A DNA stretch of 64,000 nucleotides from Aphrocallistes beatrix. Lineage: Eukaryota > Porifera > Hexactinellida > Sceptrulophora > Aphrocallistidae. Positions 1 to 64,000 of the stretch are shown piece by piece. Position 1 is the first letter of the stretch. Each line of letters begins with the position of its first letter. Under the pieces are notes generated by a model. That model was not told the origin of the DNA, did no database searches, and saw only the letters and a program-made list of their open reading frames with translations. The stretch lies in the NCBI GenBank assembly GCA_963281255.1, contig OY725503.1:682001-746000 (forward strand), in the 5' to 3' direction. The position numbers and the translations under genes are program-made.

Positions 1-55
1 ATCTCTCCGTCTGTTCCACTACCATTCAGGACGTCTGTCTTCAACACACAGCTTG

Positions 56-1264
56 ATGGAGACCACCAATCAGCTATACTTCAGCTACCACAGCAGCGTC
101 GAGGTCCGCGTGAGCGGAGAGAACGGGATAGCAGACGGACTGATTCGAGTCACGACCCCCCTGGAAACCTGGAGTCAGAAACTGAGTGTGATGATCGGAA
201 ATCTTGAGAGACATACTCCCGATCAGAACTGGGTGAAGTTCCAGGTTCAGTTGAGTGAATGGCTGAGAGAGTTGGGAGAAGTGGAGAAGAAGATTGGCAG
301 GGCTGACCCCAATTCTGACGAGATTGAAATGTCAGACGTCGTGAAGGCAGTCGACAAGTGGTTTGGCAGTATGATGACCTCAGTTGACAAGGAGAACACG
401 GCGTGTGGAGATCAAGTTGCTTCTCTACACGGCAACCTGATTCACTTCATAATCCAACTCCTCCTCAAGCTAACCGAGACCATCACTTCTGACTTAGTGC
501 CTACTGCACCTAAAATGACTGGGTCTGAGATCAAAATCGCGTTTTCTGACATTCTACAAGAGTTGACATCGATGACAGGAAGGATTGTGTCAAATTGCTC
601 GGATTTGACAGATGAGATTGGTTTGAAGAAGAGAGAAGCAGGCTTGGAGGATTTCGATGAGGAGAAACTAAAGTTGAAGACTTTTCAGAACGGTGCGAAT
701 GAATGGATTGTTACAGCACAGAAATTGATTGGAGAACTAATTGCAGTTGAAAACGACGAAATGGAGCGACCCAAACTGGAGAGAACGAGTAGAAGCCTAG
801 AACGAAAGTCCGAATCTGAAAAGGATTCCGAGAGTATTTCCAGTGAACACAGTTCGGTTGAAGTCAAAGCTATTTGCTCAGACAAGAATGCTAGAAGTGT
901 GGATATCGAACAGTTGACTGAAGACACGGAAAAACCTGAAATTGTGTCATATTTAAGTGAAACAGAACTGCCACCAAGTCATGCACTGGAAAGAGTAGAG
1001 ACCGAAGAAGTGGTAAGGGAACTAAGCGAATCCAAGAAGCGTATCAGCGAGTTAGAGAAAAGAATCGTAGAATTTGAAGTTGAGTTGAAGTCGAAACAGT
1101 CAAGTGAAAAAGCTGCTCTGGAAAAGGTGGAAGAGCTGGAGCTAATGTTAGAACGGAGTAAGCAGAAAAGCCCCGCGAAGCAAGGTAGACAGACACCAAA
1201 GCGAGGAGCTAGCTCAACTTCTCAAAGTCGGACCTCGGTAACCCCATCACACACCAGCAAATAA
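56..1264 (+). CDS. Unrecognised coiled-coil protein, intronless, open at left edge
   Basis: I do not recognise this protein. From the ATG at 56 it has 402 residues and no visible intron. The frame stays open upstream to the window edge, so the real start may lie outside and this may be a 3' exon. Residues about 60-240 are predicted mostly helical, with an amphipathic stretch near residue 130. Residues 240-320 are acidic and Ser/Glu-rich. Residues about 325-375 form a heptad-like coiled coil rich in Glu, Lys and Leu. The tail is basic with Ser/Thr-Pro sites (KSPAKQGRQTPKRG), as in a phosphorylated or filament-binding tail. No enzymatic motif, signal peptide or membrane segment is visible. A cytoskeletal or scaffold role is only a guess. 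Confidence 0.6.
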   Translation: METTNQLYFSYHSSVEVRVSGENGIADGLIRVTTPLETWSQKLSVMIGNLERHTPDQNWVKFQVQLSEWLRELGEVEKKIGRADPNSDEIEMSDVVKAVDKWFGSMMTSVDKENTACGDQVASLHGNLIHFIIQLLLKLTETITSDLVPTAPKMTGSEIKIAFSDILQELTSMTGRIVSNCSDLTDEIGLKKREAGLEDFDEEKLKLKTFQNGANEWIVTAQKLIGELIAVENDEMERPKLERTSRSLERKSESEKDSESISSEHSSVEVKAICSDKNARSVDIEQLTEDTEKPEIVSYLSETELPPSHALERVETEEVVRELSESKKRISELEKRIVEFEVELKSKQSSEKAALEKVEELELMLERSKQKSPAKQGRQTPKRGASSTSQSRTSVTPSHTSK

Positions 1265-1850
1265 CTTAGCTTACCTATGTCCCTTATATACTCTGCACCT
1301 ATACTACCAATTTAATTAAACTCATTTGATTGAATGATATAGGTAAAAATGGGTTTGCAAAATGGAAAGTTACTTGTTATGCTCCTGATCAGAGCGTGAT
1401 CGGAGCATGCTCGGCATTTCATTGACGCTTTTTAAAGCGTTTGAAATGATGCAGTATATACGTACTATATACTTTACTGATATTTTGAGGTTTCGAGATA
1501 TATCTTTGTTTACGGCGCCGAGAGCATATTGAATCGTGGGTATTATATAAGTCTCAAGGTTTTTAAATATGTAGTATAGTCTTCAAATTAAGATTTTTTA
1601 CTCGATTCAATCGCATTGTTTGTGAGTCTATTTCGTGTCTATCAACAAATCTAATACAGTCAACTCCGCTTAATCGGGACAACCGCTTAAATGAGAGGAC
1701 GGAATGGTTCCCTTACATAGAAGCTAATACTAAATTTCATTGGTTAATTGGGAGCTCCGCTTAATTTGGGACAATATCCCGGACCAAAGTGTCCCGATTA
1801 AGCGGAGTCACCTGTACTTTTGTAGTGTCTTTCCAGATATATTAGCATCC
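1265..1850. other. Intergenic/5' region upstream of MTHFR
   Basis: AT-rich and without a convincing coding exon. The last 200 bp are mostly a pogo-like MITE (1655-1816), which ends only about 35 bp before the proposed MTHFR start codon, so it is probably part of the leader or promoter. Confidence 0.5.
1655..1816. mobile_element. Pogo-like MITE, family A copy 1
   Basis: Flanked by TA. Terminal inverted repeats ACAGTCAACTCCGCTTAATC and (reverse) ACAGGTGACTCCGCTTAATC. Internal TAGAAGCTAATAC segment is shared with other family A copies. CAGT...ACTG ends and the TA duplication are typical of Tc1/mariner-pogo elements. No coding capacity. Confidence 0.8.
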
Positions 1851-4800
1851 ATGAGCTCCAACCTCGCTCATACCAGTCTACACACAGACTGTAGTTCTGA
1901 AGCCAGTTCCAGTCTACAGACCAGTTCCAATGGTGCCAAGTTCCCATACACAGACACGAGTAGCAGTAGCCAGCATCTGTCCCCTTCCCCTTCTCCGCCT
2001 CTCCCCCACAAGAGCAGTTCGGTAGAGAACGACATTCTATTCCGGTTCATTGGACAGAACACGCGGGAGAACTCGGTTCTACCGCCTAAATTGATTGACC
2101 TCATCCTGCAGAAGATAGAGCAGCAAGAGATATTCTTCTCATTCGAATATTTCCCGCCCAGGACCCCACAGGGAGCTGCTAATCTTGTTGCTAGGCTAGA
2201 ACGTAAGGAATTTGGGTGTTACTAAGAATAGCCGAGCAGCGAAACTCTCGTTTACTGCCAAACTAAAAGTTCCAATTAACAGGCATGGCACAGGGCAAGC
2301 CTCTTTTCATTGACATAACTTGGCATCCGGCCGGAGATCCGATTGGAGATCGTGAGACCAGTTCCGTAACGATAGCGAGCGCCGCTCTCAACTACTGCGG
2401 TCTTGACACGATGCTGCACATGACCTGCGTGGGAGCTACACACGAGAGCGTAGTGGCAGCACTGGAGAAGGCGAAGCGGGTTGGAATAAGGAACATCTTA
2501 GCACTGAGAGGAGGTAAGATGGCATTCCTTTGTACCATTTGAAGTGACCAACTGCTGTTCAGTGGTATAAATCCGTTAGAAAAGTGGGGTATTGGAAATT
2601 TTGTATAGCATTGAAAACTTAACTTCAAAGTCCTCGGAGAACCATTAATACAGGTTCCTGTCACAAAAAGTTGGGGTGTCATATGGACCATCCCCCACTC
2701 CAAAAACTGAGTTTGTTTATCTTGAATTAATAGCTTAACTGCAGAATATACGGTTTATTTTGTGCACAATTTGTCCCTTGATGGTTCATAATACGCCACT
2801 TTAAGCGATTGTGTATGTAGATTCAGAATTGTTCTTATTATAGATATTCCAGATAGCATGGAAGATGCTTCTGGATTCAAATGTGACTGCTTCAAATATG
2901 CTGTGGATTTAGTTCGATTTATTCGAGAAGAATTTGGTGATTATTTCACAATTTGCGTAGCAGGTACTTGTTATATTCAGTTATTTTACGTAATCTAATT
3001 ATATAAATAACATTATATGTATGCAAGCTGTCTCTCCTTTGCTATAAAAATATTTTTTCTCTAAAAAGATGTTTATAAACTAGCCTCTGTTTTTCCGTCT
3101 TCTCTTGGTGACATTCACAGCTGTGTATTAAGTATGTATTGTACATTACCTCGACTATTTGTGTAACACCGATGTATGTCTTACCAATCCTCCATATTGA
3201 ATACAGTGGAGTCTCCCAAAACAGACAACCCGAATTCAACGGACAATCCTCATGTAACGGAATGAATTCACCATATACATTTGTAATAGTTAAGCACTCT
3301 CCGAGAAGTGACATATCTCTACAACGGACAAAAACCATGTCCCCAATGTGTCACTTATTCGGAGACTCCACTGTACTTCTATTTTACTGTGAAGACCTAG
3401 TTAATGTATCTTCAATTTAGAATTGACTACTTGAGTGATTCGATAAGATTATAGGTATAAATAGCTATATTCAATAGTAAGTAAGCAAGTATATTGGTTT
3501 CTTTGCAATATGAAGTGGTGTCAGATATTAACTGTTCTATTTCTTTGGTTGTTCTTTGGTTCGAGCAGTTGTGTCGCTACTGATTCACCATGTGTCCCTC
3601 TGAAGATATCCGCGTTCAACGTTCGAATCTTTGGGCGTACGAAAGCATCGAAGTCTGAAGTAATGGGAATTCTGACTAACATAACTCTGCGCTATGACAT
3701 AATGCTGGTGCAGGAGATACGAGACAGTAGCATGACGGCCATTCAGGACCTGCTGGATCTGGTCAATGCCAGGGCTCCTGAAGGGGAAGTGTATGCCATG
3801 GAGCTGAGTGGACGCTTGGGGAGATCTAACTCGAAGGAGCAGTACAGCTTTCTGTACCGAGTGTCTCGAGTGGCAGTGCTAGCTTCGCACCAGTTCAATG
3901 ACTCCGTGGATGACTTGTTCGAGAGAGAGCCTTACTCGGTTCTCTTCCAGCATAAGTGTTCTGCTGGCATATCTGAGTGTGATAAGTTCTGGCTGCAAGC
4001 TATCCACACCAAGCCAGATGACGCCGTTTCCGAAATCAATGCTCTCTACGAGTACAGTCTCCCTGATGCCCGAGCGGTTTTTGACACCTCTCAGGGTATG
4101 GTGCTAGGAGATCTGAATGGGGACTGTTCCTATGTGAGTAATACAGCCGCAGCGAATTTTAACTTTGCACAAGATCCTGAATTCACTTTCCTCTTGAGTA
4201 AAGGTGTCACAGATACGACTGTGGGGTCTACCCACTGTACTTATGACAACTTCATCATCCACTCCAGTCTCAGTCAGTTTCTCATCGAAGGTTCTGTGAG
4301 TACTTTCAACTTTATGTCCTTTTATAGTCTCAGTCAAGATTTCGCAGAGGATGTGAGTGACCATTACCCGATTGAACTGCAGTTAGTCTTGGACTGCTTA
4401 CAGTTTCCCGTCACTCAGCCAACAGACCAGCCAACCGTTCTTATATGATTATGTTGTGCTTTTGAACTACGTAGATTTGTTTGCCCTACTATCCCCCCAA
4501 ATGATTTTATCAAGTATTAGTAGTAATTACTTAAAATTGTAAAATGATGCATTTTGCTATACAGGACATGAGAATGCCAAGCTTTATATGCTAAGACATG
4601 GAAAGAACTTTGGCAAAGCGTGCAACTGAAGAATGTAAATATGCACGTAAGCGATTAAAAGCTGCCATTGGCACGCGTCTGGTATCTAGTTTCCGCTTTC
4701 ATATAAGTATATATAATATATTTTCAACTTTTAAGCTGTATTCAAGATATGACATCTGAACAACCAATTTGCGGTAATACTTAGATTGTAGAATCGTAAA

Positions 4801-7800
4801 TTCTACCGACACTTTTGCCGTTATGAATATAGCAGAAGCACTTTAGCGCCATAGATAAATACTATCTCGAAGTCGGTTTTTTCCCCAATTGACTACATAG
4901 CCACTCATAAAACAATGTTTACTGAGGCCTAGCGATAAAAAACGATAGAAAAAAACCCCCGAGATTATTTCGACTTACGTACATTGAATAATCCTTTCCC
5001 CTAGGATACCCTCATGGACATCCAGATAGCAGCAGTTATCAGGCAGATATTCAGTATCTGAAACTTAAAGTAGAAGCGGGAGCTGATTTCATAATTACTC
5101 AGCTATTCTTTGAAACTCCTGTTTTCTTTAAGTTTGAAATGGATTGTAGAAAGATTGGCATCACAGTCCCCATTATCCCCGGAATCCTTCCTATTCAGGT
5201 ACTAATGGCAGTTAATTGGATTATTTGATTTGGTAGAGGACCAAACCAGAAATTTCTGGAGAAATTCCTAGATAAATTTCTAGAATGAGGGACAACTCTG
5301 CGGATACGCAGTGTCCGTAAGCCGCGAAGCGCGCTTGTAAAACCTTAAAAACTTTGCCTTAAAAATTTGTTGCCATATTTTTCGAATATGGTGACTGAGT
5401 GTCTTCTCTCCCTTCTCACCTTTTAAAATAACATCCATAACTAATACATTTTCAATAAACAGTGGAGTTAATACACAATCGCTACACTGCCCTCTCTAGT
5501 TAAAACAGCGCTGTGATGAGGCCTATTATGAGTAGGAGTAGACTCACTATGGCCTGTCCCGCTCCATTGTACATGAAAACATTATGCTTTTCCATACCAC
5601 CCACGACGCTGATGTTCATCGTCTCAATTGCCAATCCAGGATACTCGAACTGTAAGGTGTAGTTACCGTCATTCAGTAGTATCCAGAACTCCCCTTCTTC
5701 TGTTGTATAAAACATAAACGCCTCTCTACCTACCACACTAACTGTCACGTATTGAAGTTTCACACCTTCCTTATTCGTGACTATTCCTTTCACACCACTA
5801 TGAACCTCTTTAATGTATTCGATCAAGGATTGTTGGTTATGATTCCAGAATTCTTCTAGCAATCTCTCCTCTGGATATTTGTCACAGCTTAGCTCAATCG
5901 TCACTTCAAAGCACTTTGTGTTCCAGTATGAGAAATCTTGTAGTGATCCCATTATCTCGTACCATTCCGCACCGTTAACAATTCCATTATCGAAGTAAGC
6001 ATTGCAAGCATAGCCTTTCCACATGGTGAAATGGTTATTGGCGTATGTGCGAGATATCCGTTGGAATACGTCATCATAGAGCGAGAGGTGTTCCCCATCA
6101 GGGATGGTGTTATCCAGTGGATAGCTAACCAAGAGCTCGCCCCCATGAAAGTTCGCAGCTAGTACAAACCGCATCTTCATTATCCACTCGATCACAGCCC
6201 ACGTCTCGGGCTGAATATCAGGATGAATTCTGCCAAAGTAATCTGGGAAATTTCGATTTAAATCTTTTTCGTTGGCATTCCACCTCCCAACTGTGCCTAT
6301 GCTAGCCCCTCCACTGTCTGCCCCCCAGGGTTCCGCGATTTCGAAACCGTCCGGATTCATGCTTGGCATTATGAAGATTCTCGTTGAGTCCACTAACTCT
6401 TTGATATTACTGCTTTCGTTTCCATACTGCTCGCAGAGGTATTTGGCGAGGTAGAGAAGTATTTCTCTTCCTACCATTTCGTTTCCGTGCATGTTTCCGA
6501 TGTACCGAAACTCAGGTTCCAACTCTTCGTGTATTCCGGGATTGTCGGAGATTTCTATGACCCATAAATCTCTTCCCTCTACACTCTTGCCTATGCTGTG
6601 TAATTTCGCGATATTGGAGCAATTCCTTTGTATCTCCTCAAGATATGTTTGAAGTTCATTATAATGGTGGTATACGAAATCAGTCTCATTCAAACCAACC
6701 ACAAAACTGACTCCAATGGCCAGCAATAGTATCGATAAACTTCTCATTTTACCAACAGCACATGTAGTAGACACCATTTTATAACCTTGAAACTTATATG
6801 TAGGTGGTTAGCCTAATAGAGTTTTGTATCAAATATCTATAACTTGATATGTTCAATTGTTCTTAAATTAGGGATTTGCCTCGCTAAAGAGTCTTGTGAA
6901 GTTATCCAAGCTTGAAATTCCTACTTTCATCCAAGATGCTATTGCCCCGATCAAAGATAACGATGCAGCTATTCGAGAGTTCGGAGTTAATTTGGCTGTA
7001 GAGATGTGCACTGAGCTGCTAAAATCAGGAAAGGTAATTATGAAACTGAATGCACTTCTACATATATACACATATGAACGTATAATGTGGTTTCATTAGA
7101 TCATCTAATTCAGTACATTCATATAATGGACCCCAGTGACTAGCTCAATATATTCTATCCATGCATTATTGCAGTACTTTTTTGTAGTTTTGAAGAATTT
7201 GACCTTAAATCGCCTTAGTAATAGAAGTTATAATTAATCATGGAATGAAGTTCTAATAATTTAGCTCATTTCTAACTGCTAGGTTCCCGGACTACACTTC
7301 TATACTCTGAACAGAGAGATCGCTACCAAGGACATCTTAGAGAGGATCGGACTCTGGTGTTCGGACCCCTCCATGCGTAGACTGATGCCTTGGAGACACT
7401 CCGCTAACCAGAGGCGGATGACTGAGGACGTTAGGCCGATATTCTGGTCGACGAGACCTAAGGTACATAAGCTGCATTCGTATTTAAGACCCGCACTAAG
7501 TCGAGCTTACATTATATCAAGTTACTTTATTGTGAACTTTCCTCTCTTTTCCATCGCCCTTGATTATATTTTAATTGGCCGATTGGGAATTACCAAATTG
7601 TTATACAAAGGTCAATAAGTATGTGATATCTTAGCTTACTTGTTTGACTAACATATCGAATAGGCCGATAGGACATTCTCATTTGATATATCTGATCGGG
7701 GATTATTTGTATTTATTTAGAGCTACATACACCGTACTAACCTATGGGAGGAGTTTCCGAATGGAAGATGGGGGAAATCAAGCAATCCTGAGTTTGGAGA

Positions 7801-10225
7801 GTTGAGGGAGTACCATCTCTTCTACCTGAAACCGAAGTTCAGCCGTGAGGAGTTGAAGCGCATGTGGGGAGAAGAGTTAACCAGCATCCGAGACGTAAAT
7901 AGCGTATTCAGCAATTTCATAACTGGACAGAGGAATCGACTCGGAATTAAAGTTAGTATGACAGGCATATTATAAGCATTTTATGGGAATACTTCAGTGA
8001 TCATCAGTAGCATCGATGATGGGGGATTTAACGATGATCACCATATAAGGAATCCCACCTTGATGCGAGATGTGATTCCGGATTTACGGGTCAAAATATT
8101 CCACTTGAAAAAGATAAATGTATGTCCGTTGTTACCCGTACACTCTCTAGGTGGAGTATATGCCTTGGGCAGAAGATTCCCTGTCCGACGAGACACAATC
8201 GCTGCTCAGTTCACTCGCACAGATCAACCAGAAGGGATTCCTCACCATAAACTCACAGCCTGCAGTCAATGGGTTCTCATCCACACATCCCATACATGGG
8301 TGGGGCATCGCTAATGGATACATCTACCAAAAAGTAAATATCATCTCTCGTTCCTGTCTTATTTAACGGAAATTTGGTTAATTGCCGTTGTGTGTTGAGT
8401 TTAGGCTTACTTGGAATTCTTTGCATCTCCCGAATGTGTACAAGTGTTGATAGAAGTCCTACCAGAGTTTCCTCTAGTCACTTATCACGCTACGAACAAA
8501 CAGGTACTACCATACCAGTTAGCCTATAGGTCTTATTCATTGTTTCTAGAATTTCCACTGTAATATATGCGAAATCCCTTAATTCAACCAATCAGAAGTG
8601 CATTTAGTTCACAGTATTATGTGTTTATTCATACAATTCGATTCAATTTTGATAACTAATCGACGAATTAGTGTAATCGTTTAGTTAGCAATTCGAAAGT
8701 ATTTCTGCTAATGAAATACATTATATATATATTAACCTCCTAGAGGAGAATAATGTTAAATATCGTCCCTTAGTGTATATAAATAGGTTCACTGAAATGT
8801 ATTCACAAATAATAAGATTTAGATGAATGAATATTCTTTGCTGGTTAACTTAATTGTGTTAAGAGGATTCTATCTAAGCTTTCGAATTTGGGAGAATAAT
8901 TGAAAGTATCACAGAGGATACTTTTCAGAAGCTTAAGTAACGAGTGGAAGCCTAATCTCACACTTTAAAAAAAATACCTTTTAGAGTAAATGCAGTGGAA
9001 CCTGCTATAACACCCACTTGTACATACATGACGGTCATTTTTGCCAGTCCCTTGGGTTGGTGTTATAGACTGATTTCACTAGAATGAAAAATTTCATCAA
9101 ACAACTGAAAAATGTAATACAGTGGATGCCGGTTATAAGAACACCGTTGGGAACGGCATATAATGTTCTTATAACCGGCATAAATTATATGGGGTATGTG
9201 TCAACCGTTTTCTAGTAGAATGTTCTTATATTCGGTGTTCTTATATCCGACATCTACTGTAGTTAAACCTAGTATTATCCAAGTTGATATTCTTAGGGAG
9301 ATCCTAGCATTACAAACTCCCAATCAACTACAACAGCTGTGACCTGGGGTGTGTTTCCAGGCATGGAGATAGTACAACCGACAGTCGTAGACCCAGTAGC
9401 ATTCATGATCTGGAAGGTAAGCTGTGTAACCTGCTCCATCTGCCCACCCCTTAAACACCTCGGGGGGGGGACAGGCAATAATACTAGATACTTCTCTTGT
9501 TGGTACAGGACACCCTCGCTGATCCGAACAGCTCTGTAGTACAATGATCAATAATCGTTCGGAATAGTGAATTTGTTCCGATTAGTGGAATATCATTTAT
9601 AAATTCCTTCGTTGCCTAGGAATTTTGCTGCGTCATTTCCGGTTAAAGCTATTTTTAGTGAAGCCATACAAGTTTAGGGTAGTTACTATAAATAGAAAAA
9701 TCCCAGGTGCAAATTAGGGTAAATGGAAAATCAACAGATAATAAATTTGTATTAGAATATTAATGTTATTATTTCGTTATGATTGCCTTTAACGAGGTCT
9801 CTCAATCTTATTGAAAGACGAGTTAAATTCTCAAAACGTAAAGGCGGATAAAATATATTTTTTGGGTGTTCGGATTCGCGAGGTGTTTACTCTCTTTATT
9901 TGCGGTTGATTAGGATGAAGCTTTTGATCTCTGGGATAAGATGTGGGGCTGTTTATATTCGCCTGGATCTCTCTCGCGAGAAATTATTGCACAGATCCAG
10001 AATACGTACTATCTGGTGAACCTCGTGGACAATGATTACGTGAGTGGTAGCTGTCTTTTCAAAATGATTCAGAAAGTGATTGCTAAGATGGACAGTTTGG
10101 AAGAGAGGAATTCAGAGTTCCAGCCTATGCCCACGCAAGACCTACACATCGTATCACCGCCAGATATGGACGTGGTGGAGTATGTAGGAGAACCTCTAGT
10201 GGTTCTAGGCAGCAGAGAGAAATAG
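1851..10225 (+). CDS. MTHFR: Methylenetetrahydrofolate reductase (MTHFR), 11 exons
   Basis: Reduces 5,10-methylene-THF to 5-methyl-THF in the cytosol (FAD, NADPH), feeding methionine synthesis. Exons read by splice sites and frame: 1851-2202, 2283-2513, 2844-2963, 5005-5198, 6872-7033, 7283-7462, 7721-7951, 8151-8333, 8405-8503, 9297-9416, 9914-10225. All phases join, giving 727 residues (human about 656). The catalytic barrel shows the Glu of [11 protein letters not shown] (E99), [26 protein letters not shown] and [13 protein letters not shown]. The SAM-responsive regulatory half shows [36 protein letters not shown] and [11 protein letters not shown]. The N-terminus is longer than in human and very Ser/Pro-rich ([15 protein letters not shown]), as expected of a phosphoregulatory tail. 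Two other genes lie inside introns 3 and 4. The start is the first ATG of an open exon; an upstream exon cannot be excluded. Confidence 0.96.
3202..3375. mobile_element. Pogo-like MITE (family E)
   Basis: TA-flanked element with inverted ends ACAGTGGAGTCTCC... and ...GGAGACTCCACTGT. It lies in MTHFR intron 3, about 135 bp upstream of the nested DNase I-like gene. The only copy of this family seen here. Confidence 0.75.
3510..4448 (+). CDS. Secreted DNase I-like endonuclease, nested in MTHFR intron 3
   Basis: 312 residues, one exon. An N-terminal signal peptide (hydrophobic core at residues 7-17) precedes an endonuclease/exonuclease/phosphatase fold. DNase I family landmarks are present in order: SAFNVRIFG near 34-42, LVQEIRD with catalytic/metal Glu69, IHTKP with His166, [10 protein letters not shown] with Asp201 and Asn203, STHCTYDNF, and VSDHYPIE with Asp284-His285. 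The Cys pairs of DNase I appear kept. A Thr/Pro-rich tail follows. All key residues are present, so an active divalent-metal DNA endonuclease for extracellular or lysosomal DNA degradation is expected. It lies entirely in intron 3 of MTHFR (2964-5004), same strand. Lack of introns is compatible with a retrocopy origin, which is inference. Confidence 0.9.
   Translation: MKWCQILTVLFLWLFFGSSSCVATDSPCVPLKISAFNVRIFGRTKASKSEVMGILTNITLRYDIMLVQEIRDSSMTAIQDLLDLVNARAPEGEVYAMELSGRLGRSNSKEQYSFLYRVSRVAVLASHQFNDSVDDLFEREPYSVLFQHKCSAGISECDKFWLQAIHTKPDDAVSEINALYEYSLPDARAVFDTSQGMVLGDLNGDCSYVSNTAAANFNFAQDPEFTFLLSKGVTDTTVGSTHCTYDNFIIHSSLSQFLIEGSVSTFNFMSFYSLSQDFAEDVSDHYPIELQLVLDCLQFPVTQPTDQPTVLI
5500..6777 (-). 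CDS. Carboxypeptidase M-like metallocarboxypeptidase (M14, N/E type), nested in MTHFR intron 4
   Basis: 425 residues, one exon, antisense to the host gene. A second Met at residue 11 begins a better signal peptide ([18 protein letters not shown]). Residues about 34-325 are an M14 domain: zinc ligands His97 and Glu100 in [12 protein letters not shown], substrate Asn174-Arg175 in DLNRNF, third zinc ligand His211 in AANFHGG, and catalytic Glu295 in FEVTIEL. Residues about 328-405 match the transthyretin-like domain of the N/E subfamily. The protein ends in a small-residue site (NGAGQ) and a hydrophobic tail with no cytosolic segment, the layout of a GPI anchor as in carboxypeptidase M. It should remove C-terminal Lys/Arg from peptides at the cell surface. 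It sits wholly in MTHFR intron 4 (5199-6871). Confidence 0.9.
   Translation of the reverse strand: MVSTTCAVGKMRSLSILLLAIGVSFVVGLNETDFVYHHYNELQTYLEEIQRNCSNIAKLHSIGKSVEGRDLWVIEISDNPGIHEELEPEFRYIGNMHGNEMVGREILLYLAKYLCEQYGNESSNIKELVDSTRIFIMPSMNPDGFEIAEPWGADSGGASIGTVGRWNANEKDLNRNFPDYFGRIHPDIQPETWAVIEWIMKMRFVLAANFHGGELLVSYPLDNTIPDGEHLSLYDDVFQRISRTYANNHFTMWKGYACNAYFDNGIVNGAEWYEIMGSLQDFSYWNTKCFEVTIELSCDKYPEERLLEEFWNHNQQSLIEYIKEVHSGVKGIVTNKEGVKLQYVTVSVVGREAFMFYTTEEGEFWILLNDGNYTLQFEYPGLAIETMNISVVGGMEKHNVFMYNGAGQAIVSLLLLIIGLITALF
8993..9085. repeat. Pogo-like repeat fragment (family F)
   Basis: Begins CAGTGGAACCTGCTATAACA and ends GTTGGTGTTATAGACTGATT, imperfect inverted halves with degenerate ends. 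Lies in MTHFR intron 9 next to a better preserved related element. Confidence 0.5.
9118..9261. mobile_element. Pogo-like MITE (family F2)
   Basis: TA-flanked, with inverted ends ACAGTGGATGCCGGTTATAA and ...TTATATCCGACATCTACTGT. It ends 35 bp before MTHFR exon 10, so it contributes most of the 3' end of intron 9. Confidence 0.8.
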
Positions 10226-10284
10226 CTGTAAGTTTATTTGAACTTACTTACTTGAGACACATTATAATGATTGATGTATCATCA

Positions 10285-10441
10285 CAAGGCCGTAGTTACC
10301 AGGTGTGAAGTGGTCCGGTTGAGACTAAAAAGTGGCCAGGTTGAAACCAGTCCGATCGTACAAATGGTCCCTTTTGAGGCTAAATTGGTCAAAAGTGGTC
10401 AGGTTGAAACCGGACCAACTGGACCGGTGCCTATGGCCCTG
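10285..10441. mobile_element. MITE family I copy 1 (CAAGGCCGTAG ends, 5-bp duplication)
   Basis: Ends CAAGGCCGTAG... and ...CTATGGCCCTG, flanked by the direct repeat CATCA (10280-10284 and 10442-10446). The inner sequence alternates GTGGTCCGGTT and GTGGCCAGGTTGAAACC motifs. The ends resemble hAT-type termini, with a 5-bp duplication. No coding capacity. Confidence 0.75.
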
Positions 10442-10819
10442 CATCAGCTCCTGTCAACACAATAATGATAAGTAGTTTATCCAAATTATTCCTTTTCTAG
10501 GCAGTACTCCAGTCAATTAGAATAAGGCACATCTCTTGAACATAGATCTCTTACAGACTGCATTGCATGCAATGAAGTTCTAAATGCATTATCGCATTAT
10601 TTTCTTCTTGAGTAGATATAGGAAAGTTCTTCACTTATTCACTTTTAAATTTTGATCACTTTTAAAAGTTTCATGTATTTATATCTTCTGCTTTTGTTTT
10701 TACCCTTTTTGTTTATCCTTGTTCAACACCGCCAGAGTATAATAGAGTAATTTAAATAGACTCATTCGTTCGAATAATTACCTCGTACGAAAGATCTCAT
10801 CTAATGACACTAACTTACC

Positions 10820-11008
10820 CATACTTGCCAACTGTCCCGTTTTTGGCGGGACGTCCCGCTTTTTTCACCCTTCTCTTGAACTAATTTTCTCGAGTGTCCC
10901 GCTTTTACATGAAATTTCCCCATTATGTTTTTTTGACTCTATGTATAATACTTTTCTATTGCGTCCCGCCATGTCCCGCTTTTATCATGACTCAGGTTGG
11001 CATGTATG
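10820..11008. mobile_element. MITE family H copy 1 (CATACTTGCCAAC ends, 6-bp duplication)
   Basis: Inverted ends CATACTTGCCAAC / GTTGGCATGTATG, flanked by CTTACC on both sides (10814-10819 and 11009-11014). The interior carries GTCCCG(C/T)TTTT motifs in both orientations. Superfamily not assigned. Confidence 0.8.
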
Positions 11009-11135
11009 CTTACCCGAAATGAGATTGCAATATTCCTAGTTTAATTCTGGTTTAATCTAAACTGCGATATAAAAGCTTCATACAATGATAATCATGACAT
11101 TTCTCTATACCACAATTAGTTGATTATTCCTCCAA

Positions 11136-11909
11136 ATGGCGAGTGAAGATGCACCCAACGAAGAGAGCAAATACTCCGCGGAATACAAAATCGTAATTGT
11201 GGGAGAGAGTGCCGTCGGAAAAACCGCCATCCTCTACAAATACGCGGAAGGGGTTTTCAAGAATGGACTCATATCCACGATCGGGCTAGACTTTCGTACG
11301 AAAATCGTAGACGTGGAGGGCGTGCCGATCCGACTACAGGTGTGGGACACGGCGGGACAGGAACGGTTCCGCACCCTTTCCAAACAGCTGTTCCGAGGCG
11401 CCAAAGGCATCGTCCTAGTATACGATGTGACTAACAGGAAATCCTACGAGCAGCTGAGCTATTGGATCAACTCGTTCGAGTCGTACGGCGTAAGGGAAGA
11501 GGGGGTGCTGATTATCGGGAATAAAATAGATTTAGAAGAGTCGCGCCAGGTCACCACGAGAGAAGCGAAAAGCCTAGCCGATGACCACTCGTATAACTTC
11601 ATGGAGACTAGTGCGAAGAATGGAATCAACATCTTAGAAGCATTCTCCCTCCTAGCCAGAGAGTTACACATTAAACACGGAGTGTATCGACCCAGCCGTA
11701 CGAGGCCTAGTGTCAGAGAATTCTCGAAAGAGAAGACCACCAAAACTGGCAGCTCCATTAGCCTCCCTCGCTCCAATCCAAACATTGACAACAAGATGTA
11801 CAAAGCCAGGCGGACGCAAAGTGAAACAGATTTTGATAATGAGCACGATACTACTATCTCAACGATTCGTCTTCAGCAAGGAAAGGAGAAGACAAAGTGC
11901 TGCCAATAG
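11136..11909 (+). CDS. Rab-family small GTPase, intronless
   Basis: 257 residues. All G boxes are intact: P-loop GESAVGKT (23-30), switch I with STIGLDF, switch II WDTAGQERF (70-78), NKID (129-132) and ETSAK. The end KCCQ is a CCX double-geranylgeranylation motif for membrane attachment. RabF-type motifs (IGLDF, VWDTAGQERFRTLS) mark it as Rab rather than Ras or Rho. The hypervariable tail (about residues 180-253) is long, basic and Ser/Thr-rich. The subfamily is unclear: the core resembles the secretory Rab3/8/26/37 group, but I would not assign an orthologue. It should act as a GTP switch in vesicle traffic. The lack of introns is unusual for an animal Rab and may reflect retroposition. Confidence 0.92.
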   Translation: MASEDAPNEESKYSAEYKIVIVGESAVGKTAILYKYAEGVFKNGLISTIGLDFRTKIVDVEGVPIRLQVWDTAGQERFRTLSKQLFRGAKGIVLVYDVTNRKSYEQLSYWINSFESYGVREEGVLIIGNKIDLEESRQVTTREAKSLADDHSYNFMETSAKNGINILEAFSLLARELHIKHGVYRPSRTRPSVREFSKEKTTKTGSSISLPRSNPNIDNKMYKARRTQSETDFDNEHDTTISTIRLQQGKEKTKCCQ

Positions 11910-12460
11910 GGTCCTATTCATAGTAAAGTTTTCTACCCCTCTTCTAATTGATTGTCTGGGTCTGGTATATGTCTTATGTTTGGAATCTCCCATATTTGTA
12001 CATACCCTTTTGTAATGTTCTGTTTTTCAGTTTAATTAATATTTTCCTTTTATTTTTGTTTTTAGTTTGAGAAAGGGATTATTAATATGAATTTAAAACG
12101 AGAGTTGGCATTTATTATTGAAACGTTTTACACATTAGAAATTGCCTCTTACATACAATAGAACCTCTACAGATAAAACGAAACTCGGAATAATTCGAAC
12201 AGATATTTCATCTCCAACGGAGGAAAATACATGTAAATCAGTCTGTTAATACAAATTCCGGATAATACGAACAAATTTGGACCGTCCCCTGGTGTTTGTA
12301 TAACGAGGTTCTACTGTATTCCCAAATTAATTTCTGAATGTAATTGACATTAAAGAAGTTAATTATGAAAAATGTCCCAAGCTAACCGTGAAACTAAAAA
12401 CATACATTAGAAGCCTATTGTAAGTAATGTAAAATTGTAGAATTGAGCATATTATACAGC
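11910..12460. other. 3' intergenic region after the Rab gene
   Basis: AT-rich with no coding exon. Contains a pogo-like MITE at 12154-12318 and the outer end of the oxygenase inverted repeat from about 12380. Confidence 0.5.
12154..12318. mobile_element. Pogo-like MITE, family B copy 1
   Basis: TA-flanked. Ends ACAATAGAACCTCTACAG and (reverse) ACAGTAGAACCTCGTTATAC; interior shares ACGGAGGAAAATACATGTAA and GACCGTCCCC...TGGTGTT with other B copies. Confidence 0.8.
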
Positions 12461-13426
12461 TCATTTCTGCTCATTGGTCCTTCCTATTTTCCCTCTCCAA
12501 TGGTCCCCAGCAGTGATAGGAGAGTAAAGTTTATCTTTCTCATCCGTATAAGTGCCTTGTACCGATTCCACCATCGTGTCCTTATGCGGACTCGTGAAAC
12601 AAACCATGGATAGTCTCTCCATATCCAAATTGGAGTTGATTACACGATGCGTGGCAGATTTCCACTTTGCATTAGTCCACAGTTCTATTAAGTCTCCTGC
12701 GTTGATGACGAAACCGTGTTTCGGTGCTACAACCGGAAGCCACTCCCCCTTGTACTCTACCTCCAGAGAATGGTGTTTACCAGGACGGAGATAGTCGTCA
12801 GTTTTGAGGATAGTGAATCCATTATAGTCTGTGTGTGCGCCGTAACGTAATCCTTTTACTGCTGATTCTAGTTTGGGGTAGTAGCCCATTCGAAGGAATA
12901 TTTCTGGTTCTTCAAATGAAGATGTGAAAAAGTTAGGATCCAAATTCAATGCGACAGCTGACAATTTCATTAACTGTAGTAATAATTGACGGAGCGTTGC
13001 GAAGTAGGTTTGCATTGCCTCAGTATAGCCTGCGATGACGTCATCTAAACACACATTCCCATACCCTTGTACAGTGCCCATCGCAAACCCTAGACTCTCG
13101 ACTAAATCTGGAGGTGCGTGTGATGTTGCTTCCTCTCCAGTCGACTTGCTAACGGACTCTAACCCTCTCGGCACATACCCTCCCCCACCGTAGCCTTTGC
13201 CATAGCAATATTTCATTTTCTCTTCCTCGCCGAGATGGAAGAATGCTAGAGACTTTGAGTAGATATTTTCAATGATTTCTGGTTTAACTCCATGTCCAGT
13301 TATGATGCAAAATCCATAGTTTTCAAATGCTAATTTCCACTGTTTAACAACTTCACTCACTAACTCAGCTGTAGCGACTTCTAAGAATGGAGATATGTCT
13401 ATTGTAGGAATACCTGCTTCCGCCAT
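12461..13426 (-). CDS. 2-oxoglutarate/Fe(II) oxygenase, isopenicillin-N-synthase-like, copy 1
   Basis: 321 residues from the Met that matches the start of the divergent twin at 13667. The frame continues upstream to 13540, but that extension is not shared, so the shorter start is preferred. The N-terminal DIOX_N-like region begins IPTIDISPFLEVATAELV. The C-terminal double-stranded beta-helix has the Fe(II) triad His198, Asp200 (YGAHTDYNGFTIL) and His260 (ATHRVI), and the 2-oxoglutarate-binding RLS (271-273). Fe(II)-dependent oxidation of an unknown small molecule is expected; members of this class act in plant, fungal and some animal secondary metabolism, and the substrate cannot be read. It differs from its twin at 7 of 321 residues. 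The two start codons face each other about 240 bp apart, so they may share a bidirectional promoter. Confidence 0.88.
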   Translation of the reverse strand: MAEAGIPTIDISPFLEVATAELVSEVVKQWKLAFENYGFCIITGHGVKPEIIENIYSKSLAFFHLGEEEKMKYCYGKGYGGGGYVPRGLESVSKSTGEEATSHAPPDLVESLGFAMGTVQGYGNVCLDDVIAGYTEAMQTYFATLRQLLLQLMKLSAVALNLDPNFFTSSFEEPEIFLRMGYYPKLESAVKGLRYGAHTDYNGFTILKTDDYLRPGKHHSLEVEYKGEWLPVVAPKHGFVINAGDLIELWTNAKWKSATHRVINSNLDMERLSMVCFTSPHKDTMVESVQGTYTDEKDKLYSPITAGDHWRGKIGRTNEQK

Positions 13427-13666
13427 GCGAGAAATTGTATCTAGAAAAGCACAGTAACTCTGAACATTATATGTTTTGGTTAAGTAGTAACTCTGGAATG
13501 TTAAGCTAAATTTCTCGCTAAAGTTCACGTGCATTGTCATCCTATCGCATTTAACCTAATGTAGCGACAAACACGGTATCGTTATCATCGCAGGAGACTT
13601 AAGTCTACTTAACCAAAACTTATGTTCTGAGTTACTGTGCTTTTCTAGATACAATTCTTTCTTCGC

Positions 13667-14632
13667 ATGGCGGAAGCAGGTATTCCTACAATAGACATAT
13701 CTCCATTCTTAGAAGTCGCTACAGCTGAGTTAGTGAGTGAAGTTGTTAAACAGTGGAAATTAGCATTTGAAAACTATGGATTTTGCATCATAACTGGACA
13801 TGGAGTTAAACCAGAAATCATTGAAAATATCTACTCAAAGTCTCTAGCATTCTTCCATCTCGGCGAGGAAGAAAAAATGAAATATTGCTATGGCAAAGGC
13901 TACGGTGGGGGAGGGTATGTGCCGAGAGGGTTAGAGTCCGTTAGCAAGTCGACTGGAGAGGAAGCAACAGCACACGCACCTCCAGATTTAGTCGAGAGTC
14001 TAGAGTTTGTGATGGGCACTGTACAAGAGTATGGGGACGTGTGTTTAGATGACGTCATCGCAGGCTATACTGAGGCAATGCAAACCTACTTCGCAACGCT
14101 CCGTCAATTATTACTACAGTTAATGAAATTGTCAGCTGTCGCATTGAATTTGGATCCTAACTTTTTCACATCTTCATTTGAAGAACCTGAAATATTCCTT
14201 CGAATGGGCTACTACCCCAAACTAGAATCAGCTGTAAAAGGATTACGTTACGGCGCACACACAGACTATAATGGATTCACTATCCTCAAAACTGATGACT
14301 ATCTCCGTCCTGGTAAACACCATTCTCTGGAGGTAGAGTACAAGGGGGAGTGGCTTCCGGTTGTAGCACCGAAACACGGTTTCGTCATCAACGCAGGAGA
14401 CTTAATAGAACTGTGGACTAATGCAAAGTGGAAATCTGCCACGCATCGTGTAATCAACTCCAATTTGGATATGGAGAGACTATCCATGGTTTGTTTCACG
14501 AGTCCGCATAAGGACACGATGGTGGAACCGGTACAAGGCACTTATACGGATGAGAAAGATAAACTTTACTCTCCTATCACTGCTGGGGACCATTGGAGAG
14601 GGAAAATAGGAAGGACCATTGAGCAGAAATAA
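13667..14632 (+). CDS. 2-oxoglutarate/Fe(II) oxygenase, isopenicillin-N-synthase-like, copy 2
   Basis: 321 residues, about 98 percent identical to the minus-strand copy at 12461-13426. The Fe(II) ligands His198, Asp200 and His260 and the RLS motif are unchanged. The seven substitutions seen are Ser-Ala, Gly-Glu, Ala-Val, Gly-Glu and Asn-Asp clustered at residues about 107-126, plus Ser-Pro near 287 and Asn-Ile near the C-terminus. Both copies are open and probably functional. The sequence CTTTTCTAG just upstream of the start is also a possible splice acceptor, so a 5' leader exon is conceivable. Very recent duplication or ongoing gene conversion between the arms explains the identity. Confidence 0.88.
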   Translation: MAEAGIPTIDISPFLEVATAELVSEVVKQWKLAFENYGFCIITGHGVKPEIIENIYSKSLAFFHLGEEEKMKYCYGKGYGGGGYVPRGLESVSKSTGEEATAHAPPDLVESLEFVMGTVQEYGDVCLDDVIAGYTEAMQTYFATLRQLLLQLMKLSAVALNLDPNFFTSSFEEPEIFLRMGYYPKLESAVKGLRYGAHTDYNGFTILKTDDYLRPGKHHSLEVEYKGEWLPVVAPKHGFVINAGDLIELWTNAKWKSATHRVINSNLDMERLSMVCFTSPHKDTMVEPVQGTYTDEKDKLYSPITAGDHWRGKIGRTIEQK

Positions 14633-15361
14633 GCTGATAATATGCTCAATTCTACAATTTACATAACTTACAATATAGGACTTCTACTGTGTCTTTAGTT
14701 TCACGACTAACTTATAATTTTCAATTTCTCATATATTATTACAGGGGAAGGTTTTCTGCGGAGGGTGTTGTACCACTTTGACTAAAGCGAGCGTAGAAGC
14801 GGCCAATAGGGATGCCGTAAAAATTTTTATTCTTGGACACTCAACAGATAAGTTTACTATTAGGTAATTTATCCTGATACATCTGCCTCGAGTGAAGTAG
14901 TAGACTAGCACTCGTTGTGAGACAGTGAACTTTTTTTGAAAGTCGAAAGCTGTGAACAGAACTTAGGTGCTATTCTTTTAACTGCCACTTGTTTCAGACA
15001 TGTTCAATTCTTATTGTACATTCAAAATACCAAATAAAAGATCTAAGCTAAAAAAGGGATGGATTAACCATGTGGCAGAAGCGCATATTTAGCGAGTCCT
15101 GCGCTTTGGGGTCCCGAACCTTTTTAATCCCTATTTCAAACCAGAAAGTCTCAGAGTCCGCTGATCCCCAGGAACTGTTCGACGGGCTAAGTTCAGTTAA
15201 CTCACAGGTTACCCCCCTCCCCCCTGGATTCGCCTCTGGTTAGATGGTTCACTAAATCGTCATTTACTGCAGTAACTATTGTGGAAGTTGACCACTCATT
15301 CCAACTCTTAAATCATGATTTTGGCTGATTAATTTATATAATATCTACTAGCTATATTAGC
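14633..15361. other. Intergenic region before the hairpin-protein cluster
   Basis: Holds the last part of the oxygenase inverted repeat (to about 14712). Beyond that I see no coding exon, RNA gene or element with clear ends. Confidence 0.45.
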
Positions 15362-16658
15362 ATGGCCACTGCGAGCAATGAAGATTTAGAAAATCAATTG
15401 TCAGATCAAATCATTCAATTCCTCTCAAGAGAGAATGGAGGATCTCAGATCACAAATCAAACTCTCATCGACCAACTCGAAAAAACGCGAAAAGATCTGA
15501 AGAGTATGGAGATACGCCGTGGTCTGGAAGACTATCTTCTCAAATTTAATTTGAGTATCAATCGAGTCTGTTAAAAATGAACTTATAACAACTCCCCTTT
15601 CCTTTGCTGGTGACAAGATGGTATCAATGGCACGTAAAGTTAAATCGACTCTTACTTCTACCCCACTTCTACCCTACATCTACCCTAAAACTGGGAATAG
15701 TGGAGTCACTGGAGTGAATGAAAACAATTTGAATGGAACCCAAGAAATGATTCAAGACGAAGATATCAAGCTGCAAATTAAGATGGATAGGAATCTATCA
15801 AGAAAGGAACCTACTCTATGCATTCAACTTCTATCCAATCTTCGTGACTTGATTCACGAGGGTTTAGTTCTACACACAGAGTTGTATTTGATGGGAAATG
15901 AAGTGCAGGAGCTGATTGAGAATGTGAAATTGCTGAATTTACAAATCCCTTTATTCCCTGAAAGTAAATATAGACAGGAGCAAATGAACTTTGATCAAAT
16001 CTTCAAAAGAAATTCAACTAGTGTTTGCGTCGGTGGCGTATTAGGTGGCATAGCTGGGTTGGTAATTAGTGGCACATTTGCTGGTATTCTTGTAATGGCT
16101 CTGAAATACTTCTGCTGCTGCTCTTTCATTGGACACGCCCTACTTGGGATGGGATGCACTACTTGTGCCTTGAGTTGTCTCGGTCCGTTGCTAGGAGCTG
16201 CTGCCGTGGTTGGCTTATGTGTCACTCTAGGTGGCTTAGCTGGCTGGGCTTGGGACGTGGGACAAGATAGACGAAAGGAACTTGAAGAAATCTATAAATT
16301 TCGTCTCAAACTAGACGAATCGAAAATTGAACCGGAATTGAGAACATTCATTGACGAACTTAAGAAAATTAAGGAAGGTGCTAAGAGGGGATTACAGGAG
16401 AGAGAGGGCACTGATGGGGCAATATCTCCTTCCCAGTTCAATGTAATAATGAAAGCATACAAAGAATACCGAGAAACCTTTGATAGAGCGAAAAAAAGTT
16501 TTGGAAATAAAACGGAGGAGGAATTGCATCAAATCGTTAGGGTAGGCGCTACTGGTGCAATTGCACCTTTAGAGAAATCTTTCAAATTCTCTGAAAGTGA
16601 ATGTTGGGAGCTACTAGACGCTATTCATCAGATAATCCATCGAGATACTTCAGAATAG
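15362..16658 (+). CDS. Hairpin-family protein 1: helical protein with Gly-rich hydrophobic hairpin (frame break or 52-bp intron)
   Basis: Two frames: 15362-15574 (70 residues) and a second frame open from 15555, with an ATG at 15618, to 16658. They overlap at 15555-15571. Either a one-base frameshift or a 52-bp intron (15566-15617, GTCTGT...GACAAG with a pyrimidine tract) would join them into about 415 residues, the size of the paralogue at 19198. The order is helical N-terminus, amphipathic LLSNLRDLIHEGLVL segment, two long hydrophobic Gly/Cys/Ala-rich stretches (about residues 135-212 of the second frame, with CCCC and CTTCALSC), then a helical tail (MKAYKEYRETF...EEELHQIV...SECWELLDAIHQI) shared with the other two. 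No signal peptide. Function unknown; the layout resembles apolipoprotein L or helical membrane-inserting proteins, but only in architecture. Confidence 0.7.
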
Positions 16659-17291
16659 TTAGTAAAATCTCCCTGAATTTGTTACTCATGTATATATTAT
16701 TAGATGTTTTATTCGTTTATTTTTAGGCTAGTGCACAATATTAGCTTTTTGCTTAGGTGGTTAATAGTTTTGTGTTACGTGTGTTAGTATATGAGCTGAG
16801 TTAATGAGATAGGATCGTGATTTATTATTATCACATATGACCACTCCAAATAGCTTAACTATCACAAAGTATGTAGGTTAACTATTTTCTGGATTTTTTA
16901 AAATTAATTACAACTTTAAAAGTAAATATTATGAATCGAACTGCTTCATTTCGCAGGACATACATAGGGGACATACCATGTATTACGTCTATACCATTAA
17001 GTAGCTCCTGAAAAACTTCTCCATTAAAATGAAAAAAGTACAGGTGACTCCGCTTAATCGGGACACTTTGGTCCCAGATATTTTGTCCCGATTAAGCGGT
17101 TGTCCCAATTAAACGATGAAAACTAGTATTAGCTTCTATGTATGGGAACCATTCCGTTCCTGGAGACTTGCCCCAATTAAGCGATTGTCCCGATTAAGCT
17201 GAGTTGACTCTACCATATCAATCCTCAAATTCTGATAAAAATTTATGATAGGACACAAATAACTTAGTGACATAACCTTGTTTACATTAGA
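16659..17291. other. Region upstream of tankyrase exon 1
   Basis: AT-rich 3' end of the preceding gene, then a family A MITE (17039-17212) that ends about 80 bp before the tankyrase start codon and so lies in its promoter or leader. Confidence 0.5.
17039..17212. mobile_element. Pogo-like MITE, family A copy 2
   Basis: TA-flanked. Ends CAGGTGACTCCGCTTAATCG and (reverse) GAGTCAACTCAGCTTAATCG; interior TATTAGCTTCTATGTATGGG matches copies 1 and 8. Confidence 0.8.
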
Positions 17292-20200
17292 ATGGCAACA
17301 AGTGAAGACAAAGAAGAAACAACACAAACAAAAATAAATAGCACAACAACCAAATTAAACGTCACACAACCCGACACAGATAAGCCCCCAAACCACGACC
17401 CTCCCCCCCTCCTCCTCATCCCCTCCCTACAGAGACAGCCCCCCACACTAGAAGTAGCCAGCGACCCCACGGAATCCTCTGGGAAGAGCAAGAACTCGCG
17501 AATAGAACTTGAGCTGTTTGATAGTTGCAGGAAGGGCGATATCGATAGGATCCGTCAGCTGATAGAACAAAAAGTAGACATTAATGCGAAGGACCTTAGC
17601 GGGCGTAAGAGCACTGCTCTGCATTTCGCTGCAGGCTTCGGGAGAAAAGACGTAGTGGAATGCCTACTAGAGAAAGGCGTTCACGTTAACACACAAGATG
17701 ACGGTGGATTGATTCCTCTACATAATGCGTGTTCGTTCGGACACGCCGAGGTAGTGAGCTCCCTGTTACAGCATGGAGCTGATGCAAACAGCAGAGATAA
17801 GTGGGGTTATACACCTCTGCACGAGGCGAGTAATAAGGGTAAGGTATGTACTGTCAAGCAATTAACTACTCGTGTAAACTGGTGCAAACTAGTTGTACCT
17901 TTGCTTTATAACATTGAACTTATTATAGGATAAGGCGCCGTTATATGTTAATGATATGTTTTAAGTTTTTTTCTTGGAGTCACCAGGGTACACAATACAG
18001 ATCTATATACTACTCGTGATTTAGTTTACATTTAGTTCAATTGTTCGGTATAATCCATTACATATACTTCCTCGATAATTGCAAAGTTTGGCTAGTCTAT
18101 AGTATTGAGGAACATGTGTAAATCTGCCAGTAATTACTGCTTTGTGAATTGAGCTACACGTGTATATACGTACGCTTTCACTATTGATTACATAATATTG
18201 AGGTCTCAAATCTCTGAGTCTTTCCAATGTGATTGGTTGAGATGATCTCCTTTGGACTGAAACTGATACATATATATCTCAGCAGAATTGGATTAATTTC
18301 TGGAAATACAAGTTCATGTGATGCACACTAAGCAGCTTTATAGGATTATGACGAGATAAATGCATATCTATATTACCCAAATACTTTTGGCATCTAAGAT
18401 TTCACTGTTACAGTGACTTAATGATTTGTTTTAAATCTCATACTTACGTAGTATGCAAAATGCGTGGATATTTCCTTGGAAATTTATATCTGAAAACAGC
18501 ATACTGATTAGCAAATAAAATTTAAGAAAAACAATCTCTAAAATAGGATATATTTCCCTATTTGTGTAGATCTTTATTAGGGCATTAGTCGATCCGATCA
18601 CGATCCCCAAAAAGATCCTTTCAATAATAGTCAGAGGATACCATTTTTAGTACAGCTCCTGGAAGGAGATGCTTTATGGCATGGACGGCGTGCAATGTCC
18701 GTCCGTCTGCGGCAGCCTGGGGCGTACTTAGTGCTTAAGTTAGTATTCAAACCATAAAACACATTAAAAAATATATTTAATCAACATAAATTTCAACACT
18801 TTCACCTCCAACTTGGGGATTAAAAAGAAAAAGGATCGGATCGAATTCAGGAAAAGTTTCGATCCGATCCCGATCCTACTTTTAAAAAGGATCGTCGATC
18901 CGATCTCGATCCTCAAAAAAAGGATCGCGATCCGGATCTTTCGATCATGGATCGAAAGATCCTAATGCCCTAGTCTTTACTGCTATCCACAAATCCATTA
19001 TTCACACGACAGTACAATACTATTATGTTGCAGTATAGTACATTAATCTTTGTCTGATTCTGCACTGAATTTGTAGTTACAGTTCAATATCTATGCAATA
19101 CACGATGAACTGTCGATTAAGCATTGTGATAAGGCACTCAGTTTGTGTATATATAGAGTGAAGATAACACTCAATAATATACTGAAAATAAGTTATAATG
19201 ACTCAATACGCCGTGAAAGTGGTTGAAGACCTTGTTGAAAAGGACATCGATAAAGTTTTAGAGAGCCAAGGGAAAAAGGGGGAAGAAGAGATGAAAAATC
19301 TTATTGAGAGGGTATTTGAAGTCAGGTTTGACAATGAAGGGAACCTTACTCCTGACTCACTCACCAAGCTCGAGAGTTTATCGCTACGGGATAGTTTAGA
19401 GAAAATGAGCAGTTCTTTTGAAAACATTGACATGCTAGAAGTGACGAAGATCTACAGAGACATCCTGGAACGTGTTGACAGGATAGAGAATTATCTGGAC
19501 AGAACTCACATCTGCGATAACAAAATGCAACGAAGGGGGAACAGCATTCTAAATAATGGAAAACTAGTGAAACTCCTCAGAAGTATCATTGATAAAACGC
19601 GTGAAAAGATCGACAGAGGAATTGCACTGAATATCGAGATATCGTTTATTATCTCCGATTTCAGACGGTTGTTGAATGACGCGATGCATCTCGGCGATAA
19701 GCCACAAGCCCTGGAGAAATTCTGCCAGAACATCGATAGCTTCCTGCCAGCTAGTAAAATTGACAAGATAAACCAGGGTCAAGGTCTAACCATCGTGGAC
19801 AAACTCGCCTTGACTTCCATTGCGGAGCTTTTACGTACTAAACTCGCAGCTTTGGGCAACATAGGCATTGCCCTGGTCGTGATTCTCTGCGGGATTGGCG
19901 CCATTCTGATCGCTGTTGCGGTCATCGTGGTTTCTATCGTGGCCGTCTTGTTAGGGATAATTGGTGCGATTACCGGCAGTGTGGGAATGCTATTCAGCAT
20001 CCCCATCTTGGGCAGTTCTAGGAAAATGAAGTTAAACGCACTTATTAAAGAGTTAGAAGATCTACAAGGCAGCCTCGACTGGATTAACAAGCAGCTAGAG
20101 ATTGGACTGGATAGGGCGAAGCAAAGCTGTGATGAGAGGGGGCATAGCTACAGCATCCTGCTGCAAGCTTACAATGATTTTAAAGGGAAAATCGATAAAA

Positions 20201-23200
20201 CTCAGAAGACTGATAAGTATAAAGATTCGAATGAAGAGGAAGTAATCGCATACATACTCGATGTGGATTCTACCATGGGAGGTGTGACTACTGGTATTCA
20301 GGAGAGGTTCAGTATTGAGCAGAAAGACGCTTGGAAGATTTTGATGTTTATAGATGGCTGTACTAAGCTGGAGAATGAAGGTGTTCTGACATTAATTCAA
20401 GAGGTCAATTAATTCCATTTTTTTATGCTTTCTAATATTTCTCCACCCCTTGTGATATCTCGCTTGATATTTTTCAATTAATTCTAATACGTGTATAAAA
20501 TATTATGAAAAGGAATTGTAAAAAATTAAAAGAAAGGACAATCTTAAAATATTAATTTCAAATGATTTAACTACTCTACAAATCATGATAACATTTGTTT
20601 GCACAATAACATTAAACTCTATAAAACCCTATTAATTCATGATCAGTAATAATTCAGTAATAATTCTGAACCTAAAATTGCAAGGTTCAGTTGATTCATG
20701 AGCACAATTACAACTTATTAGTAAATTTAAATACAGTCGACTCCGCTTAATAGAGTCACTGTTTAATCGAGTCAACCGCTTAATCGGCGAAAATGTCCTC
20801 TGACCGATGTGACCCTATTAATAAGTGGAGTCGACTGTATTTCTACAATTATTGATAATTATGTATATTCCCATAACGTGTATAAACTTGTGATGAAAGG
20901 TATCAAAAGGATAGAACGAAATTTATTTCACAAAATGAAGTTAGAGATTAGTATGGACCCTATCTACCCGTGACGTGACGTAGTAGACACTATGTCTTTC
21001 ACTCAGCGCAATCTTTTAGATAGAGAATTATCGTCCAGGCGTGTTCTTTATCGATGTTGAAAGTATTCATTATAGGCTGTGCGCAGTCAGATACAACTAT
21101 CATTACCTGTTGAATCTCCTCTTCACATAGGTGGGAGGAGTTTCTGTACTGCCCTCTCACGTGCAAATACTTATCGTAACTCTTCATCAGTGCATCTAGC
21201 GGAGTTTGGAACTGCCTTATCTGTTCCCCTGCACCCTGCACAATACTCCCCAACTCTCCATTCCAGGACTCCACCAAGGATTTGAACTCTACCATCGAAA
21301 CGAGCATGGAATGGTAGGTCTCTCTCCGCACTTTCCCAGATTTTATTTCATTTATAAACTTTGAAATGCTCAGACCAACGAATGCCCCGAATGCGGCCCC
21401 TATGGTCCCGCCGGCCAGTGCCGCCCCTAAGCTCCCAATCGCGCCGATTCCCCCGAAAATACCCGCCAAGACAGTGGCTAATCCAACCCCTGCCACTGCC
21501 CCCACTACCACCCCCGCTCCGACTGAAACCATCAACGCCGTGTCCACACCGGCGAATTCTAGTGAGCTCAGATTACAATCTCCCGACTCTCTAAATCCGA
21601 ATTGGTCCGAAGGTTCCTCCGACATATTTTTCAGCAAGAACAGGATTTGACTTAAAGCCGCATCTCCTGGGAAATGAGTGTTAAGGTTTAGAAGTAGTTC
21701 TTCTATGCTTCCGGTTATCCGGTCTGCTTTATCCAGGAGAACGATTCCCTCTCCTAGCAACTCTTTTATTTTCACGATTTGATAATTGATCAAGTCTTTG
21801 GCTTCGTTGCTACGGAGGAACTTATCTGTCAACTTGACCAGCACTCCATCTCTCTTGTTTCTCTCTTTCAGCATCGATTCAAGCTGTTTCAGTTCCTGCA
21901 GGAGATTCTGTAGTTTGTCTTTATAGAGTCCGCAAGTCGTCCTTGTTTCGCGCATTATTCTCCTGATCTCGTGTATGCTGGTGTTGAATTGTCGGTTATT
22001 GCTGTCGAAGGGTCTGTCTGTTGGGTTGCTGAGGTAGCTAGCTACCCTCCTAGCCTCTGCTTCAGCCATTCCGAGCTAAGTACTTAAGTGGTGGCCAAAG
22101 GTTTAGCATAAAAAGTATTTAGTGTACAGAATTTGTGCATAATATTCTACAATAAACTCGAATTTACCAATAAACAATTGTATGTAATAGTAATGACGTA
22201 ATTTTGTTTGTTTTCTATTTCAGTTTTGTGCACACAATTCGAACTGCAAAATTTTGACTCAAAAAAGACATTATAAACTTTAAAAAGTTTTTTTACGATT
22301 TGGTCCCTTTATCTTAGAGAATTAATTAATTACGAAAAATTGTATTTCGTATGTACAATATCTCAAAATGTGCAGATTAAAAAATAGGAATTTATCTCAC
22401 TCAAACACATAATCTAATCATTTGATATGAGCCTACTGCTAAGACACGAGAAGCTAGATTTTACTCAATATACCCATGAATATATCTATGTACAATGGAG
22501 ACATCCAGGCACTTTAAGAATGACTTCTCTAGTTAGATGCATAGAGTGTGCATGGATATGTAATACGGTACGCAGGCCCCGTCCTTTAAGCGAGTTAAAA
22601 ATTTTCCGCCCTTGGCAAACTGAATTTCTGCCGTCCCCTATTTTCTCTATTTGCCCCCTCCCCCCCATCCCCCCTCTCAACCCTTATGCCGCCCTCAGCT
22701 TACCTCTATTTAGACTTGTGTGTTTCGTAAATTCAAATTTTTTAAAATTCTGCTCCCTAAATTGCTTCGCCTTAGGCAACTGCCCAGTTCTAATAATAGA
22801 CCCGTCATAGTAACAGTAATAAACGGATAATATAATTGTATCTATCAGTTCGCTTGTTTAATGAATCCTTTCTAGTGAATGTTTGTATTAAATTTTCAGT
22901 TCCCCAACATTGCAATTGACTTGTTTCTTCTGAAACACACAACATCTAAATCTCTGTATTGCATAGGCGAGCGTGTGCACAGCTCTTCTCCAGTACAAAG
23001 CTGACACTACAATCCGTAACACAGATGGAAAGACCGCCATAGAGCTCACACAAGATGATCAGGTTAAACAGGTGCTGAGTGGGGAGCTCAGCATTGAAGA
23101 GTTGCTTGATGCTGCGAAGTCAGGGAATGAGGAGTTGTTAACAATATTACTGACACCACTGAATGTTAACTGCCATGCTAGTGATGGACGTAAGAGCACA

Positions 23201-26200
23201 CCGTTACATTTGGCTGCCGGTTATAATAGAATTAGGATTGTGAAGATTTTGCTACAGAAAGGAGCGAATGTACATGCCAAGGATAAAGGTTAATATTACA
23301 GTAGTGCATTCACGAATCAGAGAAAATACTGTTAACTTTCTATATAAAAACTTTAAGAAAGTTCTTTTAATTATCATAACATCGCTACTACCATGTGCAG
23401 TTTTTTTCCTGTATCATCCGTATGATCTAATTATTCAACTCAAACTATGTTCTTCTAACGTACATCTCGAAAATCTTTATTTCACAAGTTAATTTATTGG
23501 AAAATAAAAGTCTGAAGAGAAATCTAAGTGATAAATAGTATTTCCGTTTAGAAAGTTTACTTCATCATGAGAATAGGATGATTATTACTGTATTCTAATA
23601 CATGCGTTTTATTTACAGATGACAAAGTTATTTAGTTTAAGAATGTTCGAAGTGGAGATGATTCTGCACAGTGTACCACCTGGGTATGATATCACATCCT
23701 TAAAATGTACTTGTAATGCGTTTTAAAGCAGAATTTGAACGTAGCTATGTCTCTAAAGTACACATGCGATGATATTTAATTGCAATAAGACAGTCCTAAC
23801 TCGTGTATATATCCCGATAGGTGGTCTAGTGCCATTGCATAACGCATGTTCATACGGACACCTGGAAGTGGCAGAACTCTTGGTCAATCACGGGGCTGAC
23901 GTCAACTCTATGGACCTATGGCAGTTCACGCCACTTCATGAAGCGGCCTCCAAGGGGAAGATGGAGGTGTGCTCCTTCCTCTTGGCTCACGGGGCCAACC
24001 CGGCTCTCTTCAACTGTCACAACAACTCCGCACTCTACCTAGCCCCCAGCCAGGAGATGTCCAACCGGATTTCCTTCGAGTACAAGGCGTACTCCCTTCA
24101 CGCCGCTGCCAGCTCCTGGTACGTTAATAGGCTCACCAAGCCATTGTTCCCAACATGGAGCATATCAGTGGTTTTAATAATACAGTCGACTCCGCTTAAT
24201 AGGGTCACATCGGTCAGAGGACATTTCGCCCCGATTAAACGGAGAACCCTATTAACCAAAAATATTTTGTATTAACTTCTATGTGTGAGAGCTATTCAGG
24301 TCCTGCCAAAATTGGCACAATTAAGCGGTTTACCCGATTAATTAATATTAAACAGTGGCCCTATTAATTATTACCCTGGAACGACTTGGGGTCAAAGGTA
24401 TAAATAGAAATGACCCCACTTTCATTTTCACTTTCAGTTTACTTTCAATTCACTTTCATTTTCACTTCAACATTCCAGGACGTATCAGGGATAAGCAGAG
24501 TCAACTGTAATTAATTAATTAATTTAATGAATCAGCTTCCGTTTTGAATATCTTATTTTCGAAACTATATGATAAATTATTTGTTTACTTTTGTTTATAT
24601 AGTTACATAAAGTAAACGAATTACAAAAATAGGCTAGAGACTAGCTTAGTAGAGAGTTAGAAGAAACATTCAATCGTTTCCTATCAAAGAAACTATTTAT
24701 TGTTTCTTCTAACTCTCTACTAAGCTAGTCTCTAGCCTATTTTTGTAATTTGTTTACTCTATGTAACTATTGTATACAAAAGTAAACAAATAATTTACGT
24801 AGAGATTACTAATAGAGGAGTTACTAATAAGCAAATTCCACTTTTAACTATTTTCAACAGCGATCTGTTCCAACTGAAGAAGCTAGCCTCCCCTGACACG
24901 ATAAACTTCCAACACCCTCAGACACAGAACTCCCCACTACACGACTGTGTCATCAGCAGCAGTGGGAAGAGGAGACAGGCAGTGGAACTGTTGGTGAAGC
25001 GAGGAGCCGACCTTTGTCTGCCAAACCTACAGAAGCAAACTGCTCTGCACTTATCTGTGTCCAAGCAGCATTACGACGCCACTGAGGTAATTACTCAACT
25101 AAATTACAGTGGACTTCGTTAATACGAACACGGATATGGGAATAGATATGTTATCCCGACGGAGGAAAATACCTGTAAATCACTCCGGTTAAGACGAAGA
25201 AATTTCGACCGTCCCTGGTGTTCGTATTAACGAGGTTCTACTGTATGCTAAAGGGAACTTGGGCATGCCTAATTTCCGGGACGGGACAGGATCCTGTCCC
25301 GGAAATTAGGTATCTTAACCCGTCCCGTCCCGGAAATTAGGTACCTTTTCTGTCCCGTCCCGGAGATTAGGCACCTTGACTCATCCCGTCCCGGAAATTA
25401 GGCATGCCCAGGGAACTTTAACTGTAGAATGCCCAGCATTTATATGACTTCGCATTTTTATGGCTTCAGTTGCATAAAAAATGGCTGGGAGACATCCGTG
25501 ATATCGGGGACACTGTGTCCCCAGTGGGCATTCTACGGTTTAATTAGAAAGAAAAAAAACACTGGACCAAAAAGTTGCTGAAATTTGTAGTTCTGTACTA
25601 AAACGCCCAAAATTTACAAATTTTAACGTTTTTCCCACAAAAGTGTGCATTTTCTAATCCAATTTAGTCCCCTTTAATGCAATTAATAACCCTAATTACT
25701 ATCGCGAAGTAGATTATAATATTTGCTTGTATTTCCAGGTTCTTCTCCTTAACGGCGCTTTAGTGAATTCTCTCAACGGGGACGGACAGACCGTACTGCA
25801 CACAGCTCTCTCCCTGGACTGCCCTCTCCTCACCAGACTCCTGTTGGACCATGGTGCAGACCCTGATATTTCACAGTTGGAGGTCCCGAAACCCAGATCC
25901 CTCGCCGGTCCCAATACTCTCAGTCTTTTAGAGGAACTCCCGCACTCCGAGAGGAAACTGTTCCGAGAGAAAGATTTCCTGGACGCTTCCAAGGTCAGCA
26001 ATCAGCTGATACAATAATATTAAATTCTTGCCAGCAGAGATGTACAGTAGAATATCGTTAAACGAACAAATATTTTGTCCCGTACGGAGGAAAATACATG
26101 TAAATCACTCCGGTTAAACGAATTCCGATAAGACGAACAAATTTCGACCATCCCTGGTGCTAGTATTAATGAGGTTATACTGTTGATAGACTCGTATGTA

Positions 26201-29200
26201 GGGAATGGTTTTTAAGGGCGATCTTGATGTAAAAATTACACAGCAATTTTTGGGAGTTACACCACGGTTAAGCAACACCAAGCCCTCCAGAGATACGCTC
26301 CCAATCTCAAACCCATACATTTTATACGTCTAAATCTATAAATAACATTATAATCTAGGGTAAATTGGGTAATATTCAGGCATAGACTCTGATATGTGGT
26401 TTATATATGCATTGCTGGTAATACATTTTTAAGGTCTATCGTTCCTAGGAAAAAACTTTGGTTCATGTTGTGAAATTCCCCAACTATACTAGTCCATCCC
26501 TGGTCCAAGTTTTTTTGAGCGCGGCAGTGCCTTATGTATAGATTGCTATGATTCAGGCTTAAAATCACACTCCTAAAGGCGTTCTTAGATAATTAATCCA
26601 TTGTTGGGGTCTACTGGAGTGAAATGAAACTTTATTATTTGGTTCCATTTTAAGGCGGGAGATTTAGAGAAGATCAGAGAGTTGATTAATCCAATGGTCG
26701 TGAACTGTCGCGATTTAGACGGCCGTCTTAGCACGCCACTACACTTCGCAGCTGGCTACAACCGAATCGCAGTCGTGGAGTACCTCATTCAACACGGTGC
26801 GAATGTTCACGCTAAAGACAAAGGGGGTCTGGTGCCATTGCACAATGCTTGCTCCTACGGACATTATGAGGTCTCTAGGATTCTGGTGGAACAGGGGGCT
26901 AATACAAACATGTGCGATCTGTGGAACTATACACCCTTACATGAGGCAGCTGCGAAAGGGAAATATGACATCTGCAAGCTGTTACTGGAGAATAATGCCG
27001 ACAAGAGTGTTCAGAATAGGTGAGGCTTTCTCTGAAAATACAGTAGAACGTCAGCTTAGCCGTAACTATTTCATGGTTAGCTGTGGTGGCGAGATTTGTA
27101 AACATATATCAAACTAATGTGGCATGCCACCCCAAGTCAACATAACATTTAGGTCTGGGGTGGCACGCTACCCCTGCCACTCCTGGAGTTACGCCTATGA
27201 ACGTCAGTTATCCGAACGTGATGGGACCAAGGGGGTTCAGATAAGTGAAATGTTCGGATAACTGAAGTCTTAAAAACTGGAATTCAGAAATGTTACTTTC
27301 TACTGTTGAACTGAGAATAATTTATTTAATGTGGTTGAGTAACACTAGTTTAAAAGTGGAGAAACGAGCCAGGAATGTTCTACGTATTTCAATGGAATTC
27401 TTAATTTATGGAGTTCGATTTACAGTACATTATGATGTGTCTTATCCTGAGTGGTTAGAAATTTGGTGTTTTTAATGCTTTCAATTCTCTTGGTTCAAGT
27501 AGGATCATTTCCAAATGTTTTCTAAGTACAAGTTAGGTTAACCGAGGGGTTCAGATATCTGACTTCCTACTGTATGTTCATTTTACGATAGAAACGATAT
27601 CTCAACAATTACTATAGGATATTTTGCTATGTAGATTTCAAATTTCACATTTAGAAAGCTCGAAAATGAGTATTTCTCGATATATTAGAATATTTACATT
27701 TAATGTCCTTCGAGTTAAAGGAAATAAACGATCGGTCTATCGACCGACTATTTCAATTGAATTGTTTTAGACTCACAAATTTCACGCAGGCAGAGTCGAA
27801 TTTCTACTTTTCGATCCATTTTAACAAGACCACTTTAAAAGGCGTCCGCTCTACGATTAATAATTCATTTCGCCGACTGATGTGCCCAGCATTCTCTCTG
27901 ATCTCTTTTTTCTATTATTATAGAAGAGGATTTTAAGAATGCAACACTCTGTATTTGCACCAGTTCTCTCTCAGATTAATTGAGAGAGAATCTTGTCAAA
28001 TACCACATTTAATATTGGTATCCTAGTCGAAGTAAAGAATAATTAGCTGTGATTAATCCTTATTTAGTTAGGTTCCTAGGCTGGTATTGGGAGAGTATCG
28101 TTCATCTCTCTCGAAATCTAAAATATACATTTTGAATAAGTGTAATCATTGGGTGCATGCCTAATTTCCGGGACGGGACAGAAAAGGTACCTAATTTCCG
28201 GGACGGGAAGAGTCAAGATGCCTAATCTCCGGGACGGGACAGAAAAGGTACCTAATTTCCGGGACGGGACGGGTTAAGATGCCTAATTTTCGGGATGGGA
28301 CGGGTTAAGATACCTAATTTTCGGGACGGGACGGGTTAAGAAATACAGATAATGTTCTAAGTTGTAGGAATTGGTTATAACAACTATGAAAAATTTGATC
28401 AGATTTTGTACACTGATCGACCATTACTAATAAACGATTAATTCACTTCCAAATGTGAACTCTCCTATTCCACAGGGATGGACATACCCCTCTTGACCTC
28501 GTGAAGGACACAGACAGAGACGTAGCTACCCTTCTCAGGGGGGATACGGAGTGCGGACTGTTGGATGCGGCCAAGAAAGGCGATTTAGGCGCCATCACCA
28601 GGCTGCTTAACCCTGAGAATGTAAACTGTAGAGATCAACACGGACGTAACAGTACCCCGCTCCATCTAGCTGCCGGATACAACCAGATTGAGGTAGCCAC
28701 TTAGCTGTTAAGACAGTGGTTCCCAACCTGGAACTGCTGTGAGATCTTAACACAGCGGTTTTAAACCTTTTTAGACTGTGGACCCCCTCCTATTAACCGT
28801 AATACAAAATTTCGAATCCTGTGGACCCCCTGATATCTTCTGTGGACCATTAAGGGGTCCATAGACTGAATGGTTGATTTTGGAACATGGATACGATTGA
28901 TGCCCAATAGTTATATCCATGGTACAAAATCACGAAATCAATAAACCGAAAAACAAATTTTAAGACTTACAAAAGTTCGGACGTATTAATTGAGACGGAC
29001 AGAGATATCATATATCAGAATCATATTGAGCAAATATATTAGTTTGCATGGTCATAGCTTATTCAAACAATGCAGAATATTGATTGGTTATGGTGATTTA
29101 ACAGCCCTAGGTATCCCGTACCATTCTAACACATGTCCTTACACCTGAAATCTTTACCTCACATCCAGCATCAGTTTACATTAATTATGCTAACAGTTGA

Positions 29201-31295
29201 AATTAAGCTCATTCCATTTTAGGATCAGATCATCTTTCTACTATCATCTCGACCAATTACATTAGTTCTGTGTTAAGGTGTTATCACATGATCTAACTCT
29301 CAAATTAGTTCTTCAATATACCTGCGGTTAATGCTTCAGTAATTCCTTACTGACTTCTTTTTGAAGTAATCCAACCACTGTTTTACTTGATTTCAATAAC
29401 GTTTATTACGTTTATTACGTTTATTACCAAACATCAATTGTGTGTGGGGTATAGTTGCAATTGTAATATCATTCCGTATTAAGAATGATGGTGGATGATT
29501 ATTGTGATGATATATAGCTTAGTTCGTATTGTATATATGTCCAAAGAGAAGATATCTTCAGCTCCCAATAAACCGATGAAATTTAATATTAGCTTCTATG
29601 TATCGGAACCATTCCGTTCCTGGATACTTGTCTCAATTAAGCGGTTGTCCCGATTAAGCGAGTTCTGTGTCATAAGATTTGCCCTCTCTCTTCCTTCAGG
29701 TAGCAGAATACCTTCTGGAACACGGCGCCGAAGTGAACGCAGTGGACAAGGGCGGACTGATCCCACTGCATAACGCCTCTTCCTACGGACACTTGGACAT
29801 TGCATCTCTCCTCATAGAAAAAGGTGCACACGTTAACGCACACGACAAATGGAGCTTCACTCCTCTCCATGAGGCAGCACACAAAGGTCGCACTCAGCTC
29901 TGTTCGTTGCTGATTGCACACGGATCTCAAGTCACTCTCAAGAACCAATACGACCAGACTCCACTCGACCTAGCTGTGGCAGAGGACACTAGAAACCTGC
30001 TAGAGGCCGCGTTCCCGAAAGGGCGCCCAACTGTCTCAACCAGTGTCGTTGCAAACGCGCGCCAATCTGCTTCCGGCGCCTACGTCACAGACGATTCTCA
30101 GTCTACCTCCGCTTTTGCTTCAGTCTCCCCTCCCCTCACTCTCCTCCCCACGCCTCCCCACAAACAGGTGTCGCAACCTGACAACGTAGCAGTGGGTGCG
30201 TCCAGTAACGCAGGCGTGGGGAGTGTCAATCCCGGAAGAGCGCAGAGTGCAGTGACTCGGGTCGGAGTCGGTAGCAGCCACGCACACCAATACTTCATGC
30301 CTAAAGCCTTGCCCTCTTGCACCCAGACAATCCCTGTCATGCCCGTTTCAAACGATTCGCTTTCCTGTCCACCCATTCTCCCACAAACCCCTGTGACTAT
30401 TACCCCGAGCGGCTCTCTCAGACGCAAATCTAGCACTGATAACTCCATCCGTTCGTTTCTGAAGACTAATCAAATTGAACAGTTCGCTGAAACCTTTGAG
30501 AAGGAGCATATTTCAGTGGATATTCTGTCAGAAATGACTCACCGCGACTTGAAGGATATCGGAATTCAAGCTTATGGAGATCGACATCGGATTCTGAAAG
30601 CAGCGTCTTTCGATTCGGCAGGCGAGCCTATCCTTGAAGCAGCTAGCGAGGATGGGACCACTCTCTTAGAGTTAGAGAGGAGCGCGAAAGATTTCTTATC
30701 TGTTTCGAGTGAGTTTATTGAAAGTATCCGCGAGCACAAGGACAACAAGGGCGGTGTATTCGACACGTATAGCATAGTGAAGATAGAGCGTGTCGTCAAC
30801 ACACGCTTATGGCGGAAGTACACCTACCGGAGAGGCGAGATAGCAGAGACCAATCATAACCACGCGAACGAGCAGATGCTATTCCACGGCAGTCCCATGA
30901 TGCACGCGATCACAAAGGGAGGCTTTGATGAGCGCCATTCCTATATCGGAGGCATGTTCGGCGCTGGAGTTTATTTCGCAGAGAATTCTTCCAAAAGTAA
31001 TCAGTACGTGTTCGGTATCGGAGGAGGAGACGGCTGCACTGAGCATAGAGACAAGTCCTGTTACATTTGTAATCGGCAGTTGTTATTCTGCCGAGTTACA
31101 CTCGGCAAGCCGTATGTTATAACCAGCGCCTGCCGAATGGCACACGCACCACCAGGCCACCATTCTGTTATCGGGCGTCCCTCTGTTTGCGGCTTGGCGT
31201 TCACGGAGTACGTTATTTACAGGGGTGAGCAAGCGTATCCCGAATTCCTAATCACTTACAGAATTGCGTTGAAGTCCGGAGCTGTGTCGAAGTGA
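17292..31295 (+). CDS. TNKS: Tankyrase (ankyrin clusters, SAM, PARP), 8 exons
   Basis: Poly-ADP-ribosyltransferase that docks partners through ankyrin-repeat clusters; the family acts on AXIN (Wnt), TRF1 and spindle proteins. Exons: 17292-17843, 22967-23288, 23821-24118, 24861-25086, 25739-25993, 26655-27019, 28476-28692, 29700-31295. Phases join to 1276 residues (human TNKS 1327, TNKS2 1166). Ankyrin motifs such as [26 protein letters not shown] and TPLHEAA run through exons 1-8. A Ser/Thr/Pro linker leads to a SAM domain (about 994-1047), then the catalytic domain with H1141 (LFHGS), Tyr in [14 protein letters not shown] and E1260 (AYPEFLITY), i.e. the H-Y-E triad, plus the zinc site CTEH...CYIC. 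The N-terminal extension is short and Thr/Pro-rich. Intron 1 (5.1 kb) contains two unrelated genes, and other introns hold many MITEs. Confidence 0.97.
17844..19197. other. Tankyrase intron 1, first part
   Basis: No coding exon seen. Contains the family P MITE at 18577-18973. The rest is plain AT-rich sequence up to the nested gene at 19198. Confidence 0.5.
18577..18973. mobile_element. MITE family P copy 1 (TTAGGGCATTAG ends, GATC-rich)
   Basis: Ends TTAGGGCATTAGTCGATCC / ...GATCCTAATGCCCTAG, flanked by TCTTTA on both sides (18571-18576 and 18974-18979). Many GATCCGATC / GGATCG motifs in both orientations near the ends. A related degraded copy is at about 59821-59936. Superfamily unassigned. 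Confidence 0.8.
19198..20412 (+). CDS. Hairpin-family protein 2, nested in tankyrase intron 1
   Basis: 404 residues, one exon; I do not recognise a named family. Residues 1-200 are charged and helical, with [20 protein letters not shown] near 123-142 aligning with the same position in the two paralogues. Residues about 219-275 are a long uninterrupted hydrophobic run of Ile/Val/Ala/Gly ([20 protein letters not shown]), enough for two membrane helices with a Gly-containing turn. The C-terminal third is helical: [12 protein letters not shown], then EEEVIAYIL, then [18 protein letters not shown], shared with the other two members. No signal peptide, Cys pattern or enzyme motif. A cytosolic protein that can insert into membranes is one reading (inference). 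It lies inside tankyrase intron 1, same strand, convergent with the third member. Confidence 0.82.
   Translation: MTQYAVKVVEDLVEKDIDKVLESQGKKGEEEMKNLIERVFEVRFDNEGNLTPDSLTKLESLSLRDSLEKMSSSFENIDMLEVTKIYRDILERVDRIENYLDRTHICDNKMQRRGNSILNNGKLVKLLRSIIDKTREKIDRGIALNIEISFIISDFRRLLNDAMHLGDKPQALEKFCQNIDSFLPASKIDKINQGQGLTIVDKLALTSIAELLRTKLAALGNIGIALVVILCGIGAILIAVAVIVVSIVAVLLGIIGAITGSVGMLFSIPILGSSRKMKLNALIKELEDLQGSLDWINKQLEIGLDRAKQSCDERGHSYSILLQAYNDFKGKIDKTQKTDKYKDSNEEEVIAYILDVDSTMGGVTTGIQERFSIEQKDAWKILMFIDGCTKLENEGVLTLIQEVN
20413..20998. other. AT-rich spacer between convergent hairpin-family genes
   Basis: The 3' sequences of both genes, with one short pogo-like MITE (20732-20840). Nothing else recognised. 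Confidence 0.5.
20732..20840. mobile_element. Pogo-like MITE, family A copy 3 (short)
   Basis: TA-flanked. Ends ACAGTCGACTCCGCTTAATA and (reverse) ACAGTCGACTCCACTTATTA; an internally shortened A element of about 105 bp. Confidence 0.85.
20999..22069 (-). CDS. Hairpin-family protein 3, nested antisense in tankyrase intron 1
   Basis: 356 residues, one exon, minus strand. Same plan as its neighbours: charged helical N-terminal half (with [17 protein letters not shown] aligning with the pre-hairpin helix of the others), a Gly/Ala/Val-rich hydrophobic region at about residues 176-241 ([19 protein letters not shown], then [19 protein letters not shown]), and a C-terminal helical region with [24 protein letters not shown] and [18 protein letters not shown]. 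The repeated small-residue pattern is typical of membrane-embedded or self-associating helices. No signal peptide. Function unknown. Its conserved C-terminal pattern (aromatic-Tyr pair, acidic run, AW plus six residues, Cys) is what ties the three genes together. Confidence 0.82.
   Translation of the reverse strand: MAEAEARRVASYLSNPTDRPFDSNNRQFNTSIHEIRRIMRETRTTCGLYKDKLQNLLQELKQLESMLKERNKRDGVLVKLTDKFLRSNEAKDLINYQIVKIKELLGEGIVLLDKADRITGSIEELLLNLNTHFPGDAALSQILFLLKNMSEEPSDQFGFRESGDCNLSSLEFAGVDTALMVSVGAGVVVGAVAGVGLATVLAGIFGGIGAIGSLGAALAGGTIGAAFGAFVGLSISKFINEIKSGKVRRETYHSMLVSMVEFKSLVESWNGELGSIVQGAGEQIRQFQTPLDALMKSYDKYLHVRGQYRNSSHLCEEEIQQVMIVVSDCAQPIMNTFNIDKEHAWTIILYLKDCAE
22070..22966. other. Tankyrase intron 1, last part
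   Basis: AT-rich, with a C-rich patch at about 22560-22810. No element with clear inverted ends and no exon recognised before the acceptor at 22965-22966. Confidence 0.4.
23289..23820. other. Tankyrase intron 2
   Basis: AT-rich intron; I see no gene, RNA or clear repeat. Confidence 0.5.
24180..24510. mobile_element. Pogo-like MITE, family A copy 4, with internal insertion
   Basis: Ends ACAGTCGACTCCGCTTAATA and (reverse) ACAGTTGACTCTGCTTATCC. About 115 bp of extra sequence (roughly 24372-24488, with repeated CACTTTCA(A/T)TTT motifs and a TAAATAGAAATGACCCCA segment) interrupts the 3' half relative to copy 5. Confidence 0.75.
24574..24796. mobile_element. Long near-perfect hairpin (fold-back MITE)
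   Basis: Left arm about 24574-24668 and right arm about 24703-24796 are near-perfect reverse complements (about 93 bp each), around a loop of some 30 bp. Outer ends AAATTATTTGTTTACTTTTG / ...AAGTAAACAAATAATTT. It lies in tankyrase intron 3. A fold-back DNA element is the simplest reading; the transcript would form a long stem. Confidence 0.75.
25105..25245. mobile_element. Pogo-like MITE, family B copy 2
   Basis: TA-flanked. Ends ACAGTGGACTTCGTTAATAC and (reverse) ACAGTAGAACCTCGTTAATA. Starts 18 bp inside tankyrase intron 4. Confidence 0.85.
25261..25409. mobile_element. Family G element copy 1: opposed tandem CCTAATTTCCGGGACGGG units
   Basis: Ends GGGCATGCCTAATTTCC / GGAAATTAGGCATGCCC, flanked by a perfect 9-bp duplication AGGGAACTT (25252-25260 and 25410-25418). 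The interior is one unit in plus orientation, then four units of about 32-36 bp in minus orientation (consensus CCGGAAATTAGG(T/C)A with CCTTTTCTGTCCCGT or CTTAACCCGTCCCGT spacers). No coding capacity. Confidence 0.85.
25418..25543. mobile_element. TTAA-flanked MITE, family J copy 1
   Basis: TTAA on both sides. Ends CTGTAGAATGCCCAGC / ...TGGGCATTCTACGG. TTAA duplication suggests piggyBac or Kolobok ancestry. It begins on the last bases of the duplication of the family G element next to it. Confidence 0.8.
26043..26184. mobile_element. Pogo-like MITE, family B copy 3
   Basis: Starts ACAGTAGAATATCGTTAAAC, ends ...TATTAATGAGGTTATACTGT; the 3' TA is eroded. Tankyrase intron 5. Confidence 0.75.
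26185..26654. other. Rest of tankyrase intron 5
   Basis: No exon or element with clear ends seen before the acceptor at 26653-26654. Confidence 0.4.
27039..27574. mobile_element. Longer pogo-like element (family D), non-coding
   Basis: TA-flanked, with ends ACAGTAGAACGTCAGCTTAG and (reverse) ACAGTAGGAAGTCAGATATC, about 530 bp apart. The interior repeats the end theme (ACGTCAGTTATCCGAACGTG, GTTCGGATAACTGAAGTC) and carries a GTGGCATGCCACCCC segment. No transposase frame recognised. Tankyrase intron 6. Confidence 0.65.
27575..28150. other. Tankyrase intron 6, middle
   Basis: AT-rich, no element with clear ends and no exon seen. Confidence 0.4.
28151..28340. repeat. Family G element copy 2: six direct tandem units
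   Basis: Begins GGGTGCATGCCTAATTTCC and continues as six plus-oriented units of about 29-35 bp, each with CCTAAT(T/C)(T/C)(T/C)CGGGA(C/T)GGGA followed by CAGAAAAGGTA, AGAGTCAAGATG or CGGGTTAAGATA. The opposed right end is missing, so the copy is truncated. Confidence 0.8.
28714..28880. mobile_element. hAT-like MITE remnant, family K copy 2
   Basis: CAGTGGTTCCCAACCTGG at 28714 and CAGCGGTTTTAAACCTTTTT at 28753 are hAT-type ends. The body (CTGTGGACCCCCTGATATCT, TAAGGGGTCCATAGAC) matches the intact copy at 42953-43112. The right end is eroded. Tankyrase intron 7. Confidence 0.65.
28881..29563. other. Tankyrase intron 7, middle
   Basis: AT-rich with a short TTATTACGT triplication near 29400. 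No exon, RNA gene or clear element. Confidence 0.4.
29564..29668. repeat. Pogo-like MITE fragment, family A copy 8
   Basis: AATATTAGCTTCTATGTATC through GTCCCGATTAAGCGAGTTCT: the 3' half of an A1/A2-type copy, ending about 30 bp before the acceptor of tankyrase exon 8. Confidence 0.7.
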
Positions 31296-32212
31296 ATTTA
31301 TTGTTCTATTCACTGCTATCACTTACGAATCTCTCCGCATGCTAACCTCTCTACTCCCAACTTTGCACAAACACACATGATATTCTGTACAGACACTTTG
31401 TCTCGCAGCTATTCACTCTCTGTTCAGTTCAATGGCACTTGCTCTGTTTACTCACAATCACGCACTGCTGCAGTAAATTTAAATATAATTTGCCAATTTT
31501 AATTATTTTTTCTGATTTTATGTGAAATATACTTAGATCAGAGCTGTCAATTTTATATTAAGCTTCTTAAATGGTTTTATTTTCCTATTTATATTCATTT
31601 GTCTTCAAATCATGAAATTTGTTTACATTGAGGATTTGTTCAGTATTTAGTTAATGTTGTCTATTTCCCTGAGGTGTGAAAATGTTCATGTAATCTGGAT
31701 TTCATTGTAGTAGTGTATATATTTAATGTATCAGTGCGTAATTAGAATTCTCAGTGTAAAGAGTTAGCTATATCTACTGTATTTATGATGTAACATCAAA
31801 AACGTTGTGACTTATTTAACTGTTAAACGTATTTTATGAGTGCCCACTTCTAAAATTAAATGATAGAACTCAAACTTTATCGTGAACTAAATTCTCCCTC
31901 GTGTCATAGTGTACACACTCCTCCACTAAATTATTATTTTTCACGTATAGTATTGTGTAATCGTTGCAACATCCCTCACAATAGTTTCCCAATTACCTTG
32001 GCATGACACTGTAGGTTCAGTGTACTGATTGTATTGCAAATATGCACGGAGACAAGTATAAATCTATTTTTGTGCACCACGAGACAGTTGGAGGGAGTGT
32101 TGATACATTTCTCCGCAATCAAATTGTCCCAATGTTATCTTGAGTTATTTAAAACTATTTATTAGAAACAATTTAGCAGTATTTCTTAGTATTTCCAATT
32201 TGAACACACACA
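31296..32212. other. Tankyrase 3' UTR and eIF2 gamma upstream region
   Basis: AT-rich; no coding exon and no repeat with clear ends seen. Confidence 0.5.
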
Positions 32213-33818
32213 ATGGCAAACAATATTGATTACGCAGAAGGAATGGGAGAAGGGAAAGAGGGAGACACGATAGGACAAGGTGAATATTCTGAGTTGATAG
32301 TTGAAAATGATAGCTTATTTGAAAAGGAAGATTCCCTTCTTGAGGAGAAAGACCCCACTCCACTCAAGCCTAAACTTGCCGTTCAGAACCTAGACAAACT
32401 AGACGTAAATAATCTGACTGCAATCACAGCAGAAGTGATCAGTCGGCAGGCTACAATCAATATAGGGACTATCGGACACGTAGCACATGGGAAGTCCACA
32501 GTTGTAAAGGCGATCTCAGGAGTACAGACAGTTCGGTTTACGAACGAAATACGAAAAAACATTACAATCAAACTAGGGTGAGCTTTGAAAACTTTAACTT
32601 GTCATGCATTTAAGAACTTTATTATTCAACTTTTCCTTTTATAGCTACGCAAATGCCAAAATCTACAAATGTGACAATGACTATTGTCCGCGTCCTTCTA
32701 GCTACGTGTCAGCCGGCTCTGAAAAAGAAGACATATTTGAGTGCCCCTCCTGTCACCAGGGACAAATGCACCTCACGCGTCACGTGTCATTCGTAGATTG
32801 CCCAGGACACGACATCCTCATGGCGACAATGTTGAACGGTGCTGCAGTGATGGATGCTGCGCTCCTGATAATAGCTGGTAACGAAACCTGTCCACAGCCC
32901 CAAACCTCTGAACATCTAGCCGCCATAGACATCATGAAGTTAAAGCACATCATTATTCTTCAGAATAAGATTGATTTGGTTCAGGAAAAGCAAGCTAAAG
33001 AGCAGCACGGGCAGATAATGAAATTCATCCATGGTACCATTGCAGCTGATGCACCTATCATTCCGATTTCAGCACAGCTCAAGTTCAATATCGAAGTTAT
33101 TTGCGAGTACATCTGTAAGAAGATACCGATACCCATTCGCGACTTCACCTCCACGCCTAGGCTTATTATCATTCGTTCATTTGACGTGAATCGTCCGGGG
33201 TGTGAAGTGGATGATCTGAAGGGGGGAGTGGCAGGGGGGTCGATCTTAAAAGGGGTGCTTCGTTTGGGACAAAAAATCGAAGTCAGACCCGGGATTGTCT
33301 CAACCAAAGAAGGGAAATTCGTGTGTACCCCTCTCTTTTCACAGATCGTGTCACTTTACGCTGAGAGTAACGAGCTACAGTACGCGGTCCCCGGGGGTCT
33401 AATCGGGGTGGGGACGCTCATTGACCCCACTCTCTGCCGTTCGGACAAGCTGGTTGGACAGGTTTTAGGCGCGGTTGATTCCCTCCCAGACGTGTACACA
33501 GAGTTGGAGATAAGCTACTACTTGCTGAAGCGTCTCCTAGGCGTACGAACCGAGGGAGAGAAGCGTGGAGCCAGGATACAGAAGCTAACCAAGGGCGAGA
33601 CACTCATGGTTAACATCGGCTCCCTCTCGACTGGCGGTAAGGTAACGGCGGTGAAACAAGACCTGGCAAAGATCGTCCTAACCAACCCAGTTTGCACTGA
33701 AATTCTTGAAAAGATCGCACTCAGCCGTCGTATTGACAAGCATTGGCGCTTAATTGGGTGGGGCGAGATAAACAATGGAAAGAAGATTGAGATTCTGGAT
33801 GAAGAGAGTCAGGATTAG
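32213..33818 (+). CDS. EIF2S3: Translation initiation factor eIF2 gamma subunit, 2 exons
   Basis: GTPase core of eIF2, which delivers initiator Met-tRNA to the 40S ribosome. Exons 32213-32577 and 32645-33818, a 67-bp intron after Lys-Leu-Gly, 512 residues. An acidic N-terminal extension of about 75 residues precedes [19 protein letters not shown] (P-loop GHVAHGKST), VDCPGHD, the NKID of LQNKIDLV, and [14 protein letters not shown]. Domains II and III show [38 protein letters not shown] and NIGSLSTGG. The inserted zinc ribbon keeps four cysteines (CDNDYC ... CPSC), unlike human eIF2 gamma, where that region has lost the CxxC pairs. One clean, probably single-copy housekeeping gene. Confidence 0.97.
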
Positions 33819-34869
33819 GTAGCTTGTTACAATTTAGAGATTTTATCTAGCAATACAGTTTATTGTAGGTAGCTAGCCTCAAGGTTGCAAGGTTAAATGA
33901 TACGTTGTCTACTCTCATACGGAGGGATAAGGGCGATGGGTGTATTTCCGCATTCAGAGTTTTATCCAAAGGCGTAGCTAGCACATTTCTCGTTGGGAGT
34001 TTCTGAATTGAAACCATTTATTACTGGGGTTGCCAGCAGTTCCTTAGCTACGCTGCCTACGCATCTCTGGTTTTAACGTTTAACCTTGTTCGTAGTGGAA
34101 TATATCTTAATACAGGTGACCATGATCATTATCTCAACCTCAACTAAAGCAAATGGGACATTTTGGGCTAGATTTGTACCAGCTTTTGTTAGGCCCAGTA
34201 ACTATGCTGTTGGTACATAGGATTCGTTCAAACGTTACGTAACGCTAAATTATCTGATTTTAGACACCCCCTCCTTCTCTATGTCACGCTTTTGACCATC
34301 TTGTGATACAACAATGAGAGGACTGTCACACTTTGCTACCCCCGTACCCCCTTGGAAGCGTTACGTAACGTTTAAACGGTCCCATATGCACACACAATAA
34401 AACTCTGCTACTGTCTTCAACAAAACTAATCATGTTAAATTTTTGTAAGAATTGATAGTATACAATCCAATAATATTTGAGGTTTCGTGCCCGAGTCATA
34501 ATGAATATTATTTCAATCTAACAATCAATAGTGTCCCCCGTCATATAGCATCTCTACAAACCCTCACCTCATGAGATTGACTAGACCGAAGTATGCCAGG
34601 ATAAAGCTTCTAATTGTGTCCTACATTCTTAGGACATGTTCTAGAAGTAATCTTTTGTATCCAAAGTGACCTCTTACACATAAACACTCATCTAACATGG
34701 AATTATCTGTACTACTGTGAAGTTGCGATAGCAAACCAAACGGCCAAAGTTGTAAACCGCAATCAGATTTCATAATTGCTATCGTTTGCAAGTGGTTTCT
34801 ACAAATTCACTAACACATGCTTACATAAACCCTGTAGGTTTAGCTTTTGATCACGATTTGAACTTTCAT
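33819..34869. other. Intergenic region after eIF2 gamma
   Basis: 3' UTR, with AATAAA near 34396, and one short repeat (34225-34379). The frame stays open upstream of 34870, but its only earlier start-like codon is TTG. Confidence 0.45.
34225..34379. repeat. Short repeat with GTTACGTAACG ends (family R)
   Basis: Left CGTTCAAACGTTACGTAACG and right CGTTACGTAACGTTTAAACG are imperfect inverted ends around a C-rich centre. A MITE-like or retro-element remnant; no clear target duplication. Confidence 0.55.
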
Positions 34870-35535
34870 ATGGGTAACTCTATTTGGTTTTTCTGTCATC
34901 GAAAAGATCGCGTCAAAGAAATTTCTATTAAAAGGACAAAAACTGATCCTGAAAGCGTTGGCAAATCAACCTTAAACTCAGAAAGTTGTCCTAATACAGC
35001 TCCAAATAAAGAAATAAGCTCTCCAGAAATATCATCTCCCGAGCAAATAGAGCATGAAACTTTTTTTCAGTTAGAAGCAGTTAATTACTTAGATAATCCA
35101 CCTGAGCTGAGCACACAAGTAGCTTCATCTCATCTTGTCAGGGCTCAGCAAAAGCTAATTACTAAGCTAGAATTGGAATTAGCGAGTGTGAAGAATGAAG
35201 TTGCTGAAGTGAAGAATTCTTACGAGAAAAAGTTGAAGAAATCATTCACTACGAATGCTAATTTGAAAGCAGAAAGTGCATTATTAGTTTTCGAGTTAAA
35301 AGACAAAATAAAATGTTTAGAGGAAGAGAACAACTCTGTTATGAATAAATTATACATTATTGAAGATTCTGATGGGAAGAATTCTCATATATTATCAGAG
35401 AAAACTCCACAAGCACACACAGAACTTATCCTTAGCCTTTCAGAGCAATTAGTTGCTGCTAATGATAATCTAAGCGACGCCAAACGCCAAATCGAATCAC
35501 TAACACAGACAAGAATGCAAACCGATTCACTTTAA
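34870..35535 (+). CDS. Unrecognised coiled-coil protein with possible N-myristoylation signal
   Basis: 221 residues from the ATG at 34870, intronless. The start MGNSIWFFCHRKDR fits an N-myristoylation signal (Gly2, small residue at position 6 relaxed) with nearby Cys and basic residues, as in membrane-tethered adaptors. A Ser/Pro/Glu-rich linker follows (SSPEISSPEQ), then a coiled coil from about residue 95 to the end (LELELASVKNEVAEVKNSYE and onwards). The frame is open further upstream but has only a non-ATG codon there. No known family recognised. Membrane-anchored scaffold is inference. Confidence 0.6.
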   Translation: MGNSIWFFCHRKDRVKEISIKRTKTDPESVGKSTLNSESCPNTAPNKEISSPEISSPEQIEHETFFQLEAVNYLDNPPELSTQVASSHLVRAQQKLITKLELELASVKNEVAEVKNSYEKKLKKSFTTNANLKAESALLVFELKDKIKCLEEENNSVMNKLYIIEDSDGKNSHILSEKTPQAHTELILSLSEQLVAANDNLSDAKRQIESLTQTRMQTDSL

Positions 35536-36075
35536 TAAATCACTAAATCTTAATGCATTTGTACTCGCATGTTGTGTATCGTTACGAAATTATGACCAGC
35601 TTCCTTCAATTTCAGATAATTATTCTATTCGGGCTCAAAACATATTGAATTGCGGGATATTTTTTATTATTTGCTGTCTCTACTATTATAAGGTTTCTAG
35701 CGCAATTACGAGTTGTGTTTTAAGATGAACTTGCGATTTGAGATGTGTAAAGAAGGAGAGTTGACTCTCTCTTCTCTCTGATGCTCTCATTCTTGGAAAA
35801 TAATTCATTTGTGTTTGAATATAATATATTTGCCATTAATTAATAAAGTACGAAGGTTATCAAGTTTTTAAATTCCCCAACTCTTCATCATTGTTCCAAT
35901 GAATCCATTCAAAATTCGTTCTAATATGTTGAATAGGATTAAATTTATTCTGTAACTTTATTAGCCTTGTGCATACGAGTCCATTGTTTCTATATAAATA
36001 AGGATTTGTCCAAAAAGATATTTAAACCAAATTAGAAGCATATATATTATTCCTCTACTCTCAATAAGCAACAAC
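35536..36075. other. AT-rich intergenic spacer
   Basis: No gene or repeat recognised; AATAAA-like motifs near 35841 may end the preceding transcript. Confidence 0.45.
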
Positions 36076-36804
36076 ATGGAGAAATTGAAGCAAAAAGTAG
36101 CTCTCCTGCAAGAAAATATAACAACTTCCAGGGACAAAATACAAAAAACCGAGACAGAGATGGAGGCGAAAACTGAGAAAATAGAATCTTTATCTGATAG
36201 CATTGATACTTTGGTGCAAAATATCGCTGTTAGTGAAGATGATCTCGAACATGCGGAAGATGAATTACTCAAACTCAAAACCGAGCGTAAACGATTGAAT
36301 GACGAAGAGGAAGAGAAGGATCGACATCTACGGAAGCTTCAACGCTCCACCGACCAATCGAAAGAGGGAAGCGAAAACTTGATTGTAAAAAATAAAAAAA
36401 ATCAAGAAAAGTTAGATTTGCTCTTGGCTGAGATAGAAGAGAAAGAGAAAAACATCGATACCTATGAAAACGATCTAGAAATGGCGGAAGAGAACAATAA
36501 CACGCTGAAAGACGAACTGAACCAGTTGAATTCCGAATTAGCTGAAACAACTGCACAGCATCAATCTCTATCTTCAAGTCGCGTCACAACATCCGGAGCT
36601 GGTGGGAACCTCCAAAATCAGGTGACCCAAAAGAAAGCGATCCTGTCCAAGAGAAAGGAAGAACTCTCCGACATGGAGGAAAGAGCTACTTCTTTGTTAA
36701 ATGATAGAGATCAGATCGAGGACGATATTCTGGTGGCAACGAAAAAGCTAGAAGAAATCAAATTAGAGAATGCTCAACTACTCGATGATTTGGAAAATTT
36801 ATAA
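36076..36804 (+). CDS. Tropomyosin-like coiled-coil protein
   Basis: 242 residues, intronless, almost wholly a heptad coiled coil. The start MEKLKQKVALLQENI resembles the tropomyosin N-terminus (ME-x-IK-x-K), and IAVSEDDLEHAEDELLKLK resembles the conserved IQLVEEELDRAQERL region. Classical tropomyosin has 284 residues and a head-to-tail end that is not clearly present here. A break with Ser/Gly near residues 172-178 (SGAGG) would interrupt the rod. It may bind actin, or be an unrelated alpha-helical rod; similarity is in pattern and a few motifs only. The downstream AATAAA near 37385 is beyond a MITE, so the transcript end is unclear. Confidence 0.65.
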   Translation: MEKLKQKVALLQENITTSRDKIQKTETEMEAKTEKIESLSDSIDTLVQNIAVSEDDLEHAEDELLKLKTERKRLNDEEEEKDRHLRKLQRSTDQSKEGSENLIVKNKKNQEKLDLLLAEIEEKEKNIDTYENDLEMAEENNNTLKDELNQLNSELAETTAQHQSLSSSRVTTSGAGGNLQNQVTQKKAILSKRKEELSDMEERATSLLNDRDQIEDDILVATKKLEEIKLENAQLLDDLENL

Positions 36805-37726
36805 CAACTTCCTTCCTTCCTATGTTCTTTCTCAAACTGCATAGAAATGAATTCTTAATGTTTTTAGTTATCACATTAGATTTGTTCTTGTCTATTCTTT
36901 ATTTGTGTTTTGAATCTTATTTGGGCTATTTTGATAATTGAGTGAAATATTACATTAACGTCCTAACACTATTGTTATTATTATTACTCATGTTGTATAT
37001 TAAATATGATATTGTTAAGTGTTATGTCTTCCATTGATACGGTAGAAGGTTCTGATCGCCGGGTGGGTAAATTTTATACATGCCAACTGTCCCATCTTTG
37101 GCGGGACGTCCCGATTTTTTCACTCTTCTATTGAGCTAATTTTCACTAGTGTCCCGCTTTCTTTGATCTATGTATAATACTTTTCTATTACGTCCCGCCA
37201 TGTCCCGCGAAATTCAACGCTGTGTCCCGCTTTTATCATTGTTCACGTTGGCATGTATGAAATTTCCTAATTTTCCTTAGCAGAGTGGGGGGCCTATACG
37301 TTTGTATTATAGGCCAAACGATCTAGGGTTTCTGCAGTAGAATATATCCTAGTAACGCTCTTGTTTGTAATTTTTCGAATTATGAAATAAAGATTTCATT
37401 TAGCCTCAATTCGATTTCGCATTTTACCTCAACCGAAGACTTGGCTAACCTTAATTAATTAATAATATAGTAACAATTCAGTCTTTTATCTAATCCGCGT
37501 GAGAAATTTTGTGATGAAATTTTTGGTCCAGCATTGTTCAAAATGTAATTTGTATTAGGAAAAATCTTTAATAATCTTCAGCAAAGAATTAACAAGTAAC
37601 ACAACTCAAGAATACCAAATCTAAAAGGGTGTACGATACGAAGAAATGAAGATTGAGTAGTAACACTCTCAAGATGGAGTTATAAACACAAATCCCTAGT
37701 ATACTAGTAATACTGTTACATCCCTA
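36805..37726. other. Intergenic region between convergent genes
   Basis: Holds family H MITE copy 2 (37075-37259) and AT-rich 3' sequence. No exon seen. Confidence 0.5.
37075..37259. mobile_element. MITE family H copy 2
   Basis: Ends TATACATGCCAAC / GTTGGCATGTATG, flanked by AAATTT (37069-37074 and 37260-37265). About 80-90 percent like copy 1 by eye. Confidence 0.8.
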
Positions 37727-40700
37727 TTATGCAAATGTAGCACAAGTTGCACAGCAATCGAACTTTAAGAAGTACTTCCTGCAATCCCCTCCCATCGCAG
37801 TAACAGCTCCCCTACACACCTCTGTTGGCAACTGGTCGACACAGTCAGAGCATGGGCGTGTTAGGCACCTGTTCATAGTCCTGGGTTTGAAAAGCGTGAC
37901 ACATTCTTCATCGCTCACCATGTTTCCGGTTAGGGATGATACACATTCCACTCGTCTTTGTCGATAGGCAACTCCACATGTAGTAGAACACGCGCCAAAC
38001 CGGTAGGCCCTCCACTCGAAGGGACGATTGCATCGGACTCTGGGACCGCATTGATCTAGCGATGTTGGCCGTGGGGAGCGTCTCGAACAGTCTATGTCCT
38101 CTCCGTCTTCCCCATCGCAGATGCACTGGACCGTCCGTGTTCTCCGCCCTCTATGGCAGGTCTGGTCGGAGCAGATGCTCCACTGACTCGTCTCCCAGTT
38201 GCAGCGAGCGCAGACTGGCCTTTCCAAACCGAACTGTTCACAAATGCTGGAGAAAACAGTCGTTTCAGGTCCTCCGTTTATGCTCTGTGCACAGATCAGT
38301 GCTTCATTATCATTGCAGAAGTAGCGGTAGGAATAATGGTTAGCGTCGGTGTTCACTGCATCGGTCTCCCCACATGTGCTAGTGACTCTGCATGTATATC
38401 GTCCTACCTCGTTGATGCCCGCATTTAAAACTGTTAGCCTGGAACTCATCGCACTCGCTCTGTTAATGGTGTATTGACCAGACGTGTTGCCTATGTCAGT
38501 TCCTTGGTATTGCCACTGGAAACTGAATTCTGGAATGTCCGCTCTCTCCACTGAGCAAGTGATGTCGAAGGAGTTCACGTTGTAGAGACAGAGTTGGTCT
38601 CCGATTTGGATAGAACTTTGCGTGCTTCCTTGGTTACACCTCGCGTTACCTCGAATTATTCTAGGCGCTGGAAAAGTTATTCTCGACATAGGCTCATTAC
38701 CAAATCCGAATTCGTTATTTGAAGCTCTCGCACTAATGGTAGTCTCGCATGTTATTTCGAATTCCCCTTCTTCGTAAACGTAGCAATTATCATTCGGAGG
38801 AGGTTGTTGCACAGAAATTAAGTTCGTATCTTCCTCTCGAAATTGGAAGACATTAGCCGGTGGAAAACCTCCGATTATGCAAGCAGTAATTCTTAGTCGA
38901 TTGCTGTCTGGAATTTGGATGTCTTGTCCGATTTCTCCACTCCCGTCCGTTTCAACCCCAGTCAAAACGCGGATTATTGGTGGGCCCCCAACTGTTGTAG
39001 TTACGTTTGTACTTTCTCCGAATTCGTTCGTAGCTTGCACGCGGTATTCTCCATGCTGGGCGCCGAATAAACTGTTAATCACTAACGTACCAACATTCCC
39101 ATTCACCAGTCTACCGATATTACTGAACGCGGGGAGAGGTTCGAAAGGGCCGTCGACTGTGTTTCTGTAAAACCAGAAAAAGGTTCTATCCGGCTGCCCA
39201 TCAATGTCGGTCACTACCAGATTGATAGTACCTCCTTCTTCAATATTGACTTGTCCCCCCACGTTAACGGTACGACTCTCGCCTGCATCTATTCCGATCG
39301 TAGTAAAAGACCCGACGATTCGCGGTGCTTGCCCGACAACGGAAATTGAAGCATCACTCCCCGCATCATTTGACGCCTCAGCTCTGTAGGTACCGAACGT
39401 GTTACTTCCGACAATGAACGATAAACTGCTCTCTGTAAATCCTTGCGCATTTGCATCTGATCTAATTATAAAAGTACTGTCCGAGGTAATTTCGACAAAG
39501 TTAGTTCCCCCTGGTGGAATTCTGTACCACCTAATTACGCTCTCTTCAACTCCAGCGACGTCATTGGCATATATAGTGATTGCATTTCCAACCGAGGCCT
39601 TAAACAACTCTCCAATGTTCCCATCGTTGTCTGTGTTAATAGTGGTGGGCGACCCTTTATCGATGGTTGGAGCGATTATATTCGTAGTGATAGCTATGTT
39701 GGAACTTTCTGAAACAGTTCCGAATAGGTTTGAAGAAGATGCGGTGTATCTTCCGGAATTGCTTTCACTGGCAGAAAGGATCGTGAGGGTACTACGATCT
39801 GAACTGTCGGATATTGTGTATCCAGGAGTTGCTGAGGTAATGGTGTTATCATTTGGATCTCCCCATGTGATTGTTCCTCCGCTAGGAAACCCTCGAACAA
39901 ACCTAGCCGTTATTGCTACGCTACTTCCGATCTGGACACTGGAGTCCTGTCCCACCTGACCTGACCCAGTTGCGAATCCCAATCTGCTACCGACGAGATT
40001 AGCGCATTCCGCACTACCGAAATCATTGGTGATTTGAGCGAAATAATACCCAAGTGTTGAATCTTCTAAGTTGAAGAAATTGAGCGTGTTTCCTGTTATA
40101 CTGGTGAAACGGGTGTCGGGAGTAGACCTACCTCCACTTAGTGTACGGGAATATGTCCAACTAACTGTTCCTGGTGGCACACCACTTGTGTCAGCTGCTT
40201 GTAAGGCGAATGAATTGGCATTTGTGGTGTCGAAGTAGCCAGCACTTTCGTACGTACCCCCATTGCTAACCGTGATTACTGTGGTTCCACTCCTGCAACT
40301 GCTCGCTATCCCTACAAGCGAGTCTACGATATCATCTGGAGGTAGCCCATTAGAGGCTGTTGCCCTGTAAGTCCCAAGTTCCTCTCGCCTCACGCCTGTA
40401 ATGGTTAGAGTTGATCTCAATCGCCCATTTGCTGTGGACTCTACAATGCTGAATCTCCCTCCACTCGCGATGTTAGTTATGGGGGCGTTACTAGCGATTC
40501 GCTGCCATCGGTAATTGCTCTGAGGAAACCCATTCATATCATCTGCGATTATGGTCACAGTGGATCCAATTGCACCTGTGAATGAGAATCCAATGTCTGC
40601 AGTACCCCCTTCTGAAATCACGCCACTTCCTCTTCGAATGGCAGGACTTCTGCCTACTAGCGATGTAGTAGATATCGAGGTACCGAATGCATTAGCAGCT

Positions 40701-41845
40701 ACAGCTCTATAGTAGCCCAGCTGTGCCTCTTGAGTATTGGTAATAGTGAGTGTCGAGTCAATTCCTGTGTTACCCGTACTCGTCTCTGATATGCTGTAGG
40801 CCCCGCCATCGCTGATGAGAGCGAAGGGTCCCAAAGCGTTTCTTGAATACGACCAAGTTGTAGCGGCAGTGGGGTTGGACTGTTGGTCTTCTGCACGAAT
40901 ACGAACTGTGTTTCCTAGCGTGATGGCTCTGTTCGCTCCCACCCTGAAGTTAGAATTTCCCGATTGCCCACTACCTCGGATGATAAAGGGTGCAACGCCT
41001 TCAGTAATGAAAGCAGATGCAGTGTCCGTTCCCTCACTGTTAGTGGCCACTGCTGTATATTCTCCCAAATGTGCGGCATTGATTCCGCCAATTTGTAAAA
41101 TGCTCGTTCCGGTCTGAGGAGTTTCGATCGTTATACCTGTCAGCGAACCTGGTAATGGTATCCGACCCGTGGACCCTGCTGCCGTGAGAAACCATTGTAT
41201 GCTACCCCTGGGCTCCCCTACAAGATCTGTAGCGTTGATCCGCACTGTTTGAGTGCGATCTATCGTCGTTTGAAACGTTGTACCCAACAATCCATAGAAC
41301 GTGTCAGTGCTTGTTGACGTTACTTGATTGAGTTCTAAGAAGTTCGGTGGGGTACCTCCGCTGAATTGTATTGTAGACGTGGCAGTATCAACCGTGTCTT
41401 CGATCGTCACAATGTAGGTGTACTGTCCATTGCAACTTGGCGTTCCCGATGTAATAATGATTTCATTTTCTTGACCTTGTTTCTTTGTAATCGCTCCACA
41501 AACTAATGCTGAAATATCAGGATGAAGAGGAAAAACAAAAGGTGGGACAGAATTCAAAGGGAAATTATCGAAAAGGACTTCGATAGGGGTACTTGATCCC
41601 TCTGGTGTGAATGAAAATGTTTCCGTTCTTTCGCCGATCTGGTCTACAACTACCCTATTTAGATTGAACGCAATTCTGACAGTACTACCAGCTGGCCCGC
41701 GCCAATCTGTTCCGAAGGCAATCAGACGTGAAACAACTGTTGTATCGACTAAATCCTCTGTTCCTTCTAGGATATAGTCTTGTGCATTTCCCTTCATGAC
41801 GAGGAGCAAAAGGTGCAACCATATTACCTTAGCAAAAATAATCAT
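37727..41845 (-). CDS. Large secreted Ig-like/TSP1 matrix protein, intronless
   Basis: 1,372 residues in a single exon. Signal peptide at residues 1-21. Then about ten Ig-like repeats of 100-120 residues, each ending in a G-x-Y-x-(A/V)-x-(A/V/S)-x-N strand (GEYTAVATNSEG, GYYRAVAANAFG, GTYRATASNG, GRYTASSSNLFG, GTYRAEASNDAG, GEYRVQATNEFG). In at least seven the usual Cys of strands B and F is replaced by Ala, Val or Ser, so the core disulfide is absent; only the first and the last two keep Cys (for example GRYTCRVTS). The C-terminal part has two TSP1 repeats (WETSQWSICS, then WRAYRFGACSTTCG, as in ADAMTS/papilin proteins) and a Cys-rich PLAC-like end. An extracellular-matrix role is likely. 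Closest in plan to hemicentin or papilin, but not an orthologue of either. Confidence 0.85.
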   Translation of the reverse strand: MIIFAKVIWLHLLLLVMKGNAQDYILEGTEDLVDTTVVSRLIAFGTDWRGPAGSTVRIAFNLNRVVVDQIGERTETFSFTPEGSSTPIEVLFDNFPLNSVPPFVFPLHPDISALVCGAITKKQGQENEIIITSGTPSCNGQYTYIVTIEDTVDTATSTIQFSGGTPPNFLELNQVTSTSTDTFYGLLGTTFQTTIDRTQTVRINATDLVGEPRGSIQWFLTAAGSTGRIPLPGSLTGITIETPQTGTSILQIGGINAAHLGEYTAVATNSEGTDTASAFITEGVAPFIIRGSGQSGNSNFRVGANRAITLGNTVRIRAEDQQSNPTAATTWSYSRNALGPFALISDGGAYSISETSTGNTGIDSTLTITNTQEAQLGYYRAVAANAFGTSISTTSLVGRSPAIRRGSGVISEGGTADIGFSFTGAIGSTVTIIADDMNGFPQSNYRWQRIASNAPITNIASGGRFSIVESTANGRLRSTLTITGVRREELGTYRATASNGLPPDDIVDSLVGIASSCRSGTTVITVSNGGTYESAGYFDTTNANSFALQAADTSGVPPGTVSWTYSRTLSGGRSTPDTRFTSITGNTLNFFNLEDSTLGYYFAQITNDFGSAECANLVGSRLGFATGSGQVGQDSSVQIGSSVAITARFVRGFPSGGTITWGDPNDNTITSATPGYTISDSSDRSTLTILSASESNSGRYTASSSNLFGTVSESSNIAITTNIIAPTIDKGSPTTINTDNDGNIGELFKASVGNAITIYANDVAGVEESVIRWYRIPPGGTNFVEITSDSTFIIRSDANAQGFTESSLSFIVGSNTFGTYRAEASNDAGSDASISVVGQAPRIVGSFTTIGIDAGESRTVNVGGQVNIEEGGTINLVVTDIDGQPDRTFFWFYRNTVDGPFEPLPAFSNIGRLVNGNVGTLVINSLFGAQHGEYRVQATNEFGESTNVTTTVGGPPIIRVLTGVETDGSGEIGQDIQIPDSNRLRITACIIGGFPPANVFQFREEDTNLISVQQPPPNDNCYVYEEGEFEITCETTISARASNNEFGFGNEPMSRITFPAPRIIRGNARCNQGSTQSSIQIGDQLCLYNVNSFDITCSVERADIPEFSFQWQYQGTDIGNTSGQYTINRASAMSSRLTVLNAGINEVGRYTCRVTSTCGETDAVNTDANHYSYRYFCNDNEALICAQSINGGPETTVFSSICEQFGLERPVCARCNWETSQWSICSDQTCHRGRRTRTVQCICDGEDGEDIDCSRRSPRPTSLDQCGPRVRCNRPFEWRAYRFGACSTTCGVAYRQRRVECVSSLTGNMVSDEECVTLFKPRTMNRCLTRPCSDCVDQLPTEVCRGAVTAMGGDCRKYFLKFDCCATCATFA

Positions 41846-42577
41846 AATTTGAAACCTTCAATTTTCTTTGATTACAGAAATGTCCTCAAATTGACCTTTA
41901 TGCATAAAATATGGCACAGATTTTAAGTCTCGTATTTATATAACTTAGCTGATATGATACTTCGTTGTTTGTAGAGTTATTTTGACTGGAAAAATTTTGC
42001 GGGATGTGTATGTTCATATTTCATTAGAGCTATTCCAAAAGGTCTATTGTGCAAACAGACATAAATATGTCGGTACTAAGGCTAGTAGTTAGGATATTAT
42101 CTTGCAGAATCTATTTGGGGGGGTGTCCTTTTATGATGCTCTGAAAAGTACTCTTTTTTTTGTAGAGTTGCAATATTATCTGTAACTTTTTAACAAAAGT
42201 TCAATTGATCAGACTCAAATGATTTATTATTCCATCTAATTTTTCCTATTTTTTTAATTTTCTAGTTCAGTCACTGTTAGTTTGAAAGTACTATGTACTT
42301 ACTTAGTATATAATGTTCACTATTGACTGAACGCTGCTAGTTGCACGAGGTAATAAAAATCCTTATTCGACTAGAATATCGCCTATTTGTGGATAGAGAT
42401 CTCATTTCTATCTTAAATATGAATTGATGTGTCAAAGGTGTAAAAATATTATTAATTCAGGGCAGTAGTAGTGATTGATTTGCTTGCCATTTGCTGCATA
42501 ATAGCTTCTAAATGTTGTTAGTAGAGGAATTGATACGGATGTAGGTTGGTGGGATTTGGAATTTATAAAATAAAGAC

Positions 42578-42715
42578 TACAGTGGAATTTGCTTATTAGC
42601 AACCAATCTTCAGGTCCCAGGTGTAGATTTTGTGTTAATTCTGTTCCCTTATTAGCAACTTCGCGTATTAGCAACCATTTTATGAGCAAAACGCTAATAA
42701 GCGAATTCCACTGTA
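42578..42715. mobile_element. Pogo-like MITE, family C copy 1
   Basis: TA-flanked. Ends ACAGTGGAATTTGCTTATTA and (reverse) ACAGTGGAATTCGCTTATTA; interior repeats TTAGCAAC. Confidence 0.85.
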
Positions 42716-42836
42716 ATATGATGACAAGATGAATGAATGTGTTTAGGGTATACTTTTAGTACCTGAATGTAATCGAATTGGGAGAATGACTAGTTTCTGA
42801 CCATAATGAATCACCTTTAAACCTGCAGTTTCCTAC

Positions 42837-43146
42837 TACAGTGGTATTCGCTTATTAGCAACAGTTTTCAAGTCCCAAGTGTATGTAGATTTTGTACTTA
42901 GTATTAATTCTGTTCCCCTATTAGCAACCTTTTTCTGAGCGAAACCCTAGTTCAGCGGTTTTCAACCTTTTTTAGCTGTGGACCCCCCAAAGCAATTTCC
43001 GATATTCGGACCCCTTCCTATTAACCGTAAGACAAAATTTCGAATCCTGTGGACCCCCTGATATCTTCTGTGGACCACTAAGGGGTCCATGGACCCAGGT
43101 TGGGAACCACTGTCCTAGTTGCTAATAATAAGCGAATTCCACTGTA
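42837..43146. mobile_element. Pogo-like MITE, family C copy 2, interrupted by a hAT-like MITE
   Basis: TA-flanked. Ends ACAGTGGTATTCGCTTATTA and (reverse) ACAGTGGAATTCGCTTATTA. Interrupted at 42953-43112 by another element. Confidence 0.85.
42953..43112. mobile_element. hAT-like MITE, family K copy 1, nested
   Basis: Ends CAGCGGTTTTCAACCTTTTT / GGTTGGGAACCACTG, typical hAT termini. Flanked by CCCTAGTT and TCCTAGTT, an 8-bp duplication with one mismatch, inside the family C element. Confidence 0.85.
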
Positions 43147-43372
43147 TACTATTACAGTTAATTGCCTAATCAGAGATATATTCAAGAATAATTATTAGTT
43201 GATCGACTGCATGTCTATATACGCATGTAGATAACACTACCCATGCATCTCCGATAGGATAGACAGTGGCATAATTTAATTAAAAAATGATGGCTTTTGT
43301 GTCGATAAGAATGCAGGTGAACTTGTTGTGAGTTGATTCATATATTACATAGTCAGATCACGAGACACTAGT

Positions 43373-43603
43373 ACCGTAAACTGGGGCGACTTTGGCCCTA
43401 AGAGGTTGCTTTGTCCCACAATAGCAATTTTAATAAAATATACTCAAACTTATGAATCAATGTAATCACATTGATAATATGTTGAATGAAACTCTCAATA
43501 TATCTAAAGGTATTTAAACCGCAATATTTCTAAGTATATTTTATTAAAATTGCTATTGTGGGACTAAGCAACCTCTTATGGCCAAAGTCGCCCCAGTTTA
43601 CGG
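43373..43603. mobile_element. Palindromic MITE (family M)
   Basis: Long inverted ends of about 75 bp: CCGTAAACTGGGGCGACTTT ... and AAAGTCGCCCCAGTTTACGG, both continuing through GCAACCTCTTA and ATAGCAATTTTAATAAAATA. One copy here. Superfamily unassigned. Confidence 0.8.
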
Positions 43604-43749
43604 AATATACGTATTATAGAAGATCTTAGCTAACCTAATGTTATAGATATATGTTTATTATCGGTAATAATATCATGAAAATACAAATGAGAATCCATAC
43701 ACATATAAGGATGTTGAGGAGTGAGAGAGGGAGTGAGCTTGAGAGTTGG

Positions 43750-46745
43750 CTATGATACGGGTACTAACTTCTGACAGTTAATCCCGCGATGTGAAAGTTT
43801 AGATGGTTTCACAAGAATGGCATAGTTAGGTTTGCATTTGAAGTAATCGCGCAAATTCACTTTTCCATCACTCTTCCCAATTGGTTTACTGAACTCCACC
43901 CCCACCCACATCCCCTCCCCCAACTCACAAGGCCCAATGTACCGCACAATACCCGTCTCCTTCTGTACAAGGTAGAACACGGTCATCCCCTCTGTTAAAG
44001 TTAGATCTGGAGATTTGGGTGTGTTAGAAGTCAGTGGCGTGCCTCTAGCATTGCTCCATGCACGTCCACGGTGTATGGAAGAGTCAAGGGTGGAGATTCG
44101 CTGGATACGAAGCATTTTAGGATCATCTCTGAATACTTTGTTAGAAGCGACGAACACGCCGTGATTGGGTCTGCATCTGAAGTAGCGCGTCCCTTCTACC
44201 ATCCCGTCGTGCTTCCCGATTGGCTCATTCAGCTCCAAACCCGCCTAAACGGAATGTTTAAATACAGTCGACTCTGCTTAATAGGGTCACATCGGTCAGA
44301 GGACATTTTTCCCCGATTAAGCGGAGAACCCTATTAACCGAAAATATTTTGTATTAGCTTCTATGTGTGAGAGCTTTCCGGTCCTGCCAAAAGTGGTCCT
44401 ATTAAGCGGTTGACCCGATTAACCAGTGGTCCTATTAAACGGAGTCAACTGTATATTCAGGTAAACCTCTAAATATTCCTCCGAGATACGGCACAGACCC
44501 ATTGTGAATCTCACAGATCCGATATATTGCACGAGTCTCTAATCCCAATGGTATCGCATATCAGAGTTTTACCTGAATTTCCTTACGGAGGGTTCCAACC
44601 TAGCTAGTCAAGTCCTCGTATTTAAAATTTTTCAGTAAATAAGGATAAAAGTTTCAGTGAAAACAGAGTAGAACTCACCCAAACTCCAGCCTTGAACTTA
44701 ACTTCGCCAACGAACTTAACCACGCCTTTTTTCCCGCCTGCAATGGTGACATTGGCGCCAATCTCGAGGTGTGGGGAGGCAGCAGTGGAGGTGCTAGCGG
44801 TGGAGCTAGAGGCGACACTGCTCGCACGCACCATGGAATGGTGCTCCATCTCACTCAGACTAGACCCATTCCTGACCATGCCGTCCATGCTGCTCGATAT
44901 CTGCTGGGACCCGGGGCTGATCGAGTCGCGCAGTGGGACTAGTTTAGAGGGTGGACAGAATATGCCGTGTTTCGGCCGGCAAGAAAAGTACCGGTATCGT
45001 CCCACTGAACCGTTGTTCCTACCCGTCGGTTCATCCAACTCCACCCCGGTCCACAGTCCATCCTGGAAATCCGTACGGCCGAAAAACCGAAGCGTTCCCT
45101 TTTTATTGTGGTTAATCAAAACACGATCTCCAATACTGAATCCCAGTGACTCCAAAGTGGAGATGGAACCTGATTCTCTCCGGATCAGCCTTCTCTCGCG
45201 GCCAGGGACCTCTTTCGGGGTATCGGGGTCATCCGGTTTCCGTCTGGTGCGTGCGCGGCTTACTGGCTCCGATTCGAACGCGGCGAACTCGTTGTGTATC
45301 TTCTCCACCACTTCGAGTATCCGCGACTGTTCGCACTCGATGTGTCCGTACGTCTGTGGCATGCACTCGGCCGGCTTCTGACCCTTCGAGTCGCGCAGGT
45401 GTGGGTCGCAGTCCAGACGGAGTAGAACTCGGATGGCGTCCAGTGCCAGAGCTCTTGCCGCGATATGTAGTGCATTCCCACCCTCGTTCTCCCTAGAGAT
45501 GGCCTAAACGAGTTGGAATGTGATAGAGTTTGAAATAATACTATTATATATCCTTTGAGTAGGCAGGGCGATTAAATTCTAGCTCCTCTGGTTGGGATTC
45601 AACTCTCAAGATCTCGTCGTGTGTCTCACGAATTCGCTGTTATATGAAACCATTACTCACTATTATCTCAAGATTAGAGCTACTCTTCGTATGCTATTCC
45701 AGGCCTCTTAACCTGTAATCTAACTAAATCGGTATGGTGGAAATAGTTCGACTTTCCAAAAAAGGAAATAGTTCACATAAAAACCACCATTAATCCTAAT
45801 GATAAAAAGTCGAACTATTTCCTAAATCTGCAATTCGAACTACGTATTTCCTTTTTCGAAAAGTCGAACCATTTCAGCATTATACTACTAAATCGTGATA
45901 TATGGAAATATAGTATTACGGACAGTGTTCTAAATCATGAGACACACGACGAGATCGTGAGAGTTGAGAGGCCTGCTATTTGTCTCACGATTAGCCACAT
46001 CCCATCACAGGAATTAGTTGGAGGCTGAGAGCCTGCACTTCATCAGTATTGAAAAGCAAAGCCTCACTGTCAATTCATTCATTAATATGACCTTATATGG
46101 TCAAACTCGCACAATTTATCGCCTCAATCGGTACACGACTTATTACACGAACTGAGGCTAACCATGAAACAAGAAAAATTCAGAATAGATCGGCCAAAAC
46201 GTGACGTAAAATTCTTTATAATTCTTTCAACTCACATATGGGTCTGCATTCCCTTCCCTGACCAGAACCAGTATAACGTCAGGCGCGTTGAAAAGCGCAG
46301 CTAAGTGCAAAGCAGTCATATCCACAAACGGACATCTCACCTCCACATCAACCCCACTATCCAGCAGGATGCGAATAGCCCCGATTGTCCCCTCCAGGTT
46401 ACCGATTTTCTTCGCTCCAGCTTTCGCGCAATAGTGTAGCATCGTCATATCAGTCAGTGAGTCCCTGTCGTTCACGTTCGCACCTCGCCGCATCACTTCC
46501 GTCACGAGTACGCCCATATTTCGTTGTGTTTGCGGTGCCCATTGTCGCATAATCGCGAAAATTTCTGAAACAGTTGTTGCCGGCGCTTTCAAAATGTGTT
46601 TACAGTATTGGCAGTTTATGTCGAAGATTGGTGGATCGTTTTGGCTGCATTGTTCGCAAATCGGAACTTCAGAAAAAGCGTGGTTGACAGGATGATCACG
46701 AGTAGGGAGGGTGAATTCCATTGACACGAATTGGCCTCCAGCCAT
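43750..46745 (-). CDS. CLIP3/CLIP4-like protein: ankyrin repeats and three CAP-Gly domains
   Basis: Microtubule-plus-end/Golgi linker type protein. Three exons on the minus strand: 46236-46745, 44679-45503, 43750-44244, all joining in phase 0 to 609 residues. The N-terminus (VSEIFAIMRQWAPQTQRN, GANVNDRDSLTDMTMLHY) and ankyrin repeats match the CLIP3/4 family. CAP-Gly 1 follows GDRVLINHNKKGTLRFFG and holds GRNNGSVGRYRYFSCRPKHG. CAP-Gly 2 follows GANVTIAGGKKGVVKFVG and is split by intron 2 (GKHDGMVEGTRYFRCRPNHG). CAP-Gly 3 has TGIVRYIGP and GKSDGKVNLRDYFKCKPNYA, with a less canonical groove motif. A Ser-rich linker lies between CAP-Gly 1 and 2. Human CLIP4 is longer (about 705). Intron 2 is about half MITE. 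Orthology to CLIP3 versus CLIP4 is not decided. Confidence 0.93.
44263..44453. mobile_element. Pogo-like MITE, family A copy 5
   Basis: TA-flanked, 190 bp. Ends ACAGTCGACTCTGCTTAATA and (reverse) ACAGTTGACTCCGTTTAATA. The most complete A-type copy and a useful reference. It starts about 20 bp inside CLIP-like intron 2. Confidence 0.88.
45504..46235. other. CLIP-like intron 1
   Basis: Intron of 732 bp containing one 7-bp-duplication MITE (45730-45886). The rest is unremarkable. Confidence 0.6.
45730..45886. mobile_element. MITE family N copy 1 (7-bp duplication)
   Basis: Ends CGGTATGGTGGAAATAGTTC / ...GAACCATTTCAGCATTATA, flanked by ACTAAAT (45723-45729 and 45887-45893). Interior of alternating GGAAATAGTTC and AAAGTCGAAC motifs. 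Superfamily unassigned. Confidence 0.82.
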
Positions 46746-47599
46746 TTTGTTGCTATGTGATTAAAATCAAATGAGTATTTTAATAAACCTACTTTCCTAT
46801 ATACAAGTACTTGTTAATATTCGCTACAAGAACACATTCAATTTATATCATTCAGGAAAACAATTCGTTTACAAGAAATAGATAATGTAGTTTATATACT
46901 GTGACAAATATGGTTGCAATTTCTGAAAGTAGTATTCGTCAAATCTTTTTCCATTTATTGCGATATGTAAAACGATTCAGGAATAAATTGAGGTAAGTTC
47001 GAATATATTATTTTCTGCTCACGTGTCTTTTCTTGTTCATGTCGCAATCCTTCATAATGAAATTATTTTTCAATTAGCGGTTATAGAATTGAATAATGAA
47101 ACCTATTCATATTTAATATGCAAATTTATTTGTCTCTTGTTATAAATTGTTGCCATAATAAAGTAGAATGAAACAAACCATTTATTTTATATTTTATATG
47201 AATGTGTGATGGGTAATCCTTATGACAATTTATCCATACGATAAGAACACCATCACAGAGATAAGATTAATGTCTACCACTTACTTCTAAATGTTATTAC
47301 AGTATTTTGATATCGAAAAATAAATGTGACAACTTTTAAATTTATACAAATATGTATGAGCCATTCGATTCATATATTTCTGTTTATAATGATGTAGAAC
47401 TGTATATATCTTAGAAATTTTTACAAATTGTTAATCTGCAGATTTGCCTTTTTTAGCTTGGTTTAGGCGCGCTGAAAACGATTACATATAAAAGGAAAAT
47501 AAGTTAGGCATTTTCTCTCATTTTTTTCTTGAATTAGATCTTCATTTGTGGGTGTACTAAGTTAAAATTTCGTCCCCTTTTTCCCAAACACTAAGCACA
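46746..47599. promoter_or_regulatory. Shared upstream region of divergent CLIP-like and CSDE1 genes
   Basis: 854 bp between the start codons of two genes transcribed away from each other. AT-rich, no repeat or exon seen, so it must hold both promoters. I cannot identify specific sites. Confidence 0.5.
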
Positions 47600-50215
47600 A
47601 TGCTTGCGTCTCCGCTTCAGAAAATACACCAAATGCCGCAGACAACACTGAAAGTCATGCGAGAGACCGGTATAATCGAGCGGTTGATGGAGAACTACGG
47701 TTTCATCGCGTGTTGCGAGCGTGACGCCACTGTTTTCTTTCACAAATCTCAGTTCATGGGTCCGGAATCCCTCAAGGTGGGCATGGAGGTGGAGTTCGAA
47801 GTAGGGACAGATAAGAAGAACGGAAAATTGATAGCTCGCCGTTTGATAATGCTGCCGAAAGGCTCTGTCTCATTTGAAATCGTCACACCGGACAAACTAT
47901 TCGGACATGTCATCCAAGAGGCGACTGCCTCTGTCAGCCCAACTAAAACGCTACAAAAACGCATCCCCAACTCTCCACACAGTCCCAAGAACGGACAGAT
48001 CGTAGTGAACCAGGGCGGCGAGTGCTTCTTCATTCCTTACGATGCATCCGACGTAGTCAACAACCAGACTCTCAAGAAAGGCGACAAAGTTTCCTTTTAC
48101 ATCGCAGTCGATAAACGCACTCACACTACAATGGCTCGTCGTCTGATCGTGGTGGAGCCAGTCCTGCCCCCCTTCCTACGTGGAGTCATCAGCTCCCTGC
48201 GTAGCACGTACGGCTTCATAGATAGAGAGGACGTGGTGGATGAGGTTTACTTCCATTTCAGCGAGTTCCAGGGGAACATAAACGCCGTAACCTTGCTCAC
48301 GCCTGTCGAATTCGTGCCTGTAATGAGTGGAGGCAAGCTACAAGCGACCCAAGTGAAGCTACTGCCTGCAGAATCCGTCATTATCAAAGAGATCTCGAAA
48401 GAACTGTACAAAGGCACTGTTACCATGTTGCCTGTCCCAAACGGGAAACAGAAACACGTCACCACGCGTAACGGCGAAATAATCAGTGACAACTTGGCCG
48501 GAATGAGGCTTGACTTTTCGCAGAATGACATGGTGAATAAGTACACTCTGAAAGAAGGCGACCTCGTTAGTTTCCGTGTTATGAGTGATAAGCGCAACCA
48601 GAACAAGTGGGCTACCCAGGTCACTTTGGAGGAGATGATTGATAAAGATACGAAGAGTCGCGAGTCCGGTCTTGTCGTGACAGTGAAAGATGGGTATGCG
48701 TTCATCCGATGCGCCGAACGTCGTGCTAGGATTTTCTTCCACTTCTCCGAGATCGTGGACTCGGATCAGACAATGCAAGTGACCTCCGAGGTCGAATTTT
48801 CTACGGCAGAGGAACCAGTGACAGGTCGCCTCTTGGCCATCCGTGTTAGGAAGCTACCCGAGGGGACAATCGCCCTGGAAACATCGGACATCATGTTTGA
48901 AGGCGAAATTGTGAAAGAGTTCAAAGTTCAAAGTTTGAACGCGTCGACAGGGAACATTTCTCAAAAGGCATCGCCGTGCGATGGATTCGGTAACATTCAG
49001 TACTGGACCCCTGAAGGGGAGCTGGAGCGGATTCTCTACTTCGAGAATGAGAACACCCCCCAGCTAGGAGACGTAGTCTTGTTCCATGTTACGCAGACGA
49101 AAGGAGGGAGCGCTTGCCATGCGGTTGATATCGTTGTGTTGAAGAGGTGTGAAGATGTGGAATTTCGCGGTTTTATTTCGTGTTTGAAGGACGGTTACGG
49201 GTTCATTGAGCGAGAGGATCATACGATGGAGACTTTTTTCCAGTTCTCATCTTTGAAAGATATCAAACCCTCAGATCTGGATGTGGGTAGCGAGGTGAAG
49301 TATACGCAGATTGTTAAGAATTCTAAGATCAGCGCCATATCGGTCAGTCTCCTTGCGATTGGGACGATCCGTCGTGAAGAGGTGCACGCACAGGTGTTTG
49401 AAGGGATCGTGACCGCGCAATGGAAGGGAGCCGATCAGAGCTCTCACGGTAAAATAACCCCAGACGAAGCTAGCCTTGCCTCCAACCCCTACCTCCCCTC
49501 CTTCCTCCCTTTCTCCTCATCCGGCCTACGCATTCCTAAACTCAACCCGGAGCTCCACCAGAAAATAACCTTCCAGATTGGGATCCATCCCGTGTCACGA
49601 CAGGTGCGAGCAGCCAACGTAACAGTGCCACATGACCAGATCAAGCGGTACCGAGGCGTGGTGGAGCTGGTGAAGGAAAACATGCGAGGGATGTACGGGT
49701 TTATTAACATCCTGGGGGAGGAGAGTAACTTCTACTTCCAAATGAGTTCTGTTATCCATGGTGCACCGTTAGTATCAGGCGATGAAGTTGAATGTGAACT
49801 TGTTCTGAATGAGAAGACGCGTAAACTTGTTGCGATTGAGATTATTAAGCTCCACGGAACGACTCGGCCCATTCGACAAATGCCAGCTACAGAGGTAGCG
49901 AAACTAAATAGAAGTTTCGATTTAGATATTCTCCGTCAGCCGACCAGTCCTATCTCAATGAGTAACGGTTTTAATTTGAACAGGTCTGCTCAGGCATTCG
50001 GACTCAACTCGAGTAAGTTGAACGCAGAAGCGCACGAATTCGTTCCAGATCTGCTCTCCCAAATGAAGATCCAACCACCAAGCGACTCTCCCTTACCCCA
50101 TCTACCCTCCCCCATCGAGAACTCAACGCCGGTCAGTTTTAATCACATTTCCAAACTAAATTCTTCTTTCGCCAAGACGGAAACGGGTGCACTTACTCTC
50201 ACAAATGAGTGGTAG
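47600..50215 (+). CDS. CSDE1: CSDE1/UNR cold-shock-domain RNA-binding protein, intronless
   Basis: 871 residues, one exon. Cytoplasmic single-stranded-RNA-binding protein that controls translation and mRNA decay with PABP. Five canonical cold-shock domains are marked by MENYGFIACCERDATVFFHK (near 30-50), STYGFIDREDVVDEVYFHFS (near 195-215), DGYAFIRCAERRARIFFHFS (near 365-385), DGYGFIEREDHTMETFFQFS (near 530-550) and GMYGFINILGEESNFYFQMS (near 695-715). The regions between them match the non-canonical domains of UNR. The C-terminus has SSKLNAEAHEFVP (residues 804-816), a good fit to a PAM2 motif that binds the MLLE domain of poly(A)-binding protein. The intronless form is striking because vertebrate CSDE1 has many exons. 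Confidence 0.95.
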   Translation: MLASPLQKIHQMPQTTLKVMRETGIIERLMENYGFIACCERDATVFFHKSQFMGPESLKVGMEVEFEVGTDKKNGKLIARRLIMLPKGSVSFEIVTPDKLFGHVIQEATASVSPTKTLQKRIPNSPHSPKNGQIVVNQGGECFFIPYDASDVVNNQTLKKGDKVSFYIAVDKRTHTTMARRLIVVEPVLPPFLRGVISSLRSTYGFIDREDVVDEVYFHFSEFQGNINAVTLLTPVEFVPVMSGGKLQATQVKLLPAESVIIKEISKELYKGTVTMLPVPNGKQKHVTTRNGEIISDNLAGMRLDFSQNDMVNKYTLKEGDLVSFRVMSDKRNQNKWATQVTLEEMIDKDTKSRESGLVVTVKDGYAFIRCAERRARIFFHFSEIVDSDQTMQVTSEVEFSTAEEPVTGRLLAIRVRKLPEGTIALETSDIMFEGEIVKEFKVQSLNASTGNISQKASPCDGFGNIQYWTPEGELERILYFENENTPQLGDVVLFHVTQTKGGSACHAVDIVVLKRCEDVEFRGFISCLKDGYGFIEREDHTMETFFQFSSLKDIKPSDLDVGSEVKYTQIVKNSKISAISVSLLAIGTIRREEVHAQVFEGIVTAQWKGADQSSHGKITPDEASLASNPYLPSFLPFSSSGLRIPKLNPELHQKITFQIGIHPVSRQVRAANVTVPHDQIKRYRGVVELVKENMRGMYGFINILGEESNFYFQMSSVIHGAPLVSGDEVECELVLNEKTRKLVAIEIIKLHGTTRPIRQMPATEVAKLNRSFDLDILRQPTSPISMSNGFNLNRSAQAFGLNSSKLNAEAHEFVPDLLSQMKIQPPSDSPLPHLPSPIENSTPVSFNHISKLNSSFAKTETGALTLTNEW

Positions 50216-50760
50216 CCTCTTGTCTTCCCATCTCTCTCACTCTCTCTCTTTACTTACTCTTAAACCCACAAATTGATCATTCCAATCAGACATAGAGATT
50301 ATTCGAGATTATCCGTAATATCCTGATAATGTTTATCGTTCGATTCCATGAAATCAACCTTCATACTCTAGTTCATAGGTGTAATTAACTTATTTTTTGC
50401 TCAAAGTATTTTCATTTTCTTCTCAACGTACTACTCTTGATTGTCCATGCACTAACAGGATACACTTTCTGAAACTATCATTTGTGAATATCGCCCAACA
50501 GTACACTACCATTCTTTATTCGTGAGAACATATTTCCATGTACACTACATCTCATAGTGACTCACTTCCGCGTGTGGAATACTACTTATCTTATTAGAAA
50601 TTAAACTCTCATTTTCAAATGTGTTGTACGTTTTTTTTAAGCCCAAGGGATACTGGGAGTGCATGCTTATATATATATATACAGATGGTGTTATATACTA
50701 ATTATTCCAGGATGCTGTTATTGAGGCAGTTAACATGGTGTCGGTTCAGTTTGTTTAGAT
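50216..50760. other. CSDE1 3' region
   Basis: Probable 3' UTR with a CTCTCT run and a (TA)n tract at about 50668-50682. No exon seen. Confidence 0.45.
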
Positions 50761-51133
50761 CAGCGGTGGGCAACCTGGGGCCCACGAAACTAAATTTGAT
50801 GGCCCGCGACTCTTCCAAAACACTATATTATGGGCCCGCGCGTTAGTGGTTGTAATACAAAATGGGCCCGCCTAATTTTAGTATGAAATTGTTGCTGAAT
50901 ATCAATATATTTTCTATAATCATTACGTATATGATGATTCATTTTATTTTACTTATTTTTGCTTTTATAAGTATAATTTTAGTTGTTACATTGCTACCAT
51001 ATTGGTTCTAATGTCAGTTCTTGCTACGGCCATGGTGATGTGACCGTAACAAGAACTGACAGATTTGGGGCCCACGAGACCCCTCGCGGGTCCCAATTAT
51101 GGCCCACTTAAAGATTAAGGTTGCCCGCCACTG
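50761..51133. mobile_element. hAT-like MITE (family L), 373 bp
   Basis: Ends CAGCGGTGGGCAACC / GGTTGCCCGCCACTG, flanked by a perfect 8-bp duplication GTTTAGAT (50753-50760 and 51134-51141). GGGCCCACGA / GGCCCGC motifs near both ends. Non-coding. Confidence 0.92.
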
Positions 51134-51144
51134 GTTTAGATGTA

Positions 51145-51233
51145 CTACATTAGAACCTCTTTAGTACGAACACGGATAATGTATGAACAAATCGACCGTC
51201 ACCTGGTGTTCGTATTATCGAGATTCTACTGTA
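51145..51233. mobile_element. Pogo-like MITE, family B copy 4 (short)
   Basis: ATTAGAACCTCTTTAGTACG and (reverse) ACAGTAGAATCTCGATAATA, only about 89 bp, starting just after the hAT-like element. Confidence 0.75.
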
Positions 51234-52010
51234 TTATGGTTGTCAGTTGAAATAAGGGAAGTATGTATTGAATTGACAACTTAGCTTACAGTAGGTGTTG
51301 CATGGGGGAGGAAAGAACCAATCGATTGGGGGAGAGATCAATGTAAATAGCAAGTTCGTTTGAGGTGAATTGCTGCTGGGATCGAAGGGACGTTCCATGT
51401 TCCATCAAAAAGGGAGTTCGAATCCTAAATATTCCTAACTATTTTGAGTTAATACTGTCAAATTGCTTCATTATGAAGCTTTATCAAGCTCAACATGTGC
51501 CATTATTTATATTGCATTGCAGTGTATGCATAGAAATCTTATTATTATTTAATACGCGATTACAGTAAACATTTCCTTTTATGGATATCTTTAGAATTGA
51601 GATTAGTGACAATTAATAATTCTGTATTATGACCTGAATCAGTGAGAATATTAGATTTTCAAATTCTGAATTACTTAACTTTGTGTTTGTAATTAATATT
51701 TGAATTCTTATTCTTAATCCATCAACTCTTCAACAATGTGTCTTGTACAACAATTACTATTGTACGCCGGGAAGAAACCTGATTGCAAGGATATTAGAAC
51801 GTTTCTGTTGAATAAACGAAATATTTCTAAGAATTACATAGACGCTGCTTAGGTTTTGTGTGATTTTGCAAAGTCTGATAAGTTATTGCTTCACATACAA
51901 ATTGTGTTGTCAATATTATTTGCAAAAAATAAAGATATTTGAAGTTCAATCTGATTCTAATTTTGCATAATAATAACCTATACTTCCACAGCCAGCAAAC
52001 CATTCTGCTA
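51234..52010. other. AT-rich intergenic region
   Basis: No exon or clear repeat; AATAAA near 51928. Confidence 0.4.
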
Positions 52011-52168
52011 CAAGGCAGTAGTCATCAGGTGTGAAGTGGTCCGGTTGAGTCTAAAAAGTGATCAGATTGAAACCAGTCCGATCGTACAAAATGGTCCCTT
52101 TTGAGGCTAAATTGGTCAAAAGTGGCCAGATTGAAACCGGACCAACCGGACCGGCGGCTACGGTCCTG
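52011..52168. mobile_element. MITE family I copy 2
   Basis: Ends CAAGGCAGTAG / CTACGGTCCTG, flanked by TGCTA (52006-52010 and 52169-52173). Same interior as copy 1. Confidence 0.82.
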
Positions 52169-52424
52169 TGCTAAGAACCCGGATAGACTCATAACCAAGG
52201 TTTTCCCTAGAGCGCGTTTAGCGCACTATTTAACGCACTTAGCTTGTTGAATATTTTGCTGTTAAATAATGCAATTTACCCGAGTAAACCACACGAAAAT
52301 TGCAAAATTAACGCGATTTCCAATAATATTAAGGGTAAAATTGTTCGCATAACTGTTCTAATCAATTAATTCCTTGAACGAGTGGGTCTGAAGCTAGCTG
52401 CTCCCTTACAGCCGTGATTCAAAG

Positions 52425-55400
52425 ATGGATATGAGCCACAAGGCGCCTGTACTAGCTCAGTACTCGAGTAGTTGCTCCCCTTTCGAAGATGACATCTTCC
52501 AGAATGGTAGTCACGAAGATGAGATTGGAACGTTCTTACAAACGGAGTTGATTGTCCTCTCACATACACACACGGTGGTCAGTATAGGTGTCAGGATTGA
52601 GTTAGAATTTCGAATTTCTCTTATTCTTGCTTCTATTTTCCTCAGATTCCAGACAATTGGACTGACCTACAAAACCTCTCCACTCACAAAAACCAGAATA
52701 TTTTTCCGCGAAAAAGTAGACCTCAGCGTTCAACAGGAGTGGACACTGTTCCTAGCAGGAACAATAGAAATAACAAAGGTGTGTTTAATCTTAGTTACCT
52801 ACATACACACTGGTATGCATGTTGTTTCGTTCGCAGAATCACGGAGGTGCGAAGTTTCTCGTTACAGTGTAGGATGTATATTAAAGTTATATTATTAATG
52901 GTAATGCGGAAATGGTTCGACTTTTCGAAAAAGGGAATAGTTCGAATTGCAGATTTAGGAAATAGTTCGACTTTTTATCATTAGGATTAATGGTGGTTTA
53001 CATGTGCACTATTTCCTTTTTTGGAAAGTCGAACTATTTCCACCATACCGTTATTAACATCACTCATAGGATCTCGCTTACCTTCTTCCTTTCGTGGAGC
53101 CAGCAAGAAGAATGGGATCGGCTCTAAGAAGAAGTTAGCTGTGCGGACACTTATATACCCCAAGGGTAGAGGCGCTTCTGAGGACGATAGCATGGCCATG
53201 GGGGACGAATGGGGAACTGAGAAAGATCCTGGATTCGAAGATTGTCCTTCTGAAGAAATGATGTATGCGAGTAAGAAGAAGAAGAAAGATAGGAAAACAG
53301 GTTAGGGAATTTTGTATTTTGTTGTTTGTAGGGCACTTCAAATGGTTATAATGGATTTGCACACACTTAATAAGAATAATACGAAATAAGCATTACATGG
53401 AAATGTATTATACATGGCTTGGATTCAGTACTTTGCACAGAAGCTGAACATAATACTACTATAGTTCAATGTCCAACTGTTTTCATTAGATTGTTTGTTG
53501 TTTTGTTTTGTTTTGTTTTCATTTCGGTTGCAAATAAATGTTTATTGATTATTATTGTTAAAAATAATTTTCATTGACACACTTTAAGCTTTTTTTCTTC
53601 AATAAACCATTCAGTTTTGATATTAAAGGAGATTTAATGTAACTTCTCTGAAGGTGTCCAGCCGACATGTGTACACACAGAATGGAGTCCTAATCACAGG
53701 TAAACTCATCATTTATTATCAAAGTACAGTCGACTCCGCTTAATAGGGTCACTGTTTAATCGGGCCAACCGCTTAATCGGGCTACTTTGGCAGGACCGGA
53801 ATAGTTCTCATTGTAATGCGGAAATGGTTCGACTTTTCGAAAAAGGAAATAGCTAGAATTGCAGATTTAGGAAATAGTTCGACTTTTTTTTATGTGAACT
53901 ATTTCCTTTTTTGGAAAGTCGAACAATTCCGTTTTTTGCGAACTATTTCCGCCATACCGTTCTCATACATAGAAGCTAATACAAAATATTTTCGGTTAAT
54001 AGGGTTCTCCGCTTAATCGGGTCAAAATGTCCTCTGACCGATTTACAGCAAAACAAACGAATAAAAATTTGAAAATGTATTGGGACTACAGCACTTTTGT
54101 GTGGATACTTTACTTTTAATTTGTCCACGTTTCAAGGTGTCTCGATTACAATCATTCTCTGAATAGTCTAGATTCCGTATAGCCCGTGTGATTAGCTCCT
54201 GTCTTATCTCTTATAGCGGGTACCTACTCTATGATTACATTAAGTATAATATGAACTGCTTCTTGTATTATGCATAAATTGCATATTAAATTCATAGTAT
54301 ATGGATGGATGTGCTCCTCAAATAACTAATAGAATGTATAATTGCAACATGTGAAATGTTGAATGAACAAATCCAGTTTACTCTTTATTAATAATAATTT
54401 AAATTGGACATTTCGAGGAACATTTTTGATGGAGCCTCACAATTTTTATTGGCTGACAACTACAGTCGACTCCGCTTGATAGGACCACATTGGTCAGAGG
54501 ACATTTTTCCCGATTAAGCAGAGAACCCTATTAACCGAAAATATTTCGTATTAGCTTCTATGTATGAGAGCTATCCCAGTCCTGCCAAAAGTGGTCCTAT
54601 TAAGCGGTTGACCCGATTAACCGGTGGTCCTATTATGCGGAGTCAACTGTATTTTCCACATAATACATACGTATTTCTTATAAATACATTTATTTCGCAA
54701 CAAAAATTCTTTTTTACAAACTCAATTTCGTGTCTGTGTATGTAGAGTAGGTAAGTGCATACTCGGTACAACTCCACGCCATACGAGACCACTTCACTGC
54801 CGTCCCATCAAGTCTAAGAACCGTTGTTACAAGAGAGAAACCGCCGCCCAGTTCTGTACTGGAGACATCAGCACTCAGGAAACCACGACTCCCGCCCCTG
54901 ACACCGATTCTAGCTCTGAAGAGAACGATTCAGAAATGCACCACACTCCCAGATCTGCTGCTGCTGCTACGGGTAATGTTCCTAATTATTGAGTCGTGGA
55001 TTGATAGTATTCAGTTTTAGAAATACTGAGCAGGGCCGTAGCCACCGGTCCAGTTGGTCCGGTTTCAACCTGGCCACTTTTGACAAATTTAGCCTCAAAA
55101 AGGGGGCATGCCTAATTTCCGGGACGGGTTAAGATACCTAATTCCCGGGACGGGTTAAGATACCTAATTCCCGGGACGGGATCCCGTCCCCTCCCGGAAA
55201 TTAGGCATGCCCCAAAAAGGACCACTCTGTACGGTCGGACGAGTTTAGACCTGACCACTTTTTAGTTATAACCGGACCACTTCACACCTGGTGACTACGG
55301 CCTTGTACTGTGTACACTCGAAAAGTAGTCCGCCTCGATGAGTCGCCCCCCCAAAGAGGGTGTTAACATTGCGTCGCTACCTCTTAAAATAAAGTTATAC

Positions 55401-58400
55401 ATCAAGTTAGTCACTCCTACCTTTTATCCAATTATTCCTGTAGTTATATTCACGAAATATCTCCCATAGTTACTGAATACAGTGCTCGACAAACCAGAAT
55501 ATGATGGTGGCTATCTTAACCACTATTTACTTTTCTGATGGCTAATAGACAGAAATAAACCAGTAATTCATGCTATTTGGTGGTTTAGTTAGCCACCACG
55601 CTCATGAATTTGGTGGCACTACTGAAATATTAATTCTTCATCAGGGGGAAATGGGGCTGAAATTAATAATTGCCCCGGGGCCGACCAGACTGTGCCCACT
55701 AAAATTTCACAAATTAGCATTGGGTGCCGCAACCCTCTAACGAAATAGACTGGAATTGCCGCACCCTAAATTGGCCTACGCCTTTGAGGCTACTATTCGA
55801 GGACCCTATACTACGATATTTCGATTGCATTTGAAAACTTAGTCGATCATACGAAATAGGAATTTCCGTGTGATAATTGTATTTATTATTAGTTTCTTCA
55901 CCTCTGCCCCCCACTGTCACCAGCCACCAACCACTCCTCTCTAGAGCGCCACATCCTCACTACTCTTCAGACTCAGACACGAGTCTCATGGTCCCACCCC
56001 TCTCACCTCCACAACCACAGAAAAGTGTCCAAGCTCCTCCAACTTTCCATCCAGAATCTTCTGAATACTCACTACCCACACAATCTCCATCATCAGAAGA
56101 TGATGTCAAGAAGAAGGACCAACTACCCTCGTTTCCTAAACCGAAAAATGCGTACAATTTCCCTCAAACAGATGATGTCTATGCTAAGCCTATTAAAGTT
56201 AGCAAATATAAACTCCAGAATCCGGATAAAATGACGCAAATTAATATTATTAAAAAACGCAGTTCGTCTGTTTCAGACATAGAAAACTTATCGAACCAAT
56301 TCTGTCCTACGAAACCACCTCTCCCCATCCCCACACACCGGAAAATATCACAAAGTTTCAGTACAACTGATCTGTCTGAGATAATGTGCCCCAGGAGACC
56401 TGTGCCGAAGCCTCCTAACTTAGCTATGGAATTTCACACCTCTGAGTCCGACACAATTGAGAATTGGAATGAGGCAGAGACTTGTGCATGGGTGCCCGCC
56501 CCTCCAAAACGTGACGATGACACGCGAATCATGTCGCAAGATGTATTCGAGAATACACAATTGAATTTAGATGAAACAGAAAGGAATGATTTCTCAAAGC
56601 AAATACGGCACCGCGTTTCCGTTAAGCGGATCAAGAGTTTGGAGAATATAAATAGGATTGCTCGGTCTGATGTGATGGATGGGAGTGTGGAGGAAGATAT
56701 CTACGGTCCTATTCTGGGGAAGAAAGCTCAAAGGAAGGACGCATTGAAATACGATTTGTCTAGAACAGTGTCTTTGGATTTTGATACGGAGCCCGAATTC
56801 ACTGCTTTCAGCCCAATTCGAAGTAAGTTTAAGATACGCTAGAAGTAGAGGTGTCGCTAGTCCATTTAACAGGAGGGAAGGGGTACCCGTCTGGTTGACT
56901 TTCAGGGTTGACTTTCTCTAAGCTAAAGTTCTGAATTTATGTATCAACTGTGCAAACAGGAAATTAACTCTTAACAGAGTCCACCCCTACCCCTACCCCC
57001 TACTCCTACCCCTACCACTACCCCTACCCCTGACTAGAACTCGGATAAGACGTACCCGTAGGGAATTTTGAAAGAGTACGTACCAACCGAGTTCTATTGT
57101 ACTCTAAGATTTTAGAACTGACAATCGTAGTGATTATTAGTTCTAATTTGAAGAGAATCAATAGACAGTATTACTTTCTAACATGACGTTACAAATTGAA
57201 GTTTAATTTGGAATCGATTTTTCCAATCTGTGAATCAATTAACCTTACTTCTTACTTCAAAAGTTCTTTTGTATCGCAATGATGTCTTTTACCAGATTGA
57301 ACAACACAATTTTCACACAATAAGATGTCTTTAATTAACTGTAGAATGCCCAGCATTTATATGGCTTCAGTGCCATATAAAATGGCTAGGAGACATCCGC
57401 GATATCGGAGACACTGTGTCCCCACTGGGCATTCTACGGTTAAATTTATCAATACAGCACATCCTCACATGTACAATGAAACTCGTATAAATTAGTAGAA
57501 TTATTGGTTATTTGATGTAGAAGACCAACCAGCACTGACCTCTATCAGATATTTGCCTGACAGTCTGCAGACGATAGACGGGACTCCCCAACACGTTATT
57601 AAGCTGATTAATGAAATGGCACAGCAGGTAAGAGTGAACACATATTTAACAACATGCTATGTGTTATACTGTCTTCTCCTATATCAGGGGTCGGCAATCT
57701 ATGGCTCGCGAACCTAAATTGATGGCACGCGGTGTTGAAAATATTTGTGGGTCGACAGACCGACATTTATGTATATTTAGGGGTCGGTTGCCCTACACAC
57801 TCAAGGTCATAATATATTGACATTATAGGTAACTGGCACACTTCATTCAAAAGGTTGGCGGCCTCTGTACTATATAATCCCTGATTAGTAGCTTTTACGC
57901 GTATGTGAAGCTGTGAATATTCACATTTGAGAGAAGTTAATATTATCAACTTTTTAATTCATGCATTTTTTGTAGAGAAACCTAAACATGGAAGTTTCTG
58001 ATGTGACTAGCCCAGAGAATGAAGTGAACGGTAGGTTTAGTTCTTGAATTAGCACTGGGGTATTTTCTTTTATAGTAAATGCTCGTTGAAAATAACTTAA
58101 CCGGAAATGTAAACAGTGCTCACTCATCATAAATGTATCTATAACTTCCCTCTAGTTCTCCCATTCCAGATGTGTTCTAGCGCCAATCTAACAGCTTCTA
58201 ATTACGAGGATTCTAAAGGGAAGAAGTACCGTTTCGTTCTAACGTTTAATCCGGCATCAGACAAAGACACATCGATGAGAAAGAGATCTCAGTCCACACT
58301 GTATCGTGTCAAAGTCCCCCTCTGGTCCCACCAAGATAAGGCACGTACCTATATATATATTATCCTCGGATGGCTTGGGGTTTTTTCTATTTATAGTAAA

Positions 58401-61400
58401 TGCCCCATATTTGTATGGCTTCCCGCCCAAAATGGCTTAAACCGGAAATGACGCGACACATTCCAGGGGCAACGGAGGGATATATATATCTATATATATA
58501 TGCAGACGTAGAGAGTAGCATACACTTAATTAGTCAGAAGCTTAGCCAACTAAATACTAGCAAACATGCCAACTTGAGCCATGGTAAAAGCGGGACACAG
58601 CGTTGAATTTCGCGGGACATGGCGGGACGCAATAGAAAAGTATTATACATAGAATCCAAAAATGGGGGACATAATGGGTAAATTTCATGTAAAAGCGGGA
58701 CACTCGCGAAATTTAGCTCAATAGAAGAGTGAAAAAAAAGCGGGACGTCCCGCCAAAAACGGGACAGTTGACATGTATGTGCAGCAAAGGTGCGATACAA
58801 AATTTTTATTATGATTGTTTATTGTAGATAAAAGCAGCTCGACTACCAGAACAGCTAACAATGACTGAAATTAAGCGACAGGAAGTGAGCTTATGCCCAT
58901 TCCATTCTATAGATTATCTCATGCATGGTTTTAAGATTAAAATGTGCTAGGCAATGTATGAGCTCTACACGACTGAAATATCTTATAAGAAGAGCCTATC
59001 CATCCTTGTTGATGTGTTCCGTAACGACCCCAGACTCAGTCCAACCCTCCCAGAACATTTCCGTATCCTCACTCAGATAGAATACACGCACCTCTTCTCT
59101 AACGCTACCACGATGATGGAGAACTGTAGAGTGTAAGTGTATCTGTCATTTCATATTGAAAAACCTAAAACCTACTTTTCACTTAACACTTAACATTTTA
59201 ACTTTTTTTTCTCTGTTTAACATTACAAATAGTTATTAAATTTTTGTGTTTTTCTACAATTAAACTTCAATGCATTTCTAGTATTGCTCGGGAGTTGAGA
59301 AGTAGAGTGGAGAATTCAATGGTGATCGAGTCAATCACTGACATCCTCCTAAACAACGTATGTTATCTTGCCTAGGCATATTTATGGAGAAAATTCCAAT
59401 AGTTTTCAAGGACTTACCTTCGTTCTTTTAGCTTGAAAAGTTTGTATGCTTCATTCCTTACTGCAAGAATCAATACTATCAAGCTTTGAAGTATAGAGAA
59501 TTAATGTTAGTTGAACTGATACATATTTCATTTTGATATTGGGCATCTACATTATGTTAATATATTTACATTAGGTCAAACAATCCCAAGTTTTCAGATG
59601 TCATTTCTAATTTAGAGAAATCTAAGGAATGCCACAACTTGGATCTAACTTCTTTCTTAATGTTGCCTGTACAGCGAATCACTCGACTACCTCTACTCAT
59701 TTCTGTAAGATATATTATGTATTCTAAATATAATATACGACTATAGTACATGTTAACCTACCTGTAATCAAGATGAATTCTAAACTGAGCAATTTATTTG
59801 TTAAGTAACCTATGAATCTTAGGGTGATAGGATCGCGATCTTATTCTGACAATCGAATGAGGTTGGAAATCCTTTTTATTGAGAATAATCGGATGGAAGA
59901 TCGCTATCTTTTTTATCCCGATCGACTAATGCCCTACGGCTATGATCATTTTATAAAGGACACTATTTATGGCGTTTAAAATATTGGAATTGATTTCGTT
60001 TCCTTTCAGAACATTCTAGACTATACACCAGAATGCCACACAGACCATCAATCAGTGAAGAGCTCTCTCATCAAGCTGCAAGAGGTAACCTAACTCTAGC
60101 TGCCTATGATTGTCCATCCATGCACATCTCTTAACATTTATTTTATTGGCTTAGCTCGCTTTCAGATGTGACATGGAAGCTCAGATACTCACATCTTTAC
60201 AGGGACTTCACGATATCTCAGAATCTCTCGTATTTCCACAGGGAATGAGGGTATGAACTAAGATGTTGATGATTATATATCTAATTACAGTGGAATTTGC
60301 TTATTAGCAACTCGAGTTTTGCTCATAAAATGGTTGCTAATACGCGAAGTTGCTAATAAGGGAACAGAATTAACACAAAATCTTCACCTGGGACCTGAAG
60401 ATTGGTTGCTAATAGAGCAATATTGCTAATAAGCGAATTCCAATGTATAACTAAATTTAATTTTTTTAAATCGAAATGAAATACTTTAGCAAACGAGTAA
60501 GATGTTCCATAGTTTGGGACTTGTTTATTTAATCCTTGCTTAGACACTCCCTATTGTTGACCCTAAGCGGAAACTCGTGAGGCAAGGTATGATCTATCGT
60601 GTTCAGTGGAGGATGAGGAAGCTCATGAAGCCAGAGATTAAGTTTCAGAAGATACACTTGATTCTCCTCTCCGATATCGTTATTCTCACAGTACCGCTTA
60701 AGAAAGGGTAAGGAATCGTTAAGACTATGAAACTTCTGGGAAATTTATTGGGATACTACACCATTTTATGACTAAAAGTTCACAAATTGTGCATGATCAA
60801 TTCAGACATTTTTTGTATACATTACCCCCTGGGACAAATCTTAAGTTTGTGATCAGTGAAAAACGCAGAAGAATTGAGAATTTGAATTGTTTTCCACTTA
60901 AACTGAGATCAACACTTAAATCTTGATCTAACCACATATTAAGTCACTTGAAATTTCAGTTTTGTCTCTTCAATAGTTAAATTAATTAATAATATATATG
61001 ATATATCCCTTAGATTACCTGGGGTCATTTCTATTTATAGCAAAGACCCCACACTTCTAAGGTTTCCCCGCCCAAAATGACTTAACTGGAAATGAGTTAG
61101 CAAAAATCTAGCGCCATTTAAGAATTAGTATTGATTGACTGATCTCAGCAATTACAATGCATTTAGTCTGAAGAGCGAAGGTACCAACTATTCAGTGATA
61201 GACTACTGTAAGCGACAGCTGCTGACCTACAGACCCATATGCATAATCAAGAAACAGCCGTTCCCTCAGCTGAACAGAGACAGCTTCTACATGATGGCTA
61301 GATGGGTGGTCTCCCGTAAGCAGATCCCTGAGGCGTTTGCATTACACATGTTGGAAAACCATCACGGTAGAGAGGCGTGCTACCTCCTAGTCCCAAATGA

Positions 61401-62465
61401 CATGTAAGCTCCTTTCCCTCTCTTCATAACAGGATTGTTAAGTACGAACTGATTACACGAGTGTTGTCTTAGCGTCACTTTAAGGAATTTGACAAATATG
61501 AGATTTTTATGGATACCCAAACATTTGCTTGTATTATTATCTTAAATATGTTTTAAAATTTGGTATTTGGCCTTTTGATATTAGAAATTCAAGTTTCTCA
61601 AATAGTTTAACAATAAAATTCTAAAACTGAACATATAAACATTTTGAGTATACATATAAGCATATATTAAGATTTATTTTTGACACCTCTGATTACTTTT
61701 CTGGATAATATTTTTTACAGAACTGAAGCTACGCGATGGGCTCAAGCTATATCTCCACCGCTCATTCCCCGCTTCCCAGGAGAGCAATTGTATCACAACT
61801 ACGGTTAGGATACATCGGAATTTTGTTAATACTAATTGTGATCGAATTTAATCTGTGTACATTTTCAGAAGCTCCACAAGTTCAAGCCATCAGCAACTAC
61901 ACAGCTCAGATGCCAGATGAATTATCATTGGATGTTGGAGATGTTGTCTCTGTCTACAGAAAAATGCCAGATGGTATACATTCTACGATATACTATAATT
62001 ATTTATTTTCTCAAATGATCGAAACGAGAAGTATTCATATACGGATATAGTTTGCTAATTTTGACATCACAATACTTGCTTTGATTTGAAAACTCAAAGA
62101 AAAATTGTAAAATTAGGGGATTTTAGTTCATTAAGCGACCACTTTTAGGAAAAATTATGGCGAATTTTTATTAAAAAAAGCTTTATTTATACCTCAAAAC
62201 TTGAAAACATTCGTCTTAAAATAGCGGGCAGAGTCTTCGGAAATACTAAACAGATACAATAATCAAATCAATGCATTCTAACACATATTCTGTGCCTCCT
62301 TCAGGTTGGTTCGAAGGAGAGCGGATGCGGGACGCCAAGCACGGATGGTTCCCGTCCAGTCACATGGTGGAGATTGTGAACGAGAACACTCGCTCTAAGA
62401 ACATCCGCAAAGCTCAGGCGCTAAGGAGGATATCCACACTTATTAAATACAGCGATATTGTTTAA
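52425..62465 (+). CDS. Ephexin-family Rho GEF, ARHGEF16/26-like (DH-PH-SH3), 21 exons
   Basis: Activates Rho-type GTPases by nucleotide exchange. Exons: 52425-52574, 52646-52778, 53070-53300, 53654-53699, 54746-54972, 55893-56822, 57521-57627, 57976-58023, 58170-58340, 58828-58884, 58951-59132, 59282-59357, 59432-59505, 59575-59704, 60010-60084, 60155-60250, 60544-60707, 61149-61403, 61721-61803, 61869-61973, 62305-62465. All phases join to 1166 residues. The N-terminal half is disordered and Pro/Ser-rich with basic patches. DH domain: KRQEAMYELYTTEISYKKSL to LPVQRITRLPLLIS. PH domain ends with EATRWAQAI. SH3: VQAISNYTAQMPDELSLDVG, DGWFEGERMRD and GWFPSSHMVEI. DH and SH3 are closest to ARHGEF16/26. 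Exons 1-4 are short and least certain; exon 9 to 10 needs a GC donor. Confidence 0.9.
52899..53050. mobile_element. MITE family N copy 2
   Basis: Ends TGGTAATGCGGAAATGGTTC / ...GAACTATTTCCACCATACCG, flanked by TTATTAA (52892-52898 and 53051-53057). RhoGEF intron 2; ends about 20 bp before exon 3. Confidence 0.88.
53725..54042. mobile_element. Pogo-like MITE, family A copy 6, split by a family N element
   Basis: Starts at TA with ACAGTCGACTCCGCTTAATA. Its body continues on both sides of 53812-53959 and matches copy 5 in reverse. The right end is truncated after CCTCTGACCGAT. Confidence 0.8.
53812..53959. mobile_element. MITE family N copy 3, nested in family A
   Basis: Starts TGTAATGCGGAAATGGTTCG, ends ATTTCCGCCATACCG, flanked by TTCTCAT (53805-53811 and 53960-53966). 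Removing one duplication and the element restores the family A body. Confidence 0.9.
54461..54651. mobile_element. Pogo-like MITE, family A copy 7
   Basis: TA-flanked, full length. Ends ACAGTCGACTCCGCTTGATA and (reverse) ACAGTTGACTCCGCATAATA. RhoGEF intron 4, about 95 bp before exon 5. Confidence 0.88.
55031..55305. mobile_element. MITE family I copy 3, interrupted by a family G element
   Basis: Ends CAGGGCCGTAG / CTACGGCCTTG. The body is in reverse orientation to copies 1 and 2 and is split at 55104-55212. Flanking 5-bp duplication not clear here. RhoGEF intron 5. Confidence 0.82.
55104..55212. mobile_element. Family G element copy 3, nested in family I
   Basis: Ends GGGCATGCCTAATTTCC / GGAAATTAGGCATGCCC, flanked by CAAAAAGG on both sides (55096-55103 and 55213-55220). 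Three plus-oriented units of about 29 bp, then one minus unit; short GGGATCCCGTCCC junction. Confidence 0.9.
55306..55892. other. Rest of RhoGEF intron 5
   Basis: Degraded repeats with TGGTGGCTA / TTAGCCACCA motifs in both orientations (about 55510-55610), not assigned. No exon seen. Confidence 0.4.
56977..57032. repeat. (CCCTAC)n low-complexity tract
   Basis: Imperfect runs of CCCCTAC, about 55 bp, in RhoGEF intron 6. Followed at 57032-57102 by a short inverted pair CTAGAACTCGG / CCGAGTTCTATTGTA that may be a tiny pogo-like remnant. Confidence 0.6.
57333..57443. mobile_element. TTAA-flanked MITE, family J copy 2
   Basis: TTAA on both sides. Ends CTGTAGAATGCCCAGC / TGGGCATTCTACGG; interior AAAATGGCT(A/G)GGAGACATCC as in copy 1. 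Confidence 0.85.
57685..57867. mobile_element. hAT-like MITE with CAGGGGTCGGCAA end
   Basis: Ends CAGGGGTCGGCAATC / GGTTGGCGGCCTCTG, flanked by TCCTATAT and TACTATAT (8 bp, one mismatch). RhoGEF intron 7. Confidence 0.8.
58368..58452. repeat. Short repeat family Q
   Basis: GGATGGCTTGGGGTTTTTTC, then TATTTATAGTAAATG and CCGCCCAAAATGGCTTAAAC CGGAAATG. Similar segments at about 58040-58110 and 61015-61100 in the same gene. Ends not defined. Confidence 0.55.
58563..58780. mobile_element. MITE family H copy 3 (reverse)
   Basis: AAACATGCCAACTT ... AGTTGACATGTATGT with internal AAAGCGGGACA motifs; target duplication unclear. RhoGEF intron 9. Confidence 0.7.
59821..59936. repeat. MITE family P copy 2 (degraded)
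   Basis: TTAGGGTGATAGGATCGCGA ... CCCGATCGACTAATGCCCTA: end motifs of the 18577-18973 element, much shorter interior. RhoGEF intron 14. Confidence 0.65.
60286..60447. mobile_element. Pogo-like MITE, family C copy 3
   Basis: TA-flanked. Ends ACAGTGGAATTTGCTTATTA and (reverse) ACATTGGAATTCGCTTATTA. RhoGEF intron 16. Confidence 0.83.
61015..61100. repeat. Short repeat family Q, second copy
   Basis: CCTGGGGTCATTTCTATTTA and CCCGCCCAAAATGACTTAAC, matching the 58368 copy. RhoGEF intron 17. Confidence 0.5.
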
Positions 62466-63165
62466 GAACTAGAGTTTCTGTGAGGTTTATTTTATTGAAT
62501 TGAGTTGTGAGATGTTTGGAAGAGCGCGTAATGTTTTGTTTTGATGTTCTATTTCTGTTTACCTTTCTGTATGACTTGCAGAGTAATATTTCAGTGTGAT
62601 GAAGTTTCAACATTAATATTCAAGTTAGCCAAATTCCGATTGCGTTTTGTTTGTAATCAAAAGCGAATAACATCTTTCTCTTATAAATAATTGTGATGAG
62701 ACAGTGATACCAGACTTCCAAATTCTCTAATTCTAGATCTTACATGGAATTCATGTGTGTATTGGGGTTTTCTAGGGAGTACAAGAGAGAGGGACAACTT
62801 ACTTCCCCTGAAAAATTGCCTTGCTCTCCCCTAAACGTCTGAATAAAGGTAACTATCATTTATACTGCAGCCAAACTCAACAGTTAACTTCAGTCTTTCC
62901 TAAAAAGTGTCAAGTTGTCCCCTGATTTTTTCTTAGAAACATTTCTAGCCATATATTCATAATAAATCTTCGAACACACAATAATGAGTATTCAGGAAAT
63001 TTATTTTTAGCCATTTATAAATTTTGTTTACTTTATTGTAAACAAAGCATACCAAAGTTCATATCCCTAGAAACTTGCCAATTCTTTAATCAATTCCTAC
63101 AAACGAACAAAATCCTAGTGTTAAATTAATGCAGAATAAAATATTGGTAGATTGTAGACGTTATT
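62466..63165. other. Intergenic region between RhoGEF and NOB1
   Basis: AT-rich 3' UTR and NOB1 upstream sequence. No repeat with clear ends and no exon recognised. Confidence 0.5.
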
Positions 63166-63951
63166 ATGGCTAAGCCTATCGGACATTTACTGGTGGATAC
63201 GTCTGCTTTCATAAAGCTTTCACAGCTCCACCAGTGGTCCGAAGACATCGGTACAGTGGCGGGAGTGGTTGAAGAAATCAGGAACAAAGACAGTCGTATC
63301 GCTCTAACCTCTCTTCTGCCTTACACGCTGCACGTGAAAAATCCCAGTGAGAAATCGCTACAGCATGTGATTGATTTCGCGAAAAAGACTGGCGATTTTC
63401 CAGCACTTTCCAGGACAGATTTGGTTGTGATTGCTGCGACGTACGAGTTAGAGTGCATCCATGGTGTGAATAAGGGAGAAAACTTGCTTTCGCAGCCGAA
63501 GCGCTCACTCAATGCTGAACCAGTTTCATTCGCGAAAATCCTCAAAGAACTGCCGGCACACCAAATCGGATTCTACGATGGGGAGTCAGGGAAATGTGAG
63601 ACTAGTCAAGATCCACAAACTTCAGAAAGTATTGGAAATGAGACCAAAACTGGCATCTTAGAAATAAACAAAGGTATAAGTGCTATGCAGATAGATGATT
63701 CAGTCCATCCCATGGAACATTCTAGAAATATGGATTCTAGTGCTGAGGAGTCGGTAGAGAGTAGTGATGACGGAGAAGGTTGGATAACATCATCTAACAT
63801 TAGTGACGTCACGACACTGTTAGGTGGCACTATACAGGAGACACCACATGACATACAAGTAGCCTGTATCACCTCTGACTTCGCCATTCAGAATGTGCTG
63901 CTACAAATGGGACTGCAAGTACTCTCCATTGACGGGATGCTCATAACACAG
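63166..63951 (+). CDS. NOB1: NOB1 endonuclease, first exon (gene continues past right edge)
   Basis: 262 residues from the ATG at 63166 to the donor CAG|GTAAGA at 63951. NOB1 is the PIN-domain endonuclease that makes the final 3' cut of 18S rRNA in pre-40S particles. Visible: HLLVDTSAFIKLSQL (first PIN acid), VVEEIRNKDSR, FAKKTGDFPALSRTDLVVIA (later PIN acids), an acidic linker (ESSDDGEGWITSSNI, the conserved GWIT(P/S)SN box), and CITSDFAIQNVLLQMGLQVL, which in human is followed by the zinc ribbon. The zinc ribbon must be in exons beyond the window. Missing parts are due to the window end, not damage. Confidence 0.95.
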
Positions 63952-64000
63952 GTAAGACGGTATGCGTTGCAATGTAGAGTCTGCATGAAAAACACGTTTC

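Follow-up and report, generated by a model that had tools for sequence, protein, structure and literature searches.

This locus raises the question of whether three neighbouring genes lacking recognised relatives, here termed P1, P2 and P3, are unrelated orphans or members of one family, and what role such a family might play. The window, i.e., the whole stretch of 64,000 nucleotides that was analysed (C17:682001-746000, in a host genome of 100.5 Mb and 28 contigs), also carries genes for tankyrase, eIF2-gamma, a CSDE1-like cold-shock protein, an Ig/TSP1 protein, a Ras GTPase and a zinc carboxypeptidase, and the presence of tankyrase, the Ig/TSP1 protein and other such genes identifies the host as an animal. 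Two of the genes were found as single open frames from an ATG exactly where the original prediction had placed them, namely P2 (19198-20412, plus strand, 404 aa) and P3 (20999-22069, minus strand, 356 aa). By contrast, P1 is not one frame from the predicted ATG at 15362: this ATG begins a frame (MATASNEDLENQ...) in the plus-strand region 15362..15571, which is in a different reading frame from the main P1 frame at 15555-16658 (plus strand, 367 aa, open from stop to stop). The 5' part of P1 might contain a short intron or a frame break, or else P1 might start further downstream; of these, a short intron is plausible since the neighbouring eIF2-gamma gene carries a GT-AG intron of 67 nt. The description of the genes as essentially free of introns applies to the uninterrupted P2 and P3 but may not hold for P1. 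The proposed interleaving with tankyrase was confirmed: a motif search located the first recognised ankyrin exon of tankyrase at about 17290..17848 (end near 17843) and the next at 23040..23290 (approximate limits, including 23174-23200), both on the plus strand, which puts P2 and P3 inside the tankyrase gene, with P1 on its upstream side. A motif search of this kind may have missed a small tankyrase exon, and one is possible between the two recognised exons.

All three proteins display the predicted layout, with one hydrophobic block of 65–84 residues in the middle of the protein, helical flanks and a C-terminal EEE...W module. The block comprises residues 153-236 in P1 (84 residues, 2 charged, 17 Gly), 210-274 in P2 (65 residues, 3 charged, 9 Gly) and 167-240 in P3 (74 residues, 3 charged, 17 Gly). 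The similarity among the proteins is mostly C-terminal and consists of AY/SYxxY/F, an EEE run and then F...W with hydrophobic residues; the respective motifs are KAYKEY, QAYNDF and KSYDKY in P1, P2 and P3, each followed by EEE and then by CW, AW and AW. Thus, the pattern AYxxY/F, EEE and AW/CW put forward originally is present in all three proteins, except that P3 has SY instead of AY. With regard to the amphipathic segment that had been proposed as a further shared feature, the P2 stretch given originally differs from the one aligned by MAFFT with P1 and P3; it is another P2 segment, of 19 residues, that aligns with the amphipathic segments of these two proteins.

Kinship was assessed by hhalign against 200 shuffles per comparison which preserved the composition of each of three blocks. 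The P1/P3 score of 39.1 and the P2/P3 score of 37.4 were not reached by any of the block-wise shuffles, while the P1/P2 score of 28.2 was marginal and was reached by 8 of the 200; the aligned stretches were short in these pairs (81, 26 and 65 columns). In BLASTP, only P2/P3 gave a notable match (E 0.001 over 150 aa). Thus, P1, P2 and P3 are distant relatives, with common ancestry demonstrated for P1/P3 and for P3/P2; the view of the genes as divergent paralogues holds for these two pairs, P2 being connected through P3 only. A tree was discarded as support for a clade of the three window proteins, its split (90/93) falling under the starring limit and its branches being long.

The family is not confined to the window, and to speak of three genes undercounts it. 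The genome search with P1 gave weak matches on contig C4 (E 0.007 and 0.01), and when one C4 member was used as query, 36 of the 40 genome matches fell at C4:748-820 kb, with the P1 locus among the remaining ones (E 0.10). This region holds a tandem array of 19 open frames, each at least 187 aa long, arranged in two runs, a mostly minus-strand one at 748-786 kb and a plus-strand one at 790-819 kb. Satellites of the array at C4:1.165-1.170 Mb add three more copies, of which two are spread over several frames, and a decayed copy with four stops lies on contig C6. The divergent C4 member 785212 was joined to the family by its own search (E 2.5e-4). The count of genomic paralogues called for earlier thus yielded the array, the satellites and the C6 copy, but single-sequence genome searches with P2 and with P3 detected no paralogue. 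A core C4 profile was built from 14 sequences, with 6 of the 20 C4 frames left out as incomplete or odd. This profile scored 58.1 against P1 in hhalign (best of 200 shuffles 36.0) and 42.8 against P3, the latter over only 18 columns (best of 200 shuffles 40.9); once P1 was included in the profile, the score against P3 was 58.8 over 104 columns (best of 200 shuffles 43.2). No link was obtained between P2 and any of the C4 profiles, as 60, 147 and 145 of 200 shuffles scored as well. These results connect the C4 array with P1, the nearest of the three window proteins, and with P3; P2 is joined through P3 only. Judged from these sequence comparisons, the best explanation is that P1, P2 and P3 would be outlying members of one lineage-expanded, tandemly duplicated and rapidly diverging family.

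Among the C4 pairs, the 8 of 66 with 55% identity or more showed dN/dS values of 0.41-0.71, i.e., loose purifying selection. For the middle third, dN/dS in these pairs ranged between 0.24 and 1.04, one pair giving no defined value, and this span speaks against a generally faster evolution of the hairpin. These values also bear on the idea that the genes are cargo of mobile elements or viruses, or functionless retrocopies, which would fit the intronless P2 and P3 lying between exons of another gene, the decayed copy on C6 and a fragment copy on contig C7 (a 234-bp stretch of P1 at 15921..16154, plus strand, 93.6% identical to C7, where the frame contains stops). However, the frames are long and intact with dN/dS under 1 among the C4 copies, comparison of the window with itself listed no pair of repeats on either side of the P1 to P3 genes, and when viral_contigs was scanned with P3 and with one C4 member, no relative could be confirmed, so that we consider this the most improbable of the alternatives.

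The hydrophobic stretch is also a property of the array: at the same threshold it was found in 18 of 20 C4 frames, its form varying between two separate transmembrane-like pieces and a single 97-residue block. A first crude measure had labelled the C4 members 758924 and 800487 as hairpin-less; this label was withdrawn, each having two separate hydrophobic stretches. The C4 paralogues 754860 and 785212 kept the flanks and had no hydrophobic stretch at the threshold, 754860 sharing 76% and 72% identity with two members that have such stretches. Just past the block, an arginine (the R239 column) is nearly invariant (90% or more, 16 sequences) and is followed by a long helix. The main rival to a role in defence, as proposed below, is that these are resident hairpin membrane proteins with no lytic role, either organelle-shaping or glycine-zipper proteins, in the style of interferon-inducible-27-like ones. 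The very high Gly content of the blocks (17, 9 and 17 in P1, P2 and P3) and the two C4 members in which two ordinary transmembrane-like stretches are separated by a polar loop are in line with such a role. Contrarily, the block-free paralogues 754860 and 785212 retain their flanks, and the family forms tandem birth-and-death arrays and diverges fast, behaviour that is less usual for housekeeping membrane shapers; we regard a resident hairpin function as rather unlikely.

The AlphaFold models of P3 and P2 were poor (mean pLDDT 42.6 and 42.4), with moderate confidence only in the C-terminal ~70 residues. Both place a long helix after the block (residues 274-336 in P2 and 250-311 in P3) and short helices at the C-terminus; since the same three sequences were fed to both, their agreement is weak support. 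Fold comparison of these low-confidence models (mean pLDDT about 42) returned generic helical matches.

Comparisons with known families agree with the original view of an unrecognised family, as no Pfam family exceeded its cut-off for P1, P2 or P3, and no title found in a literature search describes the family, which does not prove the absence of a publication. Scans with a 16-member alignment (A6) gave scattered weak matches in Pfam (best E 3.8e-4 among the best 25 of 44 families) and in PHROGs (best E 2.2e-4 among the best 25 of 64). A death-effector domain at the N-terminus of the C4 proteins was considered and dropped (E 0.49). The resemblance to apolipoprotein L that had been suggested from the architecture found no sequence support: the family was absent from all six complete Pfam lists (E<=10), i.e., those of P1, P2, P3 and three C4 members. 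The genome search with PF05461 likewise gave no match, but it is uninformative since its control rang nowhere either. Apolipoprotein L proteins consist of helices, a hydrophobic hairpin and again helices, and their genes are clustered and rapidly diverging. Despite this same order of parts and the comparable clusters of fast-evolving genes, the lack of any match in the six lists makes it very improbable that P1 to P3 and the C4 proteins are divergent relatives of apolipoprotein L.

In the NCBIfam scan with A6, 16 families were matched at E<=1 and only NF033928 (alpha-xenorhabdolysin A) stood out. The match was found in one of the 16 family members, the C4 satellite protein 1167299, with an E value of 4.1e-7 and 29.6 bits as compared to a cut-off of 125; residues 196-260 aligned with positions 208-272 of the 339 in the profile, nearly in register, a region made up of the latter half of the block and the helix that follows. 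A 200-residue core of 1167299 matched NF033928 at E 4.8e-6, and none of nine local shuffles did so. However, one of the local shuffles matched the ClyA-type HblD at E 7.5e-4, a second one matched an inclusion-membrane protein at 0.0038, and the HblD match of a shuffle indicates that composition explains part of the NF033928 match. Furthermore, the genome search with NF033928 also rings below cut-off in 6 of 14 control genomes. The match may therefore be taken as a hint in the sequence of one protein, not as membership. No match below E 0.016 was obtained in PDB sequence searches with A1, P3, A5, A6 and the 1167299 protein, the top match of 1167299 being YaxA at a non-significant E of 0.13. With 1167299 as query, genome_contigs (which holds no animal genomes) gave 71 pattern stretches of which none was confirmed, and plasmids (likewise no animal genomes) gave no match.

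Genome searches with NF033928 and PF05791 also led to genuine HBL genes, with 12 of the 21 PF05791 matches above cut-off. Four frames of 1065-1072 aa lie at C12:75-101 kb and one gene at C9:938-940 kb, and shorter frames, one with stops, are found at C17:1138-1140 kb; the contigs carrying these genes are 4-5 Mb long. The gene at C12:97.6-100.8 kb encodes two HBL domains that share 52% identity, as well as a third stretch which matches an XaxA-type profile only.

It has to be asked whether the P1 to P3 family derives its descent and function from the ClyA superfamily of alpha-pore formers (Xax/Yax, Nhe/Hbl or Ahl type), which would have been acquired or be ancient and would now be intracellular and diversified. 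The NF033928 and YaxA matches of 1167299 and the occurrence of real HBL-domain genes in the same genome would support this. Moreover, the size of the proteins and the position of the block resemble AhlB, for which a hydrophobic head formed by G176-A201 and V212-L234 is reported, with the chain extending to A359 (PMC6602965), and the block-free paralogues parallel the tripartite systems, in which one component is reported to have an amphipathic tongue only. On the other hand, 15 of the 16 family members lack the NF033928 match, which itself is far under the cut-off and of a kind that shuffled sequences produce with neighbouring models and control genomes with the same one; PF05791 was absent from the complete Pfam lists of P1 to P3 and three C4 members; and in hhalign comparisons of C4, window and 1167299 sequences with the genome's own HBL domains, all 12 had a probability of 5.5% or less. 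The bundle of five helices (alpha1, 2, 3, 6 and 7) described as common to the ClyA family (PMC6162564) was not seen in the P2 and P3 models, which are themselves poor (mean pLDDT about 42). Descent from this superfamily thus appears unlikely to us.

Based on the layout, the behaviour of the array and the hint from the XaxA profile, we tentatively favour, at somewhat less than even confidence, a family of cytosolic, otherwise soluble helical proteins which would insert their hairpin into membranes, most likely in defence. In each protein, an N-terminal helical region would precede the hydrophobic Gly/Ala/Val hairpin in the centre, which would be followed by a long helix and, at the C-terminus, by a small helical module. 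By reading of the N-termini, P1, P2 and P3 have no recognised signal peptide, and the protein would be soluble in the cytosol with the resting hairpin packed away or shielded by partners. Upon a trigger, the flanking helices would rearrange and the hairpin would enter the membrane as a helical pair; the inserted form, probably an oligomer, would disturb or permeate the membrane, with self-defence or conflict with microbes as a plausible purpose. A broader proposal, which we put forward as doubtful, is that this unrecognised, tandemly expanding intracellular family might be the equivalent, in an animal, of multi-component alpha-pore systems and be independent of gasdermins, MLKL and apolipoprotein L, with the block-free paralogues as possible partners or inhibitors and with genuine HBL-domain genes present elsewhere in the genome. 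If hairpin insertion in defence holds true, the early immune effectors of this animal would comprise a family that escapes current profile libraries and has a birth-and-death array of its own, and the short list of eukaryotic helical-hairpin killers or breachers would grow. The genes are short and mostly intronless, which makes this reading directly testable. Irrespective of the reading preferred, three apparent orphan neighbours turned out to belong to one larger family, revealed only by profiles made within the genome.

Among the known systems, type III secretion translocators (IpaB/AopB/SseD type) differ in that their matches do not go beyond the range stated for unrelated helical bundles and the secretion setting is absent. 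Apolipoprotein L (PF05461) differs in sequence, having no match in the six Pfam lists, and corresponds in the order of parts and in clustered, rapid divergence. The ClyA superfamily (XaxA/YaxA, Nhe/Hbl, AhlB) differs in that 15 of 16 members show no match to it and none align to the genome's HBL domains, whereas it shares with the P1 to P3 family the chain length, the hydrophobic hairpin in the middle of the protein, the long helices on both sides and, in one C4 member, an under-cut-off match to an XaxA-family profile.

The inverted repeat upstream of P1 (12379-14713), whose arms stand head-to-head with 94.5% identity across 2361 columns, holds one gene in two copies, which from a reading of its sequence we take to resemble a 2-oxoglutarate oxygenase. 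The cluster of hairpin-protein genes P1-P3 is flanked by a short, dispersed repeat (17034-17212 and 20726-20857), further copies of which lie near 1.7, 24.2, 29.6, 44.3 and 54.5 kb, with copy identities of 74-94% and both orientations present. Immediately upstream of P2, a candidate spotted by eye at 18578-18975, in which AGGGCATTAG and CTAATGCCCT enclose GATCC-rich sequence, is possibly a small inverted-repeat element.

The hairpin-coding stretch of P1 recurs, over 234 bp and with 93.6% identity, at C7:658942-659175 (L048:4942-5175), flanked by two MFS transporter frames. Within the tandem array of family relatives on C4, the frame at C4:774976-776886 (L042:2976-4886) carries a ubiquitin domain (E 2e-11) and also matches PARP below the cut-off (0.0046). 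The window genes are situated within and next to tankyrase, itself a PARP gene, a parallel that may be coincidental.

Elsewhere, this animal genome carries Bacillus_HBL (PF05791) genes at C12:75771-100668 (including L058, C12:97300-100900), C9:938177-940213 and C17:1138443-1140085. Five frames of 1065-1072 aa contain two HBL domains each; the C17 copies are shorter, one of them with stops. The L058 frame combines two HBL domains with a third stretch matching the alpha-xenorhabdolysin A profile (XaxA, NF033928).
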